DNA of 64,000 bases from contig JAJEGH010000013.1 in the NCBI GenBank assembly GCA_022819985.1, forward strand, positions 62,001 through 126,000. Direction: 5' to 3'. Origin of the DNA: Alphaproteobacteria bacterium (GTDB lineage: Bacteria > Pseudomonadota > Alphaproteobacteria > Bin65). The notes under the pieces were generated by a model. It did not search any database and was not told the origin of the DNA. It was given only the letters and a program-made list of their open reading frames with translations. The translations under genes were made by a program, and so were the position numbers. Below, piece after piece: positions 1-64,000 of this stretch (positions are counted from its first letter, which is position 1; every line of letters begins with the position of its first letter).

Positions 1-39
1 CGAAAATCCGGCTCTGTCAACATGTTCCTGCATCGCGCG

Positions 40-82
40 CGCTGCGCCGGCGGCCAACCCCCCGGAGGGGGCCGGCGCAGCG
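40..82. repeat. Long inverted repeat / hairpin (12-bp perfect arms 40-51 and 71-82, with inner CCCCC/GGGGG pairing)
   Basis: CGCTGCGCCGGC ... GCCGGCGCAGCG are exact reverse complements, upstream of the tctC-like gene. Confidence 0.7.
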
Positions 83-140
83 GCACGCATACGCGGATTT
101 CCGCGTCCCGGAACGGGGCAGAATCCAGGGAGGAATCGAC

Positions 141-1118
141 GTGCACAGACTGACCGAATTGACAATCGCGGCCGTTGCCGCCACGGCGCTGACGGCCGCC
201 GCCATGCCGTCCCAGGCCGCCGACTATCCGTCGCGGCCGATCACGCTGGTCGCGCCCTACGGGCCGGGCGGGGCGGCGGACCTGCACGCCCGCATCATCG
301 CCGGCACGGCGCCGAAATATCTCAACCAGGCGGTGCTTGCGATCAACAAGGCGGGCGCCGCCGGCAGCATCGGCGCCTTCCATGTCGTGCGGGCGAAGAA
401 GGACGGCTACACCCTCCTGTCGGCGCGGGTCGGCAGCAACGCCGGCGTTCCGGCCTTCAACCCCAGCATCCCTTACAAGTGGGACCAGTTCACCTTCCTC
501 GGGCTGACCGAGCGCAACCCCTTCGTCCTGGTGGTCAACGCCAAGTCGGACATCAAGACGTTCAAGGACTTCGAGGCGGGCATCAAGGCCGGCAAGATCA
601 AGACCTATTCCTCGGCCGGCGTCGGCACCCTGCTGCATCTGGCGGCGCTCGTGATGGCCGACGATATGGGCCTCGACCCGGATCAGGTTACCCATATCCC
701 GTTCAAGGGCGGCGGCAAGGCCCGCGCGGCCATCGTCGGCAACCAGGTCCATTTCCTGTGGCAGAACCTGTCCGGCGTGATCGGCGCGATCCGGGGCGGA
801 CAGCTGCGCGCTCTGGCGATCACCACGGGCAAGCGCTTCAAGGCGGTGCCGGACGTGCCGACCGTGCGCGAGCTGGGCTATCCGAACATGGAGGCGATCA
901 TCGGCTGGAGCGGCATTTTCGGCCCGCCCGGCCTGCCCAAGCCGGTGGTCGACAAATGGGTGAGCGTGCTGGCTTCGCTCAAGAAGGACCGGGCCTTCAA
1001 CAAGCTGATCGGCAACCTGGGCTCGATCCCGGACATCCGCAGCCCGGCCGATACCAAGGCCTTCGTCAAGAACCAGTACGAGACCTTCAAGAAGGTGGTC
1101 GCCAAGCTGAAGAAATAG
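141..1118 (+). CDS. Tripartite tricarboxylate transporter (TctC/Bug family) substrate-binding protein, orphan
   Basis: Signal peptide then YPSRPITLVAPYGPGGAADLHARI...; Bug-family architecture; no TctA/TctB adjacent. Confidence 0.9.
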   Translation: MHRLTELTIAAVAATALTAAAMPSQAADYPSRPITLVAPYGPGGAADLHARIIAGTAPKYLNQAVLAINKAGAAGSIGAFHVVRAKKDGYTLLSARVGSNAGVPAFNPSIPYKWDQFTFLGLTERNPFVLVVNAKSDIKTFKDFEAGIKAGKIKTYSSAGVGTLLHLAALVMADDMGLDPDQVTHIPFKGGGKARAAIVGNQVHFLWQNLSGVIGAIRGGQLRALAITTGKRFKAVPDVPTVRELGYPNMEAIIGWSGIFGPPGLPKPVVDKWVSVLASLKKDRAFNKLIGNLGSIPDIRSPADTKAFVKNQYETFKKVVAKLKK

Positions 1119-1188
1119 CGCAGGCGCCGCGCACTGCAGAACGGGCAGGCGACCGCGCCTGCCCGTTTCCGTTCGATTGCCCTAAGGA

Positions 1189-2736
1189 ATGAATCCGATG
1201 GCGGCGGACCGACCGAACATCCTGTTCATCATGGCCGACCAGATGAGCGCCCGCGCGCTCCGGCAGTACGGCAACCGCACGACGCTGACGCCGAACATCG
1301 ACCGGCTGGCCGACGAGGGCGTGGTGTTCGAGAACTGCTATTGCAACCTGCCCATGTGCGCGCCGTCCCGCGCCTCCATGATGGCGGGCATCCTGCCGTT
1401 CGCCATCGACATGTACGACAACGCCTCGGAGTTCCACGCCGACATCCCGACCTTCGCCCACTATCTGCGCCATCTCGGCTACCGGGTGGAGTTGAGCGGC
1501 AAGATGCATTTCGTCGGGCCGGACCAGATGCACGGCTTCGAGAAGCGACATACGACGGACATCTATCCAGCCAATTTCGCCTGGACGGTGGACTGGTCCA
1601 AAGGGCGGGAATACCGGCCGACCAACCTCACCATGGCGCCGGTCCTGGAGGCCGGCCTCGCCGTGCGCACCATGCAGATGGATTACGACGACGAGGTCGA
1701 ATATTTCAGCGTCCAGGCGCTCTACGACCTGGCGCGCTACGGCGCGGACCGGCCCTTCATGCTGGCGGTCTCCTTCACCAGCCCGCACCATCCCTATGTG
1801 ATCGACGAGAAATACTGGGGCCTCTACGACCACGATGCGATCGAGGCCCCGGCGACGCCGCCGCTCGATCCCGACGCGATGGACCATCTCAGCCGCAACC
1901 TGCACTACTGCCAGGCGCGGCACCTCTACGACCTGACCGTCGAGGACCGGCGCGTGGCGCGCCACGCCTATTACGGCATGATCTCCTGTATCGACGAGAA
2001 GGTCGGGCGGATTTTCCGGACGCTGGAAGAGACCGGGCTTGCCGACGACACGGTCGTCATCTTCACCGCCGACCACGGCGACATGATGGGCGAGCGCGGC
2101 ATGTGGTTCAAACAGCACTTCTTCGACTGGTCGGGCAAGGTGCCGTTCATCGTCCGCGCACCGAACCGCTGGAAGCCTGCGCGGATTTCCGAAGCGGTCT
2201 CGCTGGTCGATCTGCTGCCGACCCTGACCGACCTGGCGAGCGGCGGGAAATTCGACGGATTCGTCAAGCCGCTGGACGGCGAGTCGCTCGTCCCCGCGCT
2301 GGAAGGCGAGACGGGCGGCCTGGCCGATACCGTCGTCTCCGAGTTCGCCGCCGACGGCTCGACCGGGGTCAGCCGGATGGTGCGCAGGGGGCCGTGGAAG
2401 CTGATGTGGCTCGAGGGCGTCGATACGCTGCTCTACAATCTCGACGACGACCCTGAGGAGGTGCGCAACCTGGCGGCCGATCCGGCCCATGCCGGCAGGC
2501 GGGCGGAGCTGGAGGCAATCCTGTTCGAGGACTGGGATCCGCTGGCCTATACCGACATCATCGCCGAGAACCAGCAGCAGCGCCTGTTCATCCACCGCAC
2601 GACCGGCGGCGACCCGGACTATGTCAACCTGGTCCGCGAGGGCGACGACCGCCGCTTCGTCCGCAACGCCGGCGCCGCGGACACCAAGGCGAAGGCGCGC
2701 TTTCCCCGGGTCGAGCCGGCGCAGCCGAGCCGGTAG
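1189..2736 (+). CDS. betC: Choline-sulfatase-like sulfatase
   Basis: Sulfatase motif CAPSRAS (formylglycine C-x-P-x-R) and BetC-like block KMHFVGPDQMHGFEKRHTTDIYPANFAW. Confidence 0.85.
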   Translation: MNPMAADRPNILFIMADQMSARALRQYGNRTTLTPNIDRLADEGVVFENCYCNLPMCAPSRASMMAGILPFAIDMYDNASEFHADIPTFAHYLRHLGYRVELSGKMHFVGPDQMHGFEKRHTTDIYPANFAWTVDWSKGREYRPTNLTMAPVLEAGLAVRTMQMDYDDEVEYFSVQALYDLARYGADRPFMLAVSFTSPHHPYVIDEKYWGLYDHDAIEAPATPPLDPDAMDHLSRNLHYCQARHLYDLTVEDRRVARHAYYGMISCIDEKVGRIFRTLEETGLADDTVVIFTADHGDMMGERGMWFKQHFFDWSGKVPFIVRAPNRWKPARISEAVSLVDLLPTLTDLASGGKFDGFVKPLDGESLVPALEGETGGLADTVVSEFAADGSTGVSRMVRRGPWKLMWLEGVDTLLYNLDDDPEEVRNLAADPAHAGRRAELEAILFEDWDPLAYTDIIAENQQQRLFIHRTTGGDPDYVNLVREGDDRRFVRNAGAADTKAKARFPRVEPAQPSR

Positions 2737-2753
2737 GGTCCGCCGGGGCAGCG

Positions 2754-4859
2754 ATGGCGGATCCTGCGGCACCGGTGCGAGACCGGCGGAGCGGCCCCGG
2801 CGCGCGGCTGTTCACCTTCGCCGTCGTCACGGACACCCATCTCAACCGGAGCGAGGACGATTGCAATTCGCCCTTCGCGGTGAATGCGCTCGCCAACCGG
2901 CGCCTGCGCCACGTTATCAACGACCTGAACCGTCGCGACCTCGCCTTCGTCGTCAATGTCGGCGACCTGCTGCATCCGGTGCCGGCGGTGCCCGACCTGT
3001 ACGACGAGGCCGCCGCCCGCTATCTGGAGCAATCGGCGGCGCTTCGGCACACGCAATACCTGACCCCCGGCAATCACGATGTCGGCGACAAGCCCAACGA
3101 CTGGGCGCCGACCGCAACCGTGTGCGACGCCTATCTCGCCTGCTGGGAGAGGCATTTCGGGCCGCATTACCGGGCGTTCGACCACGGCGATTGCCGTTTC
3201 GTCATCGTCAACGCCCAGCTTCTCAATTCCGGGCTGGAGGCGGAGGCGGAGCAGCGCGCCTGGCTGGAAGCCGATCTCGCGGCGAACCGGGGCCGGCGGC
3301 TGTTCCTGTTCACCCACTACCCGCCCTTCGTCGCCGCCGAAGACGAGCCGGAGCATTACGACAATATCGGCGAGCCGGGGCGGAGCTGGCTGACCGGCCT
3401 GGTGCGCGAACACGGCGTCGAGGCGGTGTTCGCCGGCCATGTCCACAATTTCTGGTTCAACCGCATCGGCGCGACGGACTGCTATCTCCTGCCGTCGACC
3501 GCCTTCGTCCGGCAGGACTATGCCGAGATGTACCGCGCGCCGCCCGGCCCGGACGACGAAGCCGGGCGCAACGACCGGCCGAAGCTCGGCTATGTCCTCG
3601 TCCATGTGCATGCCGGCGGGCATGTCTGCGAGCCCGTGCGGACCTACGGCGCGACGGCCGACGCCCCGCTGTCGCCGGGCGATCCGCCGGCGCCCCTCGC
3701 CCCGCCGCATCCGAAAACGATCGGTCGGAGCGCGTTCGGCTTCGACATGCGGCAGGACTGGATGGAGACGGCCGAAGTGCCGCCCTCGGGCGGGCTGGAC
3801 GAGTTCGACCGCAAGCGGGCGCGCAACGACTATCCATTGCTCGGCCTGTGGGAAATGGGCGTCCGCAACCTGCGCATCCCGGTGAGCGACCTGGCGACGC
3901 CGGAACGGCGCGACCGGCTGCGCGCCCTCGCCGAGCACGGCTTCGCCTACACGCTGTTCAGCTTCGGCGCGCCGGATGCGCGCACGCGGCGGCTTATCGA
4001 GGACAATAGCGATCTGCTGAGCGCCTGGGAGGCCGGCTTCGACAGCGGCGCGCCCGGTCGCGACCTGCCGGAGATCGCTGCGGCGGCGGCAACGGCCGGC
4101 GTCCCGCTCTATCTGTCGCGGCTGCGTTCCCACGACGAACTGCGCGCCGCGGCCGGGCGCTATTTCCACGTCGTCAACCACGGCTTCGATCCGGCGGACG
4201 GGGAAAGGATCGAAGCGCTGGCACTGCAGCCGGCGCCGGGCGGAACGATCGCCGGCCTCGTGTTCCAACTGCCGGCCGGGGCGCCGGTCTGCGAGACGCT
4301 GGCCGCGATCGATGCGCTGGTCGGCGGCTTCGGTCTTCGCGCCTCCGTCCATCTGCGTACGGCAGGCTTCGATCCATCGCGGGCGGAGCGCAACGATCTC
4401 AAAATCGCCGGCCGCATGGCCGAAGCCCTGTTCGCCGCAAACACGCTCGGCAACGTCAGGGTGTTCGCCGATACCCTGGTCGATCACGACCGGGGCTATT
4501 TCGTGCGGCACGGCGCCTACGACCGGCTGTGCAATCCCAGACCCGCCGCCCACGTCGTCCGGCATTTGAACGCGGTGCTGGCGCACTATCCCGAATGTTT
4601 CGGCCGGCCCGCTGCCGCGGAAACGATGGCGGGCGGGGGCCGCCGCCTGAAATCCGCCGGGCCGCGGGGCTCGGTCGAACTCCTGCTGCCGGAAGCGGTT
4701 CCGGAGGCGCCGTTGGCGCGGGCATTTCCGGCCGGGGAAGAAGGGGCCGACGCGATCCTTATCGATCTCGTTTCGGGTATCGATCTCGTTTCGGGTCTGG
4801 ATCGGAAAGGCGCTGCGCCACATGCAGGGCCGGGGCCGGTTGCCGCGGTGCGCCTTTAG
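2754..4859 (+). CDS. Metallophosphoesterase (calcineurin-like) with large C-terminal extension
   Basis: VVTDTHLN, VGDLLHP, TPGNHDVGD, GHVHNFWF phosphoesterase motifs. Confidence 0.85.
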   Translation: MADPAAPVRDRRSGPGARLFTFAVVTDTHLNRSEDDCNSPFAVNALANRRLRHVINDLNRRDLAFVVNVGDLLHPVPAVPDLYDEAAARYLEQSAALRHTQYLTPGNHDVGDKPNDWAPTATVCDAYLACWERHFGPHYRAFDHGDCRFVIVNAQLLNSGLEAEAEQRAWLEADLAANRGRRLFLFTHYPPFVAAEDEPEHYDNIGEPGRSWLTGLVREHGVEAVFAGHVHNFWFNRIGATDCYLLPSTAFVRQDYAEMYRAPPGPDDEAGRNDRPKLGYVLVHVHAGGHVCEPVRTYGATADAPLSPGDPPAPLAPPHPKTIGRSAFGFDMRQDWMETAEVPPSGGLDEFDRKRARNDYPLLGLWEMGVRNLRIPVSDLATPERRDRLRALAEHGFAYTLFSFGAPDARTRRLIEDNSDLLSAWEAGFDSGAPGRDLPEIAAAAATAGVPLYLSRLRSHDELRAAAGRYFHVVNHGFDPADGERIEALALQPAPGGTIAGLVFQLPAGAPVCETLAAIDALVGGFGLRASVHLRTAGFDPSRAERNDLKIAGRMAEALFAANTLGNVRVFADTLVDHDRGYFVRHGAYDRLCNPRPAAHVVRHLNAVLAHYPECFGRPAAAETMAGGGRRLKSAGPRGSVELLLPEAVPEAPLARAFPAGEEGADAILIDLVSGIDLVSGLDRKGAAPHAGPGPVAAVRL
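4761..4796. repeat. Perfect 18-bp tandem duplication (atcgatctcgtttcgggt x2)
   Basis: Two identical adjacent copies, 4761-4778 and 4779-4796; encodes IDLVSGIDLVSG. Confidence 0.95.
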
Positions 4860-5040
4860 AAGCCCGGACGGGACTGCCGGATCGCCGCCCCTCTTCGACC
4901 GGGCTCGGGCCCTCGCCGGGTGCGGACAGGCGGGCCGCGGCGATATATGCTGTCCGGACGAATCCCGGATCGTCATGCCGACTTCCCGGGCCGGGACGAT
5001 CGCCAACCGCCTTTCGGGACATCGGGAACGGACTGCCGGA

Positions 5041-6540
5041 ATGACCGCGAAGCGCCCCAACGTCGTTTTGATAATGACCGACAACCAGCCGGCGGATGCG
5101 GTCGGCTGCTACGGCAACGACGAACTGCATACGCCGAATCTGGACGCCCTGGCGGCGGAAGGACTCCGGTTCGACAACGCCTATTGCCCCAATGCGATGT
5201 GCTCGCCGTCGCGGGCGTCGCTGTGGACCGGCCGGATGCCGTGCCAGCACGGCGTCGCGACCTGGCTCGACGACAGGCTGATGCACACCTGGCCCAAGGA
5301 CTGGAGCGCCGTCGACGAATTCCCGACCCTGCCGGAAATTCTGAAAGAGGCCGGCTATGCGACGGCGATGATCGGAAAGTACCATCTCGGCCGGCCCGAC
5401 CGGCCGCAAAACGGCATCGATCACTGGGTCGCAATGGCCAGGGGCCACACCTTCAGCTTCTACGGCAACGAAATGCTGTTTGGCGGCGGGTCGGGCGGCG
5501 CGGTCGCTTCCACCGTCTTCGACGGCCATTCGGTCGACTTCTTCACGGACAGGGCGGTCGAATATATCGAGAGCCGCCGGAAGGAGGCCGACCGGCCGTT
5601 CCTCCTGATGCTGCCGTACAACGGCCCCTACGGCCACTGGCCGTCGATCAAGGGACCGGCGGAGAACGAGTTCTGGGAGATCTACAAGGACGCGCCCATG
5701 ACGTCGGTTCCGAGGGAGGGGCTCTGCAAGCAGGCGATAGAAATTTATAATCTGACGACGACCCATCTGCTCAAGGGGCAGAAGGGACCGGATTTCAGTT
5801 CGCTTCTGCAGCTTCCGAACGATCTGACATCGCTGCGGAACTACTATTCCCAGGTCACGCTGATCGACGACCGGGTCGGCCGGACCGTGAACGCGCTGAA
5901 AGCGAACGGCTTCGCGGAAAACACCCTGGTGATCTTCACCGCCGATCACGGCTTCTCCCTGGGCCATCACGGCTTCTGGGGCCACGGCCAGGCGACGTGG
6001 CCGTCGAACGGGTTCCGGATCGGCTACAATATCCCGCTGATCGCGTGGGGCGCCGGCGTCGCGGGTGGGCGCGTCAGCGACCGGTATGTCAGCGGCGTCG
6101 ACGTTTTCGCAACCCTCCTGGACCGGCTCGGGCTTTGGGAGGAGCGGTTCAGGGCCGGCGTGCCGTCGCGCAGCTTCGCGCCCGTTCTGGCGGGCGAGGA
6201 CATCGACTGGACCGACGAGGTGTTCCTGGAGCAGGAGGAAACCCGCGCCATCCGAACGCCGGAGTGGTCGTATTTCAAGAGGTTCGACGGCAGCGAGGCC
6301 TATCCGCTCGAAAACGAACTCTACGATTTGAGCCGCGATCCGGACGAGCGCAACAATGTGGCCGGGCAGGCCGGATACGGTCCGGTCGAACGCCGGCTCG
6401 GCGAGAGGATCGACGCCTTCTTCGAGGAATTCGCCGACCCGGAACGCGACCTCTGGAACGGCGGCGCGCCGAAATCGAACACCTCCCGCCCCTGGCTCTG
6501 GAAAGACGCCTGGGGAGAAACGTGGCAACCCGTTACCTGA
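5041..6540 (+). CDS. Sulfatase family protein
   Basis: MTAKRPNVVLIMTDNQ...; MCSPSRASLWTGR sulfatase motif; FTADHGFSLGHHGFWGHG. Confidence 0.88.
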   Translation: MTAKRPNVVLIMTDNQPADAVGCYGNDELHTPNLDALAAEGLRFDNAYCPNAMCSPSRASLWTGRMPCQHGVATWLDDRLMHTWPKDWSAVDEFPTLPEILKEAGYATAMIGKYHLGRPDRPQNGIDHWVAMARGHTFSFYGNEMLFGGGSGGAVASTVFDGHSVDFFTDRAVEYIESRRKEADRPFLLMLPYNGPYGHWPSIKGPAENEFWEIYKDAPMTSVPREGLCKQAIEIYNLTTTHLLKGQKGPDFSSLLQLPNDLTSLRNYYSQVTLIDDRVGRTVNALKANGFAENTLVIFTADHGFSLGHHGFWGHGQATWPSNGFRIGYNIPLIAWGAGVAGGRVSDRYVSGVDVFATLLDRLGLWEERFRAGVPSRSFAPVLAGEDIDWTDEVFLEQEETRAIRTPEWSYFKRFDGSEAYPLENELYDLSRDPDERNNVAGQAGYGPVERRLGERIDAFFEEFADPERDLWNGGAPKSNTSRPWLWKDAWGETWQPVT

Positions 6541-6560
6541 CGCCGGCCCGGCCGGATTTC

Positions 6561-7142
6561 CTACAGCACCCACCCGATCAGGACGAAACCGGCGACGAAG
6601 AACGCCAAGAAGATGGCGAAGGCCAGCTTGAGGTTGCGGCGCACCAGTTTTTCCGCCATCGGCCCCAGAAGGTACACGGCCCCGGCCACGGCGAAGAAGC
6701 GGACCCCGCGGCCGACCAGCGACACGGCGGTGAAGGCGAACGGATCCATCTGGAAGAAGCCGCTGGATACGGTCACGACCTTGTAGGGCACCGGGGTGAG
6801 CGCGCCGATGGCGACGAACAGTTCGTCGTATTTCTCGTACTCCGCCTTGACGACTTCCATCTTGTCCATCGCGCCGTAGAGTTCGAGCAGGGGCCGGCCG
6901 ATTTCCTCGAAGGCGTAAAAGCCGATCGCCCAGCCGACGCAGCCGCCGACGACCGACGCCGCCGTGCAGGCCGCGGCCAGGATCCACGCCCGGCGGCGCA
7001 CGGCCAGGATCATCGGGATCAGCAGGACATCGGCGGGAAGGGGAAAGAAGGTCGCCTCGGCGAAGGCGAAGGCGACGAGCCACGCGAAGGCGTGCGGGTG
7101 CGCCGCCTTCGCCATCGCCCAGCCGTAGAGCCCCTTGAGCAC
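6561..7142 (-). CDS. YqaA/DedA-like (SNARE-associated) membrane protein
   Basis: AFAEATFFPLPADVLLIPM...GALTPVPYKVVTVSSGFFQM; probable GTG start at 7142. Confidence 0.8.
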   Translation of the reverse strand: MLKGLYGWAMAKAAHPHAFAWLVAFAFAEATFFPLPADVLLIPMILAVRRRAWILAAACTAASVVGGCVGWAIGFYAFEEIGRPLLELYGAMDKMEVVKAEYEKYDELFVAIGALTPVPYKVVTVSSGFFQMDPFAFTAVSLVGRGVRFFAVAGAVYLLGPMAEKLVRRNLKLAFAIFLAFFVAGFVLIGWVL

Positions 7143-7483
7143 TTGCCGCCCGTTCCCTGCTTCGCCTATACGCCGGCGCGATCGCATCCGCGGCGCCGGC
7201 CCGTGTGGTGAGCCCGTATGGCAGGCCGGTGTGGCAAGCCGGCCGGTCCCTGTCATGGCGCGGAACACCGCATGTCCGGCCCGGCGGGCGGTATCGGGCG
7301 GTATCGGCGGCGATGCCGTCGGCGACGCGTCCGCCGCCTTGGGCCGAGGGGCGCGCCGGATGGGCGCATTTCGCGGCGGTGCCGGGCGCGCGTCTTTACA
7401 GGCCGCCTGCGCCGGTCCATATCTGCGCGAGCCGAATGCCGGCGCCGGAGCGGTCCGCCCACGACCCGCGGCGCCCGCCGGAC

Positions 7484-7559
<76 letters not shown>

Positions 7560-7691
7560 TATTTTTCCAATAAAACAGATAGATACGAGACGAGGGCGAA
7601 AGTCGGAAAGTCCGGCCGCGTGGTTTGTCAGCAATTTGTCGATGATTTTTCCGGCTTGTCAGTCCGGACCGGATTCGGCCATCATTGCGCT

Positions 7692-7928
7692 ATGACGTGG
7701 TGGCAGGTGATAACCCTTGCGGGATCGTTCGCCGGATCGGCGGTTGTGCTGGCGACAATCATTCTCCGAACAACCGTCCGGCTGGATCGGCGGATTGACG
7801 GCGTGCACAATGAAGCCGTTGCCGACCGTCGCGCGCTGCAAGATGCAATGGACGATTTCCGAAAGGAAATGCTGCGGCTCGCCGAACGGCAGTCCCGCAT
7901 CGAAGGCCGGATCGAACCTGCCGAATAA
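7692..7928 (+). CDS. Small protein with one TM segment and coiled-coil-like C-terminus
   Basis: MTWWQVITLAGSFAGSAVVLATIIL... then charged DRRALQDAMDDFRKEMLRLAERQ. Confidence 0.55.
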   Translation: MTWWQVITLAGSFAGSAVVLATIILRTTVRLDRRIDGVHNEAVADRRALQDAMDDFRKEMLRLAERQSRIEGRIEPAE

Positions 7929-7931
7929 GGG

Positions 7932-8348
7932 CTACGCCCAGCCGAGCTGGCCGAAGGCCCAGCCGTCGTTCCAGATTTTGGTCAGGTGGGCGACTTTGCC
8001 GTCGCGCATGTCGGCGACGTAGACATAGTCGGATTCGGTCCGCTTGCCGGTCGGCGGGACCGGGCCGCCCTCGGCCGTGTGCGTTCCGGTGAAGACGCCG
8101 TAGATCGTCACCCGGCCGTTTTCCTCGTCCGCTCCGGACGCTTTGAGGTCGTAGTCGGCGTCGGGCATGATCGTCACGACGCCCGCCATCCAGTCGCAAT
8201 AGGCCTCCAGCGTGTTCATGTCCGCAATGGCGCCGGCCTGCGCGGAAAAGCCGGCATCCGGATGGCAGTATTCGGCGCAGCCCGCCCAGCCCTTGCCGCT
8301 CTCGCAGGCATGGTAGAACGCCATCGCCGCCTCTTTCGAAACGCCCAT
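7932..8348 (-). CDS. SnoaL-like / NTF2-like polyketide-cyclase-type protein
   Basis: MGVSKEAAMAFYHACESGKGWAGCAEYCHPDAGFSAQ...AHLTKIWNDGWAFGQLGWA. Confidence 0.75.
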   Translation of the reverse strand: MGVSKEAAMAFYHACESGKGWAGCAEYCHPDAGFSAQAGAIADMNTLEAYCDWMAGVVTIMPDADYDLKASGADEENGRVTIYGVFTGTHTAEGGPVPPTGKRTESDYVYVADMRDGKVAHLTKIWNDGWAFGQLGWA

Positions 8349-8573
8349 GATTGCCTCCCTGGTTTCGGAGCCTGTCGGTATCGTCGACTGTAGAAGGGCG
8401 GCCCCGCCGGCACAATCGGATTCGGTCTGGTCTTTTCGGCCGACCTGCCGGATCCGGCCCCGCGGAACCCGGAGGCAGTTTTGCCGCCGCCCGACTTCGG
8501 ATGATCGGACAGCGTTGGCGGTCATGGTCTTGAAACCGATTTGGCCGGTCCTCCCATCGGTTTCTTTCAACGC

Positions 8574-8602
8574 TTGACCTGAGATTTTTTTATTCTTATT
8601 AT
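8574..8602 (+). promoter_or_regulatory. Sigma70-like promoter TTGACC-17-TATTAT
   Basis: TTGACC 8574-8579, 17-nt spacer, TATTAT 8597-8602, just before the ATG at 8610. Confidence 0.55.
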
Positions 8603-8609
8603 GTTCCAT

Positions 8610-8807
8610 ATGAGCGATACAAAGGACTACGACGATCTGATCGTAAAGATCGCCGCCTTGGAGGAACGGGTGAATACCAAGCAGGCGGAATACAAGACGG
8701 ACATCGAGCGGCTGGCGAGGCAACTGGCCGAACGCGACGCTCGCATGATTACCGTTATCGTCGGTATGCTGGTCGCCGGTATCGCGATATTCCGCTTCAT
8801 AGCCTAG
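8610..8807 (+). CDS. Small coiled-coil, C-terminal TM protein
   Basis: MSDTKDYDDLIVKIAALEERVNTKQAEYKTDIERLARQLAERDARMITVIVGMLVAGIAIFRFIA. Confidence 0.6.
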   Translation: MSDTKDYDDLIVKIAALEERVNTKQAEYKTDIERLARQLAERDARMITVIVGMLVAGIAIFRFIA

Positions 8808-8849
8808 CTGCGGCTTCCGACGCGGGCGGGTCGGCGCCGTAAGCCCGCC

Positions 8850-9425
8850 CTACCCTGCCGTATTCGCGATCGACACTTCCACCGCGTGCAGGAAGGAGCG
8901 GGCGGAGGAGCGCGGGGTCAGCAGCAGGAAGCTGTCGGGGCCGTCGCGCAGGATGACGACCGAAAGATGCTCCATGACGGTGCGCGTGACCCGGCCTTCC
9001 GGAAAGGCGGCGGCGTCGAGATCCAGCATGCAGAGGCGCTCCAGCGCCGCGCGCACGCCGGCGCCCGCGATGCGCAGCATGGCCCAGCCGTCGGACTGGT
9101 CGGTGACGTAGGCGGCCGGGCCGAGCGCATCCGATACCGTCTCCGCCGCCCGGTCCGGGTCCGGCGGCTCGAACAGGATGAAAAGCTGGTCCGGCTGCAT
9201 GCCGAGGATGCGCGCGCCGTACCGGTCGCCGGCGGTCGAGCCGCCGGTCGCCGGCCGGGCCGCCCCGAACCCGCCGGCCAGCGCGACCGCGAAGGCCGCG
9301 TCCCCGCCGTTCGGCACCGCCGCCGACACCAGCGTCAGGCCGGTGACTTCAGCGAGCGAAACGCTGCCGAAGGTTTCGGCGTAGCCGCCGAGCGGCAGCC
9401 GGGCTTCGAGCGCGACGTCAGCCAC
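8850..9425 (-). CDS. soxG: Sarcosine oxidase gamma subunit
   Basis: Position after soxA and SoxG-like C-terminus (TDQSDGWAMLRIAG...RTVMEHLSVVILRDGPDSFLLLTPRSSARSF); GTG start at 9425. Confidence 0.85.
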   Translation of the reverse strand: MADVALEARLPLGGYAETFGSVSLAEVTGLTLVSAAVPNGGDAAFAVALAGGFGAARPATGGSTAGDRYGARILGMQPDQLFILFEPPDPDRAAETVSDALGPAAYVTDQSDGWAMLRIAGAGVRAALERLCMLDLDAAAFPEGRVTRTVMEHLSVVILRDGPDSFLLLTPRSSARSFLHAVEVSIANTAG

Positions 9426-12381
9426 GGAGCCGCTCCCCCTGCGGATCGAGGAAATGGGCCGAGACGATCTCGACCGGCACGTCCCTGCCGCGCACCGCGT
9501 CCCAGGCGCGCACGGTTTCGCCGATCCGGGCATGGCCGTTGCGGATGAAGCCCAGGCCGATCGAATGGCCGAGCGACGGCGACCAGGCGACCGACGACAT
9601 CCAGCCCTCGTCGTTCGCCATCGTCGCTTCGGCGCCGGGCGCCAGGAAATGCGCGCCCGGGGCCAGTTCGTCGGCGCGGTCGACCGGTCGGAAGCCCATC
9701 AGCTCCAGCCCGTCCTCCCGGTTCATCTCCGGCCGTTCGGACAGGACATTGCCGATGCAGTCCTTCTTCTTCGACACCATGCGCTGCATGCCGAGCATCC
9801 GCGCCGTGGTCTGGCCGATCAACTCCGGGCCGGCCGCATGGCCCTTCTCGACCCGCATGACGCCGAGCGCCTCGGTGCCGTAGGCCACCGCGCCGTAGTC
9901 CTCGCCCGCCGCCAGCAGGGCGCCCATCAGCGACTCGCCGTAGCGCGCCGGCACGGCGACCTCGTAGGCCAGCTCGCCGGAGAAGGAGATGCGGAACAGC
10001 CGCGCCGGCGTGCCCCCGCATACGCTCACCTCTGCGCAGGCCATGAAGGGGAAGGCTTCGTTGGAAATGTTGTGGTGCGGATCCACGATCCGGCCGAGCA
10101 GTTCGCGCGAATACGGCCCGGCCACCGCGAACTGGGCCCATTGCTCCGTCACGGAAATCAGATGAACGTCCAGCCCCGGCCACAGGCACTGGCGGGCGAA
10201 TTCCAGATTGCGGAACACCAGCACGGCGTTCGCCGTCGTCGTCGTCATGACGAAACGGTTTTCGCCCAGCCGGGCCGTCGTGCCGTCGTCGTAGCAGATG
10301 CCGTCCTCGCGCAGCATCAGGCCGTAGCGCACCTTGCCGACCGGCAGTTTCGCGAAGCCGTTGGCGTAGACCCTGTTGAGGAACTCCGCCGCATCCCGGC
10401 CCTGGATGTCGATCTTGCCCAGGGTGGTGACATCGCAGATGCCGACCGAGGCGCGGGTCTGCAACACCTCCCGGTCGACCGATTGCCGCCAGTGGGTCTC
10501 GCCCGGCCGCGGGAACCACTGGGCGCGCAGCCACAGGCCGGCCTCGATGAACACGGCGCCGCGCGCCGCCGCCCAGTCGTGGCTCGGCGTCAGCCGCGTC
10601 GGCTGGAAATCCCGGCCGCGCGCGCGCCCGGCGAAGGCGGCGATCGGCACCGGCGTATAGGGCGGGCGGAACACGGTCGTGCCGGTCTCGGCGATGGTCT
10701 TGCCGGTCTGTTCGGCCATGACGGCGAGCGCCCCGACATTCGCCGTCTTGCCCTGGTCGGTCGCCATGCCGAGGGTGGTGTAGCGCTTCAGATGCTCGAC
10801 CGAGCGGAAGCCCTCCCGGTGCGCCTGCACGACGTCCTTGACCGTCACGTCGTTCTGCAGGTCGAGCCAGGCCCGGCCGCGGCTCTCCCGGACATGCCAG
10901 AACGGCGAGACCTCGACCGCCTCGTCGCTGGCGCCCGGCGGATCGCCGGTCGCCGCCGCAATTCCCAGGTCGCCGAGTGCGGCGGCGGCCGCCGCATGGC
11001 CTTCGGCAAGCGCGGCGGCCGTCGTCAACGCGCCGCCCGCCGCCCCGGCAACCGCCATGCCCGGCGGAAGCCGGCCGCCGGGCACGAAGGCGGCGATGTC
11101 GTCGCGCCACGCCGGCTTGCCGCCCTGATGGCAGGTCAGGTGAACATTCGGGTTCCAGCCGCCGGACACTGCGAGGCAGTCGAGCGCGATCCGCTCGCCG
11201 GTCGCCAGCTCGACGCCCTTGACGCCGCCGCGGCCCCAGGTCGCCGCCACCCGTTCGCCCATCCGGATCCGGGCGCCGGGAAGGTCGGCGAGCGGCGCGC
11301 GATCCCGAACGTCGATGACCGCCGCCACCTCGACGCCCTTTGCCGCGAGATCGGCCGCGGTGCGCCAGCCGTCGTCGTTGTTGACGAACAGGCCGACGCG
11401 CCGCCCGCCGGCGACGGCGAACCGGTTGGCGTAGGCGCGCACTGCGCCGGCCAGCATCGCGCCGGGCCGGTCGTTGCCGCCGAAGGCGATCGGCCGCTCG
11501 GTCGCGCCGGCGGCGAGGATCGCCCGCCTGCTGTAGATCCGCCACAGGACCTGGCGCGGCTTGCCGCCGGCGTCGGCGAGATGGTCGGTCCGGCGCTCCA
11601 GCGCGGCGTAGACGCCGTGGTCCCAGGCGCCGACCGCCGTCGTCCGCGGCAGGAGGCGGACCCGGTCCATGGACGCCAGTTCGCGCACGGCCGCCGCCGC
11701 CCAGGCCGCGCCCGCGCGCCCGCCCACCTCATGGGTCTCGGCGTTGAGCCGCCCGCCCATGACGAAATCCTCGTCGGCCAGGATGACCCGCGCGCCGCTG
11801 CGCCCGGCCGCCAATGCGGCGGCGAGGCCGGCCGGGCCCGCGCCGATCACCAGCAGGTCGCAATGCAGGAAGCCCTTGTCGTAGCTGTCCGGATCGGCCG
11901 CGCCGGACAGGCGGCCGAGGCCGGCCGAGGCCCGGATCGCCGGCTCGTAGACCTTCTCCCAGAAGGATTTCGGCCACATGAAGGTCTTGTAGTAGAAGCC
12001 GGCCGAAAGGAAGGGCGCGAGCAGGTCGTTCGCCGCCAGCAGGTCGAAGCGCAGCGAGCCGCGATAGTTCTGGCCGAAGGCTTCCAGCCCGTCGAACAGT
12101 TCGGCGACGGTCGCCCGCGTGTTCGGCTCCCGGTGTGCGCCGCTGCGCAGTTCGACCAGCGCGCTCGGCTCTTCGGAACCGGCGGTAAAGACGCCGCGCG
12201 GCCGGTGATACTTGAAGCTCCGGCCGACCAGCCGGACCCCGTTGGCGAGCAGCGCCGAGGCCAGGGTGTCGCCGGGATAGCCGGTAAGCCGCCGCCCCTC
12301 GAACCGGAAAGCGAGGCTGCGGCTGCGGTCGATGGCGCCGCCCCCATCGGCCGGGGGCCCGAGCCGGAACGGGCCGCTCAC
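9418..12381 (-). CDS. soxA: Sarcosine oxidase alpha subunit
   Basis: DLLVIGAGPAGLAAALAA FAD motif, N-terminal 2Fe-2S-like segment, C-terminal GcvT-like domain; GTGA overlap with soxD. Confidence 0.92.
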   Translation of the reverse strand: MSGPFRLGPPADGGGAIDRSRSLAFRFEGRRLTGYPGDTLASALLANGVRLVGRSFKYHRPRGVFTAGSEEPSALVELRSGAHREPNTRATVAELFDGLEAFGQNYRGSLRFDLLAANDLLAPFLSAGFYYKTFMWPKSFWEKVYEPAIRASAGLGRLSGAADPDSYDKGFLHCDLLVIGAGPAGLAAALAAGRSGARVILADEDFVMGGRLNAETHEVGGRAGAAWAAAAVRELASMDRVRLLPRTTAVGAWDHGVYAALERRTDHLADAGGKPRQVLWRIYSRRAILAAGATERPIAFGGNDRPGAMLAGAVRAYANRFAVAGGRRVGLFVNNDDGWRTAADLAAKGVEVAAVIDVRDRAPLADLPGARIRMGERVAATWGRGGVKGVELATGERIALDCLAVSGGWNPNVHLTCHQGGKPAWRDDIAAFVPGGRLPPGMAVAGAAGGALTTAAALAEGHAAAAAALGDLGIAAATGDPPGASDEAVEVSPFWHVRESRGRAWLDLQNDVTVKDVVQAHREGFRSVEHLKRYTTLGMATDQGKTANVGALAVMAEQTGKTIAETGTTVFRPPYTPVPIAAFAGRARGRDFQPTRLTPSHDWAAARGAVFIEAGLWLRAQWFPRPGETHWRQSVDREVLQTRASVGICDVTTLGKIDIQGRDAAEFLNRVYANGFAKLPVGKVRYGLMLREDGICYDDGTTARLGENRFVMTTTTANAVLVFRNLEFARQCLWPGLDVHLISVTEQWAQFAVAGPYSRELLGRIVDPHHNISNEAFPFMACAEVSVCGGTPARLFRISFSGELAYEVAVPARYGESLMGALLAAGEDYGAVAYGTEALGVMRVEKGHAAGPELIGQTTARMLGMQRMVSKKKDCIGNVLSERPEMNREDGLELMGFRPVDRADELAPGAHFLAPGAEATMANDEGWMSSVAWSPSLGHSIGLGFIRNGHARIGETVRAWDAVRGRDVPVEIVSAHFLDPQGERLRG

Positions 12382-12665
12382 CGGTCCCGCCCCCGCGCAA
12401 CGGCGACATCGCGCGCCAGTTCGACCTTCAGCACCTCGTGAGTCAGCGTGTTGCGGGTCACGACCAGCCAGGACCGGTCGCCCTGCTCGTGGAACCACAG
12501 CTCCCGGTGCTCGCCGGCCGGATTGTCCCGCAGATGCAGATAGTCGTGGAACTGCTGCGCCGCGTCTTCGGCCTGCCAGTCGGGCCGGTCGATCAGGCTG
12601 GCGTCGCCGAGAATGACGAATTCCGCCGCGTCGCGCGGGCCGAGGAGCGGATGGTCGATTATCAT
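12378..12665 (-). CDS. soxD: Sarcosine oxidase delta subunit
   Basis: Short SoxD-like protein: MIIDHPLLGPRDAAEF...HLRDNPAGEHRELWFHEQGDRSWLVVTRNTLTHEV. Confidence 0.88.
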   Translation of the reverse strand: MIIDHPLLGPRDAAEFVILGDASLIDRPDWQAEDAAQQFHDYLHLRDNPAGEHRELWFHEQGDRSWLVVTRNTLTHEVLKVELARDVAVARGRDR

Positions 12666-12676
12666 CCCGCCGCCCC

Positions 12677-13927
12677 CTAGTGCAGGTTCGGCTGGGCGCC
12701 GGCGCCCTTTTCGTCGATCGCCGCGCCGCGCTCGAACCGGTCCAGCCGCATCTCCGCGGCGACCGGGTGCGCCTCGCCGGTCGCGACCAGGTGGGCATAG
12801 CAATAGCCGCTCGCCGGCGTCGCCTTGAAGCCGCCGTAGTTCCAGCCGCCGTTGAAGAACAGGCCCTCGACCGGCGTCCGGTCGATGAAGGGCGAGCCGT
12901 CCATCGACATGTCGACCAGGCCGCCCCAGATGCGCAGCACCCGTGCCCGGCCGATCATCGGCATCAGCGCCATGCCGCCCTCGCAGACATGTTCGAGGGC
13001 CGGCAGGTTGCCGCGCTGGGCATAGCTGTTGTAGCCGTCGATATCACCGCCGAACACCAGCCCGCCCTTGTCCGACTGGCTGATGTAGAAATGCCCGGCG
13101 CCGAAGGTGAGGACGCCGGGAACGGCCGGCTTCAGCCCTTCGCTGACGAAGGCCTGCAGGACATGGCTCTCGATCGGCAGGCGCAGGCCGGCGTAGCCCA
13201 TCACCCGGCCGGAGGAGCCGGCGACGCAGACCGCCACCCGGTTCGCCGCGATGGCGCCGCGGGTCGTCTCGACGCCGTGGCAAACGCCGTTGCGGATGTC
13301 GAAGCCGGTGACCTCGCAATTCTGGATCAGGTCGACGCCGCGCCGGTCGGCGCCCCGGCCATAGCCCCAGGCGACCGCATCGTGGCGCACCGTGCCGCCG
13401 CGCGGCTGCCACAGCCCGCCCTGGATCGGGAAGCGCTCGTTGTCGAAGTCCAGGAAGGGGCATTTCTCCCGCAGCGCCGCGCGGTCGAGCAGCGCCGCAT
13501 CCGCCCCGGCGAGGATCATGGCGTTGCCGCGCCGGGCGGCGGCGTCGCGCTGGGCGTCGCTGTGGTACAGGTTGATAATCCCGCGCTGCGAGACCATCGC
13601 ATTGTAGTTGAAGTCCTGCTCCAGGCCTTCCCACAGCTTCATCGAAAGCTCGTAGAAGGGCTGGTTGCCGGGCAGCAGATAGTTGGAGCGGACGATCGTC
13701 GTGTTGCGGCCGACATTGCCGGAGCCGAGCCAGCCCTTCTCCAGCACCGCCACGTCGGTCAGGCCGTGGACCGTCGCCAGGTAGTAGGCCGTGGCAAGGC
13801 CGTGCCCGCCGCCGCCCACGACGACGATTTCGTAGCGGCGTTTCGGCTCCGGCTCGCGCCAGACCGGCGTCCAGCCGCGGTTGCCGGTCAGCCCTTGCCT
13901 GAGGAGTTGCAGGACGGAATAGCGCAT
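12677..13927 (-). CDS. soxB: Sarcosine oxidase beta subunit
   Basis: YEIVVVGGGGHGLATAYYLA...GWLGSGNVGRNTTIVRSNYL; first gene of the sox operon. Confidence 0.92.
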   Translation of the reverse strand: MRYSVLQLLRQGLTGNRGWTPVWREPEPKRRYEIVVVGGGGHGLATAYYLATVHGLTDVAVLEKGWLGSGNVGRNTTIVRSNYLLPGNQPFYELSMKLWEGLEQDFNYNAMVSQRGIINLYHSDAQRDAAARRGNAMILAGADAALLDRAALREKCPFLDFDNERFPIQGGLWQPRGGTVRHDAVAWGYGRGADRRGVDLIQNCEVTGFDIRNGVCHGVETTRGAIAANRVAVCVAGSSGRVMGYAGLRLPIESHVLQAFVSEGLKPAVPGVLTFGAGHFYISQSDKGGLVFGGDIDGYNSYAQRGNLPALEHVCEGGMALMPMIGRARVLRIWGGLVDMSMDGSPFIDRTPVEGLFFNGGWNYGGFKATPASGYCYAHLVATGEAHPVAAEMRLDRFERGAAIDEKGAGAQPNLH

Positions 13928-14013
13928 GGCGTCCCCGTTCGAACGGCCGATTGATGCGCCGGTTCCGGTTGCCGCGCCTTCCGAAAACGGACGGATTTTT
14001 GTAATATCCGGAC

Positions 14014-14994
14014 ATGACCGGACCGCCGCCCGCCGCCCGCCGCATCGCCTTCGTCCTGGTCGAGGGTTTCGCGCTGATGTCTTTCGCCGCCGTCGCGGAA
14101 CCGCTGCGCGCGGCCAACCTGCTGGCCGGCAGACGGGTCTACGACGTCGGCGCCTTCGCCGCCGGACGGGCCGACGGCGGAACGGTGCGCAGCTCCTCGG
14201 CAGCGGTGGTCCCGGCGCGGCCGCTGGCGGAGGCGGACGGCGCGTTCGACCTCGCGCTCGTCGTCGCCGGCGGCAACCCGGTGGATTACCGCGATCCGTT
14301 CACGCTGCAATGGCTGCGGCGCCAGGCGCGCCACGGCCGCATGCTGGGCGGCGTCTCCGGCGGCCCGGCGATCCTCGCCAACGCCGGCGTCATGGCGAAC
14401 CGGCGCATGACGATCCACTGGGAGCACGCCGCGGCCCTCGCCGAGCGCCATCCCGGCCTGCTGCTGGAACGCACGCTCTATGTCGTGGACCGGGACCGCA
14501 TGACCTGCGCCGGCGGCACGGCGCCGCTCGACATGATGCACGCCCTGATCGCCGAGCATCACGGCCCGCAATTCGCCCGCCGGGTGAGCGACTGGTTCAT
14601 GCATACCGAGGTGCGCCCCGCCGGCGGCCCGCAGCGCGCCGGCCTGGCGCAGCGCTACGCCACCAACCGCCACGCGGTGCTGGTCGCCGTCGAGGCGATG
14701 GAAAACCACATCGCCGACCCGCTGCCGCTCGCCGACCTCGCCCGGGTCGTCGGCGTGAGCGCCAGGCAGTTGAACCGGCAGTTCCGCGCCGGGATGGGCC
14801 GCAGCGCCGGCGCCTTCTATCGCGACCTGCGGCTCGACAAGTCCCGCGAACTGCTGCGCCAGACCGACCTGCCGGTGCTCGAAATCGCGCTCGCCACCGG
14901 GTTCGCGGGCAGCGCCCATTTCGCGACGGCCTTCAAGCGGCGCTTCGGGCGGCCTCCGTCCCGCGACCGGCAAAGGCCGCCGGACCCGGCGTAG
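14014..14994 (+). CDS. GlxA-family AraC-type transcriptional regulator (DJ-1/PfpI-like N-terminus plus HTH)
   Basis: N-terminal class-I GATase-like domain, C-terminal LADLARVVGVSARQLNRQFRAGMGRSAGAFYRDLRLDKSRELLRQTD; divergent from soxBDAG. Confidence 0.88.
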   Translation: MTGPPPAARRIAFVLVEGFALMSFAAVAEPLRAANLLAGRRVYDVGAFAAGRADGGTVRSSSAAVVPARPLAEADGAFDLALVVAGGNPVDYRDPFTLQWLRRQARHGRMLGGVSGGPAILANAGVMANRRMTIHWEHAAALAERHPGLLLERTLYVVDRDRMTCAGGTAPLDMMHALIAEHHGPQFARRVSDWFMHTEVRPAGGPQRAGLAQRYATNRHAVLVAVEAMENHIADPLPLADLARVVGVSARQLNRQFRAGMGRSAGAFYRDLRLDKSRELLRQTDLPVLEIALATGFAGSAHFATAFKRRFGRPPSRDRQRPPDPA

Positions 14995-15095
14995 CGGCAG
15001 CGCGCGACTTTCCGGCCGGGCCGGACCGGGTCTCACCGGACGGGGCCTCACCGGACGGGGCCGTGTGCCGGCGCGACGCGGCGATATCGGGAAAA

Positions 15096-15172
15096 TGGGG
15101 CGAATGATGGGATTTGAACCCACGACCCCCTGGACCACAACCAGGTGCTCTAACCAACTGAGCTACATCCGC
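15096..15172 (-). tRNA. tRNA-His (anticodon GTG)
   Basis: Reverse complement GCGGATGTAGCTCAGTTGGTTAGAGCACCTGGTTGTGGTCCAGG...CATTCGCCCCA; C73 discriminator and possible encoded G-1 fit tRNA-His. Confidence 0.95.
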
Positions 15173-15332
15173 CGCCGCGGGCCCCCGGAAGCGATTTCCA
15201 GAAACGACCTCCGGGAACGATTCCCCCTTAAACGATCCAGGGCGGGACCGGGTTTGTAAGCACCGGGCCCGGAAGGGTCAAGATGCGCGAGCGAAATGCC
15301 CCGGGAACGCCGGCCCCGGCCGGCCGCCGGCG

Positions 15333-16124
15333 CTACGCCGCCGCGTGGCGGGCGCCGGGCGGCGGCGGATCGTTCGGGCCGCCGGCGAAGCACTGGGCGA
15401 TCGCCATCCACCGGGCGGCCGCCTCGCCGCGCACATCCAGGCCAACATCGGCGATATTGCGCGTCTGGGTCACGACCTGGCAGAAGTCGGTTGCCGGCCC
15501 GGCGATATAATCGGTGTCGCTCTCGTCGTTCCAGGTCCAGACGGCGCCGGACGGTGCGGTCAGCCGGACGAAGGGCTTGACCGCCGGCCGGTCGAGCCCG
15601 CGGTTGGCGAAGGTGTAGCCGAAGGTCCGCACGCCGAGCTCGGCGATGTTGCGGATGCGGTCCTCGTTCCGCCGCGCGACGCCGAAAATGTCGAACACCT
15701 CCTGGCCGTGCGACCAGGTTTCCATCTGGCGCGCGATCATGCTCATGCGCACGGTCATCGGCGGCCCGACCCAGCTGACCCGCCGTTCCGGGTCCAGCTC
15801 CCGCCACAGCGGCTCCATCTCGATGCACAGTCCGTACCACGCGCCGAGCAGCGCCTGCCCCTTCAGGCCGCCCGACCATTCGTGGGTGTAGGGAAAATGC
15901 TGTCTGCCGGCGTCCTGGAATGCGCGCACGAAGGCGTCGAAGGCCGCTTCGTCGGTCACCGACAGGTTCACGGCATGGTTCCACATGTGGAGATGGGCGA
16001 TCACGTCGTTGACCGTCCAGTCCTTGAACTGGGTCGCGCGCTCGAAATCGGCATCGTCCCGGTTTTGCAACAGGGCGTGCAGCGCGTCGCACTCGGCCCT
16101 GAAATCGGCGGCTTCGCTCAGCAT
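15333..16124 (-). CDS. TIGR03084-like / maleylpyruvate-isomerase-N (DinB-like) family protein
   Basis: DWTVNDVIAHLHMWNHAVNLS...SMIARQMETWSHGQEVFDIFGVAR. Confidence 0.78.
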   Translation of the reverse strand: MLSEAADFRAECDALHALLQNRDDADFERATQFKDWTVNDVIAHLHMWNHAVNLSVTDEAAFDAFVRAFQDAGRQHFPYTHEWSGGLKGQALLGAWYGLCIEMEPLWRELDPERRVSWVGPPMTVRMSMIARQMETWSHGQEVFDIFGVARRNEDRIRNIAELGVRTFGYTFANRGLDRPAVKPFVRLTAPSGAVWTWNDESDTDYIAGPATDFCQVVTQTRNIADVGLDVRGEAAARWMAIAQCFAGGPNDPPPPGARHAAA

Positions 16125-16145
16125 CGGTTCTCCCTCTCCCCTGCC

Positions 16146-18152
<2,007 letters not shown>

Positions 18153-18156
18153 GCCC

Positions 18157-18975
18157 CTACCCGGCTCCCGCATCCCCGGAGCCCGGCTCCGCCGCCCAGG
18201 ACGGCTTGCGCTTGTCGAGGAAGGCGGCGATGCCCTCGCGGGCCTCCTCGCCCAGCATGCAGTCGGCGAAGCGCCCGCCGGCGAGGGCGATCATCTCGTC
18301 CCGCGGCAGCCGCGCCGCTTTCAGAACGAGTTCCTTGGTCACGGCGTTGGCCCCCGGCGCGCAGCGTCGGACGCTCTTGCGGATATCGGCCTCGACCGCA
18401 TCCAGCCCGGCGGCGTCTTCGGCGACGAAATCGGCCAGGCCGAGGCGGCCGGCCTCGCGCCCGTCGAAACGCGCGCCGGTCAGCATCAGGCGGCGCGCCG
18501 CCGTCAGGCCGATGCGTTGGACCACGAACGGCGCGATCTGGGCCGGCGGCAGGCCGAGCGAGGTTTCCGCGATGGCGAATTTTGCGTCCGCGGTTACGGC
18601 GACGACATCGCCGGTGCAGGCCAGACCGAGGCCGCCGGCGATCGCAGCGCCTTCGATCGACATGATAACAACCTGTGGCATTGTATTGAGATAGCTGAAA
18701 AACTCTCCGGCACCGGCGTTCGACGCGGCGATCTCGGCACGGGAGGCGCCGCCCTGGAAACTGCTGCGGAAATTCTTGAGGTCGCCGCCGGCGCAGAACA
18801 CGCCGCCCTTGCCGCGCAGGGTGATGCCGCGCACCGTGCGGTCGTCGCGCACCGCCTCCAGCGCGGCGCGCATGGCAGCCAGCATTTCCGCGCCCAGGGC
18901 GTTGCGCACCGCTGGCCGGTTCATCCACAGGGTCAGCCAGCCATCGTCGCGTTCGACAATCAGTTCGTCGGACAT
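18157..18975 (-). CDS. Enoyl-CoA hydratase/isomerase family protein (atuE-like)
   Basis: LWMNRPAVRNALGAEMLAAM... crotonase fold signatures. Confidence 0.88.
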   Translation of the reverse strand: MSDELIVERDDGWLTLWMNRPAVRNALGAEMLAAMRAALEAVRDDRTVRGITLRGKGGVFCAGGDLKNFRSSFQGGASRAEIAASNAGAGEFFSYLNTMPQVVIMSIEGAAIAGGLGLACTGDVVAVTADAKFAIAETSLGLPPAQIAPFVVQRIGLTAARRLMLTGARFDGREAGRLGLADFVAEDAAGLDAVEADIRKSVRRCAPGANAVTKELVLKAARLPRDEMIALAGGRFADCMLGEEAREGIAAFLDKRKPSWAAEPGSGDAGAG

Positions 18976-19018
18976 GCTGTTCCTTTCCGTCCCCGACGCG
19001 GAGGCGGCGGCGCCGCGG

Positions 19019-20638
19019 TCAGATCCGCGCGACGCCGAAGCTGTTCGGCCGCACGGTGCGGCGGCGCGCCTCGTCCACCGTCGCCAGCAGGAAGCCGAGG
19101 GTCCGGCGCGTCTCCCGCGGGTCGATCATGCCGTCGTCCTGGAGACGGCCCGACGTGTAGAAGGCGCTGGACTGGCCGTCGAAATGCCGGACCAGCCGCT
19201 CCTCCTGCTTCCTGAGCCGGTCTTCGTCCACCTCCTGCCCCTTGGCGCGGGCGACGCCTTCGGCAACCATCGTCATGGTCTTGGCGGCCTGGCCGCCGCC
19301 CATCACGCCGGTTGTGGCGTTGGGCCAGGTGTAGAGGAAATCCGGATCGTAGCCGCGGCCGCACATGCCGTAGTTGCCGGCGCCGAAGCTCGCCCCGGTC
19401 ATAAAGGTCAGCCGCGGCACCGCGATGTTGGTCACCGACTGGATCATCTTCGAGCCGTGCTTGATCATGCCGGCGCGCTCATAGTCCCGGCCGACGATGT
19501 AACCCGTCGTGTTCTGGAGGAAGACCATCGGGACGCCGGCCTGGTCGCACAGTTGCAGGAACTGGGTCGCCTTGGCCGCGCCGTCAGGGTCGATCGGGCC
19601 GTTGTTGGCGACGATGCCGCAGGCCCGGCCCATCACCTCGGCCTGGAGGCAGACGGTCGTAACGCCGAAGCGCGGCTTGAAATCGAGGAATTCCGAGCCG
19701 TCGACGATGCGGGCGACGACCTCCCGGACCTCGTAGGGCTTGCGGTAATCGACCGGCACGATGCCGGCGATTTCGTCCGGATCGTAAAGCGGTGCCGGCC
19801 CTTCGGCGGCGGAGGATGCCTCGCCGGCGTTCCAGTTCAGCCGCCGGACGACCTCGCGGCACATTTCGACGCCTTCGCCGTCGTCCTCCGCCAGATATTC
19901 GACCAGGCCGGAAACGCTGGCGTGCATCTCGGCGCCGCCCAGCTCCTCCTCGGTCGCGATCTCGCCGGTCGCGGCCTTGAGCAGGGGCGGACCGGCGAGA
20001 AAGGCGCGGCCCCGGCCCTTCACGCCGATGACATAATCGCTCATGCCCGGCATGTAGGCGCCGCCGGCGGTCGAGGAGCCGTGCAGCACGGTGATGACCG
20101 GCACGCCGGCCCCGGAAAGCCGGGCCTGGTTGGCGAACAGCCGGCCGCCGATCAGAAAGCCCTCGACCGTGTATTCCATCAGGTTGGCGCCGGCGCTCTC
20201 GACCAGATGGATGAAAGGCAGCTTCTGGGCGAGCGCGATCTCCTGCATGCGCCGGATGCGGAAGGCGGTCGCCTGGGTGAGCGCGCCGGCCTGGATGCCG
20301 CTGTCGTCCACCGCGATGGCGCAGCGCACGCCGCGGACGAAGCCGATGCCGGCGATCGCGTTGCCGCCGGGCAGCGATTTCTCCTCGTCCGCGGTATCGA
20401 GCAGGTAGCCGGCCATGTTGCCCATGACGAGGAAGGGCATGCCCGGATCGAGCAGGCGGGCGAGACGCTCGCGCGGGGTCAGCTGGTTGCGTTCGACGAA
20501 ACGCGGCTTGCGCGCCTCCGACCGGATCGCGCCGCGCCGGTTGAGGTCCTCCATCCGGCCGATGAGCGCCAGCATGTCGGCGCGGTTGGCCCTGAAGCTC
20601 TCGCTGGCCGGATCGACCTGGCTGCGGAACGCGGTCAT
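19019..20638 (-). CDS. Acyl-CoA carboxylase carboxyltransferase subunit (atuC-like)
   Basis: NQLTPRERLARLLDPG...GGAYMPGMSDYVIGVKG...TGASFGAGNYGMCGRGYDPDFLYTWPNA. Confidence 0.92.
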   Translation of the reverse strand: MTAFRSQVDPASESFRANRADMLALIGRMEDLNRRGAIRSEARKPRFVERNQLTPRERLARLLDPGMPFLVMGNMAGYLLDTADEEKSLPGGNAIAGIGFVRGVRCAIAVDDSGIQAGALTQATAFRIRRMQEIALAQKLPFIHLVESAGANLMEYTVEGFLIGGRLFANQARLSGAGVPVITVLHGSSTAGGAYMPGMSDYVIGVKGRGRAFLAGPPLLKAATGEIATEEELGGAEMHASVSGLVEYLAEDDGEGVEMCREVVRRLNWNAGEASSAAEGPAPLYDPDEIAGIVPVDYRKPYEVREVVARIVDGSEFLDFKPRFGVTTVCLQAEVMGRACGIVANNGPIDPDGAAKATQFLQLCDQAGVPMVFLQNTTGYIVGRDYERAGMIKHGSKMIQSVTNIAVPRLTFMTGASFGAGNYGMCGRGYDPDFLYTWPNATTGVMGGGQAAKTMTMVAEGVARAKGQEVDEDRLRKQEERLVRHFDGQSSAFYTSGRLQDDGMIDPRETRRTLGFLLATVDEARRRTVRPNSFGVARI

Positions 20639-22491
20639 GCGGCGCGCGCCTTTGCATCCGCCGCGGCCTGTGCGGCCAGCGCCGCGGGCACCGGGATCGG
20701 GGTATCCAGCAATATCTGCGCGTAGCCCTTGCCCTGGGCGTCGTTGCGCAGGCTGGCGACGCCGCCGCCGCCCAGCACGTCGTGCAGCAGGAAGTTGACG
20801 GCGTTCGTCCCCGGCATCAGGAACCGCTCGACCGGCTTCGGGCCGGCGCCGTCGAGGAAATGGGCGAAAATCTCTGCAACAGCCTCTTCCGTCAGGTGCT
20901 TCCAGAGCCAGGGCAGGTAATCGGCGCGCCGGGCGATAATACCGATATTGGCCTTGTCGCCCTTGTCGCCGCTGCGGCCCCAGGCGAGGTCTTCGAGACG
21001 GACCTCGACCGTATCGGAGATCTCGCCTGGCGGCGCACCGGAAGCGGGATCGGCGGGCGGCGACGGCCGGGCCGGCTCTCCCGGCCCGCCTTCGGTGACC
21101 GGCTCGGTATAGGGAACCGGTGCGCCATCGACCTCGACGCCGAGCGCAACCTCCGCCTTCGGCGCCAGGAAGGAGAACAGCCGGACGACCGGAGACGGCC
21201 TCGGCCGAGTGCCGGAAAAGCCGGAGAGCGCCGCCGGCGTCGCCAGGCCGAGGCCCGACGCTTCGCGCAGCAACAGGCCGACGCCGGCCGCCTCCGGGTG
21301 CTTGGCCGCCAGCTTGAGCACGACTTCCCGCGCCTCCGCCGATCCGGCGTCTGCGCCATACTGGCTGCCGGCGCCGAGCACCTCGACGCTCGTTTCGGTG
21401 AAATCGCCCAGATTGCGCCCGCGCAGCGCCGCCCGCGCCCGTTCGAGCGCCGCCCCGGCGAAAACCTGCGCCTTCCCGGCGGCGTTGCGGCCGGTAAACG
21501 TGAAATAGCCGCCGGCGCGGAAGCCGTCGGCCCAGGTTGCGCTCACCTTGTAGTCCGGCGGCGCCGGGCGGCCGGTCGCGCCGGTGACGCGCACCCGGTC
21601 CTTGCCGACCTGTTCGATCTCGACACCGGAAAAGTCGCAGCAGACGTCGGGCAGCAGATAGGCCTGGGGATCGCCGATCTCGTAGACCATCTGCTCGGCA
21701 ACCGTGCCGACGGTGACCTTGCCGCCGCTGCCCGCCGGCTTGCGCAGGGTGAAGCTGCCGTCCGTCCCGATATCGCCGATCGGATAGCCGATTTCGTGGA
21801 TCGAGCCGGCGATATCCTCCCAGTCGGTATGGTTGCCGCCGGTCGCCTGCGGGCCGCACTCCAGGATATGGCCGGCCAGGCTGCCGGCGGCGAGCCGGTC
21901 CCAGTCTCCGGGCCGCCAGCCGAAGGCGTGGATGCACGCGCCCAGCGTCACCGCGCTGTCGACGCAGCGGCCGGTAACGACGATATCGGCGCCGGCGTCG
22001 AGCGCCGCCGCGATGGGAAAGGCGCCGATATAGGCGTTGATGCTGGCGATCCGCCCGGCCGGCGGAAACGGCTCGCCGCTGAACATTTCGTTAGGTGCGG
22101 CCTCGGCCCATTTCCCGCGGTCGGCCATCAGGTCGTCGCCGCGCACGACGCCGACCTTGAGGTCCAGCCCGGCTTCGGCAATGACGGCGCGGGCGGCCTC
22201 GGCGCAGGCCTCCGGGTTCACGCCGCCAGCGTTGCTGACGACCCTGACGCCTTGCTCTGCGATCTCGCGGATATTCGGCTTGAGGGCCGCCGAGATGAAA
22301 TCGGTGGCGTAGCCCAGCGCCGTATCCTTGGCCCGCGCACGCGCCAGGATCGACATGGTGATCTCGGCCAGATAGTCGTAGACGAGGAAATCGACCGAAC
22401 GGTCGGCGAGCAGCTGCGGCGTCGCCATCGCCGACTCGCCCCAATAGCCGCTCGCCCCGCCGATGCGGACGATGTCGGGCACGGATGCCAT
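20635..22491 (-). CDS. atuA: Acyclic terpene utilization AtuA-family protein (DUF1446)
   Basis: VRIGGASGYWGESAMATPQLLADRSVDFLVYDYLAEITMSILARARAKD...GYATDF; overlaps the atuC-like start. Confidence 0.88.
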   Translation of the reverse strand: MASVPDIVRIGGASGYWGESAMATPQLLADRSVDFLVYDYLAEITMSILARARAKDTALGYATDFISAALKPNIREIAEQGVRVVSNAGGVNPEACAEAARAVIAEAGLDLKVGVVRGDDLMADRGKWAEAAPNEMFSGEPFPPAGRIASINAYIGAFPIAAALDAGADIVVTGRCVDSAVTLGACIHAFGWRPGDWDRLAAGSLAGHILECGPQATGGNHTDWEDIAGSIHEIGYPIGDIGTDGSFTLRKPAGSGGKVTVGTVAEQMVYEIGDPQAYLLPDVCCDFSGVEIEQVGKDRVRVTGATGRPAPPDYKVSATWADGFRAGGYFTFTGRNAAGKAQVFAGAALERARAALRGRNLGDFTETSVEVLGAGSQYGADAGSAEAREVVLKLAAKHPEAAGVGLLLREASGLGLATPAALSGFSGTRPRPSPVVRLFSFLAPKAEVALGVEVDGAPVPYTEPVTEGGPGEPARPSPPADPASGAPPGEISDTVEVRLEDLAWGRSGDKGDKANIGIIARRADYLPWLWKHLTEEAVAEIFAHFLDGAGPKPVERFLMPGTNAVNFLLHDVLGGGGVASLRNDAQGKGYAQILLDTPIPVPAALAAQAAADAKARAA

Positions 22492-22654
22492 CCTCCTGCA
22501 ATCCCCCGAAGACCGCTGCGCCGGCAAAATCCCCGAAGCGGACGGTTTTGGAAAGATTTAATTCCGCGCTGGCGGCGGGGGCGATGGGACTACCGGGCAG
22601 AGGATAAAGAGGCCAGCCAGCGTTCGGACTCTTACTGACACACGGTTCAACACA

Positions 22655-23155
22655 TTATCGGGAACCGAGCACACGCCGCATGGTTTCGATCGGCAGCATC
22701 AAGAAAAGCGGATCGAGCGGCGACAGCAAGAATTGCATATGCCGATAGAAATTTGCCGCATCTTCATTCAGCGCTCGAACGAACAACGCCCTGATTCCCA
22801 CGATCTCCGCCGCAGTCAAAGTACGCAGTACGGCGTCCCGCACCAATCCCCTGGCGATGCCCCGGCCCTGGTGAGATCTTGCGACCGCAAGCCGGCCCAT
22901 CAGCATCATCGGTATCGGATCGGGCATGTTCCGCTTGATGCGTCGCGGAACGGCCGTATGCGCCACCGAGCCCGCGGAAAGGCAGTAATAGGCGACTATG
23001 TTGCGATCGTCGCATACGACATAGGTACGCGAAGCGCCTGCCTGTTCGTTTTTCAATGCGCGCGACACCAGCCACGAATCGAGCGTGTGCTCTCCGCTAT
23101 CGAACCCCGTCAGGATGTGTTCGGCAGCGATCGGCTCCGGATCGGTCAGAGACAT
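22655..23155 (-). CDS. GNAT-family acetyltransferase toxin (TacT-like)
   Basis: LTGFDSGEHTLDSWLVSRALKNEQAGASRTYVV...MLMGRLAVARSHQGRGIARGLVRDAV; downstream of a DUF1778 gene. Confidence 0.88.
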   Translation of the reverse strand: MSLTDPEPIAAEHILTGFDSGEHTLDSWLVSRALKNEQAGASRTYVVCDDRNIVAYYCLSAGSVAHTAVPRRIKRNMPDPIPMMLMGRLAVARSHQGRGIARGLVRDAVLRTLTAAEIVGIRALFVRALNEDAANFYRHMQFLLSPLDPLFLMLPIETMRRVLGSR

Positions 23156-23164
23156 GTACGGCGG

Positions 23165-23428
23165 TCACTTTTCCCAAGGCGGAGATGTCGTCAATATCCG
23201 CCGTAACTCCTCGGTCGGTTCCGGGGGCGCATCCAGTATCGCCTGCAAGGCGTCGAAGGTCTCTTCGTCGACCCAGAAAACACGCTGGTCGAAAAGCACA
23301 TTCTCCGACGCTTCGCGCATCGTATCGAGGATGAACTCGGTTCTGGACTTGCCGAGGCATTCGGCCGCCCTGTCGATCAGCGCCTTCTGTTCTTCGGAGG
23401 CGCGCAGATTTATCGTTTGCGTCCGCAT
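23165..23428 (-). CDS. DUF1778 antitoxin (TacA-like)
   Basis: MRTQTINLRASEEQKALIDRAAECLGKSRTEFILDTMREASENVLFDQRVF. Confidence 0.9.
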   Translation of the reverse strand: MRTQTINLRASEEQKALIDRAAECLGKSRTEFILDTMREASENVLFDQRVFWVDEETFDALQAILDAPPEPTEELRRILTTSPPWEK

Positions 23429-23619
23429 ACTCGGTTCCTCCGAGGCCCTGCCGCTCGCTCGCAAATGTAGCGACAATGTAAGTACAACCCCGAAAGCGGC
23501 ATGTCAATCGGACAGCGGGTTTGGCTCCGGGCCGGACTGCGCCTTCCCTCCCGGCCTGTCTCATCTGCCTTCTTCCGTGCTACCTTCGGGTCCGTGCGAG
23601 AGGTCCGGAACGAAAGGCG

Positions 23620-25059
23620 ATGACGGAGACGGTCGAGATACCGGTCTGGCTGCTGCTCATCATCGGGGCGCTGGCGGTGCTGGCGGCGCTCGACGATGTG
23701 CTGCTGCCCACCGCGCGCTGGTATCTGCGCCGCCATGTCAACAAGGTGATCGACGACGTCAACGACCGGTTGCGGCTGGAGTTGCCGACCTTCCAGATCA
23801 CCAAGCGCCGGGTGCTGATCGACCGGCTGATCTACGACCCGGAAGTGATGAAGACGGTCGGCGCCGTCGCCCAGGAACGCGGCGTATCGCGCGACAGCCT
23901 GATGACCGAGGTGTCCAAGATCGCGCGCGAAATGGTGCCGGCCTTCAACGCCTATTTCTATTTCCGGCTGGGCTACCGCAGCGCGCGCTGGCTGCTGCGC
24001 GGCTTTTACCGGACGCGCCTCGGCTACGCCCACGAGAAGGCTAAGGCCGACATCCCGCCCGACACCGCCGTCGTCTTTTTCATCAACCATCGCAGCAATG
24101 CCGATTACCTGCTCGTGACCTATCTCGCGTCCGGCAGCGTGGCGCTGTCCTACGGCGCCGGCGAATGGGCCCGCATCTGGCCGTTCCGCAGCCTGCTGCG
24201 CCTGGCCGGCGCCTACATCCTGCGCCGCGACAGCGGCGATCCGCTCTACCGCAAGGTGCTCGAACGCTACGTCCAGATGGCGACCGAAGCCTGCGTGCCC
24301 CACGCCATCTTCGCCGAAGGCAAGCTTTCGCGCGACGGGGCGATCCATCCGCCGAAGCTCGGCATGCTCGGCTATATCACCAAGACCTTCGACCCGGCCG
24401 GGCCGTACGACATCATGTTCGTCCCCGTCGCGACCAATTTCGACCGGGTCGCGGAGGAACGCACGCTCGTCGCCAATCCGGAGACCGATTTCCGCGGCCG
24501 GGGCCGCCGCTTCCTGATGGGCGGCACGGCCAAGTTCCTGTTCCGCCTGGCATGGCGCAAGCTGCAGGGGCGCTCGGCGGGCTTCGGCGTCGCCTGCGCG
24601 AACTTCGCCGAACCGCTGTCGCTCCGCGACTGGTCCACGGCGCGCGGAATCGATCTTTCCCGCCTGGACCGGGATGACTTTTTCGCGGCTGTCGAGGACC
24701 TGGGCGCCGAGCTGACCCGGCGTATCCAGGAGGTCGTGCCGGTGCTCGCCGTGCCGCTGGTGTCGTCGGTCGTCACCGCGGCGGACGAGCCGCTCACCGC
24801 CGAGGAGATAAAACGCCGCGCAATCCGCTGGCTCGATGACGCACGCGCGCTGGGTGCCCATATCGCCCTGAAGGACGGCGACGAAGCCGCGGAAATCGAG
24901 ACGGCGGTGCACCGGATGCGCAAGCGCAGGCTGATTGCGGAACAGGAGTGCGGCGGCCTCGCGCCGGCCGCCGGCGAACGTCCCCTGCTGGCCTATTACG
25001 CGGCCTCGGTCGTGCAGTTGCGCGCGCAGCTCCAGAAGAAGCTGTCCGGCCCTGAGTAG
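23620..25059 (+). CDS. PlsB-like 1-acylglycerol/glycerol-3-phosphate acyltransferase
   Basis: FFINHRSNADYLL (HX4D), LRRDSGDPLYRKVL, FAEGKLSRDG. Confidence 0.83.
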   Translation: MTETVEIPVWLLLIIGALAVLAALDDVLLPTARWYLRRHVNKVIDDVNDRLRLELPTFQITKRRVLIDRLIYDPEVMKTVGAVAQERGVSRDSLMTEVSKIAREMVPAFNAYFYFRLGYRSARWLLRGFYRTRLGYAHEKAKADIPPDTAVVFFINHRSNADYLLVTYLASGSVALSYGAGEWARIWPFRSLLRLAGAYILRRDSGDPLYRKVLERYVQMATEACVPHAIFAEGKLSRDGAIHPPKLGMLGYITKTFDPAGPYDIMFVPVATNFDRVAEERTLVANPETDFRGRGRRFLMGGTAKFLFRLAWRKLQGRSAGFGVACANFAEPLSLRDWSTARGIDLSRLDRDDFFAAVEDLGAELTRRIQEVVPVLAVPLVSSVVTAADEPLTAEEIKRRAIRWLDDARALGAHIALKDGDEAAEIETAVHRMRKRRLIAEQECGGLAPAAGERPLLAYYAASVVQLRAQLQKKLSGPE

Positions 25060-25093
25060 GAACGCACCGCGGCGGCTGCCCGCGCCGGAACTG

Positions 25094-26452
25094 ATGCGGG
25101 CGTGTCTGCGCTCGCCCCTCGGCAACCTCGTCGCGCGGCCGTGGTTCGACCGCGCCGCCATGTATCTGCTGTGCCGGTGGTTCTTTCCGCTGTCGCGGCT
25201 CTGGGCTGCGGCGCGCACCGCCGAAGGTTCGCTCGAGCGGTTTCTGGCGGAAATGCCCGACGCCTCGGCGTTGCACAACCGGGCCTTGCTGGAGCGCCGG
25301 CTCCGGCGCTTCGAAGCCGTCCGCGGCCGGGTGCTGGACAGCGAACGCGCCTGGGAGGCGGCCTTCTTCGGCGACAGCGACGTTGCGCCGGACGGCCTTG
25401 CGGAGACCGAGCGGGCGCGGCTGTTCCGGCGTAATGCCTACAACGCCTCGCGGCGCCTGTTCGCGCCCTGGCGGGCCGCCGGCACGGCCGCGCCGATCCG
25501 CTGGGCGATTCCGGCGCCGGAGGAAGTCGCGGCGGATTTCGGGAGCCTGGTCGCCGATCCCGCACAGGCGTTCGCCGCGCCCGACCCGATGCCGCCGGTT
25601 GCCGAATCGCGCCGCTTTTCCGCCGTCCCCGGCCGGCAGGAACGCTGGATCCGGTTCGCCTCGCCGTCCGCAAGGATGAACGACGAGGTCATCGCCCGGA
25701 TCTACGAACCCGAAGGCGTCGCCGACCCGCCGACCCTGATCTTCGGCCACGGCATCTGCGTCGAGTTCGATCACTGGCGCGGCCTGGTCGACGAGATCGA
25801 GGCGCTGGTCGCCATGGGCATCCGCGTCGTCCGGCCGGAAGCGCCGTGGCACGGCAGGCGCGTTCCCGGCGGGCGCTATGGCGGCGAGATGTTCATCGCC
25901 TCGGCGCCGCGCGGCGCGCTCGACCATTTCACCGCCGCGGCGCGCGAATGGGCCGTGCTGATGGACTGGTGCCGCCGGACGAGCGAGGCGCCGGTCGCGA
26001 TCGGCGGCAGCAGCCTGGGCGCCATGACGTCCCAGGTGATCGTCGACAAGGCGCGCTTCTGGCCGGAACGGCTGCGGCCCGACGCCATGCTGCTGATCAC
26101 CCATACCGGCCGGATCGCGGACGCCGCGGTGCACGGCTCGATGGCGCAGGCCTGGGGCATCGCCGAAAACACGATGGCGCGGGGCTGGACCAGCGAGACG
26201 ATCGGGCGCTTCATGCCCCTGCTCGACCCGGTCGGCGAACCCGTCATCCCCCCGGAGAAAATCGTTACGGTGCTGGGCAGCCGGGACGACGTGACGCCCT
26301 TCGCGAGCGCGCGGCTGCTGATCGAGGAATGGCGCGTGCCGCCGGAAAACCGCTTCATCTGGCGGCGCGGCCATTTCAGCGTCCCGCTCACCATGCTGCG
26401 CGATCCGGCGCCCCTGCGCCGCTTCAAAGCGGTGCTGGACGGCGCGGCGTAG
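25094..26452 (+). CDS. Alpha/beta hydrolase family protein
   Basis: LIFGHGICVEFDHW; GGSSLG nucleophile elbow; C-terminal GHFS. Confidence 0.75.
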   Translation: MRACLRSPLGNLVARPWFDRAAMYLLCRWFFPLSRLWAAARTAEGSLERFLAEMPDASALHNRALLERRLRRFEAVRGRVLDSERAWEAAFFGDSDVAPDGLAETERARLFRRNAYNASRRLFAPWRAAGTAAPIRWAIPAPEEVAADFGSLVADPAQAFAAPDPMPPVAESRRFSAVPGRQERWIRFASPSARMNDEVIARIYEPEGVADPPTLIFGHGICVEFDHWRGLVDEIEALVAMGIRVVRPEAPWHGRRVPGGRYGGEMFIASAPRGALDHFTAAAREWAVLMDWCRRTSEAPVAIGGSSLGAMTSQVIVDKARFWPERLRPDAMLLITHTGRIADAAVHGSMAQAWGIAENTMARGWTSETIGRFMPLLDPVGEPVIPPEKIVTVLGSRDDVTPFASARLLIEEWRVPPENRFIWRRGHFSVPLTMLRDPAPLRRFKAVLDGAA

Positions 26453-26582
26453 GTCGCGGTACAGCGGCAACCCGGCCTGGATGCGTAAAAGCGCGGTCAA
26501 AAAGGGTACATTGCCCGGCGCAGATCGGGCGTGATATGGTTGATCAGTCAACGGAATGAGCGATCCGCTCGACAAGGAGGAA

Positions 26583-27551
26583 ATGAAGATGATGTTCAAG
26601 CCTTTGCGTATTCCGGCTGCCGCAGCGGCCGCAACCGTGGCCCTGGCGATCGCGGCCACGCCCTCGGCCGCGGAGTGGAAACCGGCCGGCCCGATCAACC
26701 TGATGATCGCGTTCCGGGCCGGCGGCGGCGCCGACACCCAGGCGCGCCTCATCAGCGCCTCGCTCGAGAAGTCCAAGGGCTGGAAGATCATCCCGCAGAA
26801 CGTCACCGGCAAGGGCGGCGCGGTGATGGCGCGAAAGCTTAAGACCCAGCCCAATGACGGGCTCACCATCGGCATCGCCGTTACGGAGACCTTCGGCTAC
26901 AACATGCTGGCGACGAAAAAGCCCGGCTATGCGGTGAGCGACTTCACCTTCGTCACGACGACGGCGGGCTCGCAGATGGGCATCGTCTCGAAGACGAGCC
27001 GCGGCTGGAAATCGATCCACGATCTGGTCAAGGCGGCGAAGGGCGGCGCCAAGATCAAGTTCGGCGCCATGAGCCCGAGACTCGCCGACCTGGCCTACAC
27101 CGTCGAGCAGAAATTCGGCATCGAGCTCAACACCGTCATGTTCAAGGGCGGCCGCGGCGTCCTGAACGCGATTACCGCCGGCGATGTCGACGCCGGCTGG
27201 GTCGCGGGCATCCAGAGCAAGGGCGTCAGGGCGGGCGATCTCGTCAACCTGCTGTCGGGCGAGTCTGCCCGGCTCAACGCTTCGCCCGACGCGCCGACTC
27301 TGAAAGAGCTGGGCATTCCCTACGATGCCGGCGCCAAGTTCCTGATCGTCGCCCCGAAGGGCATCCCGGCCGACGCCCGCAAGGGGCTGGCCGACGCCAT
27401 TGCCTCGGTTCTGAACGACAAGTCCACCAAGGCCGCGCAGTTCGTGACCCGCGCCTTCGGCGGGCCGCGCCTGATTTCCGGCGCCGCCCTCGACAAGCTG
27501 GTCGCCGACGGCATCGCCAGCTCCAAACAGCTGATGGAAGCGACCCAGTAG
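26583..27551 (+). CDS. TTT transporter substrate-binding protein (TctC-like)
   Basis: Signal peptide, GPINLMIAFRAGGGADTQARL; followed by TctB/TctA; strong SD AAGGAGG upstream. Confidence 0.87.
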   Translation: MKMMFKPLRIPAAAAAATVALAIAATPSAAEWKPAGPINLMIAFRAGGGADTQARLISASLEKSKGWKIIPQNVTGKGGAVMARKLKTQPNDGLTIGIAVTETFGYNMLATKKPGYAVSDFTFVTTTAGSQMGIVSKTSRGWKSIHDLVKAAKGGAKIKFGAMSPRLADLAYTVEQKFGIELNTVMFKGGRGVLNAITAGDVDAGWVAGIQSKGVRAGDLVNLLSGESARLNASPDAPTLKELGIPYDAGAKFLIVAPKGIPADARKGLADAIASVLNDKSTKAAQFVTRAFGGPRLISGAALDKLVADGIASSKQLMEATQ

Positions 27552-27614
27552 GGAAAGCCGATCCGGTCGGGGCCGGCGCGCCCCGATCCCCGGCATAGTT
27601 TCGCCGGCACAGTC

Positions 27615-28184
27615 ATGCGTGCCGACCCCTGGTCGCTGGGCGTGGCGGCGGTCGTTGCCGTCTTCGCCCTGGCGACCCTGCTCTTCTGGATCCCCGCCGA
27701 CATCGAGACCGGCGTCGTCGAGACCTTCCGGCGGCGGACGACCATCGGCGACGCCCTGGCCCCGACCGTCGTCGCCATCGGCATGCTCGCGGTCGCGGGG
27801 CTTTTCGCTGCCACGGAGCTGCTGCGCCCGCGGCGGGAGAGAGCGCCGTTCGACGGGCAGAGCGCCCTGTTCATCCTCCGGGTCGGCGCGGCGATCGGGG
27901 CGGGCCTCGTGCTGATGGTCTACACGGGGCCCCTCACGGTCGACGCCATCAATGCCCTGGGCGGCGACATCGGCAGCTATCGCCAGCTGCGCGATACCGT
28001 GCCCTACAAGTATCTCGGCTACCTGGCCGGCGGCACGGTCATGGTCGGCGGCATCGTCGTTGCAGTCGAGCATCGGCTGACCCGCAGCGCCGCGGTCGCG
28101 GCCGTGCTGGCGGTGCTCGTCCATATCGTGCTGTACGATCTGCCGTTCGACGACGTCCTCCTGCCGCCCAACGGCGACCAGTAA
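27615..28184 (+). CDS. TTT transporter small membrane subunit (TctB-like)
   Basis: Hydrophobic, about 190 aa, between tctC-like and tctA-like genes. Confidence 0.8.
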   Translation: MRADPWSLGVAAVVAVFALATLLFWIPADIETGVVETFRRRTTIGDALAPTVVAIGMLAVAGLFAATELLRPRRERAPFDGQSALFILRVGAAIGAGLVLMVYTGPLTVDAINALGGDIGSYRQLRDTVPYKYLGYLAGGTVMVGGIVVAVEHRLTRSAAVAAVLAVLVHIVLYDLPFDDVLLPPNGDQ

Positions 28185-29767
28185 TGGGCATCCTCGACCA
28201 TGTCTGGCTCGGCGTCGTTGCGGTGTTTACGGAGGCGCCGATCGCGACGGTTCTCGGGCTGCCGATCTCGATCACCGTGGTCATGGTGGTGCTCGGCTTC
28301 CTCGGCGGCATCGTGGTGGGCGCGGCGCCGGGCCTCGGCGGGCCGTTCGCCATGGCGATCTCGCTGCCGATCCTGATCACCATCTTCGGCTTCAACCCGG
28401 ACGCCCTCCTCCCGGTGCTCGGCTTCATGATCGGGATCATGAAAGGCTCCACGGTGGGCGGCGCCGTGCCGGCGATCCTGTTCAACACGCCGGGAACGCC
28501 GGATTCCCTGATGACCACGCTGGACGGCTTCCCGATGACGAAAAAGGGCGAAGCCGGCAAGGCGCTCCGGGTCGCCCATTTTTCGTCCGCCTCGGGAGAC
28601 ACCTTCTCCGACCTCGTCCTGTTCACCTGCGCGCCGTTCCTCGCGATCGCGGTCGAAGCCTATCTCGATTTCCCGGAAAAGGCGGCGCTGATCGTCCTGT
28701 CGCTGGCCTTCATTTCGGCGGTGGTCGGCGATTCCGTCTGGAAAGGGCTGCTCTCGGCGCTGTTCGGCATGCTCGTCGCCTATATCGGCACCGGGGAGGA
28801 CACGCACCCGCGCCTGTCCTTCGGCAGCGATGCGCTGGCCGGGGGCCTGCCGCTCATCGGCGTCGTGCTCGGCGTGCTGATCCTCGGCGAAGTATTCAAG
28901 GCGCTGGAGGACATGTGGCGCGAGAAGCGCGCGACCGACGCGATCTCGACGCTGCCGGAAAGCGGGGAGAACCGTCTCCGGCTTCGGGACATCCGGCGTA
29001 TCGCGCCCTTCGTCGGCATGTCCGCCCTTATCGGCACGATGATCGGCGCCCTGCCGGGTATCGGATCGACCCTGGCGGCGACGCTCGGCTACGCGACCGG
29101 CCGCAAGCTGCACAAGGGCGACGTGCCGTTCGGCGAAGGCACGCCGGAGGGCGTCGCAGCGACCGAAGCGGCCAACAGCGCGGTCTCGGGCGCCAACCTC
29201 ATCCCCGTGCTGTCGCTCGGCATCCCGGGCAATGTCGCCGCCGTCTTCATCATCCTGGCGACCGAGACGATCAGCGGCTTCAACCCCGGGCCTGCCGTGT
29301 TCCGTCTCGTGCCGGACCAGATCAACAGCGAGATGGTCATCGCCTTCGGCCTGTTCACCACGATGGTCTTCGCCAACCTGCTCAACTGGACGATCGGCGG
29401 CGTCTTCATGCGCTGGATGGGCGTCATGGTGCGGATTCCCAAGCAGCGCCTGCTGCCGATCGTGCTGCTGCTGACGCTGACCGCGATCTACGTCCAGCGC
29501 CCGGAAATGCTGGCGATCTACATCGCGCTGTTCTTCGGCTTCGTCGGCTACCTGCTGCGGAAGCTCAACTTCTCCGTTCTGCCCTTCGTGATCGGCTTCA
29601 TCCTCGCCAACAATCTCGAGGAAGCGGTGCGCCAGGCCTTTTCCGCGACGGGCTCCGACCCGTGGTTCCTGTTTTCGAGCCCGATTTCCATCGCCTTCAT
29701 AGCGATCGCCGCGCTCGTCGTCGTGTTCTTCAGCCGGGGCAACCGCAAACCGGCCCGGAAGGCCTGA
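28184..29767 (+). CDS. TTT transporter permease (TctA)
   Basis: GAAPGLGGPFAMAISLPILI...LFNTPGTPDSLMTTLDGFPMTKKGEAGKAL. Confidence 0.93.
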   Translation: MGILDHVWLGVVAVFTEAPIATVLGLPISITVVMVVLGFLGGIVVGAAPGLGGPFAMAISLPILITIFGFNPDALLPVLGFMIGIMKGSTVGGAVPAILFNTPGTPDSLMTTLDGFPMTKKGEAGKALRVAHFSSASGDTFSDLVLFTCAPFLAIAVEAYLDFPEKAALIVLSLAFISAVVGDSVWKGLLSALFGMLVAYIGTGEDTHPRLSFGSDALAGGLPLIGVVLGVLILGEVFKALEDMWREKRATDAISTLPESGENRLRLRDIRRIAPFVGMSALIGTMIGALPGIGSTLAATLGYATGRKLHKGDVPFGEGTPEGVAATEAANSAVSGANLIPVLSLGIPGNVAAVFIILATETISGFNPGPAVFRLVPDQINSEMVIAFGLFTTMVFANLLNWTIGGVFMRWMGVMVRIPKQRLLPIVLLLTLTAIYVQRPEMLAIYIALFFGFVGYLLRKLNFSVLPFVIGFILANNLEEAVRQAFSATGSDPWFLFSSPISIAFIAIAALVVVFFSRGNRKPARKA

Positions 29768-29811
29768 CGCCGGAACGGCCTGCCGGCGCTGCCGCAGGTC
29801 CGGCGCGCCGC

Positions 29812-31017
29812 CTACGCGCCCGCCGCCGCCTCCAGTGCAGCGATACCGGGCAGCGTCCTGCCTTCGAGCCATTCCAGAAAGGCGCCGCCGGCGGCCGAGA
29901 CATAGGTGAAATCGCCGGCGACTCCGGCGGCGTTGAGCGCAGCGACGGTGTCCCCGCCCCCGGCGACGCTGGCCAGCGCGCCGGCGCGGGTGCGCGCCGC
30001 CGCATACCGGGCGACTGCCATCGTCGTGTCCGCGAAGGCGGGATATTCGAACGCGCCGGGCGGGCCGTTCCAGAGCAGCGTGCTCGCACCGTCCAGGACT
30101 TCGTTGAACAGCGCCCGCGAGCGCGGCCCGGCGTCGAGGATCATCTCGTCCTCCGGGCAGGCGTCGAGCGCGCGGGCAGTGGCGACGGCGCCGTGCCCCA
30201 ATTCGCGCGCCGTCACGATGTCCGCGGGCAGGACGATCCGGCAATCCGCTTCGCCAGCCAGCCTGCGGATTTCCTCCACCGTGCCGACACGGTCCGGCTC
30301 GCACAGCGAGCGGCCGACCGGGACGCCGCCGGCGAGCAGGAAGGTGTTGGCCATGCCGCCGACGACGATCACGGCGTCCAGCTTGCGCACCAGGTTCTTC
30401 AGCACGGCGATCTTGGTCGAAACCTTGGCGCCGCCGACGATGGCGACCGCGGGCCGGCGCGGAGCCTCCAGGGCGTCGCTCAGCGCCTGCAATTCTTCCA
30501 CCAGCAGCGGCCCGGCCGCCGCCGGCAACAGGGCGGCGACCGCCGCCGTCGAAGCGTGGGCGCGGTGGGCGCAGGAAAAGGCGTCGTTGACGTAGATGTC
30601 GCCCAGCTGCGCCAGTCCGGCGGCAAAAGCCGGGTCGTTCGCCGTCTCTCCGGGATCGAAGCGCAGATTCTCGCACAGCATCGCCTCGCCGTCGGCCAGC
30701 CGCCGCGACAGGGCTTCGGCCTCCGGGCCGGTGCAGGCTGGGGAGAATTGCACCGGCGTGCCGAACGCCTCGGAGAGTACCGGACACAATTTCTCCAGTG
30801 ACAAAGCCGGATCGCGCTCCCCCGGCTTCGGCCGGCCGAAATGGGTCAGGACGACCAGCCGGGCGCCCCGCGCCAGCAGCGGCTTCATGCCGGCCGCGAA
30901 GCGCTCGATCCGGGTGGCGTCGGCAACCCGCCCGTCCTCGACCGGCACGTTCAGATCGGCCCGGACCAGCAGGCGCTTGCCGGCTACGTCCATCGCCTCG
31001 ATGCGCGGCAGCGTCAT
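29812..31017 (-). CDS. pgk: Phosphoglycerate kinase
   Basis: KRLLVRADLNVPVEDGRV, LTHFGRPKPGERDPALSLE, VGGAKVSTKIAVLKNL, SVAGGGDTVAAL. Confidence 0.96.
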   Translation of the reverse strand: MTLPRIEAMDVAGKRLLVRADLNVPVEDGRVADATRIERFAAGMKPLLARGARLVVLTHFGRPKPGERDPALSLEKLCPVLSEAFGTPVQFSPACTGPEAEALSRRLADGEAMLCENLRFDPGETANDPAFAAGLAQLGDIYVNDAFSCAHRAHASTAAVAALLPAAAGPLLVEELQALSDALEAPRRPAVAIVGGAKVSTKIAVLKNLVRKLDAVIVVGGMANTFLLAGGVPVGRSLCEPDRVGTVEEIRRLAGEADCRIVLPADIVTARELGHGAVATARALDACPEDEMILDAGPRSRALFNEVLDGASTLLWNGPPGAFEYPAFADTTMAVARYAAARTRAGALASVAGGGDTVAALNAAGVAGDFTYVSAAGGAFLEWLEGRTLPGIAALEAAAGA

Positions 31018-31460
31018 CGGGCCGGGAGCGTCATGGCAAAGGGGTTGCGGATCGTCACGGTGCCGTACATCCGGCCGTCCTGAAAATCCTCCGAAAGCAG
31101 TTCCGGGATGCCGTGGACCTCCGCACAGGCCCAGATGTGGGAATCGAACCAGGAAAGTCTGTACGCGGCCATGCCGCGCAACGCCATACGCAACACGGCG
31201 TCATCGGGATAGAGAACCGGAAACTGCGCCATCAGTTCCTCGGCCTCGCGCCGGGCGTCGGAAGGATTGAGCAACTGCATGTCCGGTTCGCCTCGGGTCG
31301 CTGCAGCGACGAATTCGACGATCGCCTGATGCGGTATGCGCGCCGATCCGTCCGCGATGCCATCGTGCAACACGCGTTCCGCTGTCCGCTGCTTGCCGGG
31401 AAAGCGCGGATCGTAGCGATAAACCAGGACGTTGGTGTCAATCAGTGTCCGGGCGGCCAC
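31014..31460 (-). CDS. PIN-domain toxin (VapC-like)
   Basis: TLIDTNVLVYRYDPR...GMAAYRLSWFDSHIWACAEVHGIPELLSEDFQDGR; GTG start inside the antitoxin gene. Confidence 0.88.
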   Translation of the reverse strand: MAARTLIDTNVLVYRYDPRFPGKQRTAERVLHDGIADGSARIPHQAIVEFVAAATRGEPDMQLLNPSDARREAEELMAQFPVLYPDDAVLRMALRGMAAYRLSWFDSHIWACAEVHGIPELLSEDFQDGRMYGTVTIRNPFAMTLPAR

Positions 31461-31731
31461 GGTCGTAAAGCTCTTCCCGGGTCCAGCCGCGCCCGGCGGC
31501 GCGCCTGCGCCGGCCGGCCTGCCGCTCGCGCTGGCGCTCGGTCGCCGCGTCGAACAGACGAAGGCGCGTCTCGACATCGAGTTCCTGCTCGGCCGCCGAA
31601 GCAGCCGGGGGCACAACGCGAATCGTCTCGCCGGCCTCCTCGAAACGGATCTCGTCTCCGGGACGAATGCCGTAACGCCGGGCCAGAGACTTCGGCACAG
31701 TGACCTGCAATTTGCTTGTGACCTTTGCCAT
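31438..31731 (-). CDS. AbrB/MazE-type antitoxin (VapB-like)
   Basis: MAKVTSKLQVTVPKSLARRYGIRPGDEIRFEEAGETIRV. Confidence 0.9.
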   Translation of the reverse strand: MAKVTSKLQVTVPKSLARRYGIRPGDEIRFEEAGETIRVVPPAASAAEQELDVETRLRLFDAATERQRERQAGRRRRAAGRGWTREELYDRGRPDTD

Positions 31732-31921
31732 TTCCTTACTTTAGCAAGGACATTTTCCTTGTCAAGCGACGATAACCGCGTGGCCCCCTGCCCCGACGGC
31801 GCCGGAATCTGCATCCCGTCGGGCGGCGACAAAATCGCAAAAGACTGTGCAGAAGGTTGTCTGTCCGATTCCGGCTGCGCAATATGAAACGGCCCGAACC
31901 CGACCTATCCCAGGAATTACC

Positions 31922-33322
31922 ATGACCGCCAAGTCGCTTCAGGACGTGCTCGACAATGCCGGGAACATCGTCACCCATCTGCGCAACAGCCGGATCGGCG
32001 CCTATGTCTACCCGGTGGTCGCGCCGGAATTCACCAACTGGCGCGACGAACAGCGGGCCTGGCGCGAGACGGCGGTGCTGTTCGATCAGTCGCACCATAT
32101 GGCCGAACTGTCGATCGAGGGCCCGGACGCCGAACAGCTGCTGAGCGACACCATTATCAACTCGGTCGCCACCTGGCCGGTCGGCCGGGCCAAGCATGTC
32201 GTCCCGGTCTCCAGCACCGGCCATGTGGTCGGCGACGTGATCGGTTTCCGCGACGACACGATGCGCTTCAACCTGGTCGGCCGGGCGCCCACGGTGACCT
32301 GGCTGCAGTTCCACGCCGAGACCGGCGGCTACGATATCGTCCTCGGCCGGGACGACCGCTCGCCGGCCCGGCCGATGGGCAAGCCGGTGACGCGGCGGCA
32401 TTACCGCTTCCAGGTCCAGGGCCCGAATGCGCCGGAAATCCTGAACCGTGCGAACGGCGGCCCGGTTCCCGAAATAAAGTTCTTCCACATGGACCGAATC
32501 AGGGTTGGCGGACGCCGGGTCAAGGCGCTGCGCCACGGCATGGCGGGCGCGCCGGGGCTTGAACTCTGGGGGCCGTACGAAGAGGGCGAAGAGGTCCGGG
32601 CCGCGATTGTCGAGGCGGGTGCCGACCTCGGCCTCACCCAGGTCGGCAGCCGCGCCTATGCCTCGAACACACTGGAATCCGGCTGGATTCCCTCGCCTCT
32701 TCCGGCGATCTACACCGGCGGCGAGATCGAGGCCGCCTACCGCCGGTGGTCGCCGGCGAATTCCTACGAGGCGACGGGATCGATCGGCGGTTCCTTCGTC
32801 TCGGACGATATCGAGGACTACTACTGCACGCCCTACGAGCTCGGCTACGGCTTCTATGTGAAGTTCGACCACGACTTTGTCGGCCGGGCGGCGCTGGAGA
32901 AGATCCATGACGGCCCGCACCGCCGCAAGGTGACCTTCGAATGGAATCCGGAGGACGTGGCGCGGGTCCACGCCTCCCACCTCGACCCCGGCAAGCCGAA
33001 CTGCAAGACGATCGACATTCCGATCTCGAACTACGCCTCGACCAGCGCCGACCAGGTGTTGAAGGACGGCCGGATCGTCGGCATGTCGATGTTCGCCGGC
33101 TACTCCTACAACGAGCGTGCGCAGCTTTCGCTCGGCTTCGTCGAGCCGGATATCGAGGAGAACGAGATACTTACCCTGGTCTGGGGCGAGGAAAACGGCG
33201 GCACGGCCAAGACCACGGTCGAACGGCACGAACAGACCGAAATCCAGGTCCGCGTCGCCAAGGTGCCCTACTCGGCCGCTGTGCGCGAGGACTACGCCGA
33301 CAGTTGGCGAACCCGGCAATAG
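31922..33322 (+). CDS. Aminomethyltransferase-like (GcvT/LigM family), putative THF-dependent O-demethylase
   Basis: FTNWRDEQRAWRETAVLFDQSHHMAELSIEGPDAEQLLSD resembles vanillate/syringate O-demethylases. Confidence 0.83.
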   Translation: MTAKSLQDVLDNAGNIVTHLRNSRIGAYVYPVVAPEFTNWRDEQRAWRETAVLFDQSHHMAELSIEGPDAEQLLSDTIINSVATWPVGRAKHVVPVSSTGHVVGDVIGFRDDTMRFNLVGRAPTVTWLQFHAETGGYDIVLGRDDRSPARPMGKPVTRRHYRFQVQGPNAPEILNRANGGPVPEIKFFHMDRIRVGGRRVKALRHGMAGAPGLELWGPYEEGEEVRAAIVEAGADLGLTQVGSRAYASNTLESGWIPSPLPAIYTGGEIEAAYRRWSPANSYEATGSIGGSFVSDDIEDYYCTPYELGYGFYVKFDHDFVGRAALEKIHDGPHRRKVTFEWNPEDVARVHASHLDPGKPNCKTIDIPISNYASTSADQVLKDGRIVGMSMFAGYSYNERAQLSLGFVEPDIEENEILTLVWGEENGGTAKTTVERHEQTEIQVRVAKVPYSAAVREDYADSWRTRQ

Positions 33323-33372
33323 GCGCTGCACGGGCCGCGCTACGCCGGTTTCCCTGTCACTCGACCGTCTCG

Positions 33373-34515
33373 ATGAAGAACCCTTTCGACACCCCCGAGC
33401 GCGCCGCTTATCGCGAGACCGTCGCAAAATTCGTCGCCGCGGAGATCGCGCCCCATGTCGACGAATGGGACGAGGCGAAAGCGATCCCCTGGGACATCCA
33501 CGAGAAGCTCGGCGCGCTCGGTTTCTTCGGCTTCGGCATCGACGAGAGATACGGCGGGCTGGGCTTCGACGATTGCTTCATGCGCAAGGACGGCGCCGTC
33601 GAGCTGGCGAAATGCGGCGCGACCGGGGTCGGCGCGGCGGTCGGCGGGCGCAACATCTCGACCGCGCCGATCGCCATCCTCGCCTCGGAAGAGATCAAGA
33701 TGCGCGCCCTGCCGGAGATCCTCTCCGGCCGCAAGGGCTCGTCGCTCTGCATCACCGAGCCCAGCGGCGGGTCGGACGTCGCCAACCTCCGGACAAGGGC
33801 GTGGAAGGACGGCAACCATTACGTCATCAAGGGCAGCAAGACCTTCATCACCGGCGGCATGACCAGCGACTATTTCGTCGTCGCCGCGCGCACCGGCGGC
33901 GAGGGCCTGGCCGGCATCTCCCTGTTTCTCGTCGAAGCCGACGCCGAAAATTTCAGCCGCACGCCGCTCGACCGCAAGATGGGCTGGTGGTGCTCAGACC
34001 AGGCGACGCTCTATTTCGACGAATGCCGGGTGCCGGCGGGAAACCTGATGGGCGAGGAGGATCGCGGCTTCATCGCGATCATGGAGAATTTCAACCTGGA
34101 GCGGGTCGGCCTGATCGCCCAGGCGCTCGGCATGATGCAGGTCTGCTTCGACGAATGCGTCGCCTGGGCGAAGGAACGCCGGACCTTCGGCAAGCGCCTG
34201 ATCGAGCACCAGGTCATCCGCCACAAGCTGGCCGACATGTCGGCCCGGATCGACGCGGTCGAGGCGCTGCTCAACTGGATTTGCTGGTCGGTGAACGAGG
34301 ACCGGATGCCGGTGGCGGAAATCTCCAAGGCCAAGTTCCATTCGACCAAGGCGCTGGAATTCGTGTGCAGCGAGGCGATGCAGATATTCGGCGGCGCCGG
34401 CTATCTGCGCGGCAACGTCGTCGAGCGCATGTACCGCGAGGTCAAGGTCGTCGCCATCGGCGGCGGTTCGGAGGAAATCATGCGCGACCTGGCGGTAAGG
34501 CAGATGGGGTTGTAG
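33373..34515 (+). CDS. Acyl-CoA dehydrogenase
   Basis: CITEPSGGSDVANLRTRA, RMYREVKVVAIGGGSEEIMRDL. Confidence 0.92.
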   Translation: MKNPFDTPERAAYRETVAKFVAAEIAPHVDEWDEAKAIPWDIHEKLGALGFFGFGIDERYGGLGFDDCFMRKDGAVELAKCGATGVGAAVGGRNISTAPIAILASEEIKMRALPEILSGRKGSSLCITEPSGGSDVANLRTRAWKDGNHYVIKGSKTFITGGMTSDYFVVAARTGGEGLAGISLFLVEADAENFSRTPLDRKMGWWCSDQATLYFDECRVPAGNLMGEEDRGFIAIMENFNLERVGLIAQALGMMQVCFDECVAWAKERRTFGKRLIEHQVIRHKLADMSARIDAVEALLNWICWSVNEDRMPVAEISKAKFHSTKALEFVCSEAMQIFGGAGYLRGNVVERMYREVKVVAIGGGSEEIMRDLAVRQMGL

Positions 34516-34643
34516 CGACGCTCCGAGCAGCGCCGGAATGCCGCCTCGCGGTCCAGTGAATACAATACACCGCTCAATGACGAACCGTTGTCGATCGTAG
34601 CCACGGTTGATTTTTGTGCGGCAGTGCCGCATATTCACGATCG

Positions 34644-34976
34644 ATGCAGCTTTACTTTACTCGCACCTACGAGCGCGCCGTCCGGAAGCTGCTTTCGGAA
34701 GAATCCCGGAAGGAAATGGAGGCATCGATTGTGGCGGCACCGGATGCGGCACCGGTTATTCGGGGAACGGGCGGCATCAGGAAGATGCGCTGGTCCGGGT
34801 CCGGCCGGGGCAAGCGCGGCGGCATTCGCACGATCTATTTCTACCATGCAAGCCCGGGCGCCATTTACCTGCTTACGGCCTACGCCAAGGCGGATCGTGA
34901 AGACCTTTCCCCGGCGGACATCAGGGCCCTCTCGCGCCTGGTCGCCGCAATCAAAAAGGAGATGAGGCGGCAATGA
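34644..34976 (+). CDS. RelE/HigB-like toxin
   Basis: GTGGIRKMRWSGSGRGKRGGIRTIYFYHASPGAIYLLTAYAKADREDLS. Confidence 0.9.
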   Translation: MQLYFTRTYERAVRKLLSEESRKEMEASIVAAPDAAPVIRGTGGIRKMRWSGSGRGKRGGIRTIYFYHASPGAIYLLTAYAKADREDLSPADIRALSRLVAAIKKEMRRQ

Positions 34977-35290
34977 CGGCGGAACGAACGGAAATCGGGC
35001 GCGAAATCGAAACGGCGCTGAACGAAGTTCTTTCCCATCTGCAGGGCAAGACGGTTCTTCCCTGCCGGATCGTCGACGATCCTGCCGCCGAACGGATTGT
35101 GGCGCTTCGCAAACGATTGAAGCTGAGCCGGCAGAATTTTGCGGATCGTTTCGGTCTGGATGTGCGCGCGCTGCAGGATTGGGAACAGGGCCGCCGCGTT
35201 CCGGACCGCGCAGCCCGCGTACTGCTTACCGTCATCGATAACGATCCGGACGCGGTTGTGCGAGCGCTCGGCGCGCAGGGAAACCGATGA
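34973..35290 (+). CDS. HigA-like XRE-family antitoxin
   Basis: IVALRKRLKLSRQNFADRFGLDVRALQDWEQGRRVPDRAARVLL; ATGA overlap with the toxin. Confidence 0.9.
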   Translation: MTAERTEIGREIETALNEVLSHLQGKTVLPCRIVDDPAAERIVALRKRLKLSRQNFADRFGLDVRALQDWEQGRRVPDRAARVLLTVIDNDPDAVVRALGAQGNR

Positions 35291-35309
35291 GGCCGGCGCG
35301 CGAACCGCG

Positions 35310-36449
35310 CTACACCCGCTCCCCCGCCCGCTTCCGCTCGCTCGCGCTCTTGAGCTGGCCGCAGGCGGCCATGATGTCCCGGCCGCGCGGCGTGCGCAGG
35401 GTGCAGGTCAGGCCGCCGTCGAGGCAGATCGTCATGAAGGCGCGGATGCGGTTCCGGCTCGAACATTCATAGGGCGCGCCCGGCCAGGGGTTGAACGGGA
35501 TCAGGTTGATCTTGGCCGGGATGTCCTTCAGCAGCCGGACCAGTTCGCGCGCGTCGGCGTCGCTGTCGTTGACGCCCTCGAGCATGACATATTCGAAGGT
35601 GATGCGCCTGGCGTTGTTGACGCCGCCGTAATTCCGGCAGGCGTCGAGCAGGTCCGCGATCGGATAGCGCCGGTTCAGCGGCACGATCTCGTCGCGGACG
35701 GCGTCGGTCACGGCATGGAGCGAGACGGCGAGATTGACGCCCAGCTCCTCGCCGCACTGTTTCATCGCCGGCACCACGCCGGCGGTCGAGAGGGTGAGCT
35801 TGCGGCGCGAGATGGCGATGCCATCGCCGTCGGTCAGGATGCCGGCGGCGCGGGCGACGTTGTCGTAGTTGTAGAGCGGCTCGCCCATGCCCATCAGGAC
35901 GATATTGGTAATCTTCCGGTCCTTCCTGCCCGACGGCCAGTCGTCCAGCGCGTCGCGCGCCAGCATGAGCTGGCCGACGATCTCGCCGGCGCCGAGGTTG
36001 CGCACCCAGGGCTGGGTGCCGGTGTGGCAGAAGCGGCAGTTGAGCGTGCAGCCGACCTGGGAGGAGATGCACAGCGTGCCGCGGTCCTCCTCCGGGATGA
36101 AGACCATCTCCGCTTCGCTGGCGTCGGGAAAGCGGAGCAGCCATTTGCGCGTCCCGTCGGCCGAAACCTGCACGTCCGCCGGCGCGGGGCGGTCCAGCGT
36201 GTAACGCTCCGCCAGCTTCGCCCGAGCGGTTTTGGAGATGCTGGTCATTTCGTCGAACGACAGGGCGCCGCGATGATAGATCCAGTGCCGGAGCTGCTTC
36301 GCCCGGAACGGCGGCTCGCCGAGCGCCTGCACCGCTTCGCCCAGGCCGGCCATGTCGGCGCCGACCAGGGTCGGCCGGCCGGCCCCGTCCGCGGCCGGAA
36401 CCGGGAAGGGCGCGGAAGACTCCGGTTGTGCGGGTGCGACGCTGTTCAT
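35310..36449 (-). CDS. rlmN: 23S rRNA (adenine-C2)-methyltransferase RlmN
   Basis: Radical-SAM [32 protein letters not shown]. Confidence 0.95.
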
Positions 36450-36580
36450 GGTCCGGGAGGTAGCCGCCGGGCGGCGCTAGGGCAAGGCGGTGCATTCGGG
36501 GCCCGCAGCCTGCCCGGTCTGCAATGCGATCGCCGGGTCCGGGGCTTGCCCCGGCGGCCGGCCTGTGAGAGCCCTCGGCC

Positions 36581-37435
36581 ATGAGCGGAACCGACGACGA
36601 CAGCGGCCCGAAGGGCGAGCGCATCGCCAAGCGCATCGCGCGGGCCGGCCTGTGCTCGCGCCGGGAGGCCGAACGCTGGATCGCCGCCGGACGGGTCGCG
36701 GTGGACGGCGAAACGCTCGACTCGCCCGCCTTCAATGTGCTGCCCCACCACCGGATCGTCGTCGACGGCCGCCCGCTCAAGGCAAGCGAACCGCCGGCCC
36801 TGTGGCGCTACCACAAGCCGGCCGGCCTGGTGACGACCAACCGCGACCCGCAGGGCCGGCCGACGATATTCGACCGGCTGCCGCCCGGCCTGCCGCGGGT
36901 GATGACGGTCGGCCGGCTCGACCTGACGACCGAGGGCCTGCTGCTGCTGACCAACGACGGCGACCTCGCCCGCTTTCTCGAACTGCCCTCGACCGGCTGG
37001 ACCCGGCGCTACCGGGTGCGGGTGAACGGCCGGCCCGACGAGGCCGCGCTGGCCGGGCTGGCCGGCGGCGTCACGGTCGACGGCGTCCGCTACGGCCCGG
37101 TGCAGGCCCGGCTGGACCGGCTACAGGGCGCCAACGCCTGGCTCACCATGAGCCTCCGGGAAGGCAAGAACCGGGAAATCCGCAAGCTGTGCGCCCATCT
37201 GGGGCTGACCGCGAACCGGCTGATCCGCACGGCCTACGGGCCGTTCCAGCTCGGCAGGCTGGAGACCGGGGCGGTCGAGCGGGTGCCGGAGCGGGTGCTG
37301 CGCCAGCAGCTTTCGCATTGGCCCGGCTTTTCCGGGGAGCCGGAACGGCCGCACCCGGCCCGCCGGCCGCCGCCCAGACAGGGCCCACGACGGGCCAAAC
37401 CGGCAAGCCATGCGAATCGTCGGCGGCAGCCTTAG
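36581..37435 (+). CDS. Pseudouridine synthase (RsuA/RluB family)
   Basis: S4 domain IARAGLCSRREAERWIAAGRV; PVGRLDLTTEGLLLLTNDG-like block VGRLDLTTEGLLLLTNDGDLA. Confidence 0.92.
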   Translation: MSGTDDDSGPKGERIAKRIARAGLCSRREAERWIAAGRVAVDGETLDSPAFNVLPHHRIVVDGRPLKASEPPALWRYHKPAGLVTTNRDPQGRPTIFDRLPPGLPRVMTVGRLDLTTEGLLLLTNDGDLARFLELPSTGWTRRYRVRVNGRPDEAALAGLAGGVTVDGVRYGPVQARLDRLQGANAWLTMSLREGKNREIRKLCAHLGLTANRLIRTAYGPFQLGRLETGAVERVPERVLRQQLSHWPGFSGEPERPHPARRPPPRQGPRRAKPASHANRRRQP

Positions 37436-37979
37436 GGGCCGGCGCCTCGCCGCGCCGGGCGGCGGCGCCGTGCGGCCGACGTCCGAGCGGGCGCGCGAGG
37501 CCCTGTTCAACCGCCTGGATCATGGCGCGTTTTCCGACGACGGCGCGTCGAGCGTCGCCGGCGCGCGCATTCTCGACGCCTTCTGCGGCACCGGCGCCCT
37601 GGGGCTCGAAGCCCTGTCGCGCGGGGCGGCGCAGGCCGTTTTCCTCGATAGCGACGCGGCCGCGATCACCGGCGTCCGGCGCAATATCGCCGCGCTCGGC
37701 ATGGCCGACCGGGCGGCGGTCGTCCGGGCCGACGCGACCTGCCCGCCCCGCCCCCCGTTCGCCAGCGCCCTGGCCTTTCTGGATGCGCCCTACGATGCGG
37801 ACCTGACCGCTCCTGCGCTGAACGCGCTCGCTGCGGCGGGCTGGCTCGCGCCCGGCGCGCTCTGCATTGCGGAAACCGCAGCGAAATCGCCCGTCGCAGA
37901 CCCGCCCGAGGGCTTCGAAACGCTGGACGGCCGCAGCTACGGAAAAGCCCGCTTCGCCTTCCTGCGCTTCCGGCCGTAA
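37410..37979 (+). CDS. rsmD: 16S rRNA (guanine966-N2)-methyltransferase RsmD
   Basis: MRIVGGSLRGRRLAAPGG...VRPTSERAREALFNRL; LDAFCGTGALGLEALSRGA. Confidence 0.93.
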   Translation: MRIVGGSLRGRRLAAPGGGAVRPTSERAREALFNRLDHGAFSDDGASSVAGARILDAFCGTGALGLEALSRGAAQAVFLDSDAAAITGVRRNIAALGMADRAAVVRADATCPPRPPFASALAFLDAPYDADLTAPALNALAAAGWLAPGALCIAETAAKSPVADPPEGFETLDGRSYGKARFAFLRFRP

Positions 37980-38003
37980 GGAGTCCCCTGCGAACGCAAC
38001 TCT

Positions 38004-38199
38004 TCCCGTCATTCCGACCGGAGCGGCGAAGCCGCATCCCGAAGAACGCGCCCGGCCGGCATTTTATCTCTTGACACCGCCAATTTTGTTCCCTATATGT
38101 ACCTGAACCGGCGCCCGCCTCCTTTCCCGTCATTCCTCCGCTACGCCCCGGCCCACTCCGCCCCACTCGGGGGCCGGGGCTCCGGTCGGAATGACGGGA
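38004..38199. repeat. 21-bp perfect inverted repeat TCCCGTCATTCCGACCGGAGC (38004-38024 and 38179-38199), third partial copy at 38125
   Basis: Direct comparison; 38125-38136 and 38188-38199 also form a 12-bp hairpin stem. Confidence 0.85.
38071..38099 (+). promoter_or_regulatory. Near-consensus sigma70 promoter TTGACA-17-TATATG
   Basis: TTGACA 38071-38076, 17-nt spacer, TATATG 38094-38099; no convincing CDS for over 800 bp downstream. Confidence 0.65.
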
Positions 38200-38288
38200 T
38201 GGGGAGTGCGCCCGTCCGTCCGCGTTTATCTGCCGCCGGGAGCAGAGTTTGGGAATGTTTCCTCCCCGAAGTGTAAAAAAATGATGGA

Positions 38289-38304
38289 TAGACCGGTCTG
38301 TCTA
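38289..38304. promoter_or_regulatory. TetR-type operator-like palindrome TAGACCGGTCTGTCTA
   Basis: Perfect palindrome AGACCGGTCT within TAGACCGGTCTGTCTA. Confidence 0.45.
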
Positions 38305-38658
38305 ATTCGGCCTGTGCGCGGAAAAACGTCGGAGAACCGCGAAAAACAATGGCGGAAGCGGAGAAAATACTTGAACCATCGATCAAAAACAAAGGGACTG
38401 CGGCTGCACCGGCCCGCCCGGCGAGACAGGGTGAGGCGGACGGACGGAGCGGCGCTGGAAGAACGGCCTCTTGACTCCCGGGGCCGAACGGCTGATTTCG
38501 AACTGTGCCATAAAGAGCATCTTGGGCCGGGCTACCTTGGCTATCGCTCCGCCCTTTCGGATGATGGTCTCGCCAAGGGGACCATTCGCAGGACACATAA
38601 CGGTGGCTTCCGACCCCTTGAGCTAAGGACGCGCTGCTACTGCGAGCACACGGTATCA

Positions 38659-38688
38659 ACGCACGGTTCCCACGCGGGTGCCGTGCGT
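38659..38688. other. Stable hairpin ACGCACGG-TTCCCACGCGGGTG-CCGTGCGT
   Basis: 8-bp perfect arms with inner CCC/GGG pairing; terminator-like position, but the T-run is weak. Confidence 0.6.
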
Positions 38689-38768
38689 TCTCGTTCCGGC
38701 ATAGGCGGTAACGATCGACCGGTAGTCGTCGCCGTACACGGCGAGGCGGGCGGCCGGCCGCGGCGGAA

Positions 38769-38798
38769 CATGACATATCATGACATTTCATGACATAC
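38769..38798. repeat. Three tandem 10-bp iterons CATGACAT(AT/TT/AC)
   Basis: CATGACATAT CATGACATTT CATGACATAC, upstream of the tctC-like gene at 38935. Confidence 0.9.
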
Positions 38799-38934
38799 CG
38801 GGCGCGCGCGCCCCGCTCCGGCCGGAACGGCGGGCGGAGTTTGCGGGGAACGGGCGGCCGGAGCGGCGGTTTATCCTTGCGCCGCCTTGCTTTTCGCCCG
38901 ATGTTGCGCGCCTTATCGGAACGGGAGGAAACCC

Positions 38935-39885
38935 ATGAAAAGAGTTGTTGCAACCGCCCTTACGGCGCTGGCCGCCCTCGGCATCGCCGCGGCGCCGGTC
39001 CAGGCCGCCTATCCGGAACGTCCGGTCCAGTTCGTCATACCGTGGCCGCCCGGCGACCTGGAGGACGTACTGACCCGCCTGATCGCCAAGCAGATGACCG
39101 AGGATTACGGCGTCCCGGCCGCGGTGGTGAACCGCCCCGGCGGCGGCGGCGTGGTCGGCGCCTCGACGGTCGCGCGCGCCAAGCCCGACGGCTACACCGT
39201 CGGCAGCTTCGTGATCGGCATCCCGACGGTCCATGTGCTGATGGGCAACGCGCCGTGGAAGCGCGATACGTTCGACCCGGTCGGCATCTTCCTGACCTAT
39301 CCCTTCCTGCTGGCGGCCCGGGGCGACGCGCCCTACAGCAACATCGCCGAGCTCGCCGCCTATGCGAAGAAGAACAAGGTAAGGCTGGGACATTTCGGCT
39401 ACGGGCTGATCCCGACGCGGGCGACCATCCTGGCCGCCAAGCAGATCGGCTTCTCCTTCTCTTCCAACGCCGCCTTCGACGAGCTGACCTGCGCGACGCT
39501 CAAGGCCAACGATGCGGACGTGATCAACACGACCGCCCAGCTCGTGCTGCCGTGCCTGAAGGACATCAAGGTGCTGGCCGCATTTGCGGATAACCGCATC
39601 TCGATCCTGCCGAACGTGCCGACGCTGGCCGAGCAGGTGAAGGGCCGCGAGCTGCCGCTGCTGTGGAACGGCCTGTTCGTGCCCAAGGGCACCCCGCAGG
39701 AGGTCAAGGACAAGATCACGGCTTCCGCCAAGAAGGCGCTTGCCAGCGATGCCGCCAAGAAGGTCGCCAAGACGACCGGCGCCATCATCTACTGGAAGGG
39801 CCCGGCCGAATCGAAGAAGCAGATCGACCGCGATTTCGACATCGTGCGCGGCATGCTCAAGGAAATGGGCGACCTGAAGAAATAG
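38935..39885 (+). CDS. TTT transporter substrate-binding protein (TctC-like)
   Basis: Signal peptide, YPERPVQFVIPWPPGDLEDVLTRLIAKQM; upstream of TctB/TctA. Confidence 0.88.
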   Translation: MKRVVATALTALAALGIAAAPVQAAYPERPVQFVIPWPPGDLEDVLTRLIAKQMTEDYGVPAAVVNRPGGGGVVGASTVARAKPDGYTVGSFVIGIPTVHVLMGNAPWKRDTFDPVGIFLTYPFLLAARGDAPYSNIAELAAYAKKNKVRLGHFGYGLIPTRATILAAKQIGFSFSSNAAFDELTCATLKANDADVINTTAQLVLPCLKDIKVLAAFADNRISILPNVPTLAEQVKGRELPLLWNGLFVPKGTPQEVKDKITASAKKALASDAAKKVAKTTGAIIYWKGPAESKKQIDRDFDIVRGMLKEMGDLKK

Positions 39886-40028
39886 CGCCCGACGCCGGAC
39901 CGGGCCCCGCCGCAAGAACGGCGGGGCCCGGCCGGCGCGCCGTTCGCCGCCCTTTCTGCCGGAGTCCTCTGCGAAAATGCGACGCGGGAACGCCCTTTCC
40001 CCGCATTGCGCTGCAAGAGAGCGGCAAT

Positions 40029-40225
40029 GCAGCCATATCCCCCTCCCCTTGGGGGAGGGGCTAGGGGAGGGGTCGTCCGTTGGCGCGCCGATGTCGCCTC
40101 TGGCAAGACTCCGGCCGCCGCATACCCCTCCCCCTGACCCCCTCCCCCAAGGGGAGGGGGGAACCGTTGCTTTGTCTGTCGAAACCGACACACTGCTTTT
40201 CGCAGAGGAATCCAAGGGGGGAGGA
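40029..40225. repeat. Composite palindromic repeat element copy A (CCCCTCCCCTTGGGGGAGGGG ... CCCCTCCCCCAAGGGGAGGGG)
   Basis: Two G/C palindromes flanking a variable centre; reverse-complement homologue at 53385-53565. Confidence 0.9.
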
Positions 40226-40295
40226 AGTCCGCGTTTTCCGAATTGCAAACCCGGCGGAGCGAAGCCGCCGGGCCGACGGTCTTCGCGATCCAGCC

Positions 40296-40850
40296 ATGTC
40301 CGCGTTTGACGAAGAAACCGCACAGGAAGGCGTGCCCGGCCGGGCGGTCGTGGCCCTGTTTTTCCTGGTTCTCGGCGCCGGCGGGCTGGCGCTGATTCCC
40401 GACCAGACCGGCGCGTCGCCGGGCGACGAGGGCTGGTTCACCCAGCCCTGGCTGATGCCGTTGCTGACTCTCGGCCTGCTCGGCGCGGCTTCCCTGCTTT
40501 ACGTCGTGGCGCTCTGGCGGAACGGAGAGTTCGCCAGGGAAAAAATGTCCGGCGCCGCCCTGGCGGGCGAAGCGTGGATCTGGCTGAAATCGGCCGAATT
40601 CTTCGCCTGGTATGTCGCCTATATCCTGCTGCTCGGGCTGATCGGTTACAGTTTTTCGACCTTCCTGTTCGTCGCTTGCCTCGGTTTGCGCGTCGGCCTG
40701 CGGCAACCGAAATGGCTGCTGGCGGCGCTGGGCATCACGCTCGCCATGACGCTGCTGTTCCGCCTCGGCCTCGAAATCTGGGTGCCGCCGGCGGACCTGT
40801 ACGGCCTCCTACCCAAGAGCGTCGGCGTGTTCCTGCAACGGTATTTCTAG
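40296..40850 (+). CDS. TTT transporter small membrane subunit (TctB-like)
   Basis: Four hydrophobic segments, about 184 aa, directly upstream of tctA. Confidence 0.8.
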   Translation: MSAFDEETAQEGVPGRAVVALFFLVLGAGGLALIPDQTGASPGDEGWFTQPWLMPLLTLGLLGAASLLYVVALWRNGEFAREKMSGAALAGEAWIWLKSAEFFAWYVAYILLLGLIGYSFSTFLFVACLGLRVGLRQPKWLLAALGITLAMTLLFRLGLEIWVPPADLYGLLPKSVGVFLQRYF

Positions 40851-40868
40851 CCGGAGCCGGGCGGACCG

Positions 40869-42371
40869 ATGGACGCGATCCTTGCCGGACTGAGCCAGCT
40901 CGGCCAGTGGCATGTCCTCATCGCGCTCTTTGCCGGGGCGATCAGCGGCGTCATCATCGGCGCGATTCCGGGCCTGGGGCCGGCGGTCGCCATCGCCGTC
41001 CTGCTGCCGGCGACCTACGCGATGGATCCGCTGACCGCGCTCACGCTGCTGCTCGGCATCTATTCCGGCGCCTGGTACGGCGGCGCCATCCCGGCGATCC
41101 TGATCAACACGCCCGGCACGCCGGTCAACGTGCTGACGACCTACGACGGCTATCCCATGACGCTCGCCGGCCAGGCCCGGCGGGCCCTGTCGCTCGCCTA
41201 CAGCTCCAGCTTCGTCGGCGGCATCGTCAGCGTGGTCGTGCTGATCGCGATGGCCCAGCCGCTGGCCGATATCGCGTCCAATTTCGGCTCGGCGGAGTTC
41301 GCCATGGCGGCGCTGATGGCGATGGTGCTGGTCGTCGTCGCCCATCGCGGCCGGGTGCTGGCGGCGGCGATGACGCTCGCCTTCGGCCTGTTCCTCGCCA
41401 GCGTCGGGCTGGAAACGGCGTTCAACACCCAGCGCTTCACCTTCGGCCAGGTCTGGCTCCAGGGCGGTGTGCCGCTGATCCCGGTGGTCCTCGGCCTGTT
41501 CGCCATGTCCCAGGCCTTCGTCCTGCTGCTGGAGGACGACCAGGCCGGCGAGCCGCCGCGCCTGACCGGCCGCTTCTTCCAGGGCCTTGCCGAAGCCTTC
41601 CGCTATCCGAAGACCCTGTTCTCCTCGTCCGGCTTCGGCGTCTTCATGGGCATCCTGCCGGGAGTCGGCGAATTTCTCGCCCAGTTCTTCAGCTACACCC
41701 TGGCGCAGAAGACCTCGAAAACGCCGGACCTGTTCGGCAAGGGCGCGCCGGAAGGCCTGATCGCCTCGGAAGCCGCCAACAACGCCGTGCCGGCCGCCGC
41801 GCTGGTGCCCCTGCTGGCGCTCGGCATCCCCGGCGAGGCGCTGACCGCGATGATGCTGTCGGTCTTCATGGTCCATAACGTGATCCCGGGGCCGGAGCTG
41901 TTCGCCACCCGCCCGGAATTCATCTCCGGCCTCTATCTCTCCCTGCTGGCGATGAATGTCGTGATCCTGATCTTCCTGCTGTTCGCGACCAGGCTGATCG
42001 TGGCGCTGTCGCGGGTGAACACGAAATTCATCGGCGTCGTCATCCTCGCGCTGACCCTCGTGGGCACCTACACGGCGAGCTACAACATCGTCCATCCGCT
42101 GATGGCGCTGGTCTTCGGCCTGATCGGCTTCATCCTCAAGCGCCACAACATCCCGGTCGTGCCGATCGTGCTCGGCCTCGTGCTCGGCCCGATTTTCGAG
42201 GCGCGGCTGCGCCAGGCCCTCGGCACCGCCGCCGGGGACATGGCGATCTTCGTCGAGCGCCCCTATTCCGCCGGACTGCTTGCGATCATGGCGATCGCGA
42301 TGATCGGCATCGCCCTCGCCAACCGGCAGCGCCGGCGGCGCGAAAGGACGGCCGCGGCCGGCGACCCCTGA
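40869..42371 (+). CDS. TTT transporter permease (TctA)
   Basis: GAIPGLGPAVAIAVLLPATYAMDPLTALTLLLGIYSGAWYGGAIPAILINTPGTP. Confidence 0.94.
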   Translation: MDAILAGLSQLGQWHVLIALFAGAISGVIIGAIPGLGPAVAIAVLLPATYAMDPLTALTLLLGIYSGAWYGGAIPAILINTPGTPVNVLTTYDGYPMTLAGQARRALSLAYSSSFVGGIVSVVVLIAMAQPLADIASNFGSAEFAMAALMAMVLVVVAHRGRVLAAAMTLAFGLFLASVGLETAFNTQRFTFGQVWLQGGVPLIPVVLGLFAMSQAFVLLLEDDQAGEPPRLTGRFFQGLAEAFRYPKTLFSSSGFGVFMGILPGVGEFLAQFFSYTLAQKTSKTPDLFGKGAPEGLIASEAANNAVPAAALVPLLALGIPGEALTAMMLSVFMVHNVIPGPELFATRPEFISGLYLSLLAMNVVILIFLLFATRLIVALSRVNTKFIGVVILALTLVGTYTASYNIVHPLMALVFGLIGFILKRHNIPVVPIVLGLVLGPIFEARLRQALGTAAGDMAIFVERPYSAGLLAIMAIAMIGIALANRQRRRRERTAAAGDP

Positions 42372-42512
42372 GCCGGCGCCGTCCGGCCATGCTCCGTTCG
42401 CAAGGGACACGAAGCGCCGTTTGACGGCGGCGGGCATTTTGGCCATGTCTTGTAGCGAACGCCGGATTCCGCCGCGGAATCCGCATCCGCCGGAAACCGA
42501 CAGGCACAGCCG

Positions 42513-43280
42513 ATGGCCGTTCCGCCTTTCTCGATCGTCGCCGCCGACACGCCCGAGGCGCAGTCGGCGCTGGCCGGCCTGACCGCCCGGTATCCGACCG
42601 TCCCGGCGGCGGAGGCGGACCGTCTTGTTGTTCTGGGCGGCGACGGTTTTATGCTCGAAACCCTGCGCACCACCCTGGATCGCGACGTCGCGGTCTACGG
42701 CATGAATCTGGGCAGCGTCGGCTTCCTGATGAACGAATACGAGCCGGAGGGTCTGGCGGAACGGCTGGCATCGGCCCAACGCGTCGATATCCATCCCCTC
42801 CTGATGCAGGCGCGGAGCGTCAAGGGGCAGACGGTCGAAGCGGTCGCGATCAACGACGTGTCGCTGCTCCGCGAGACCCACCAGACCGCGAAGCTGCGCA
42901 TCCTCATCGACGGTGTGGAACGCCTGGCCGAACTGGTCTGCGACGGGGTCCTGGTCGCCACGCCGGCGGGCAGCACGGCCTACAACCTGTCGGCGCAGGG
43001 CCCGATCGTTCCCATCGGCGCCCGGCTGCTCGCGCTGACCCCGATCAGCGCCTTCCGCCCGCGGCGCTGGCGCGGCGCGCTGCTGCCCGACACGGCATCC
43101 GTAACCCTCGAGATTCTCGAGCCGTCGAAGCGCCCCGTCAGCGCAGCCGCCGACTCGACCGAGGTGCGCGACGTGGCGAGCGTCACCGTGCGGCAGGCCG
43201 CCGGCACGACCCTCTCCCTGCTGTTCGATCCCGAACACAATCTGGAAGAGCGCATCCTGCGCGAGCAGTTCCTGCCGTGA
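42513..43280 (+). CDS. nadK: NAD kinase
   Basis: [51 protein letters not shown]. Confidence 0.94.
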
Positions 43281-44374
43281 CCGGCTCCGAGGCGGAGGGG
43301 CCGGCCGCAACGGCCCTGCCGCGCCGCATCTGGGCCTTCCGCCTGCTAGTCACCTTTGTCGTCGGCGCCATCGGCGGCTGGGCCTTCGATCTGGCGAACA
43401 TGCCGCTCGCCTGGATGATCGGCGCCCTGGTCTTCACCACCGTCGGCGCGCTCGCCGGCCTGCCGATGATCGCCTCCCCGAAGGTGCGCCAGCCGCTGAT
43501 TGCGATTATCGGCGTCATGCTGGGCGCCCAGTTCACGCCGGAGATGGCCGCGCGTATTCCGGAATGGTGGGCCTCCACAATCGCGCTGCTGGTCTATGTC
43601 GGCGCCAGCACCGGCGTGCTGTTCGTCTATTTCCGGCGGCTCGGGCACGGCCCGGTTACCGCCTATTGTTCCGCCACGCCCGGCGGTCTCAACGAAATGG
43701 TGCTGGTCGCCCAGGAGATGCGCGGCGACTATCTCTCGGTCGCCCTCGTCCACGCCTCCCGGGTGTTGGTCACGGTGCTGATCGTGCCCTTCGGCTTCGT
43801 CGCCCTGGGCCTGTACGACCAGGGCAACCGGGCGCCGCTCGGCGACGCTTTCGGCGACATCCCCATGGACGAAGCCGCCATCCTGACCGCCGGTGCGGTT
43901 GCCGGGTTTTTCGGCGCCAAAGCCCTCAAAATTCCCGCCGCCGCGTTGACCGGCCCGATGATCGTCAGCGCCCTGCTCCATCTGGTCGGCGCGAGCACCA
44001 TCGCCCCGCCCGGCCCGCTGGTCGCCGCCGCACAGGTCGTCGTGGGCGCAACGCTGGGCGCCCGCTTCGCCGGCGTGCCGATCCGGCGCGTCCTGCGCGT
44101 GGTGCTCCATTCGCTCGGGTCGGTCGCGATCATGATCGCGCTGACCGTCCTGCTGGCCGCCGCCGCGTCCGCCTTCGTCGATGCGTCGATCCCGGCGCTG
44201 GTGCTGGCGCTGGCGCCGGGCGGGCTGGCCGAAATGAGCCTGATCGCGCTGGCCCTCGGCGTCGAGGCGGCCTTCGTGGCCGCCCATCACGTCGTCCGGA
44301 TCACCCTGGTCGTTCTCGTCATGCCGACGATCTTCCGCCGGCGCCTGGCCGGCCGGCTCCGGCCCGAACTGTAA
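43277..44374 (+). CDS. AbrB-family membrane protein/transporter
   Basis: Duplicated hydrophobic unit, [40 protein letters not shown]. Confidence 0.85.
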
Positions 44375-44419
44375 AGCGCCGGCCCGGGCGGCCGGACCGC
44401 AGGGGCCGGACCGCGGGGA

Positions 44420-45895
44420 TCAACCGATCTGCTTGGGCAGCCAGGTCGCCACCTCCGGAACGAAAATCAGCAGGATAAGGACGAGAAGCTCGATCACGAT
44501 GAACGGCAACGCCGAGCGGATAACCGCCCCGATGGTAACGTCGAACGGCGCCACGCCCTTCATGACGTAGAGCAGGAGGCCGAAGGGCGGCGTCAGCAGG
44601 CTGATCTCCATGGTGATCAGGATCAGCACCATCAGCCAGATCGGGTCGATCCCATAGGTCGCCTGCAGCGAGGTCGCGCCGAGCAGGAAAAACGGCAGGG
44701 TGAGCAGCAGCATGCTCACCTGGTCCATGAAGGCACCGAGAAACAGCAGCACGACCATCATCATGATGACGACGGTGAGCGGCGTGAGCTTGAGCGCGGT
44801 CAGGCTTTCCAGCAGGCCCTCGGTCGCGCCGGACACCGCCAGCGACTGGGCGAAGACCAGCGAGCCGGCGATGATGAACAGGATCATCGTGTTGATCTTG
44901 GCGGTTTCGACCAGCGCCCTGGCGACGGCACGCCAGTCGAAATCCGCGCCTTCCACGCCGGTGACGGTGATCCTGTTCCGGAAGAGCCGGAAGAAATAGC
45001 AGGCGCCGAGCGCCGCCAGGCAGCCCAGCGCCGCCGCTTCGGTCGGCGAGGCTATGTCCAGAAAGATGCTGCCGACGACCACCACGAATATGGAGAACAG
45101 CGGGAAAATGTATAAAGCAAAAGGCAGGAACCGGTTGACCGTTCGCAGGGCCCGGCCCTTGTAGGTTGCGGACCAGAGCACGCCTCCCCGGCCGTTGATC
45201 GCGACGGTAAGCGGCTCATCCAGATGGCTGTGGTCGGGATCGTAGCCCGGCGCCAGGCTCGGATCGATCATGCAGCGCCCGATCACATAGGCGAAGAACA
45301 GGAGCGCCATCAGGATGCCCGGTACGATGCCGGCAACCAGCAGCAGCGCGACGGACTGCTCGGCGATGCTGGCGAGCAGCACGGCCAGCGCCGAGGGCGG
45401 GATCAGCATTGCGATGCCGCCGACCGCCATGATCGGCCCCATGGAGATCGACGGCTTGTAGCCGCGCTTCACCATGTCCGGCAGCAGGACGTTGCCCAGG
45501 ATGGCGGTGTTGGCGATGGTCGAACCGGACAGCGAGGAAAAGATGGTGCCGCCGACGATCGAGACGACGGAAAGCCGGCCGGGCAAGCGGGCGATCAGCC
45601 GGTCGATCGCGCCGATCGCCTTGAAGGCGACCCCGGTCTGCAGCAGGATTTCGCCCATCAGCAGGAACAGGGCGATCGGCGTCAGCGCATAATTCACCGC
45701 CAGATGGAATTCCATCGGCATGCTTTCGAGCGCGATCGCCGCGACCGTCCAGTCCCCGGTCTGCGCCAGATTGCCGATGAACAGGGCGGTGCCGAAGAGA
45801 TTCGCCGCCATGAAGGCGAACGCCACGGGCATACCGAGGAACAGGAACACGCACACGATCCCCAGCATCAGGATCATGGCGAAATACCATTCCAT
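44420..45895 (-). CDS. TRAP transporter large permease (DctM)
   Basis: FLFLGMPVAFAFM; SGSTIANTAILGNVLLPDMVKRGYKPSISMGPIMAVGGIAMLIPPS. Confidence 0.93.
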   Translation of the reverse strand: MEWYFAMILMLGIVCVFLFLGMPVAFAFMAANLFGTALFIGNLAQTGDWTVAAIALESMPMEFHLAVNYALTPIALFLLMGEILLQTGVAFKAIGAIDRLIARLPGRLSVVSIVGGTIFSSLSGSTIANTAILGNVLLPDMVKRGYKPSISMGPIMAVGGIAMLIPPSALAVLLASIAEQSVALLLVAGIVPGILMALLFFAYVIGRCMIDPSLAPGYDPDHSHLDEPLTVAINGRGGVLWSATYKGRALRTVNRFLPFALYIFPLFSIFVVVVGSIFLDIASPTEAAALGCLAALGACYFFRLFRNRITVTGVEGADFDWRAVARALVETAKINTMILFIIAGSLVFAQSLAVSGATEGLLESLTALKLTPLTVVIMMMVVLLFLGAFMDQVSMLLLTLPFFLLGATSLQATYGIDPIWLMVLILITMEISLLTPPFGLLLYVMKGVAPFDVTIGAVIRSALPFIVIELLVLILLIFVPEVATWLPKQIG

Positions 45896-45898
45896 CGT

Positions 45899-46429
45899 TC
45901 AGAACCCCGCCTCTGCGGTTTCCTCCAGGCCCACCTTGCCGGCCCGGCGGTACCGCAGCAGAAATTCGATCGCCAGCAGGGCGAAGGAAACGGCGAAGAC
46001 CAGCAGCATGTACCAGTTGGGGATGCGCAGGTCCTTGTCCGGCAGGGTGCCGAACTCGTACTCGCTGACCATGCCGGCGGCGCCGAAATAGCACAGTACG
46101 ACGCAAAGCAGCGCGCCGCCGATGTCCAGCACCTTTTCCAGCCGCAGGGCGACCGGGCCCGGCAGGGCGGCGATGACGATATCGACCCGGACATGGGAGC
46201 CCTTGTTGAGCACCCAGGCCGCCGACAGAAACACGCCGACATACAGGCCGTACTCCGCGCCTTCGTGGAGCCAGGGCAGGTTGCCCCAGCCGACCTTGCG
46301 CAGGAACAGGTCGAAGGGAATCAGAAGCGCAAACACGCCGATGGACAGTGCCACCAGACCCGCGAGAAAGCGGTTTACCTGCTCGAAGCCCGCCTCGAAG
46401 CGATCGAGGATCAAAGAGGTCGCCGGCAT
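45899..46429 (-). CDS. TRAP transporter small permease (DctQ)
   Basis: Four TM segments, VNRFLAGLVALSIGVFALLIPFDLFLRKVGWGNLPWLHEGAEYGLYVGVFL. Confidence 0.85.
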   Translation of the reverse strand: MPATSLILDRFEAGFEQVNRFLAGLVALSIGVFALLIPFDLFLRKVGWGNLPWLHEGAEYGLYVGVFLSAAWVLNKGSHVRVDIVIAALPGPVALRLEKVLDIGGALLCVVLCYFGAAGMVSEYEFGTLPDKDLRIPNWYMLLVFAVSFALLAIEFLLRYRRAGKVGLEETAEAGF

Positions 46430-46503
46430 ATCGAAGCTCGAAACAGAAAAAGGGCGGCCGGTCGCGTGCGGCCGGCCACCCTTTCAGGCTGCAAGGTTCG
46501 GTT

Positions 46504-47490
46504 CTATTTCGTGAACAGCTCCATCAGCTTCTTGCCGTGTTCCGGGCTGCGTTTGAGCACCTCGTCCCAGGCCGCCTTTTTTGCGGTGCCGAGCCATTTT
46601 TCGCGATCGGCGCCCTTCATCTCGATGGCCTTGATGCCCTTACTCTCGTACCAGGCCATCGTTTTTTTCCGCAGCGCCTGGAAACGCGGCTTGGTCGTCT
46701 CGGCGGCGGCTTCATGCTCCAACGTCAGATCGGCGATGAATTTCCGCTGTGCATCGGTCAACCCCTTCCACTTTTTCAGGTTGACCAGCAGGTGAAGCGA
46801 CGCGTTGTAGAAGCCGGGATCCACGCGATATTTCGTGACCTTCGCCCAAGCCGGATTCCAGCCGACCGCCGGCCAGCCGAAGCCCTGCACCGTGTTGCTC
46901 TCCATGAGCGTGTAGATTTTCGGCATCGCCGCCAGCTGGACCGAGGCGCCGAGCGCCTTGAAGAAGGCCGTGTAGACCGGTGCGACGCGCAGGTGCAGAC
47001 CCTTGAGGTCGGGGCCCGTGATCGGCTTGCTCAGGAACAGATGGAACGTCCCGTAGTCCCAGTAGCGGCCGACATAATGAAGGTTCTTCGCGGCGAGCAG
47101 TTTGCTGACATAGGCGATCGCGCCGCGCTTGCGCAGCGTGGCGAAATCGTATTCCTGCAGGCGCAGCACCGGCGCCTCAGGAAGCACGTTGCCGAAATAG
47201 GCCTCGGTGCAGCCCACGATGTCGTAGGCGCCCTTCGCCATGCGCTGGGTCAGCGTGAACGGGCTACCGATCGCCGGCGCGCCGCCGAGCAGCTTGACCT
47301 GGACGACGCCCTTGCCCTTGGCGTTCATTTCCTTGACCAGCGCCTCGAAGGGCCGACCCGGCGGGCTGCCGATCGGGAAACAACTGGCGCCGCGCAGCGT
47401 GACTTCCGCGGCGTTGACGGCAGTTGGAACCGCACCGGCGGCAAGCGCCGCCGCCGCGATAGCCGGAACGGCAAACTTGTACATTTTCAT
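46504..47490 (-). CDS. TRAP transporter substrate-binding protein (DctP)
   Basis: Signal peptide MKMYKFAVPAIAAAALAAGA; KPITGPDLKGLHLRVAPVYTAFFKALGAS. Confidence 0.88.
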   Translation of the reverse strand: MKMYKFAVPAIAAAALAAGAVPTAVNAAEVTLRGASCFPIGSPPGRPFEALVKEMNAKGKGVVQVKLLGGAPAIGSPFTLTQRMAKGAYDIVGCTEAYFGNVLPEAPVLRLQEYDFATLRKRGAIAYVSKLLAAKNLHYVGRYWDYGTFHLFLSKPITGPDLKGLHLRVAPVYTAFFKALGASVQLAAMPKIYTLMESNTVQGFGWPAVGWNPAWAKVTKYRVDPGFYNASLHLLVNLKKWKGLTDAQRKFIADLTLEHEAAAETTKPRFQALRKKTMAWYESKGIKAIEMKGADREKWLGTAKKAAWDEVLKRSPEHGKKLMELFTK

Positions 47491-47595
47491 GGACTTTTCC
47501 TCCCAGACACACGAACGGCCGGCGCCGCGGGCCGCGGCCCGCCTTCCAGCCGGCAATGCCCTGTCATAGCGTACGGCCAAGGCGCCGACAATGAA

Positions 47596-48087
47596 TTAGA
47601 GCGGAACGGCGAGCAGGCCGACGATGTTGGACGTATCGAGCAGGACCAGCCGTTCGGCGAATTTCGGCGCGCCTTCGACGAAAACGATCCGGTCGACATA
47701 TTCGCCGGCGGAGAACAGTCCGGAGCGCCCTTCGGCGTCGGTCTGGATCACGGCATAGTTGGCTCTGGCGTCGTAGACCCCGTCCTCCACGCCGAGGATA
47801 TCGACGTTGGCGATCAGGTGCCGGTCGGTGTGGAGGTTGTAATAGTTGGCGACCCGCAATGACGTGACCCGGTCGCGCATCATCGCCCTGTTCTCGAAAT
47901 AGAGGATATAGCCGTACAGGCCGGCGTCGCGGTTCTCGCGCGACTGGATCAGGTAGCGCCCGTCGTCGAGGAAGAAATCCGGCCAGCCCTCCAGCCGGTC
48001 GTCGTCCAGGCAGCGGGCATAGGCCTTGTTCATCTGTTCGATGGCGAACAGCGCGTCGCGGTCGATGCCGGGCCCGATGCCGCTCAC
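47596..48087 (-). CDS. Aromatic-ring-hydroxylating dioxygenase beta subunit
   Basis: MNKAYARCLDDDRLEGWPDFFLDDGRYLIQSRENRDAG; GTGA overlap with the alpha subunit. Confidence 0.85.
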   Translation of the reverse strand: MSGIGPGIDRDALFAIEQMNKAYARCLDDDRLEGWPDFFLDDGRYLIQSRENRDAGLYGYILYFENRAMMRDRVTSLRVANYYNLHTDRHLIANVDILGVEDGVYDARANYAVIQTDAEGRSGLFSAGEYVDRIVFVEGAPKFAERLVLLDTSNIVGLLAVPL

Positions 48088-49376
48088 CGCTGCGTCTGCT
48101 CCTGCGCCGCTCCGGGGCGCCCGCCGTCCGGCGGCGCGAAGCCCATGAAGCGGGCGTAGCCCTTCCACATGGCGCGCAGGTTGGCTTCGCTGACCATATG
48201 GTCGATGCGCTCGGGCGTCGTGTCCGTGCCGTCCATCGCCACCAGGCCGGACCCCTTGTCGGCGCCGAGCGCAATCCGCGCCTGGATTTTCTCGACCACC
48301 TCTGCGTCTTCCATCGCGACATAGCCGGCCGGGCCGAACTGGTTGTTCTGGAACAGATGCTCGCGCAGGCACTCCGGATCGTCGGCATAGGTGAAGTAGG
48401 TGTAGACCACCTCGAACCGGTCCGGCGCCTTGGGCCGGAACTGCCGGATGCTGAAGGCGCTGCCGATCAGGGTGAACAGGCAGTTCGGAAAGATGCCGAC
48501 GATCGAAATGGCGATGCTCTCGGGCAGCGCGGTGCGAAAGGCGGCAACCCGCGGCTCTTCCAGTCTGGTGCGCCGGTTCCCGGCATCGGGGTTCTGGTAG
48601 ATTGTCAGCAGGCAATGGGTGCCCTCGTGCCACATCTCGGCGCGCGCCGCCTGGTCGGGCTGGACGATGCCGAAGGCGCCGAAAAACTTGTGCAGCTGGG
48701 GCGCGTGGTAGAAGTCGCGCGAATTCTCGTAGAGCAGTTTCCAGTTGGCGCGGATCGTGTGGCGCTGGTAGCCGGTCACCGCGACCGGCCGGGCGAACAC
48801 CGCCGAGAGCCGCTCGCGGATCGCCGGGCCGAGATAGTCGTCGAGCGGCGGCGCGTCGTCGGAAAACGTGCCGAAAACCACGCCGGCCCAACTCGCGACC
48901 CGCAGCGGCCGCATCCGGTGCTGCGCCTTGTCGAACGCCGGATCGTAGCCGCCGGCGCCGCCGCGCCCCTTCTCCCAGGGCACGCCGACGACCCGGCCCG
49001 CCCGGTCGTAGCTCCAGTTATGGTAGATGCAGGTGAAACCGCGCGCGTTGCCGCGCGGCCGGCGCACGACCTCGGCGCCGCGATGGGCGCAGCGGTTGAC
49101 GAAGGCGCGCAGCCCGCCGCCTTCGTCGCGCACCAGCACGACCGGCGTCGCGCCGACATAGGAGGTCGTGTAGTCGCCGGGCTCCGGCACCTCGACCTCG
49201 AGCCCGAGGTAGCTCCAGTGCGGGCCGCGGAAGAGGCGCTCGTCTTCCCGTTCGTGAATGCCCGGATCGCAGAACAGTTCGAACGGCACGCGGCTCCAGC
49301 CCTCGGCCGGCCAGACCAGGCCGCCCGTATTGCTGACTCTGTCGATCCGGCCGGAATTGTCCGCCATCGCCGCCAT
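48084..49376 (-). CDS. Rieske non-heme iron oxygenase alpha subunit
   Basis: Rieske motif NRCAHRGAEVVRRPRGNARGFTCIYHNWSYD. Confidence 0.93.
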   Translation of the reverse strand: MAAMADNSGRIDRVSNTGGLVWPAEGWSRVPFELFCDPGIHEREDERLFRGPHWSYLGLEVEVPEPGDYTTSYVGATPVVLVRDEGGGLRAFVNRCAHRGAEVVRRPRGNARGFTCIYHNWSYDRAGRVVGVPWEKGRGGAGGYDPAFDKAQHRMRPLRVASWAGVVFGTFSDDAPPLDDYLGPAIRERLSAVFARPVAVTGYQRHTIRANWKLLYENSRDFYHAPQLHKFFGAFGIVQPDQAARAEMWHEGTHCLLTIYQNPDAGNRRTRLEEPRVAAFRTALPESIAISIVGIFPNCLFTLIGSAFSIRQFRPKAPDRFEVVYTYFTYADDPECLREHLFQNNQFGPAGYVAMEDAEVVEKIQARIALGADKGSGLVAMDGTDTTPERIDHMVSEANLRAMWKGYARFMGFAPPDGGRPGAAQEQTQR

Positions 49377-49402
49377 CGAACTCTTTCCCCTGCGCTGCGA
49401 AT

Positions 49403-49555
49403 CTACCCCGCGGCGCCCCCGCCGGTCTCGCCGAACGCCGCCTTCGCCCTGTCCCGGAATTCGCGCGTCATGGCGTTGCGCTTCTCCGGCCGGTGCAGGA
49501 CGATTGTCGCCATATTGTCGGCGACGCCATAATCGAAAGCGGTGAAGGCGGGCAT
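49403..49555 (-). pseudogene. 50-aa enoyl-CoA-hydratase-like remnant or mini-ORF
   Basis: MPAFTAFDYGVADNMATIVLHRPEKRNAMTREFRDRAKAAFGETGGGAAG*; MATIVLHRPEKRNAM is crotonase N-terminus-like. Confidence 0.65.
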
Positions 49556-49682
49556 GACGGCGATCCGGTGCAGGGTGCGCTACGGCCCGGAAGCGTCTGC
49601 CGCCGCCGGGCCGGACACCAGCCTTACATCATTCGGGACGCTGCGGGAAATCCCCGGATTTGTCCGGAATGGCGGCGGCCTC

Positions 49683-50576
49683 CTACAGTCCGGCTGCCTT
49701 GCGCGCCTCGGCCAGCCACGCCATCGCGCGCCCGACGCCGCCGAACGGGAAGATGTGCAGCCCGGCAATCTCCGGCAGCGGGTCCGTTCCCGCCGCGGCG
49801 ACCAGGCCGTCGATCAGGTCGTCCGGCTTCACGGTGCGGCGGATCAGCTTCACGCTGCCGGCGCCCTGGCGCATCAGCGCGCGGGTGGAAACGCCGATGC
49901 CGCAGATTTTCGCGTAGCGCAGCAGGGTCGCCAGATCGGCGGGGCCTGCGATGCCGAGGCGCACCGGCAGGCCGATGCCCAAGCCGCGCAGCCTCTGCGC
50001 CCAGTCCACGACGGTCGCGCCGTCGAAGACGAACTGGGTGACGAAATCGAAATCGGCGTCGCTGCTGCCTGCGTAATGCGCCTTGCTGAGCATCGCCTCG
50101 CACAAGGCGTCGTCGCCGATGAGGCGGTTGCCCTCGGGATGCGCGCCGACATGGATCGTTTGCAGGCCGTGGCGTTCCAGGGCGCCGGTCAGCAGTACGT
50201 CCATGGTCTCGGCATAGGGCCCGGCCACGTCCGGCCGGTCGCCGGCGATCACCAGGGCCTCCCGGCAGCCGGCCTCGCCGGTCAGCCGGTAGAGGAAATC
50301 CTCCAGCGCCGCATGGCTCGGCAGGGCCCGCGCCGCGATGTGCGGCACGGCGATATAGCCGCGTGCGTTCAGCGTCTTCACGGCGGCAACCGTATCGGCC
50401 CGGTCGCGCGACGGCAGCGAGGCGACGAAGACCCGGGTGCCTAGGGGCACATGCGTGCACACCCTGTCGACCTGATCCGGGTCCGGCAGGGTTTCCGTCG
50501 ACACATGGGTGAGCAGGCGCTGCAACAGCGGTTGCAGTTCGACCGGGTATGCGACGGAGCGACGATCGCGGGTCAT
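49683..50576 (-). CDS. Methylenetetrahydrofolate reductase family protein
   Basis: STETLPDPDQVD...LVIAGDRPDVAGPYAETMDVL...FDFVTQFVFDGATVVDWAQRLRGLGIGLPVRLGI. Confidence 0.88.
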   Translation of the reverse strand: MTRDRRSVAYPVELQPLLQRLLTHVSTETLPDPDQVDRVCTHVPLGTRVFVASLPSRDRADTVAAVKTLNARGYIAVPHIAARALPSHAALEDFLYRLTGEAGCREALVIAGDRPDVAGPYAETMDVLLTGALERHGLQTIHVGAHPEGNRLIGDDALCEAMLSKAHYAGSSDADFDFVTQFVFDGATVVDWAQRLRGLGIGLPVRLGIAGPADLATLLRYAKICGIGVSTRALMRQGAGSVKLIRRTVKPDDLIDGLVAAAGTDPLPEIAGLHIFPFGGVGRAMAWLAEARKAAGL

Positions 50577-50891
50577 GGCGTCACCGATCGGCCGGGCCCG
50601 TTGTGCGCGGCGGCGCAATGGGCCAATGCAGTGAGGGGCGGCCTCTACGCCCTTTATGTGACGTTGCAAAGCGAAAAAACGCAGGCCGAAATCACAGCTT
50701 CGTGTACGGCCGATCCCGGCCGCCGGACCGGCGGTCCGCAGCCGGCCTTTGCGCGCCCGGACTGCGCTGCGAAATCCGCTTGTCGCCGGTGTTCCGCACG
50801 TTAATCTTGGCGCGCCGCGCCCGGCTCCTTTCCGCACCGTCCGGCAGCGGGAATCCCGGCGCCCCGACAATCGAACGGGTGAAGAATTGCG

Positions 50892-53201
50892 ATGACCAAA
50901 TTCGGAGTAGGACAGGCCGCGGCCCGTCTGGAAGACCGGGCGCTGGTGACCGGCGCCGGCGCCTATACGGACGATTCCGCCATCGACGGCCAGGCTTGGG
51001 CCCATGTCCTGCGCTCGCCCCACGCCCACGCCCGCATCCGCGGCATCGACACCGCCGGGGCCGCCGCGTCGCCGGGCGTGGTCGGCATCCTCACGGGGGC
51101 GGATGTCGCGGCCGACGGGCTGGGCGACATGCCCTGCATGATCCCGGTCGAGAACCGGGACGGGTCGCAGCGCCCGGACACGCACTACGGCATCCTGGCG
51201 AAGGACCGCGTGCGCCATGTCGGCCATCCGGTGGCGCTGGTCGTCGCCGGGACCGCGGCCCAGGCGCGCGATGCGGCCGAGCGGATCGCCGTGGACTATG
51301 AGGAACTGCCCGCCACCGTCCATACCGAGCATTCGACGGCGGACGGCGCCCCGCTGCTCTACGACCACATCCCCAACAACCTGATCTACGACTGGCACAA
51401 GGGCAACGAGGCGGCGGTCGAGGCGGCGCTGGCCCGGGCCGACCATGTCTGCGAACTCCGGCTGGTCAACAACCGGGTGGTTGCCAATCCGATGGAGCCG
51501 CGCAGCGCGCTGGCTGTCCACGACGCGGCGAGCGGGCGCACGACGCTTGCGACCACGACTCAGGGTCCGAGCATGATCCGGGACATCCTGGCCGGGCCGG
51601 TTTTCGGGATCGACCCCTCGGCGTTGCGCGTCACCACCGGCCATGTCGGCGGCGGCTTCGGCATGAAGGTCTTTCCCCATGCCGAACAGGCGCTGGCGAT
51701 CTGGGCGGCGCGCCGGCTCGGCCGGCCGGTCAAGTGGACTGCCGAGCGGTCCGAAGGCTTCCTTTCGGACGTCCAGGCGCGGGACAACATCACCTACTGC
51801 AAGCTGGGCCTGGACCGGAACGGCAGGATTCTCGCCCTGCGCGCCGACACCTTCGCCAACGAGGGCGCCTACCTGTCGGCGTTCGCCCCGCTGGTCGCCT
51901 GCGACGGCATGGACATGCTTGTCGGCCTCTACGACATCCCGGCGATCTATACGACGGTGAAGGGCGTGCTGACCAATACGGTGCCGGTCGACGCCTATCG
52001 CGGCGCCGGACGGCCGGAAGCGGCCTACATCGTCGAACGGGTCATCGACAAGGCGGCGCGGGAAACCGGGCGGCCGGTCGATGAAATCCGGCGCATCAAC
52101 TTCATCGGCCCGGACCGGATGCCCTACGCCACCTGCCTGGGCGACACCTACGACAGCGGCGAATTCGAAGCGCTGATGGACGAGGCGATGGCGCAGGCCG
52201 ACTGGGCCGGCTTCGAGGCCCGCCGGGCCGAATCGGCAAAGCGCGGCAAGTATCGCGGCATCGGCCTCGCCACCTATATCGAGCGCTGCGGCGGCGGACC
52301 GCCGGAGGCCGCGGCCGGCAGCTTCGGCGACGACGACATCCTCACCGTCGCCATCGGCACCCAGGACAACGGCCAGGGGCACCGGACCTCCTACAGCCAG
52401 ATCCTGTCCGGCGAACTGGGCATCGACGCCGAGAATATCCGCATCTTCCAGGGCGATACGGACCGCGCCCCGCCCGGCCTGACCGGCGGCTCCCGCTCCG
52501 TGCCGGTCGGCGGCGCGGCCATGCTGGGCCTCGCCGCGCTCATCGTCGACAAGGGCCGGCAGACCGCGGCGGACATGCTGGAGGCGGCGACCGCCGACGT
52601 CGAATATGGCGACGGCGCCTACCGGGTCGCCGGAACGGACCGGGAGGTGTCGCTGTTCGACGTCGCGCGCGAGGCGAAGCGGAAGGGCGAACCGCTGGAC
52701 GACACCTTCGAGCGCACGCCGGAAGCCTCGACCTTTCCCAACGGCGCCCATGTCGTCGAACTGGTGGTCGACGGCGAAACGGCCGAGATCGAGATCCTGC
52801 GCTATACCGTGGTCGACGATTTCGGCGACGTCATCAACCCGCTGCTGCTGGAAGGCCAGGTGCATGGCGGGATCGTCCAGGGGCTGGGCCAGGCGCTGCA
52901 CGAGTTCACCTGGTACGACCCGCAAAGCGGCCAGCTCGAAACCGGCTCCTTCATGGACTACAACATGCCGAAGGCGCAGCACTTCCCCTTCTTCCGCTTC
53001 GATACCCGCAACGTGCGCTGCACGACCAACCCGCTCGGCATCAAGGGCGCGGGCGAGGCCGGTGCGATCGGCGCGCCGCCGGCCGTCATCAACGCCCTGG
53101 TCGACGCGCTGGGCCCGGCCACCGGGATCGACCATATCGACATGCCGGCGACGCCGCAGGCCGTCTTCCGGGTGCTGAACGGCGCGCGCAAGGCGGCATG
53201 A
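50892..53201 (+). CDS. Xanthine dehydrogenase/CoxL family molybdopterin-binding subunit (form-II CoxL-like)
   Basis: GQAAARLEDRALVTGAGAYTDD; VGGGFGMK; form-II signature AYRGAGR. Confidence 0.92.
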   Translation: MTKFGVGQAAARLEDRALVTGAGAYTDDSAIDGQAWAHVLRSPHAHARIRGIDTAGAAASPGVVGILTGADVAADGLGDMPCMIPVENRDGSQRPDTHYGILAKDRVRHVGHPVALVVAGTAAQARDAAERIAVDYEELPATVHTEHSTADGAPLLYDHIPNNLIYDWHKGNEAAVEAALARADHVCELRLVNNRVVANPMEPRSALAVHDAASGRTTLATTTQGPSMIRDILAGPVFGIDPSALRVTTGHVGGGFGMKVFPHAEQALAIWAARRLGRPVKWTAERSEGFLSDVQARDNITYCKLGLDRNGRILALRADTFANEGAYLSAFAPLVACDGMDMLVGLYDIPAIYTTVKGVLTNTVPVDAYRGAGRPEAAYIVERVIDKAARETGRPVDEIRRINFIGPDRMPYATCLGDTYDSGEFEALMDEAMAQADWAGFEARRAESAKRGKYRGIGLATYIERCGGGPPEAAAGSFGDDDILTVAIGTQDNGQGHRTSYSQILSGELGIDAENIRIFQGDTDRAPPGLTGGSRSVPVGGAAMLGLAALIVDKGRQTAADMLEAATADVEYGDGAYRVAGTDREVSLFDVAREAKRKGEPLDDTFERTPEASTFPNGAHVVELVVDGETAEIEILRYTVVDDFGDVINPLLLEGQVHGGIVQGLGQALHEFTWYDPQSGQLETGSFMDYNMPKAQHFPFFRFDTRNVRCTTNPLGIKGAGEAGAIGAPPAVINALVDALGPATGIDHIDMPATPQAVFRVLNGARKAA

Positions 53202-53384
53202 CTTTGCAAAAGGGCCGGCCGCTGCGCAAACGGATGCCCGCGCCCTGGTGGGCGGCGGCGATCCTGGCGCTGGCCTGGCTGCTGTTTTCCTCGGTTGCAG
53301 ATGCGGCGACCTCCTCGATCGCACCGACGCCCGAATCCGCCCTCCGGTCCAGCCCGGCCGGGAACGCCCTTCCCTCGCTTCAGA

Positions 53385-53565
53385 GGATTACCCTGCGAAA
53401 AGCCGTGAATCGGACCAGACAGGCAAAGCAACACGTCCCCCCTCCCCTTGGGGGAGGGAGTCAGGGGGAGGGGTATGCGGACGTTGCTGCAGAGCGGGAT
53501 TCGGATGCCGGTGCGGCGCAAAACGACCCCTCCCCTAGCCCCTCCCCCAAGGGGAGGGGGATTCG
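53385..53565. repeat. Composite palindromic repeat element copy B, inverted relative to copy A
   Basis: ctgcgaaaag..caaagcaac..CCCCCTCCCCTTGGGGGAGGGAGTCAGGGGGAGGGGTATGCGG..ACGACCCCTCCCCTAGCCCCTCCCCCAAGGGGAGGGGG. Confidence 0.9.
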
Positions 53566-53711
53566 ATCGGTGCTCCTTTCGCAGATGAACCTTCTTCAGA
53601 GGGGGAGGTGTAGCGGTTGCGGCGCAGCGCAGGCCGCGGTTCCGGCGAGACAGGCGGGTCGGCGCCGGCAGGAGCCGGAAGCGCCGTTCATGATCCGCCC
53701 ATGACCGGCCA

Positions 53712-54881
53712 ATGACCCGGCGGGCGCCGTATGACGGTATCGTCGTCACGACGCCGGTTTCGATCCCCTATGTCCGCTTCTCGACCCGGGGCGCCCATTG
53801 GTGGATCGGGCGGGCGCTGGCGGCGCTGGTCCGCGACTCCGGCCTCTCCAAGGACCGGTTCGACGGCGTGTGCGCCACCAGCATGTCGCTGGCGCCGGAT
53901 ACCGCCGTCGGCATCGTCCAGCATCACGGGCTGACGCCGCGCTGGCTCGACTATATCCCAATGGGCGGCGTCACCGGCGTCGTCGCGATGCGCCGGGCGG
54001 CCCGCGCCATCCAGGCCGGCGACGCCGATATCGTCGCCTGCATCGCCGGCGACACCAACCATATCGACAGCTTCCGCCAGGGCCTGGAGAATTTCAGCCA
54101 GTTCGGCAAGGACGCCGTCTATCCCGTCGGGACCGGAGGACCGAACGCCAGCTTCGCCTTCCTCACCGACTACTACATGCGCACCTACGGCGCGCGGCGG
54201 GAGGATTTCGGCAAGATGTGCGTCGCCCAGCGCGACAACGCCCTCGCCTACCCCCATGCCCTGTTCAAGACGCCGCTCACTCTTGAGCAGTATATGAGCG
54301 CCCGGCCGATCGCCGAGCCGGTCCATCTGTTCGACTGCGTCATGCCCTGCGCCGGCGCCGAGGCTTATCTCGTCATGCGCGAGGAGGAGGCGCGCGACCT
54401 CGGCTTGAGCTTCGGCCGGATTCTCGGCACCATCGAGCGGCACAACGCCTTCCCGGACGACCCGGTGCAGTATCGCGGCGGCTGGGCGATGGACAGCGGC
54501 GAGCTGTACGGCATGGCCGGCGTGACGCCGGACGACATCGATTTCTTCGAGACCTACGACGACTATCCCGTGATCAACATGCTGCAGTTCGAGGATCTGG
54601 GCTTCTGCGCCAAGGGCGAAGCGCCGGACTTCGTGCGCAGCCACAGCCTGACGGTGGACGGCAGCTTCCCCATCAACACGTCGGGCGGCCAGCTTTCGGT
54701 CGGGCAAGCCGGCGGCGCGGGCGGATTCCTCGGCACGGTCGAAGCGATTCGGCAGGTCACCGGCCAGGCGCTCGGCAAGCCGGTGCCGGACGCGAAGATC
54801 GGCCTGGTCGGCGGCTTCGGCATGATCAGCTACGACCGCGGCGTCTGTTCGGCGGCGGCGATCCTGGCGGCGGGAGACTGA
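53712..54881 (+). CDS. Thiolase-family (SCP2-like) protein
   Basis: GGVTGVVAMRRAARAIQAGDADIVACIAGDTNH; FPINTSGGQLSVGQAGGAGGFLGTVEAIRQ. Confidence 0.88.
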   Translation: MTRRAPYDGIVVTTPVSIPYVRFSTRGAHWWIGRALAALVRDSGLSKDRFDGVCATSMSLAPDTAVGIVQHHGLTPRWLDYIPMGGVTGVVAMRRAARAIQAGDADIVACIAGDTNHIDSFRQGLENFSQFGKDAVYPVGTGGPNASFAFLTDYYMRTYGARREDFGKMCVAQRDNALAYPHALFKTPLTLEQYMSARPIAEPVHLFDCVMPCAGAEAYLVMREEEARDLGLSFGRILGTIERHNAFPDDPVQYRGGWAMDSGELYGMAGVTPDDIDFFETYDDYPVINMLQFEDLGFCAKGEAPDFVRSHSLTVDGSFPINTSGGQLSVGQAGGAGGFLGTVEAIRQVTGQALGKPVPDAKIGLVGGFGMISYDRGVCSAAAILAAGD

Positions 54882-54885
54882 ATCC

Positions 54886-56178
54886 GTGGCCACGCCGCTG
54901 AAAAAGCCGAAGCGCAAGAACCCGGTCCTGCGCACACGGGCGCCGATGCTGCCGCCGGCGCCGCGCAGCCGGATCTCGCTCGGCCTGACCTCCGGCGCGG
55001 CGCGCGGCGTGTTCGAGCTCCAGGTCTGCCGGGATTGCGGGGCCGTCCAGTATCCGCCGCGCGAAGCCTGCCGGGTATGCCTGTCCGACCGGCTGGACTG
55101 GACGCCCCGGAGCGGCGCCGGCGAACTGGTGGCGCACACCACCCTGCGCCACGCTATGGAAAACTACTTCCGCGAGCGCCTGCCCTGGCGGCTCGGCATC
55201 GTGAAGCTGGACAGCGGCCAAGCCTCAGGGGGCCCGCCGGGACAATCGGAATCGGGGACGCCCAGCCTCATCGTCCATGTCCACGGCGATTGCGCCGAAC
55301 CGCCGTGCCGGGTGCGCGTCCGCGCCATGCTGGACCGCGCCGGGCAGGCGGTCCTGCTGGCCCTGCCGGAAAAGGATACGCCCCACATGAGCGACGATCC
55401 CCAGATGCGCGAACTGACCTGCAATCCGAAATTCCGCAAGGTCTTCGTGACCGACGGCAAGAACCCGGTCGGCCAGGCCGTCGTCAGGGCGATGGTCGCG
55501 GCCGGGTCCGACCTGGTCTGGGTCGGCGAGGCGGCACCCTGGAAGAAGATCCCCGGTTTCGAGGAAATCAAGGCCCTGCCGGAGGTCACCGTGGTCGACC
55601 TCGACGTGACCAACCCGGATTCGGTGAAGCGCTGCGCCGGCCAGATCGGCCCGAAGGTCGATATCCTGGTCAACACGGCGGAGCAGCACCGGGCCTATAC
55701 CGTCGGCGGCCGCTACGGCACGGAGAACGCCCGCGCCGAAATGGAGATCAATTATTTCGGCCTGCTGCGCCTGGCCCAGGAGTTCGGGCCGGTGATGATG
55801 TCCCGCGGCGCCGACACCGAGACCAACGCCGTCGCCTGGGTCAACATCCTGTCGATCTTCGCGCTCGCCAACAAGCCGGACCAGAGCACCTTCTCGGCCT
55901 CCAAGGCGGCGGCCCACTCGCTCGCCCAGGCGATGCGCGCCGGCATGCACAAAACCGGCGTGCGCGTCATCAACCTGTATCCCGGACCGCTCGACGTCGA
56001 ATGGAACCAGGAGCTGCGCCCGCCCAAGGTGACGCCGGCAGCGCTCGCCCGCGCCATCGTCGCCGCGTTGCAGGGCGGCGCGGAGGATGTCTATCCCGGC
56101 GATATCGCCAAGGACTGGTACGAACGCTGGCGCCGCGATCCCAAGGTGCTGGAACGCGAACTGGCCCAGGGCGAGTAG
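54886..56178 (+). CDS. DUF35 (Zn-ribbon/OB-fold) fused to a degenerate short-chain dehydrogenase domain
   Basis: CRDCGAVQYPPREACRVC Zn ribbon; C-terminal SDR-like domain with STFSASKAAAHS. Confidence 0.85.
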   Translation: MATPLKKPKRKNPVLRTRAPMLPPAPRSRISLGLTSGAARGVFELQVCRDCGAVQYPPREACRVCLSDRLDWTPRSGAGELVAHTTLRHAMENYFRERLPWRLGIVKLDSGQASGGPPGQSESGTPSLIVHVHGDCAEPPCRVRVRAMLDRAGQAVLLALPEKDTPHMSDDPQMRELTCNPKFRKVFVTDGKNPVGQAVVRAMVAAGSDLVWVGEAAPWKKIPGFEEIKALPEVTVVDLDVTNPDSVKRCAGQIGPKVDILVNTAEQHRAYTVGGRYGTENARAEMEINYFGLLRLAQEFGPVMMSRGADTETNAVAWVNILSIFALANKPDQSTFSASKAAAHSLAQAMRAGMHKTGVRVINLYPGPLDVEWNQELRPPKVTPAALARAIVAALQGGAEDVYPGDIAKDWYERWRRDPKVLERELAQGE

Positions 56179-56196
56179 CAGGAAAGGGGAATCACC

Positions 56197-56982
56197 ATGA
56201 ACGCCAATCCCCTGCCGGACATGGTCCGCGGCATCGCCGAGCGGAAGATCCGCGTGATCGATCTGACCCAGACCCTGACGCCGGATTTCCCGCAGATCGA
56301 GCTGCCGCCGGAGATGGGGCAATGCTGGCCGTTCCGGCTCGAGGAGGTCTCGCGCTACGACGACCGCGGGCTTGCCGCCTACTGGAACAACTTCTCCTGC
56401 GGCGAGCATACCGGCACCCATTTCGACGCGCCGATCCACTGGGTCTCCGGCCGCAACCTGCCCAACAACAGCACCGATACCGTGCCGGTCGAGAACATGG
56501 TCGCGCCGGCCTGCGTCGTCGATTGCGTGAAGCATGTCGAGCAGAACGCCGATTTCCTGCTGTCGGCGGATTTCCTGCGCAACTGGGAGGAGGAGCACGG
56601 CAAGATCCCGCCGCGCTCCTGGGTGCTGATGCGGACCGACTGGTCGAAGCGGGCGGACCCGGAATCCTACCAGAATTTCGACGAGGAGGGGCAACACACG
56701 CCGGGCCCGGACACCGACGCCGTGCGCTTCCTGGTCGAGGAGCGCGACGTCATGGGCTTCGGCAGCGAGTGCATCGGCACCGACGCCGGCCAGGCCATGC
56801 ATCTGCGCCCGCCCTACCCGTGCCACTACTATATCCACGGCGCCGGCCGCTACGGCCTGCAATGCCTGACCAACCTCGACCTGCTGCCGCCGACCGGCAG
56901 CGTGGTCTTCACCGCGCCGCTCAAGATCAAGCAGGGCAGCGGCTCCCCGCTCCGGGTGCTCGCGCTGGTGTGGGAGGGGTAG
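56197..56982 (+). CDS. Cyclase/kynurenine formamidase-like family protein
   Basis: CGEHTGTHFDAPIHWVSGRNLPNNSTD. Confidence 0.92.
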   Translation: MNANPLPDMVRGIAERKIRVIDLTQTLTPDFPQIELPPEMGQCWPFRLEEVSRYDDRGLAAYWNNFSCGEHTGTHFDAPIHWVSGRNLPNNSTDTVPVENMVAPACVVDCVKHVEQNADFLLSADFLRNWEEEHGKIPPRSWVLMRTDWSKRADPESYQNFDEEGQHTPGPDTDAVRFLVEERDVMGFGSECIGTDAGQAMHLRPPYPCHYYIHGAGRYGLQCLTNLDLLPPTGSVVFTAPLKIKQGSGSPLRVLALVWEG

Positions 56983-57023
56983 CAGGACACCGGCACGACG
57001 ACCGGGAAGCGGGAGACCGACTC

Positions 57024-58016
57024 ATGAAAGGAAAATCCTTCGCGCGGCTAACGGACTGCGGGCTTCGCGAGGCGTGGGAGCACGAGGCGCACGAGTTCAC
57101 GCCGTGGCTCGCCGAAAATATCGACTATCTGTCGGAAGCGTTGGGCCTGGAACTCGATCCCCCGGAAACAGAAGTTGCGGTGGAGCAATTCTCGGCCGAT
57201 ATCGTCGCCAACGAAACCGGGACCGGTGACCGCGTCCTGATCGAGAATCAGCTCGAGAATTCCGATCACAATCACCTCGGCCAGATACTGACTTATCTTG
57301 CCGGTCTCGACGCTAAACGGGTCGTCTGGATCGCGAGAAACTTCCAGGAGGCGCACTGCTCGGCGATCCGTTGGCTCAACGATAACACGGGGGGCGATTT
57401 TGCGTGCTTCGCCGTGCGTCTGCGGGTGGTTCGCATCGGCGACAGTCCGCTAGCCCCGGTTTTCGAGGTCGTGGAAAAGCCCAATGCGTGGGAGCGCAGG
57501 CTGGGAAGAACGGTGAACGAAGCCGAAGCCGAACGCACCAGACTGCGCGCAGAATTCTGGAGCCGGTATCTTGAGAAAAATCCGGGCAAATTCAAACCCG
57601 GCTCGTCGCTGAATGTCTGGGTGCCGGCGACGCCCGGCGAGAACGTCGACGATTCTATGGTCGCCGGACGGACATCGAATGTCTGGGTGCCAATGACGCT
57701 CGACGGGTCGATCGTCCTCTCTCTGGCGCTGGGTAGCAGGGGAAGCATGGAATCCGGTATGTTTCTGCGCGCTGGCAGTCCGGGCGACGTTGAGGAAGTT
57801 GCTGCGTTCATGGAACGAAACGCCGGGAAACTGGAAGAAGCCTTCGGGCCGTCGGAGGCGGCGACAGCGGGCCACTACTACTGGATCTCGAAAAATATCC
57901 GGCTTCAGGACAAGGAACGGTGGGACGAGTTGATCGGCTGGATGGAAGATCGGAGACAACTCTATTGCGAGACCATAAAAGCGGTGTCCGAAGAAGATTC
58001 CGGCGGACCGCAGTAA
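57024..58016 (+). CDS. DUF4268 / PD-(D/E)XK nuclease-like protein
   Basis: VEQFSADIVANETGTGDRVLIENQLENSDHNHLGQILTYLAGLDAKRVVWIARNFQEAH. Confidence 0.83.
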   Translation: MKGKSFARLTDCGLREAWEHEAHEFTPWLAENIDYLSEALGLELDPPETEVAVEQFSADIVANETGTGDRVLIENQLENSDHNHLGQILTYLAGLDAKRVVWIARNFQEAHCSAIRWLNDNTGGDFACFAVRLRVVRIGDSPLAPVFEVVEKPNAWERRLGRTVNEAEAERTRLRAEFWSRYLEKNPGKFKPGSSLNVWVPATPGENVDDSMVAGRTSNVWVPMTLDGSIVLSLALGSRGSMESGMFLRAGSPGDVEEVAAFMERNAGKLEEAFGPSEAATAGHYYWISKNIRLQDKERWDELIGWMEDRRQLYCETIKAVSEEDSGGPQ

Positions 58017-58039
58017 CATTCTGTCCCACGCCAAGGCCG

Positions 58040-58093
58040 GGCACCGACGCCGGCCAAGCCATGCATCTGCGCCCGCCCTACCCGTGCCACTAT
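58040..58093 (+). pseudogene. Duplicated cyclase fragment 1 (copy of 56776-56829)
   Basis: 54-nt match with one mismatch: ggcaccgacgccggcca(a/g)gccatgcatctgcgcccgccctacccgtgccacta. Confidence 0.95.
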
Positions 58094-58452
58094 TGTGCTG
58101 CATAGCTACTTAACCCACCGTATTTGTTGACTTTATTTTTCTGATACAAAATCTGGAATCACATAGTCACCGGATTCAAACTATTTCCTGACGGCGCGTG
58201 CCTCGCCTGCTGTAGATCGGAAGGACTTTTCGGTCCTGTTCGAAGCGATGCTCCGAGCGGCATAGACAATTCGTAAGCGCTGATGCCTACCGGGCGGGTG
58301 TGTCCGGCAACATGCACCGCGCCCGGTGCACGGCGTTCGGCCCGGGCCGCCGCAATCCGCGCCGCCCACCCGCCTGACCGAATTCGCTTGAGAGCGTTGC
58401 GTCCGACCGCTATGTATCAATCAAAGGATTGGGAATTTCCCGGTCGACAGAG

Positions 58453-58485
58453 GGGTCCTGGAACTTCCGGGGCCCTTTTGTTTTT
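58453..58485 (+). terminator. Intrinsic terminator-like hairpin plus T-tract
   Basis: GGGTCCTGGAAC/TTCCGGGGCCC (G-U allowed) followed by ttttgttttt. Confidence 0.5.
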
Positions 58486-58500
58486 CTTCGCCTCGGCCCT

Positions 58501-58812
58501 TCACGGAAATTGCGCCAATCCTCTGATCTTGGGTCGGACGATCTCGAAGGCGCGGTTGGGCTGGTCCGGACGCAGGTGCGACAGCGCGATGGGCCGTGCC
58601 GTCAAGTCCGCAAGTTGCAGCCCGACGGAGTTCGCCGCCTTCGGCACGAACACCGGCTGGAAATCGAACAGGCCGAAGTCCAGCCGGCCGGGGCCCGAGG
58701 CGCCGTCGTTGGCGGCGATCCGGCGAAACTCCAGTTCAAGTTCCCGGTCCTCCTTCCTGCCGCGGCTCTCGAAGATGACATGCACCGTCCTGCCGTGCTG
58801 CCCCTGTACCTC
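58501..58812 (-). pseudogene. C-terminal half of DUF3800 protein, separated by IS110 insertion
   Basis: EVQGQHGRTVHVIFESRGRKEDRELELEFRRIAA...VGLQLADLTARPIALSHLRP. Confidence 0.85.
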
Positions 58813-58888
58813 TCACAGCGCTTCAGCCGTTTTGGGGTGCAGACGTTGCTTAGCCATTTCTCCGACCTTGATCGCAGCAGTGCTGGCT

Positions 58889-58937
58889 GGCCATTGGCTT
58901 CGCCGGAGCGCGTGGCGCGGAGGCGAAGCCAATGGCC
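58889..58937. other. 16-bp perfect stem-loop in IS110 left end (GGCCATTGGCTTCGCC / GGCGAAGCCAATGGCC)
   Basis: Arms 58889-58904 and 58922-58937 are exact reverse complements. Confidence 0.9.
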
Positions 58938-58989
58938 GGGTGCCGCTCACCTGGACTCCCTGCCATCGTGGAAGTCCTGTCCATCGCGG

Positions 58990-59140
58990 ATGGGACGGGC
59001 CAAGGGATCGAGAGCAACCGAGCGCCCCCTGCGCCATGAGCACTTGGGGAGGACCTGTGCCTCGGTCCCTGGCCGCGATGGACGCCCGGTGGGGAGTTTG
59101 CGCCTTGAGCGCCAGTACAGGGACAGGCGGGCATCGTGGC
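58990..59140 (+). ncRNA. Candidate IS110 bridge RNA region (boundaries approximate)
   Basis: Non-coding left end upstream of tnp; two stem-loops holding segments matching the element's target (59054-59063) and donor end (59088-59097). Confidence 0.55.
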
Positions 59141-59173
59141 GGTCCGTTGGCACAAGGACGCGAAGGGAATGCC

Positions 59174-60427
59174 ATGGACATGTTTGAGTATTTTGCGGGG
59201 ATCGACTGGGGTTCGGAGACCCACCAGGTCTGCGTTGTCGACAGCGCTGGCGAGGTGTCGGCCGAGCGCGCCTTCGGTCACGGCGGAGCCGGCCTGGCGG
59301 AGATGGCGGCCTGGATCCGTGCCAGGACAAACGCCGAACCGCGAGCGGTCGGGGTCGCCATCGAGATCCCGCACGGTCCCGTCGTCGAGACCATGATGGA
59401 ACGCGGCTTCACGGTCCACTCGGTCAATCCGAAGCAGCTCGACCGTTTCCGCGACCGCTTCTCGCCGGCTGGCGCCAAGGACGATCGCCGCGACGCCCGC
59501 GTGCTCGCCGATGCCCTGCGGACCGATGGACATGCGTTCCGGCGTCTGAACCCGGCGGCGCCGGAGATCGTCGAGCTGCGTGAGTGGTCGCGGATCGCCA
59601 GCGACCTGACCTGCGACAGGACCCGGCTCGTGAACCGGGCCCGCCAGCAGCTCTGGCGCTACTATCCGCAACTCCTCAAGGTCGAAAGCGATCTCACCAG
59701 GGCCTGGATCCGCGAACTCTGGTGTCTTGCGCCGACGCCCGCAAAGGCGCAGCGCGTCCGCGCCGCCACCGTCGCCAAGGTCCTGAAGCGCCATCGGGTG
59801 CGCCGGATCGATGCCGAAGCCGCGCTCCGGATCCTGCGCGAGCCGGCGGTGTCCGTCGCGCCCGGCACGACCGAGGCCGCGGTTGCCCATATCGAGGTCG
59901 TCTTCTCGCAGCTTGCCGTCATCGCGCAGCAGATCGCGAAAGCCTATGGCAGGCTCGACCGTCTGAGCGCGACGCTGTCCCGGCCGGCGGCCTCCCCGGA
60001 GGACGAGCCGGGAATAGATGCGCAGCGTGACGTGGAAATCCTGAGCTCGCTTCCCGGCGTCGGCAGGATCGTCCTCGCCACGCTGCTCGCAGAAGCACAC
60101 GATCCTCTGCGCCGGCGAGACTATCAGGCCCTGCGATGCTTGTCCGGCGTCGCTCCCGTGACCAAGCGGTCCGGCAAGTCGCTGATCGTCATCCGCCGGC
60201 TCGCGGCTCATAACCGGCTCCAGGACGCCGTCTACCACTGGGCCGGGGTGGCCATACAGCGCGACCCCGTCAGCAAAGCGAAATACGCCGCGCTGCGCGC
60301 CCGCGGGCATGGTCATGCCCGTGCGCTTCGAGGGGTCGCCGACCGTCTGCTCGGCGTCGCCTGCGCGATGCTCGAAAACCAGACCGTCTTCAATCCCGCC
60401 CGCGCGAGACAAGCCCATGCAGCGTGA
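59174..60427 (+). CDS. IS110-family transposase (DEDD/serine recombinase type)
   Basis: YFAGIDWGSETHQVCVVDSAG; SLPGVGRIVLATLLAEAHDPLRRRDYQALRCLSGVAPVTKRSGKS. Confidence 0.93.
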   Translation: MDMFEYFAGIDWGSETHQVCVVDSAGEVSAERAFGHGGAGLAEMAAWIRARTNAEPRAVGVAIEIPHGPVVETMMERGFTVHSVNPKQLDRFRDRFSPAGAKDDRRDARVLADALRTDGHAFRRLNPAAPEIVELREWSRIASDLTCDRTRLVNRARQQLWRYYPQLLKVESDLTRAWIRELWCLAPTPAKAQRVRAATVAKVLKRHRVRRIDAEAALRILREPAVSVAPGTTEAAVAHIEVVFSQLAVIAQQIAKAYGRLDRLSATLSRPAASPEDEPGIDAQRDVEILSSLPGVGRIVLATLLAEAHDPLRRRDYQALRCLSGVAPVTKRSGKSLIVIRRLAAHNRLQDAVYHWAGVAIQRDPVSKAKYAALRARGHGHARALRGVADRLLGVACAMLENQTVFNPARARQAHAA

Positions 60428-60504
60428 CGCACGAGCCACGCAAGGTGCCCGGCACGCATACTCGCGCGTGCCAGAACCCTCTTTACAAATGGTGGGGAGT
60501 CCTC

Positions 60505-60933
60505 CCCGCTCAGCATGGCGTGCAACTGCTCCATGCAGAAACGAAGCGCGACCCGGTAAGGGTTCCGCGTATCGGCATATCTCGCGCGCAGGCCGGACTT
60601 GTCGATCACGGCGGCAAAAATCTTCATGGGGGCCGCTTCGACCAGGCGGTTGAGGCCTTCATAGAACCGTTCCCGCAATTCCCGGTCGGTCAAAAGGACC
60701 GCGAACGGCCCCTTGCTCTTGCGGATGTCGTGTTCGTGCAGCACGACGGCATCGTGCCCCCAGACGCCGAACTTGAAACTCTGAACGCCGGGAACGATGC
60801 CAGCGATGTAGTCGGTCTTGCGCATGGCGCAGAAGACCAGGGCGAAGACCGGGTATTGCGGATCGATGGCGACAAGACCGTGATCGCCACTCTCGTCCGC
60901 GTAAACCACGAATTCCGAGAAATCCGACAACAC
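60505..60933 (-). pseudogene. N-terminal half of DUF3800 protein interrupted by IS110
   Basis: MLSDFSEFVVYADESGDHGLVAIDPQYPVFALVFCAM...YRVALRFCMEQLHAMLSG. Confidence 0.85.
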
Positions 60934-61061
60934 GCCTCCGCTATTCCCTTGTCACCGGCGCCGGTTGCCAACTTAATTGGCGATTGTCGATCGGCACAGC
61001 CGCCTGAAGGAGCTGCGCGCCCGCGCTCGCACCAGACCGATTACGCCCAAAGGAGTCCCTA

Positions 61062-61169
61062 ATGGTCCGCCCCGGTCTGATCGGCAGCGTGGTCTTCACC
61101 GCGCCGCTTAAGATCAAGCAGGGCAGCGGCTCGCCGCTCCGGGTGCTCGCGCTGGTGTGGGAGGGGTAG
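61062..61169 (+). pseudogene. Duplicated cyclase fragment 2: 35-aa ORF in the cyclase C-terminal frame
   Basis: MVRPGLIGSVVFTAPLKIKQGSGSPLRVLALVWEG*; 61082-61170 matches 56895-56983 with 2 mismatches; SD-like aaaggag upstream. Confidence 0.9.
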
Positions 61170-61180
61170 CGGGGCGGGCG

Positions 61181-62317
61181 CTACGACTGCGCGTATACCG
61201 CCTCGATCAGCCTTGCCGCCCTCGATCCGATGTCGATGCCGCCGTGCATCCGATTGGGACTATAGGCGAAGCCGATCCGATTGTCGGGGTCTCCGAAGCT
61301 CTGCGCACCGCCTGCCCCGGAATGACCGAAAGCGCGGGCGCTCGGCCCCATCGGACGGTCGGGCGGGCAGTTCAGGTAAAATCCCATTCCAAGGCGGAAA
61401 GTCAGGCCCGACATGATATCGCGCCCGTTCCATTGCTCCTCGGTCGCGCAGTCGATCGCCTCGCGGCTGAGGAGACGCACGCCATCGTGGGCGCCGCCCA
61501 GTGCGAGCAGCCCGTAAAGCTTTGCGATCGCTCGCGCATTCCCGTGTCCATTGGCGGACGGAATTTGGCTCGCCCGCCATCGATGGGAGTTGAAGTCTTC
61601 GTCCGCTGGAAGTTGCGCCCAGCCGCGCGCCAGCAAACTGTCGGCGTCGGACTGCGCTTTGGAGAGGATGTTGCCGGCTGAAGGGATCATCGTGGCGCAG
61701 CGCGCTTCCTCGGCGGGCGTCAGACCGATCCGGTAGTCCAACCGGAGCGGCCGGGAAATCTCGTTGCGAACAAAATCGCCGAGGGTCCGGCCCGTTACGT
61801 TGCGAAGGATTTCGCCGAGGATGAAGCCCTGCGTTGCAGTGTGATAACAGGGCGTCGTTCCCGGTTTCCAAAGCGGCGCCTGCTTTGCGATGGCCTCCGT
61901 CATGGCCTTCCAGTCATACAGAGCGCCCCTGGGCGCTGCGTCGGCGACGGGAACCGACGAGAGGTGGCTCAACACCCATCTGACGGGGATCTCACCCTTG
62001 CCGTTTTGCGCGAAGGCCGGCCAGAACCGGCTTACCGGGGCGTCGAGATCGACCTGCCCACGGTCGGCAAGCATGTGAATGCACAATGAGGACACCGCTT
62101 TGCCGACCGACATCATGCAGACGATTGTGTCCTGCTCCCATGCCAGTTGCCGCTCGGCGTCGCGATGACCGCCCCAGAGATCGACAACCAGTTCGCCGTC
62201 CCTGGTGACCGCAACGGCTGCGCCCAGCTCGTTGTCGGTTTCGAAATTCTTCGCAAAGGCATCCGCGACCGGTTGGAATGCGGGGTCGCAGGTACCGTGG
62301 ATCGGATGTGAAGTCAT
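61181..62317 (-). CDS. Beta-lactamase-related serine hydrolase (class C / EstB-like)
   Basis: SVGK (SxxK) motif; CYHTATQGFILGEILRNVTGRTLGDFV. Confidence 0.88.
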   Translation of the reverse strand: MTSHPIHGTCDPAFQPVADAFAKNFETDNELGAAVAVTRDGELVVDLWGGHRDAERQLAWEQDTIVCMMSVGKAVSSLCIHMLADRGQVDLDAPVSRFWPAFAQNGKGEIPVRWVLSHLSSVPVADAAPRGALYDWKAMTEAIAKQAPLWKPGTTPCYHTATQGFILGEILRNVTGRTLGDFVRNEISRPLRLDYRIGLTPAEEARCATMIPSAGNILSKAQSDADSLLARGWAQLPADEDFNSHRWRASQIPSANGHGNARAIAKLYGLLALGGAHDGVRLLSREAIDCATEEQWNGRDIMSGLTFRLGMGFYLNCPPDRPMGPSARAFGHSGAGGAQSFGDPDNRIGFAYSPNRMHGGIDIGSRAARLIEAVYAQS

Positions 62318-62600
62318 AGCAGGATCTCGCGTGCCGCGGGTCTCGATTTGCGCAAGGCCGAACCCCGGCCGGAATGCGGGAAACCGCACCCCGGTATATG
62401 CAGCGACGGCCGGTACGTCGATCTCCTTCGGGATTCGCGGCCGGGGGTACGTCGTTGCACGTCTTTGCGGGGCTGGAAGCACCGGGGGGCCGTGGTTTCG
62501 GAAGGCGCCCGTGTCGGCCGGGCGGGCGTGTTGTCACACGCCGGTATTGCATCTAGTGTCGCCGGTGTTGGCAGCAATCATGACATGCGGGAGGAATATC

Positions 62601-63593
62601 ATGAGAAACATAGCGTTGACGATTCTGAGTCTGGCGATGGCCGTATCCTTGGTGACGCGCGCATCGGCGGACGCAAATCTGCGCATGATTATTGCGTTCG
62701 ATGAGCGGTTTCCGGGCTGGCAGCTCTGGGCCGAGGCATTTCGCGATAACGTCAAGGCGGCGTCCGGCGGTGGAATCAAGGTGACGCTGAACGGGCCCGC
62801 GGCTGTCTCGCCGTTCCAGCAATTCGCACCGGTCTCGCAGGGCGCGTTCGACCTGAGCATCAATATCCCGCCCTACTACATGGGCACCACCGCCGTCAGC
62901 AATACGTTCTACGCGATGGATCCGGATATGGACAAGCTGCGCAGCACCGGCGTGTGGGATTTCATCGACAAGGACTTCGGCAAGCACAACCAGAAGCTCA
63001 TCGCCGGTTTCTTTTCTGCGCCGGGGTGTTTCCACATCATGCTGAAGAGCCCGCTGAAAGCAGGCGAGAAACCGTTCGACGGCATGAAGATCCGGGCAAA
63101 CCGCACCTACACGCCGGTCATCGAACCGCTGGGCGGTTCGATCGTGACTCTTCGGGGGGGCGAGATCTATTCGGCGCTGGAAAAGGGCGTTGTCGACGGC
63201 GCAGCGTGGACCGTTGCCGGAACGACGGACCTCAAGCTCCATGAAGTCGCCGGTCACATGCTGCGGCCGACATTCGGCTGGTGCGGCGCTGTGATGACCA
63301 TGAATCTCGACGCATACAAGAAACTCGACGCCAAAGATCGGGAGATTATCGTCGCTGAGGCGCGCAAGCTCGAGAAAACCGGTATCGCGGCCTACAACAA
63401 GCTGACCGAGGCGGAAGACAAGGAACTTCGCGGCCTCGGCATCAAGGAAACGCGGCTCCCTGACGATGTTTTCGCGAAAGTCATGCAGAACTATCGCAAG
63501 AACATGTGGGAGGTAAGCGCCAGCTTCAAAGGTTCCCGGAAAGCGGTCAACGATCTGAGAGCGCTCGCCCGGTCCAAGGGGTTGGCAGACTAG
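62601..63593 (+). CDS. TRAP transporter substrate-binding protein (DctP)
   Basis: Signal peptide MRNIALTILSLAMAVSLVTRASA; FFSAPGCFHIMLKSPLKAGEKPFDGMKIRANRTYTPVIEPLGGS. Confidence 0.88.
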   Translation: MRNIALTILSLAMAVSLVTRASADANLRMIIAFDERFPGWQLWAEAFRDNVKAASGGGIKVTLNGPAAVSPFQQFAPVSQGAFDLSINIPPYYMGTTAVSNTFYAMDPDMDKLRSTGVWDFIDKDFGKHNQKLIAGFFSAPGCFHIMLKSPLKAGEKPFDGMKIRANRTYTPVIEPLGGSIVTLRGGEIYSALEKGVVDGAAWTVAGTTDLKLHEVAGHMLRPTFGWCGAVMTMNLDAYKKLDAKDREIIVAEARKLEKTGIAAYNKLTEAEDKELRGLGIKETRLPDDVFAKVMQNYRKNMWEVSASFKGSRKAVNDLRALARSKGLAD

Positions 63594-63619
63594 CGAAAAC
63601 CCGACAAAGGGGCTACGCC

Positions 63620-64000
63620 GTGCGTGTCCTGAGATTGCTTGCGCGCTTCCATGATGCGCTAAGCGATTTCGGGTTCGTGCTCGGCGTGGCCGCCCTTGGC
63701 GGCATTGTGCTCGTATACAGTTACGAGATCACGGTCCGGTATTTTCTGAACGCACCCACGAAGTGGGCTACGGAGACGGTTCAGAACCTTTTGGTCTTCG
63801 TCATCTTCATGGTGGTGCCGCATGTTACGCGGTTGGGCTCGCACATCTCGGTCACCATCTTGCCGGATTTGGTGCCGGTGCTGCGAACGCCATTGAAGTA
63901 TTTCACGATCGTCGCAGGCGCGGGCATGTGCTTCTTTGCGGCGTGGATCAGCCTCGGAGAAAACATACGCCAGATCCAGTTGGTTATTTTCACCGAGGCG
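63620..64000 (+). CDS. TRAP transporter small permease (DctQ), truncated by window end
   Basis: GTG start; VRVLRLLARFHDALSDFGFVLGVAALGGIVLVYSYEITVRYFLNAPTKWATE. Confidence 0.82.
   Translation, partial: MRVLRLLARFHDALSDFGFVLGVAALGGIVLVYSYEITVRYFLNAPTKWATETVQNLLVFVIFMVVPHVTRLGSHISVTILPDLVPVLRTPLKYFTIVAGAGMCFFAAWISLGENIRQIQLVIFTEA

What the first reader, a model, noticed from the sequence alone, without database searches (positions are those of the whole stretch)
58501..60933. IS110 insertion splits a DUF3800 gene; fusing the flanks at CCTC restores one reading frame
The N-terminal half (60933 down to 60502, ...MEQLHAMLSGE) and C-terminal half (58812 down to 58501, [E]VQGQHGRTVHVIFESRGRKEDRELELEFRR...) lie on the minus strand on either side of the IS. 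CCTC occurs at both junctions (58809-58812, 60501-60504). Joining them gives ...LHAMLSGE-VQGQHGRTVHVIF... in frame with no lost or added codon. This defines the insertion to within about 4 nt and shows a DUF3800 gene was intact recently.
Basis: seen in the sequence. Interest (0 to 1): 0.7.

Follow-up and report, generated by a model that had tools for sequence, protein, structure and literature searches.

The report
Jumping element splits RNA-partnered nuclease gene

Summary
The two DUF3800 halves, the IS110 element and CCTC at both junctions are as described, and an intact gene existed recently. The exact fusion is wrong: 15 other ends of this IS in the genome, IS relatives and gap-free homologues place the IS at about 58805-60500, with duplicated CC (58803-58804, 60501-60502). 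Mechanism, inferred from sequence: bridge-RNA-guided insertion at CCCC|TCCCC. The left end encodes a covarying bridge-RNA structure; donor guides match the IS ends, and target guide GGGGAGG matches all nine right target sites, while relatives carry GGGGGG(G) and lie in C-runs. The target abounds in a genus-wide intergenic repeat. Beyond the finding: the split gene encodes an RNase H2-like fold and is one half of a compact cassette. Convergent with it lies a 67-nt two-hairpin RNA (58422-58488 +), intact here, present in 71/71 testable viral-contig loci and 12/12 plasmid/phage loci chosen by the protein, strongly covarying and unmatched in Rfam. The IS is ordinary; the RNA partner is the interesting part.

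The parts
60503..60933 (-). N-terminal piece of the DUF3800 gene (GTG start at 60933; holds invariant D13-E14-S15-G16)
   Evidence: PF12686 profile 2-75; 85-86% identical to sister species
58501..58804 (-). C-terminal piece of the DUF3800 gene (holds invariant E156, D163, D210)
   Evidence: PF12686 profile 83-147; 95% identical to G001 and G003
58805..60500 (+). IS110-group insertion sequence, 1696 bp
   Evidence: ends shared by 7 left and 8 right contig-end copies and by relatives; flanks continuous in G001/G003
58803..58804 (.). left copy of the CC core
   Evidence: CC is the core compatible with this IS and with its relatives
60501..60502 (.). right copy of the CC core
   Evidence: as above
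59174..60427 (+). IS110 recombinase gene, 417 aa
   Evidence: PF01548 2e-34, PF02371 1.8e-15; IS621 8.1e-07
58974..59137 (+). predicted bridge RNA core: 5' stem-loop, target-binding loop, donor-binding loop (limits approximate)
   Evidence: 12 of 39 pairs with double changes over 10 sequences; no shuffle of 500 reached the observed covariation score
59022..59030 (+). left target guide GCGCCCCCT
   Evidence: position in target loop; C-run matches left target
59046..59052 (+). right target guide GGGGAGG, complementary to CCTCCCC
   Evidence: 7/7 match at nine sites; relatives' guides match their own sites
59088..59097 (+). left donor guide GGTGGGGAGT, identical to the IS right terminus
   Evidence: 7 of 5000 shuffles as good
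59115..59121 (+). right donor guide GTACAGG, complementary to core plus left terminus CCTGTAC
   Evidence: 16 of 5000 shuffles as good; both donor guides together 0 of 5000
58422..58488 (+). 67-nt two-hairpin RNA gene convergent with DUF3800, intact
   Evidence: model R1 74.6 bits; same RNA beside 71/71 testable viral-contig DUF3800 loci
58370..61020 (.). DUF3800 plus RNA cassette (with the IS inside); conserved block whose neighbours differ between species
   Evidence: blastn against G001 and G003

Best explanation
An IS110-group element (1696 bp), guided by its own bridge RNA, inserted at CCCC|TCCCC inside a DUF3800 gene, leaving two open pieces and a duplicated CC core. The IS normally goes into a palindromic intergenic repeat of this genus that is rich in the same sequence; this gene carried a chance match. 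The broken gene is the protein half of a compact mobile cassette: a protein with an RNase H2-like fold plus a convergently encoded 67-nt two-hairpin RNA, whose gene is still intact. Shown by sequence: boundaries, target rule, guide matches, covarying structures, protein-RNA linkage. Inferred: that the bridge RNA directs insertion (from IS621 and ISEc21), that the protein is a nuclease that binds or processes its RNA, and that the window copy is a natural protein-minus, RNA-plus mutant.
For: IS ends in 15 further copies; gap-free homologues and continuous flanks in G001/G003; relatives' ends and targets; bridge-RNA covariation and donor-guide matches, both together 0 of 5000 shuffles; guide-target agreement at nine sites; repeat counts. 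Cassette: RNA beside 71/71 testable viral-contig loci, 12/12 plasmid/phage loci, covariation 0 of 500 shuffles, class-wide scan with 10 of 14 hits beside DUF3800 or a remnant. Fold: pLDDT 93.9, best structural matches RNase HII/H2/HIII, Z up to 11.6.
Against: No experiment shows transposition, the bridge RNA, the small RNA or nuclease activity. Right-target guide matching alone is not significant in such G-rich sequence (241 of 2000 shuffles), and the guide change is a single event. Two of the 14 class-wide RNA hits have no DUF3800 beside them. The other IS copies are seen only at contig ends.
Confidence: 0.85

Rival explanations
1. One reading: the IS lies between two CCTC copies (left end at 58813) and the original protein read ...LSGE-VQGQHGR....
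For: CCTC is at both junctions and the fusion is in frame.
Against: TGTACC left of the proposed end is present at all other left ends of the IS and in relatives; no homologue has the two extra residues.
Confidence: 0.02
2. The IS recognises C-rich DNA by its protein alone; the RNA guide matches are chance in low-complexity sequence.
For: Targets and guides are low-complexity C/G, so matches come easily.
Against: Donor guides match both IS ends (0 of 5000 shuffles together); the left end has a covarying bridge-RNA fold; elements 94-95% identical in the recombinase (L053, L054) differ in the target base exactly where the guide differs.
Confidence: 0.07
3. The convergent RNA is only a conserved transcription terminator of the DUF3800 gene, not a separate RNA.
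For: Its second hairpin abuts the stop codon (median gap -2.5 nt) and would terminate in both directions.
Against: The first hairpin, away from the gene, is paired in 100% of cells with double changes; TTGACA- and TATAAT-like boxes precede it in many loci; tandem copies occur; some copies stand without the gene.
Confidence: 0.08
4. The insertion is a reversible switch: precise excision restores the gene in part of the population.
For: IS110 elements excise scarlessly as circles (PMC11208160); the fused frame is fully open.
Against: No reads or empty sites were available; the gene is also broken in sister species G004 and G005 by other means.
Confidence: 0.08

Closest known systems
IS621, ISEc21 and other IS110-group elements with bridge RNA or seekRNA (PMC11208160, PMC11187229)
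   Same: DEDD recombinase with the two Pfam domains, long left non-coding end with target and donor guides, short core, multi-site insertion in a repeat; natural redirection between related elements has been reported
   Different: Recombinase is only distantly similar to IS621; core CC rather than CT; target CCCC|TCCCC; redirection here seems to rest on one guide base
REP-targeting IS110 elements ISPa11, ISPpu9, ISPpu10 (PMC1525189)
   Same: Many copies in one palindromic intergenic repeat at one fixed position
   Different: Different repeat; no RAYT (Y1_Tnp) gene found in this genome; one copy lies inside a gene
DUF3800-associated RNAs DUF3800-I to -IX of Rfam (PMC11701678; Weinberg 2017 cited in PMC10910872)
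   Same: Structured RNA linked to a DUF3800 gene
   Different: No match to any of these Rfam families at E up to 1; here a 67-nt, two-hairpin RNA convergent with the gene
BjrC68 sRNA of Bradyrhizobium (Rfam RF02353)
   Same: Two-hairpin sRNA; weak full-length matches of about 20-23 bits at several loci including the window
   Different: Far below the gathering score of 39; a link of BjrC68 to DUF3800 was not tested
RNase HII / H2 / HIII
   Same: Predicted fold of the DUF3800 protein (Z up to 11.6, 165 residues, rmsd 3.3)
   Different: About 10% sequence identity; activity and active-site geometry not shown

Membership tests
IS110 family, IS110 group | N-terminal DEDD domain PF01548 and C-terminal PF02371 in one recombinase | tested here: met
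   full-length matches well over both cut-offs
IS110 family, IS110 group | long non-coding left end upstream of the recombinase, short right end | tested here: met
   369 nt upstream, 73 nt downstream, from the boundaries
IS110 family, IS110 group | bridge RNA in the left end with target and donor guides | tested here: met
   covarying structure, donor guides, target guides; expression not tested
IS110 family, IS110 group | circular excised form and recombination at the core | not testable with these tools
   no reads available
DUF3800 (PF12686) | Pfam profile match over the cut-off | tested here: met
   N piece 21.0 bits (equal to the cut-off of 21), C piece 28.2 bits
DUF3800-associated RNA families of Rfam (DUF3800-I to -IX) | match to one of the existing Rfam models | tested here: not met
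   none at E up to 1 in four permissive scans
Rfam BjrC68 | score at or above the gathering score of 39 bits | tested here: not met
   19.6-23.4 bits
RNase H2-like fold | structural match to RNase HII/H2 | tested here: met
   Z 11.6 over 165 residues, all top 17 rows RNase H2-type
RNase H2-like fold | nuclease activity on RNA/DNA hybrids | not testable with these tools
   needs an enzyme assay
REP/REPIN repeats made by a RAYT transposase | Y1_Tnp-family RAYT gene in the genome | tested here: not met
   no PF01797 match at E up to 0.001 (genome 97.4% complete)

The most novel reading that the evidence does not exclude
The DUF3800 subfamily hit by the IS and its convergent two-hairpin RNA form an obligate two-component system of phages, plasmids and other mobile DNA: an RNase H2-fold protein with one cognate structured RNA of a family not listed in Rfam. 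The RNA lacks a long variable unpaired stretch, so it is more likely a protein-bound partner, substrate or antitoxin than a guide. The window is a natural protein-minus, RNA-plus mutant, which shows that the RNA gene is tolerated without the protein.
Probability: 0.6. Interest if true: 0.72.

Novelty: new variant of a known kind. Interest (0 to 1): 0.57.

Why it matters
The IS part corrects an insertion boundary and gives a clean natural case in which one base of a bridge-RNA guide covaries with the target base, so guide control can be tested with a single substitution. The cassette part ties a widespread, uncharacterised RNase H2-like family to one specific small RNA with complete co-occurrence in the loci tested. 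The role of DUF3800, an open question, becomes directly testable by co-purification and by expressing either half alone in a laboratory strain.

Tried and rejected
CCTC as the true core: rejected by other IS copies and homologues. CT as the core fits this IS alone but not its relatives, which have CCC at the right junction. REPIN/RAYT origin of the target repeat: no RAYT found. Folding the IS left end as a single sequence was only mildly better than shuffles (z -1.8), so the bridge RNA rests on covariation and guide matches. Right-target guide match by itself: not significant. Rfam, PADLOC, PHROGs and NCBIfam gave no name for the RNA or the DUF3800 subfamily. A sequence-profile search of the PDB gave only chance hits. 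The second DUF3800 of this genome (contig C49) is not a close paralogue of the split gene and has no such RNA beside it. The Weinberg 2017 paper is not held.

Full report
What was checked. The window is 62001-126000 of contig C32 of a 4.04 Mb, 51-contig genome. The two open minus-strand pieces, the IS between them and CCTC at both junctions are present as described. The pieces hit complementary parts of Pfam DUF3800, profile 2-75 and 83-147 of 149, so they are halves of one gene.

Where the junction really is. The same IS occurs at 15 further contig ends of this genome. All seven left ends read CCCCTGTACCTCTCACAG after different flanks, and all eight right ends read GGGGAGTCCTCCCC. TGTACCTC is therefore part of the element, not target. 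Joining 58804 to 60503 gives GTGCTGCCCC|TCCCCGCTC, read on the minus strand as MLSGE|GQHGRTVHV. Intact homologues in sister species G001 and G003 align over all 244 residues without a gap at 89% identity, and G038 over 241 at 70%. At DNA level the two flanks are continuous in G001 and G003 apart from a 2-nt overlap. IS relatives elsewhere end CCCC|TGTACC on the left and GGGGAGT|CCCCC on the right, which makes CC the shared core and 58805-60500 the element.

How the IS got there. The recombinase carries both IS110 domains and is a distant relative of IS621. The left non-coding ends of ten related elements support one structure: a 5' stem-loop, a target-binding loop and a donor-binding loop. Twelve of 39 pairs have double changes, a count reached by 1 of 500 shuffles, and no shuffle reached the observed covariation score. 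The donor loop holds GGTGGGGAGT, identical to the IS right terminus, and GTACAGG, complementary to core plus left terminus; both together never arose in 5000 shuffles. The target loop holds GGGGAGG, complementary to CCTCCCC. Nine of nine sites of this IS have T at the third position of the right target, matching the A of its guide; nine of nine sites of related elements have C there, and the relatives' guides whose sequence is held carry G. The closest relatives are 94-95% identical in the recombinase, so one guide base appears to have redirected this element. That the guide causes this is inferred from IS621 and ISEc21 (PMC11208160, PMC11187229). The right-target match alone is weak evidence in such G-rich sequence, and the guide change is a single event.

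Why this gene. CCCCTCCCC is abundant in a palindromic intergenic repeat: the 21-nt form CCCCTCCCCCAAGGGGAGGGG occurs 27 times in this genome and 8 to 53 times in five of six sister species, often as inverted pairs about 100 bp apart. All eight other right flanks lie in C-rich sequence of this kind. The IS itself was not found in the sisters. In the DUF3800 gene, codons GGG-GAG-GGG happen to give the same sequence, whereas G001 and G003 have GAG-GAG-AGG. The gene is also damaged elsewhere in the genus: truncated next to a DDE transposase in G004 and frameshifted in G005, so it is dispensable there.

What was broken. AlphaFold2 on 24 homologues (first sequence L174, 70% identical to the G001 protein) gives a confident model, pLDDT 93.9. 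Its best structural matches are RNase HII, H2 and HIII, up to Z 11.6, in line with a published RNase H-fold prediction for another DUF3800 protein (PMC10910872). Invariant D13, E14, S15, G16 fall in the N-terminal piece and E156, D163, D210 in the C-terminal piece. The IS sits at about residue 144, between them, so neither piece should be active. Nuclease activity is inferred from the fold and has not been shown.

The partner RNA. DNA just past the DUF3800 stop codon is nearly invariant between species whose proteins differ by 30%. It encodes, on the opposite strand and pointing at the gene, a 67-nt RNA: a 7-bp hairpin followed without a gap by a second, terminator-like hairpin (folding z -4.6 to -6.2). 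I then fetched DUF3800 loci by protein only. Of 73 viral-contig loci, 71 have the RNA, all convergent; the other two (L245, L246) are cut off before that point. All 12 plasmid and phage loci, from Alpha- and Betaproteobacteria and from phages of Paracoccus and Pseudomonas, have it. The RNA's 3' end abuts the stop codon, median gap -2.5 nt in 36 loci. Covariation is strong: 12 of 20 pairs with double changes, 97% of cells paired, and no shuffle of 500 reaching the covariation score, in two sets (the second set was aligned to the model and so leans towards it, and many of its loci are closely related: 41 distinct RNA sequences). Control loci of 85 kb gave no hit. In 385 genomes of the class the model hit 14 places: ten are beside a DUF3800 or its remnant, including a divergent DUF3800 in G351 that the protein search had not found, two are at contig ends and two have none. 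The G351 and G063 neighbours were judged by eye from motifs. Divergent DUF3800 proteins (36% identity and below, L141 and L143-L146) have no match to the model, so the pairing belongs to this subfamily. Rfam gives only weak BjrC68 matches. DUF3800-associated RNAs as a class are known (PMC10910872, PMC11701678); this one is not in Rfam, but the 2017 source paper could not be read, so it could be described there.

How the cassette may work (inference). The block 58370-61020 is shared with sister species while the neighbours differ, and homologues sit on phages and plasmids, so it is mobile. A nuclease-fold protein strictly linked to a compact structured RNA without a variable guide-like stretch suggests that the protein binds or processes this RNA, as cofactor, substrate or antitoxin. 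The window and G063 keep the RNA without an intact protein, so the RNA gene is at least tolerated alone.

Verdict. The linked RNA is a new variant of the DUF3800-RNA theme and is the part worth following.

Noticed in passing
window 56776-56828 with 58040-58092, and 56892-56986 with 61079-61173: Two near-identical (96-98%) fragments of the 3' end of the putative cyclase gene 56197-56982 flank the DUF3800 cassette, as if the cassette had entered a duplicated gene end.
   Followed up: partly
window 40040-40159 and about 53439-53560: Copies of the palindromic CCCCTCCCC repeat that serves as the usual target of the IS, one as an inverted pair; no RAYT gene in the genome.
   Followed up: partly
L142 (G346:C341) 125-210 and 281-366: Two tandem copies of the convergent RNA beside one DUF3800 gene.
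   Followed up: no
L169 (G030:C3) 1501-1568 and L172 (G346:C19) 161-225: RNA model matches without a DUF3800 gene beside them.
   Followed up: no
L127 (G004:C83) about 2581 onward: In sister species G004 the same DUF3800 gene is cut short next to a DDE transposase gene.
   Followed up: partly
window 60482-60487 and 58807-58812: TTTACA in the right end and TACCTC in the left end would lie 17 nt apart in an excised circle, as a possible junction promoter for the bridge RNA; L057 has TTGACA there.
   Followed up: no
L056 2278-2475: An IS relative with a G-rich expansion of its right target guide region.
   Followed up: no

What the first reader, a model, noticed from the sequence alone, without database searches (positions are those of the whole stretch)
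58990..59140. Candidate bridge RNA in the IS110 left end with guide-like matches to its own donor end and target site
(1) ggtggggagt at 59088-59097 is identical (10/10) to the last 10 nt of the element's right end (60491-60500), directly before the CCTC core. (2) CCTGTGCCTC at 59054-59063 matches the left target flank plus core, CCTGTACCTC (58803-58812), 9/10; the one difference would be a G-T wobble against the bottom strand. (3) gcgccttgag (59100-59109) is complementary at 8/10 positions to the left-end start ctcacagcgc (58812-58821). (4) The target segment lies inside a stem GGCC(A)AGGGA/TCCCTGGCC (58998-59007/59066-59074), and the donor segments lie inside CGATG..GCCC/GGGCATCG (59076-59087/59129-59136). 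Two guide loops, one for target and one for donor, is the architecture reported for IS110/IS621 bridge RNAs. A GGGGAG (59046-59051) could pair with CTCCCC right of the core, but it is short and G-rich, so weak. Because the target is reconstructable here, this element is a ready test case.
Basis: partly seen in the sequence, partly recalled or inferred. Interest (0 to 1): 0.85.

Follow-up and report, generated by a model that had tools for sequence, protein, structure and literature searches.

The report
Bridge RNA of an IS110 element

Summary
The feature is real and is very probably an IS110-group bridge RNA. It lies upstream of an intact IS110 (DEDD) transposase gene. Eleven distinct sequences (window plus ten relatives) support a two-loop fold by compensatory changes (12 pairs changed on both sides; 0/500 shuffles). 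The joined flanks align ungapped (586 columns) with uninterrupted DUF3800 genes of two congeners, which puts the left boundary at 58804/58805, not 58812. The target is CCCC-TCCCC; "TGTACCTC" belongs to the element. Guides change together with targets and ends across relatives; one relative's right junction was predicted before it was read (6/7 plus a wobble). Other copies in this genome also sit at CCCC|TCCCC, mostly in a C-rich palindromic repeat. The core is inferred to be CC, not IS621's CT. Weak point: this copy's LTG pairs poorly with its left flank. Nothing was tested experimentally.

The parts
58803..58804 (+). core CC (left copy); target left of it is ...TGCTGCC
   Evidence: CC is shared by both ends in the relatives whose two ends were read; in the window alone CC and CT cannot be told apart because T follows at both junctions (CCT)
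58805..60500 (+). IS110-group element between the cores (LE starts TGTACC, RE ends GGTGGGGAGT); 1,698 bp is removed when one core copy is kept, in frame for the host gene
   Evidence: joined flanks align ungapped over 586 columns with uninterrupted DUF3800 genes of two congeners; left and right ends recur at other sites in the same genome
60501..60502 (+). core CC (right copy), followed by right target TCCCC
58889..58937 (+). large hairpin in the left end (16-bp stem), upstream of the guide loops
   Evidence: folds of some relatives also give strong hairpins of different sequence in this interval
58979..58996 (+). candidate 5' stem-loop of the bridge RNA (GUCCAUC-GCG-GAUGGGAC)
   Evidence: fold; comparable hairpins of other sequence read by eye in relatives; not statistically tested
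58998..59012 (+). target-binding loop stem, 5' strand (pairs with 59061-59074)
   Evidence: helix 1: 96.5% of cells paired, 5 pairs changed on both sides
59022..59030 (+). left target guide (LTG) GCGCCCC-CU
   Evidence: position fixed by alignment A1; in relatives it tracks the left target (L049 8/9 plus wobble, L054 8/9 plus wobble, L052 7/9 plus 2 wobbles), permutation P 0.0006; weak in this copy (3/9 plus 1 wobble)
59031..59043 (+). apical stem-loop of the target-binding loop
   Evidence: helix 2, compensatory changes; one C-A mismatch in this copy
59046..59052 (+). right target guide (RTG) GGGGAGG, complementary to core plus right target CC-TCCCC (60501-60507)
   Evidence: 7/7 here and at all 9 right ends read in this genome; relatives with GGGGGGG sit at CCCCCCC; L049 GAGGGG at CCCCTC; L054 GCGUUGG at CCAACGT; permutation P 0.0008
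   Evidence: GUGCC is invariant in all 11 aligned sequences whatever the target
59061..59074 (+). target-binding loop stem, 3' strand
59075..59086 (+). donor-binding loop stem, 5' strand (pairs with 59126-59137)
   Evidence: helix 3: 90.9% of cells paired, 5 pairs changed on both sides
59088..59097 (+). left donor guide (LDG) GGUGGGGAGU (the 9-nt GUGGGGAGU is the part that holds in relatives), followed by UU opposite the core
   Evidence: 10/10 with RE 60491-60500; L054 changes both guide and RE to GTAGGAAGT
   Evidence: helix 4, 100% paired, almost invariant
59115..59121 (+). right donor guide (RDG) GUACAGG, complementary to CC-TGTAC (58803-58809)
   Evidence: 7/7; relatives L047/L049/L052 have GAACAGG with LE CCTGTTC; 1/500 shuffles reach 7/7
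59126..59137 (+). donor-binding loop stem, 3' strand
59174..60427 (+). IS110-family DEDD transposase (417 aa), intact
   Evidence: PF01548 E 2e-34, PF02371 E 1.8e-15; NF033542 'IS110 family RNA-guided transposase' above cut-off; D11, E64, D104, D107, S333-G334 invariant in relatives and in line with IS621 D11/E60/D102/D105/S241-G242
60503..60933 (-). DUF3800 gene, N-terminal part, interrupted by the element (the rest lies at 58501-58804)

Best explanation
The left end of this IS110-group insertion sequence encodes a bridge RNA (about 58975-59142). Its first loop carries LTG 59022-59030 and RTG 59046-59052, which pair with the bottom and top strand of the target around a CC core. Its second loop carries LDG 59088-59097 and RDG 59115-59121, which pair with the joined right and left ends of the excised circle. 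The transposase, guided by this RNA, recombines circle and target at the core and so inserts the element at CCCC-TCCCC, a motif found in this genome's C-rich palindromic repeats. Shown by sequence: boundaries, fold, guide-end and guide-target covariation, recurrent target. Inferred from IS621: transcription, RNA-protein binding, circle formation, strand exchange and the exact core.
For: Intact DEDD transposase with the catalytic residues. Two-loop fold with 12 pairs changed on both sides, 0/500 shuffles; slid controls drop from 94% to 32-40% paired. Boundary fixed by the empty site. RTG complementary 7/7 at all 9 right ends in the genome. Guides change with targets: permutation P 0.0006 (LTG) and 0.0008 (RTG) over 11 elements. 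LDG/RE and RDG/LE change together. Microvirga copy: from guides GCGUUGG and GUAGGAAGU the right junction GTAGGAAGT-CC-AACGC was expected; GGTAGGAAGT-CC-AACGT was found. A bridge RNA in the left end with the target loop first matches the published IS110-group layout (PMC11208160, PMC11208158).
Against: LTG of the window element pairs poorly with its own left flanks (3/9 here, 3-6/9 over eight sites). A single-sequence fold is not more stable than shuffles. No Rfam family matches. No promoter was found by the scan in the integrated form. No expression data. The permutation P values treat related elements as independent; distinct guide programmes number only about four.
Confidence: 0.93

Rival explanations
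1. One reading: same bridge RNA, but boundary at 58812, target guide 59054-59063 and right donor guide 59100-59109.
For: The 9/10 match is nominally rare (2/500 shuffles), and CCCCTGTACCT is invariant next to all left ends in the genome, as a target would be.
Against: The ungapped empty-site alignment leaves no room for TGTACCTC; an intact paralogous repeat reads CATACCCCTCCCCC; relatives at unrelated sites also begin TGTACC or TGTTCC; the 59054 segment has the sense opposite to that expected of a right donor guide and stays GUGCC when LE changes to TGTTCC; 59100-59109 is in an apical hairpin.
Confidence: 0.03
2. The left-end segment is a structured leader of the transposase mRNA (regulatory or protein-binding) and not a guide; the guide matches are coincidence in GC-rich sequence.
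For: GC-rich region; RTG 7/7 alone is reached by 69/500 shuffles; no RNA evidence.
Against: Joint change of four guide segments with target and ends in relatives, including a confirmed prediction in Microvirga.
Confidence: 0.03
3. A variant of the best explanation: the core is CT, as in IS621, not CC; otherwise the same. (Its confidence is for this detail, not exclusive of the best explanation.)
For: In the window both junctions read CCT, so CT fits; LTGs end in CU in all aligned relatives; IS621 T9 is nearly invariant (PMC11208158).
Against: In relatives the right junction reads AGTCC followed by C or A (AGT-CC-CCCCC, AGT-CC-CCTCC, AGT-CC-AACGT), so no CT is shared by both ends; RTGs and RDGs end in GG, complementary to CC.
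Confidence: 0.12

Closest known systems
IS621 bridge RNA (IS110 group, E. coli; PMC11208160, PMC11208158)
   Same: DEDD-Ser recombinase, bridge RNA in the left end, target loop then donor loop, LTG/RTG/LDG/RDG order and strand, LTG of 9 nt, apical stem-loop between the two guides of each loop, insertion into palindromic repeats
   Different: Longer transposase (417 vs 328 aa chain in 8wt6), core inferred as CC not CT, 7-nt RTG, contiguous 7-nt RDG, different sequence and target
ISEc21 seekRNA (IS110 family; PMC11187229)
   Same: Upstream non-coding region; segments matching the two target strands in the IS110 order
   Different: That work describes a short seekRNA defined by its target matches; donor-loop pairing is an essential part of the case here
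REP-targeting IS110 elements ISPpu9, ISPpu10, ISPa11, ISRm19 (PMC1525189)
   Same: IS110-family elements inserted at a fixed place in palindromic repeats
   Different: The repeat here is a different, C-rich one (ACCCCTCCCCCTRACCCCCTCCCC); relationship of the transposases was not tested

Membership tests
IS110 group of the IS110 family | DEDD RuvC-like domain plus Transposase_20 domain with catalytic Ser | tested here: met
   with residues from PMC11208158
IS110 group of the IS110 family | Long non-coding region upstream of tnp (left end), short right end | tested here: met
   LE 369 nt, RE about 73 nt
IS110 group of the IS110 family | No long sub-terminal inverted repeats | not tested
   not searched systematically
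IS110 group of the IS110 family | Insertion without target duplication beyond a short core | tested here: met
   ungapped empty-site alignment, only CC(T) shared
IS110-group bridge RNA | Two stem-loops with internal guide loops, conserved fold | tested here: met
IS110-group bridge RNA | 5' side of each loop pairs with bottom strand, 3' side with top strand, core included | tested here: met
   LTG pairing weak in the window copy
IS110-group bridge RNA | Target loop covaries with insertion site, donor loop with element ends | tested here: met
   about four distinct guide programmes
IS621-like subgroup | CT core dinucleotide | tested here: not met
   relatives support CC; CT is typical of IS621 and its relatives and is not taken here as defining the whole IS110 group
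IS110-group bridge RNA | RNA is expressed and bound by the transposase | not testable with these tools
   no expression or binding data
IS110 group of the IS110 family | Circular intermediate with junction promoter | not tested
   TTTACA in the right end lies at a plausible distance from the junction, but no convincing -10 was seen by eye
IS1111 group | Bridge RNA in the right end | tested here: not met
   guide RNA lies upstream of tnp; right end only about 73 nt

The most novel reading that the evidence does not exclude
A clade of IS110 elements with a CC core and largely G/C guides aimed at C-tracts or C-rich palindromes, in which a single A/G change in the right target guide has moved the element from CCCCCCC to CCTCCCC and let it multiply in its host's repeat family, with target choice carried mainly by the right guide.
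Probability: 0.45. Interest if true: 0.5.

Novelty: new member of a known kind. Interest (0 to 1): 0.42.

Why it matters
It adds a well-supported natural bridge RNA with its guides, empty site, several insertion sites and a natural retargeting series resolved. A CC core and a 7-nt right guide, if confirmed, would widen the range of natural cores known for bridge recombinases. It also shows that reading boundaries from one copy can mislead guide assignment.

Tried and rejected
Rfam search: nothing at E up to 1. Viral contigs with the protein and with a donor-loop pattern: nothing usable. Sigma-70 promoter and terminator scan: nothing. Single-sequence fold: not significant, so the structure rests on covariation. 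Protein search of 385 same-class genomes: only the own genome at the strict cut-off; the RNA model then found three more in the class set and one in the phylum set: three with C-rich guides; the fourth (L062) and the similar R. sullae copy L057 have RTG GUUGCGG but no clear ends and were left out of the test. L046 was left out because its LTG is deleted; L039 and L040 were left out of the guide-target test because the contig ends in or near the left end. The CC versus CT core cannot be settled from the window alone. The raw count of CCCCTCCCCC in the genome (73) is not above its reversed control (87; that control also fits the repeat), so the repeat was counted with a longer pattern (16 vs 0). 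The guide strings used were picked by hand from the alignment, not by an automatic rule.

Full report
What is there. The window holds a complete IS110-family element with an intact 417-aa transposase at 59174-60427. It matches PF01548 and PF02371 and the NCBIfam model for IS110 RNA-guided transposases above its cut-off. D11, E64, D104, D107 and S333-G334 are invariant in the seven transposases aligned and correspond to the IS621 residues D11, E60, D102, D105 and S241-G242 (alignment; residues as given in PMC11208158).

Boundaries. The genome carries further left and right ends of the same element, mostly at contig edges, 99-100% identical: eight left ends and nine right ends could be read, this copy included. 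The element interrupts a DUF3800 gene. When the flanks are joined so that only one CC is kept, the joined sequence aligns without a gap over 586 columns (87-88% identity) with uninterrupted DUF3800 genes of two congeners. The pre-insertion site was therefore TGCTGCC-CC-TCCCCGC, and TGTACCTC belongs to the element. An intact paralogous repeat at 40102 in the window (GGCAAGACTCCGGCCGCCGCATACCCCTCCCCC...), set beside the left flank of another copy (GGCAAGGCTCCGGCCGCCGCATACCCC|TGTACC), says the same. The congeners themselves have a slightly different base sequence at the site (CCTCTCCTC in place of CCCCTCCCC), so the original letters are inferred from this copy's own flanks.

Core. In the window CC and CT are both possible, since T follows CC at both junctions. 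In relatives only CC is shared: left ...CC-TGTACC or CC-TGTTCC, right ...GGTGGGGAGT-CC followed by C or A. Right target guides and right donor guides end in GG. The core is therefore inferred as CC, unlike the CT of IS621.

Fold. The window and ten distinct relatives from genome contigs and plasmids were aligned. The structure of two stems and two apical hairpins has 94.1% of cells paired, 12 pairs changed on both sides and a covariation score of 0.318 against 0.167 in shuffles (0/500); sliding the partners by 1-3 columns drops pairing to 32-40%. The structure was drawn from this same alignment, which favours it on the pairing percentage; the both-sides changes are the stronger evidence. A single-sequence fold is not distinctive.

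Guides. By position in this fold: LTG 59022-59030, RTG 59046-59052, LDG 59088-59097, RDG 59115-59121. RTG GGGGAGG is complementary to CC-TCCCC at all nine right ends of this genome; relatives with GGGGGGG sit at CCCCCCC, those with AGAGGGG at CCCCTCC. LTG GGUGAUC-CU of the S. meliloti copy matches its flank GGTGATC-CC, and LTG UUAUGCA-CU of the two Microvirga copies matches TTATGCA-CC. Over 11 elements the matches exceed permuted pairings (LTG P 0.0006, RTG P 0.0008), although relatedness and only about four distinct programmes limit these values. The Microvirga right end was predicted from its guides and then found as GGTAGGAAGT-CC-AACGT, 6/7 plus a wobble for the target side and 9/9 for the conserved donor guide. 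Right donor guide GUACAGG goes with CCTGTAC, GAACAGG with CCTGTTC.

59054-59063 is the linker and stem start of the target loop; its GUGCC is invariant in all aligned sequences whatever the site. 59100-59109 is part of the donor loop's apical hairpin, and its 8/10 match is ordinary (79/500 shuffles). The 10/10 left donor guide and the weakly regarded GGGGAG were right.

Target. The genome has a C-rich palindromic repeat, ACCCCTCCCCCTRACCCCCTCCCC, 16 strict copies against 0 for the reversed control. Of the right flanks read, eight of nine continue into such C-rich repeat sequence, as do several of the left flanks; the window copy, in DUF3800, does not. Insertion of IS110 elements in palindromic repeats is known (PMC1525189, PMC11208160).

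How it most likely works. By analogy with IS621 (PMC11208160, PMC11208158), the RNA holds the excised circle by its donor loop and the target by its target loop, and the transposase exchanges strands at the core. Anatomy, fold and covariation are shown here; transcription, protein binding, circle formation and strand exchange are inferred.

Weak points. The window's LTG pairs with its own left flanks at only 3-6 of 9 positions, so left-side recognition here is largely the four Cs. Possible reasons are mismatch tolerance or recent retargeting through RTG; this is not resolved.

Noticed in passing
window 40040-40160 and 53439-53560; G000 genome-wide: C-rich palindromic repeat (ACCCCTCCCCCTRACCCCCTCCCCCAAGGGGAGGGGG type), 16 strict copies in the genome, the usual landing site of this element.
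   Followed up: partly
window 58889-58937: 16-bp hairpin in the left end upstream of the guide loops; folds of some relatives also show strong hairpins of different sequence in this interval.
   Followed up: partly
L046 (S. fredii pNGR234b): Copy with the left target guide deleted and the transposase match broken into pieces, so probably inactive.
   Followed up: no
L038, L042, L043: Relatives 74-94% identical at the protein level in MAGs labelled Acidobacteria, Binatota and Gammaproteobacteria, which suggests spread between phyla or misbinning.
   Followed up: no
L054: The Microvirga copy carries an IS3-family transposase gene between the two parts of its IS110 transposase gene.
   Followed up: no
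L057 and L062: Two copies with right target guide GUUGCGG and no clear right end or intact left junction; candidates for another target programme.
   Followed up: partly
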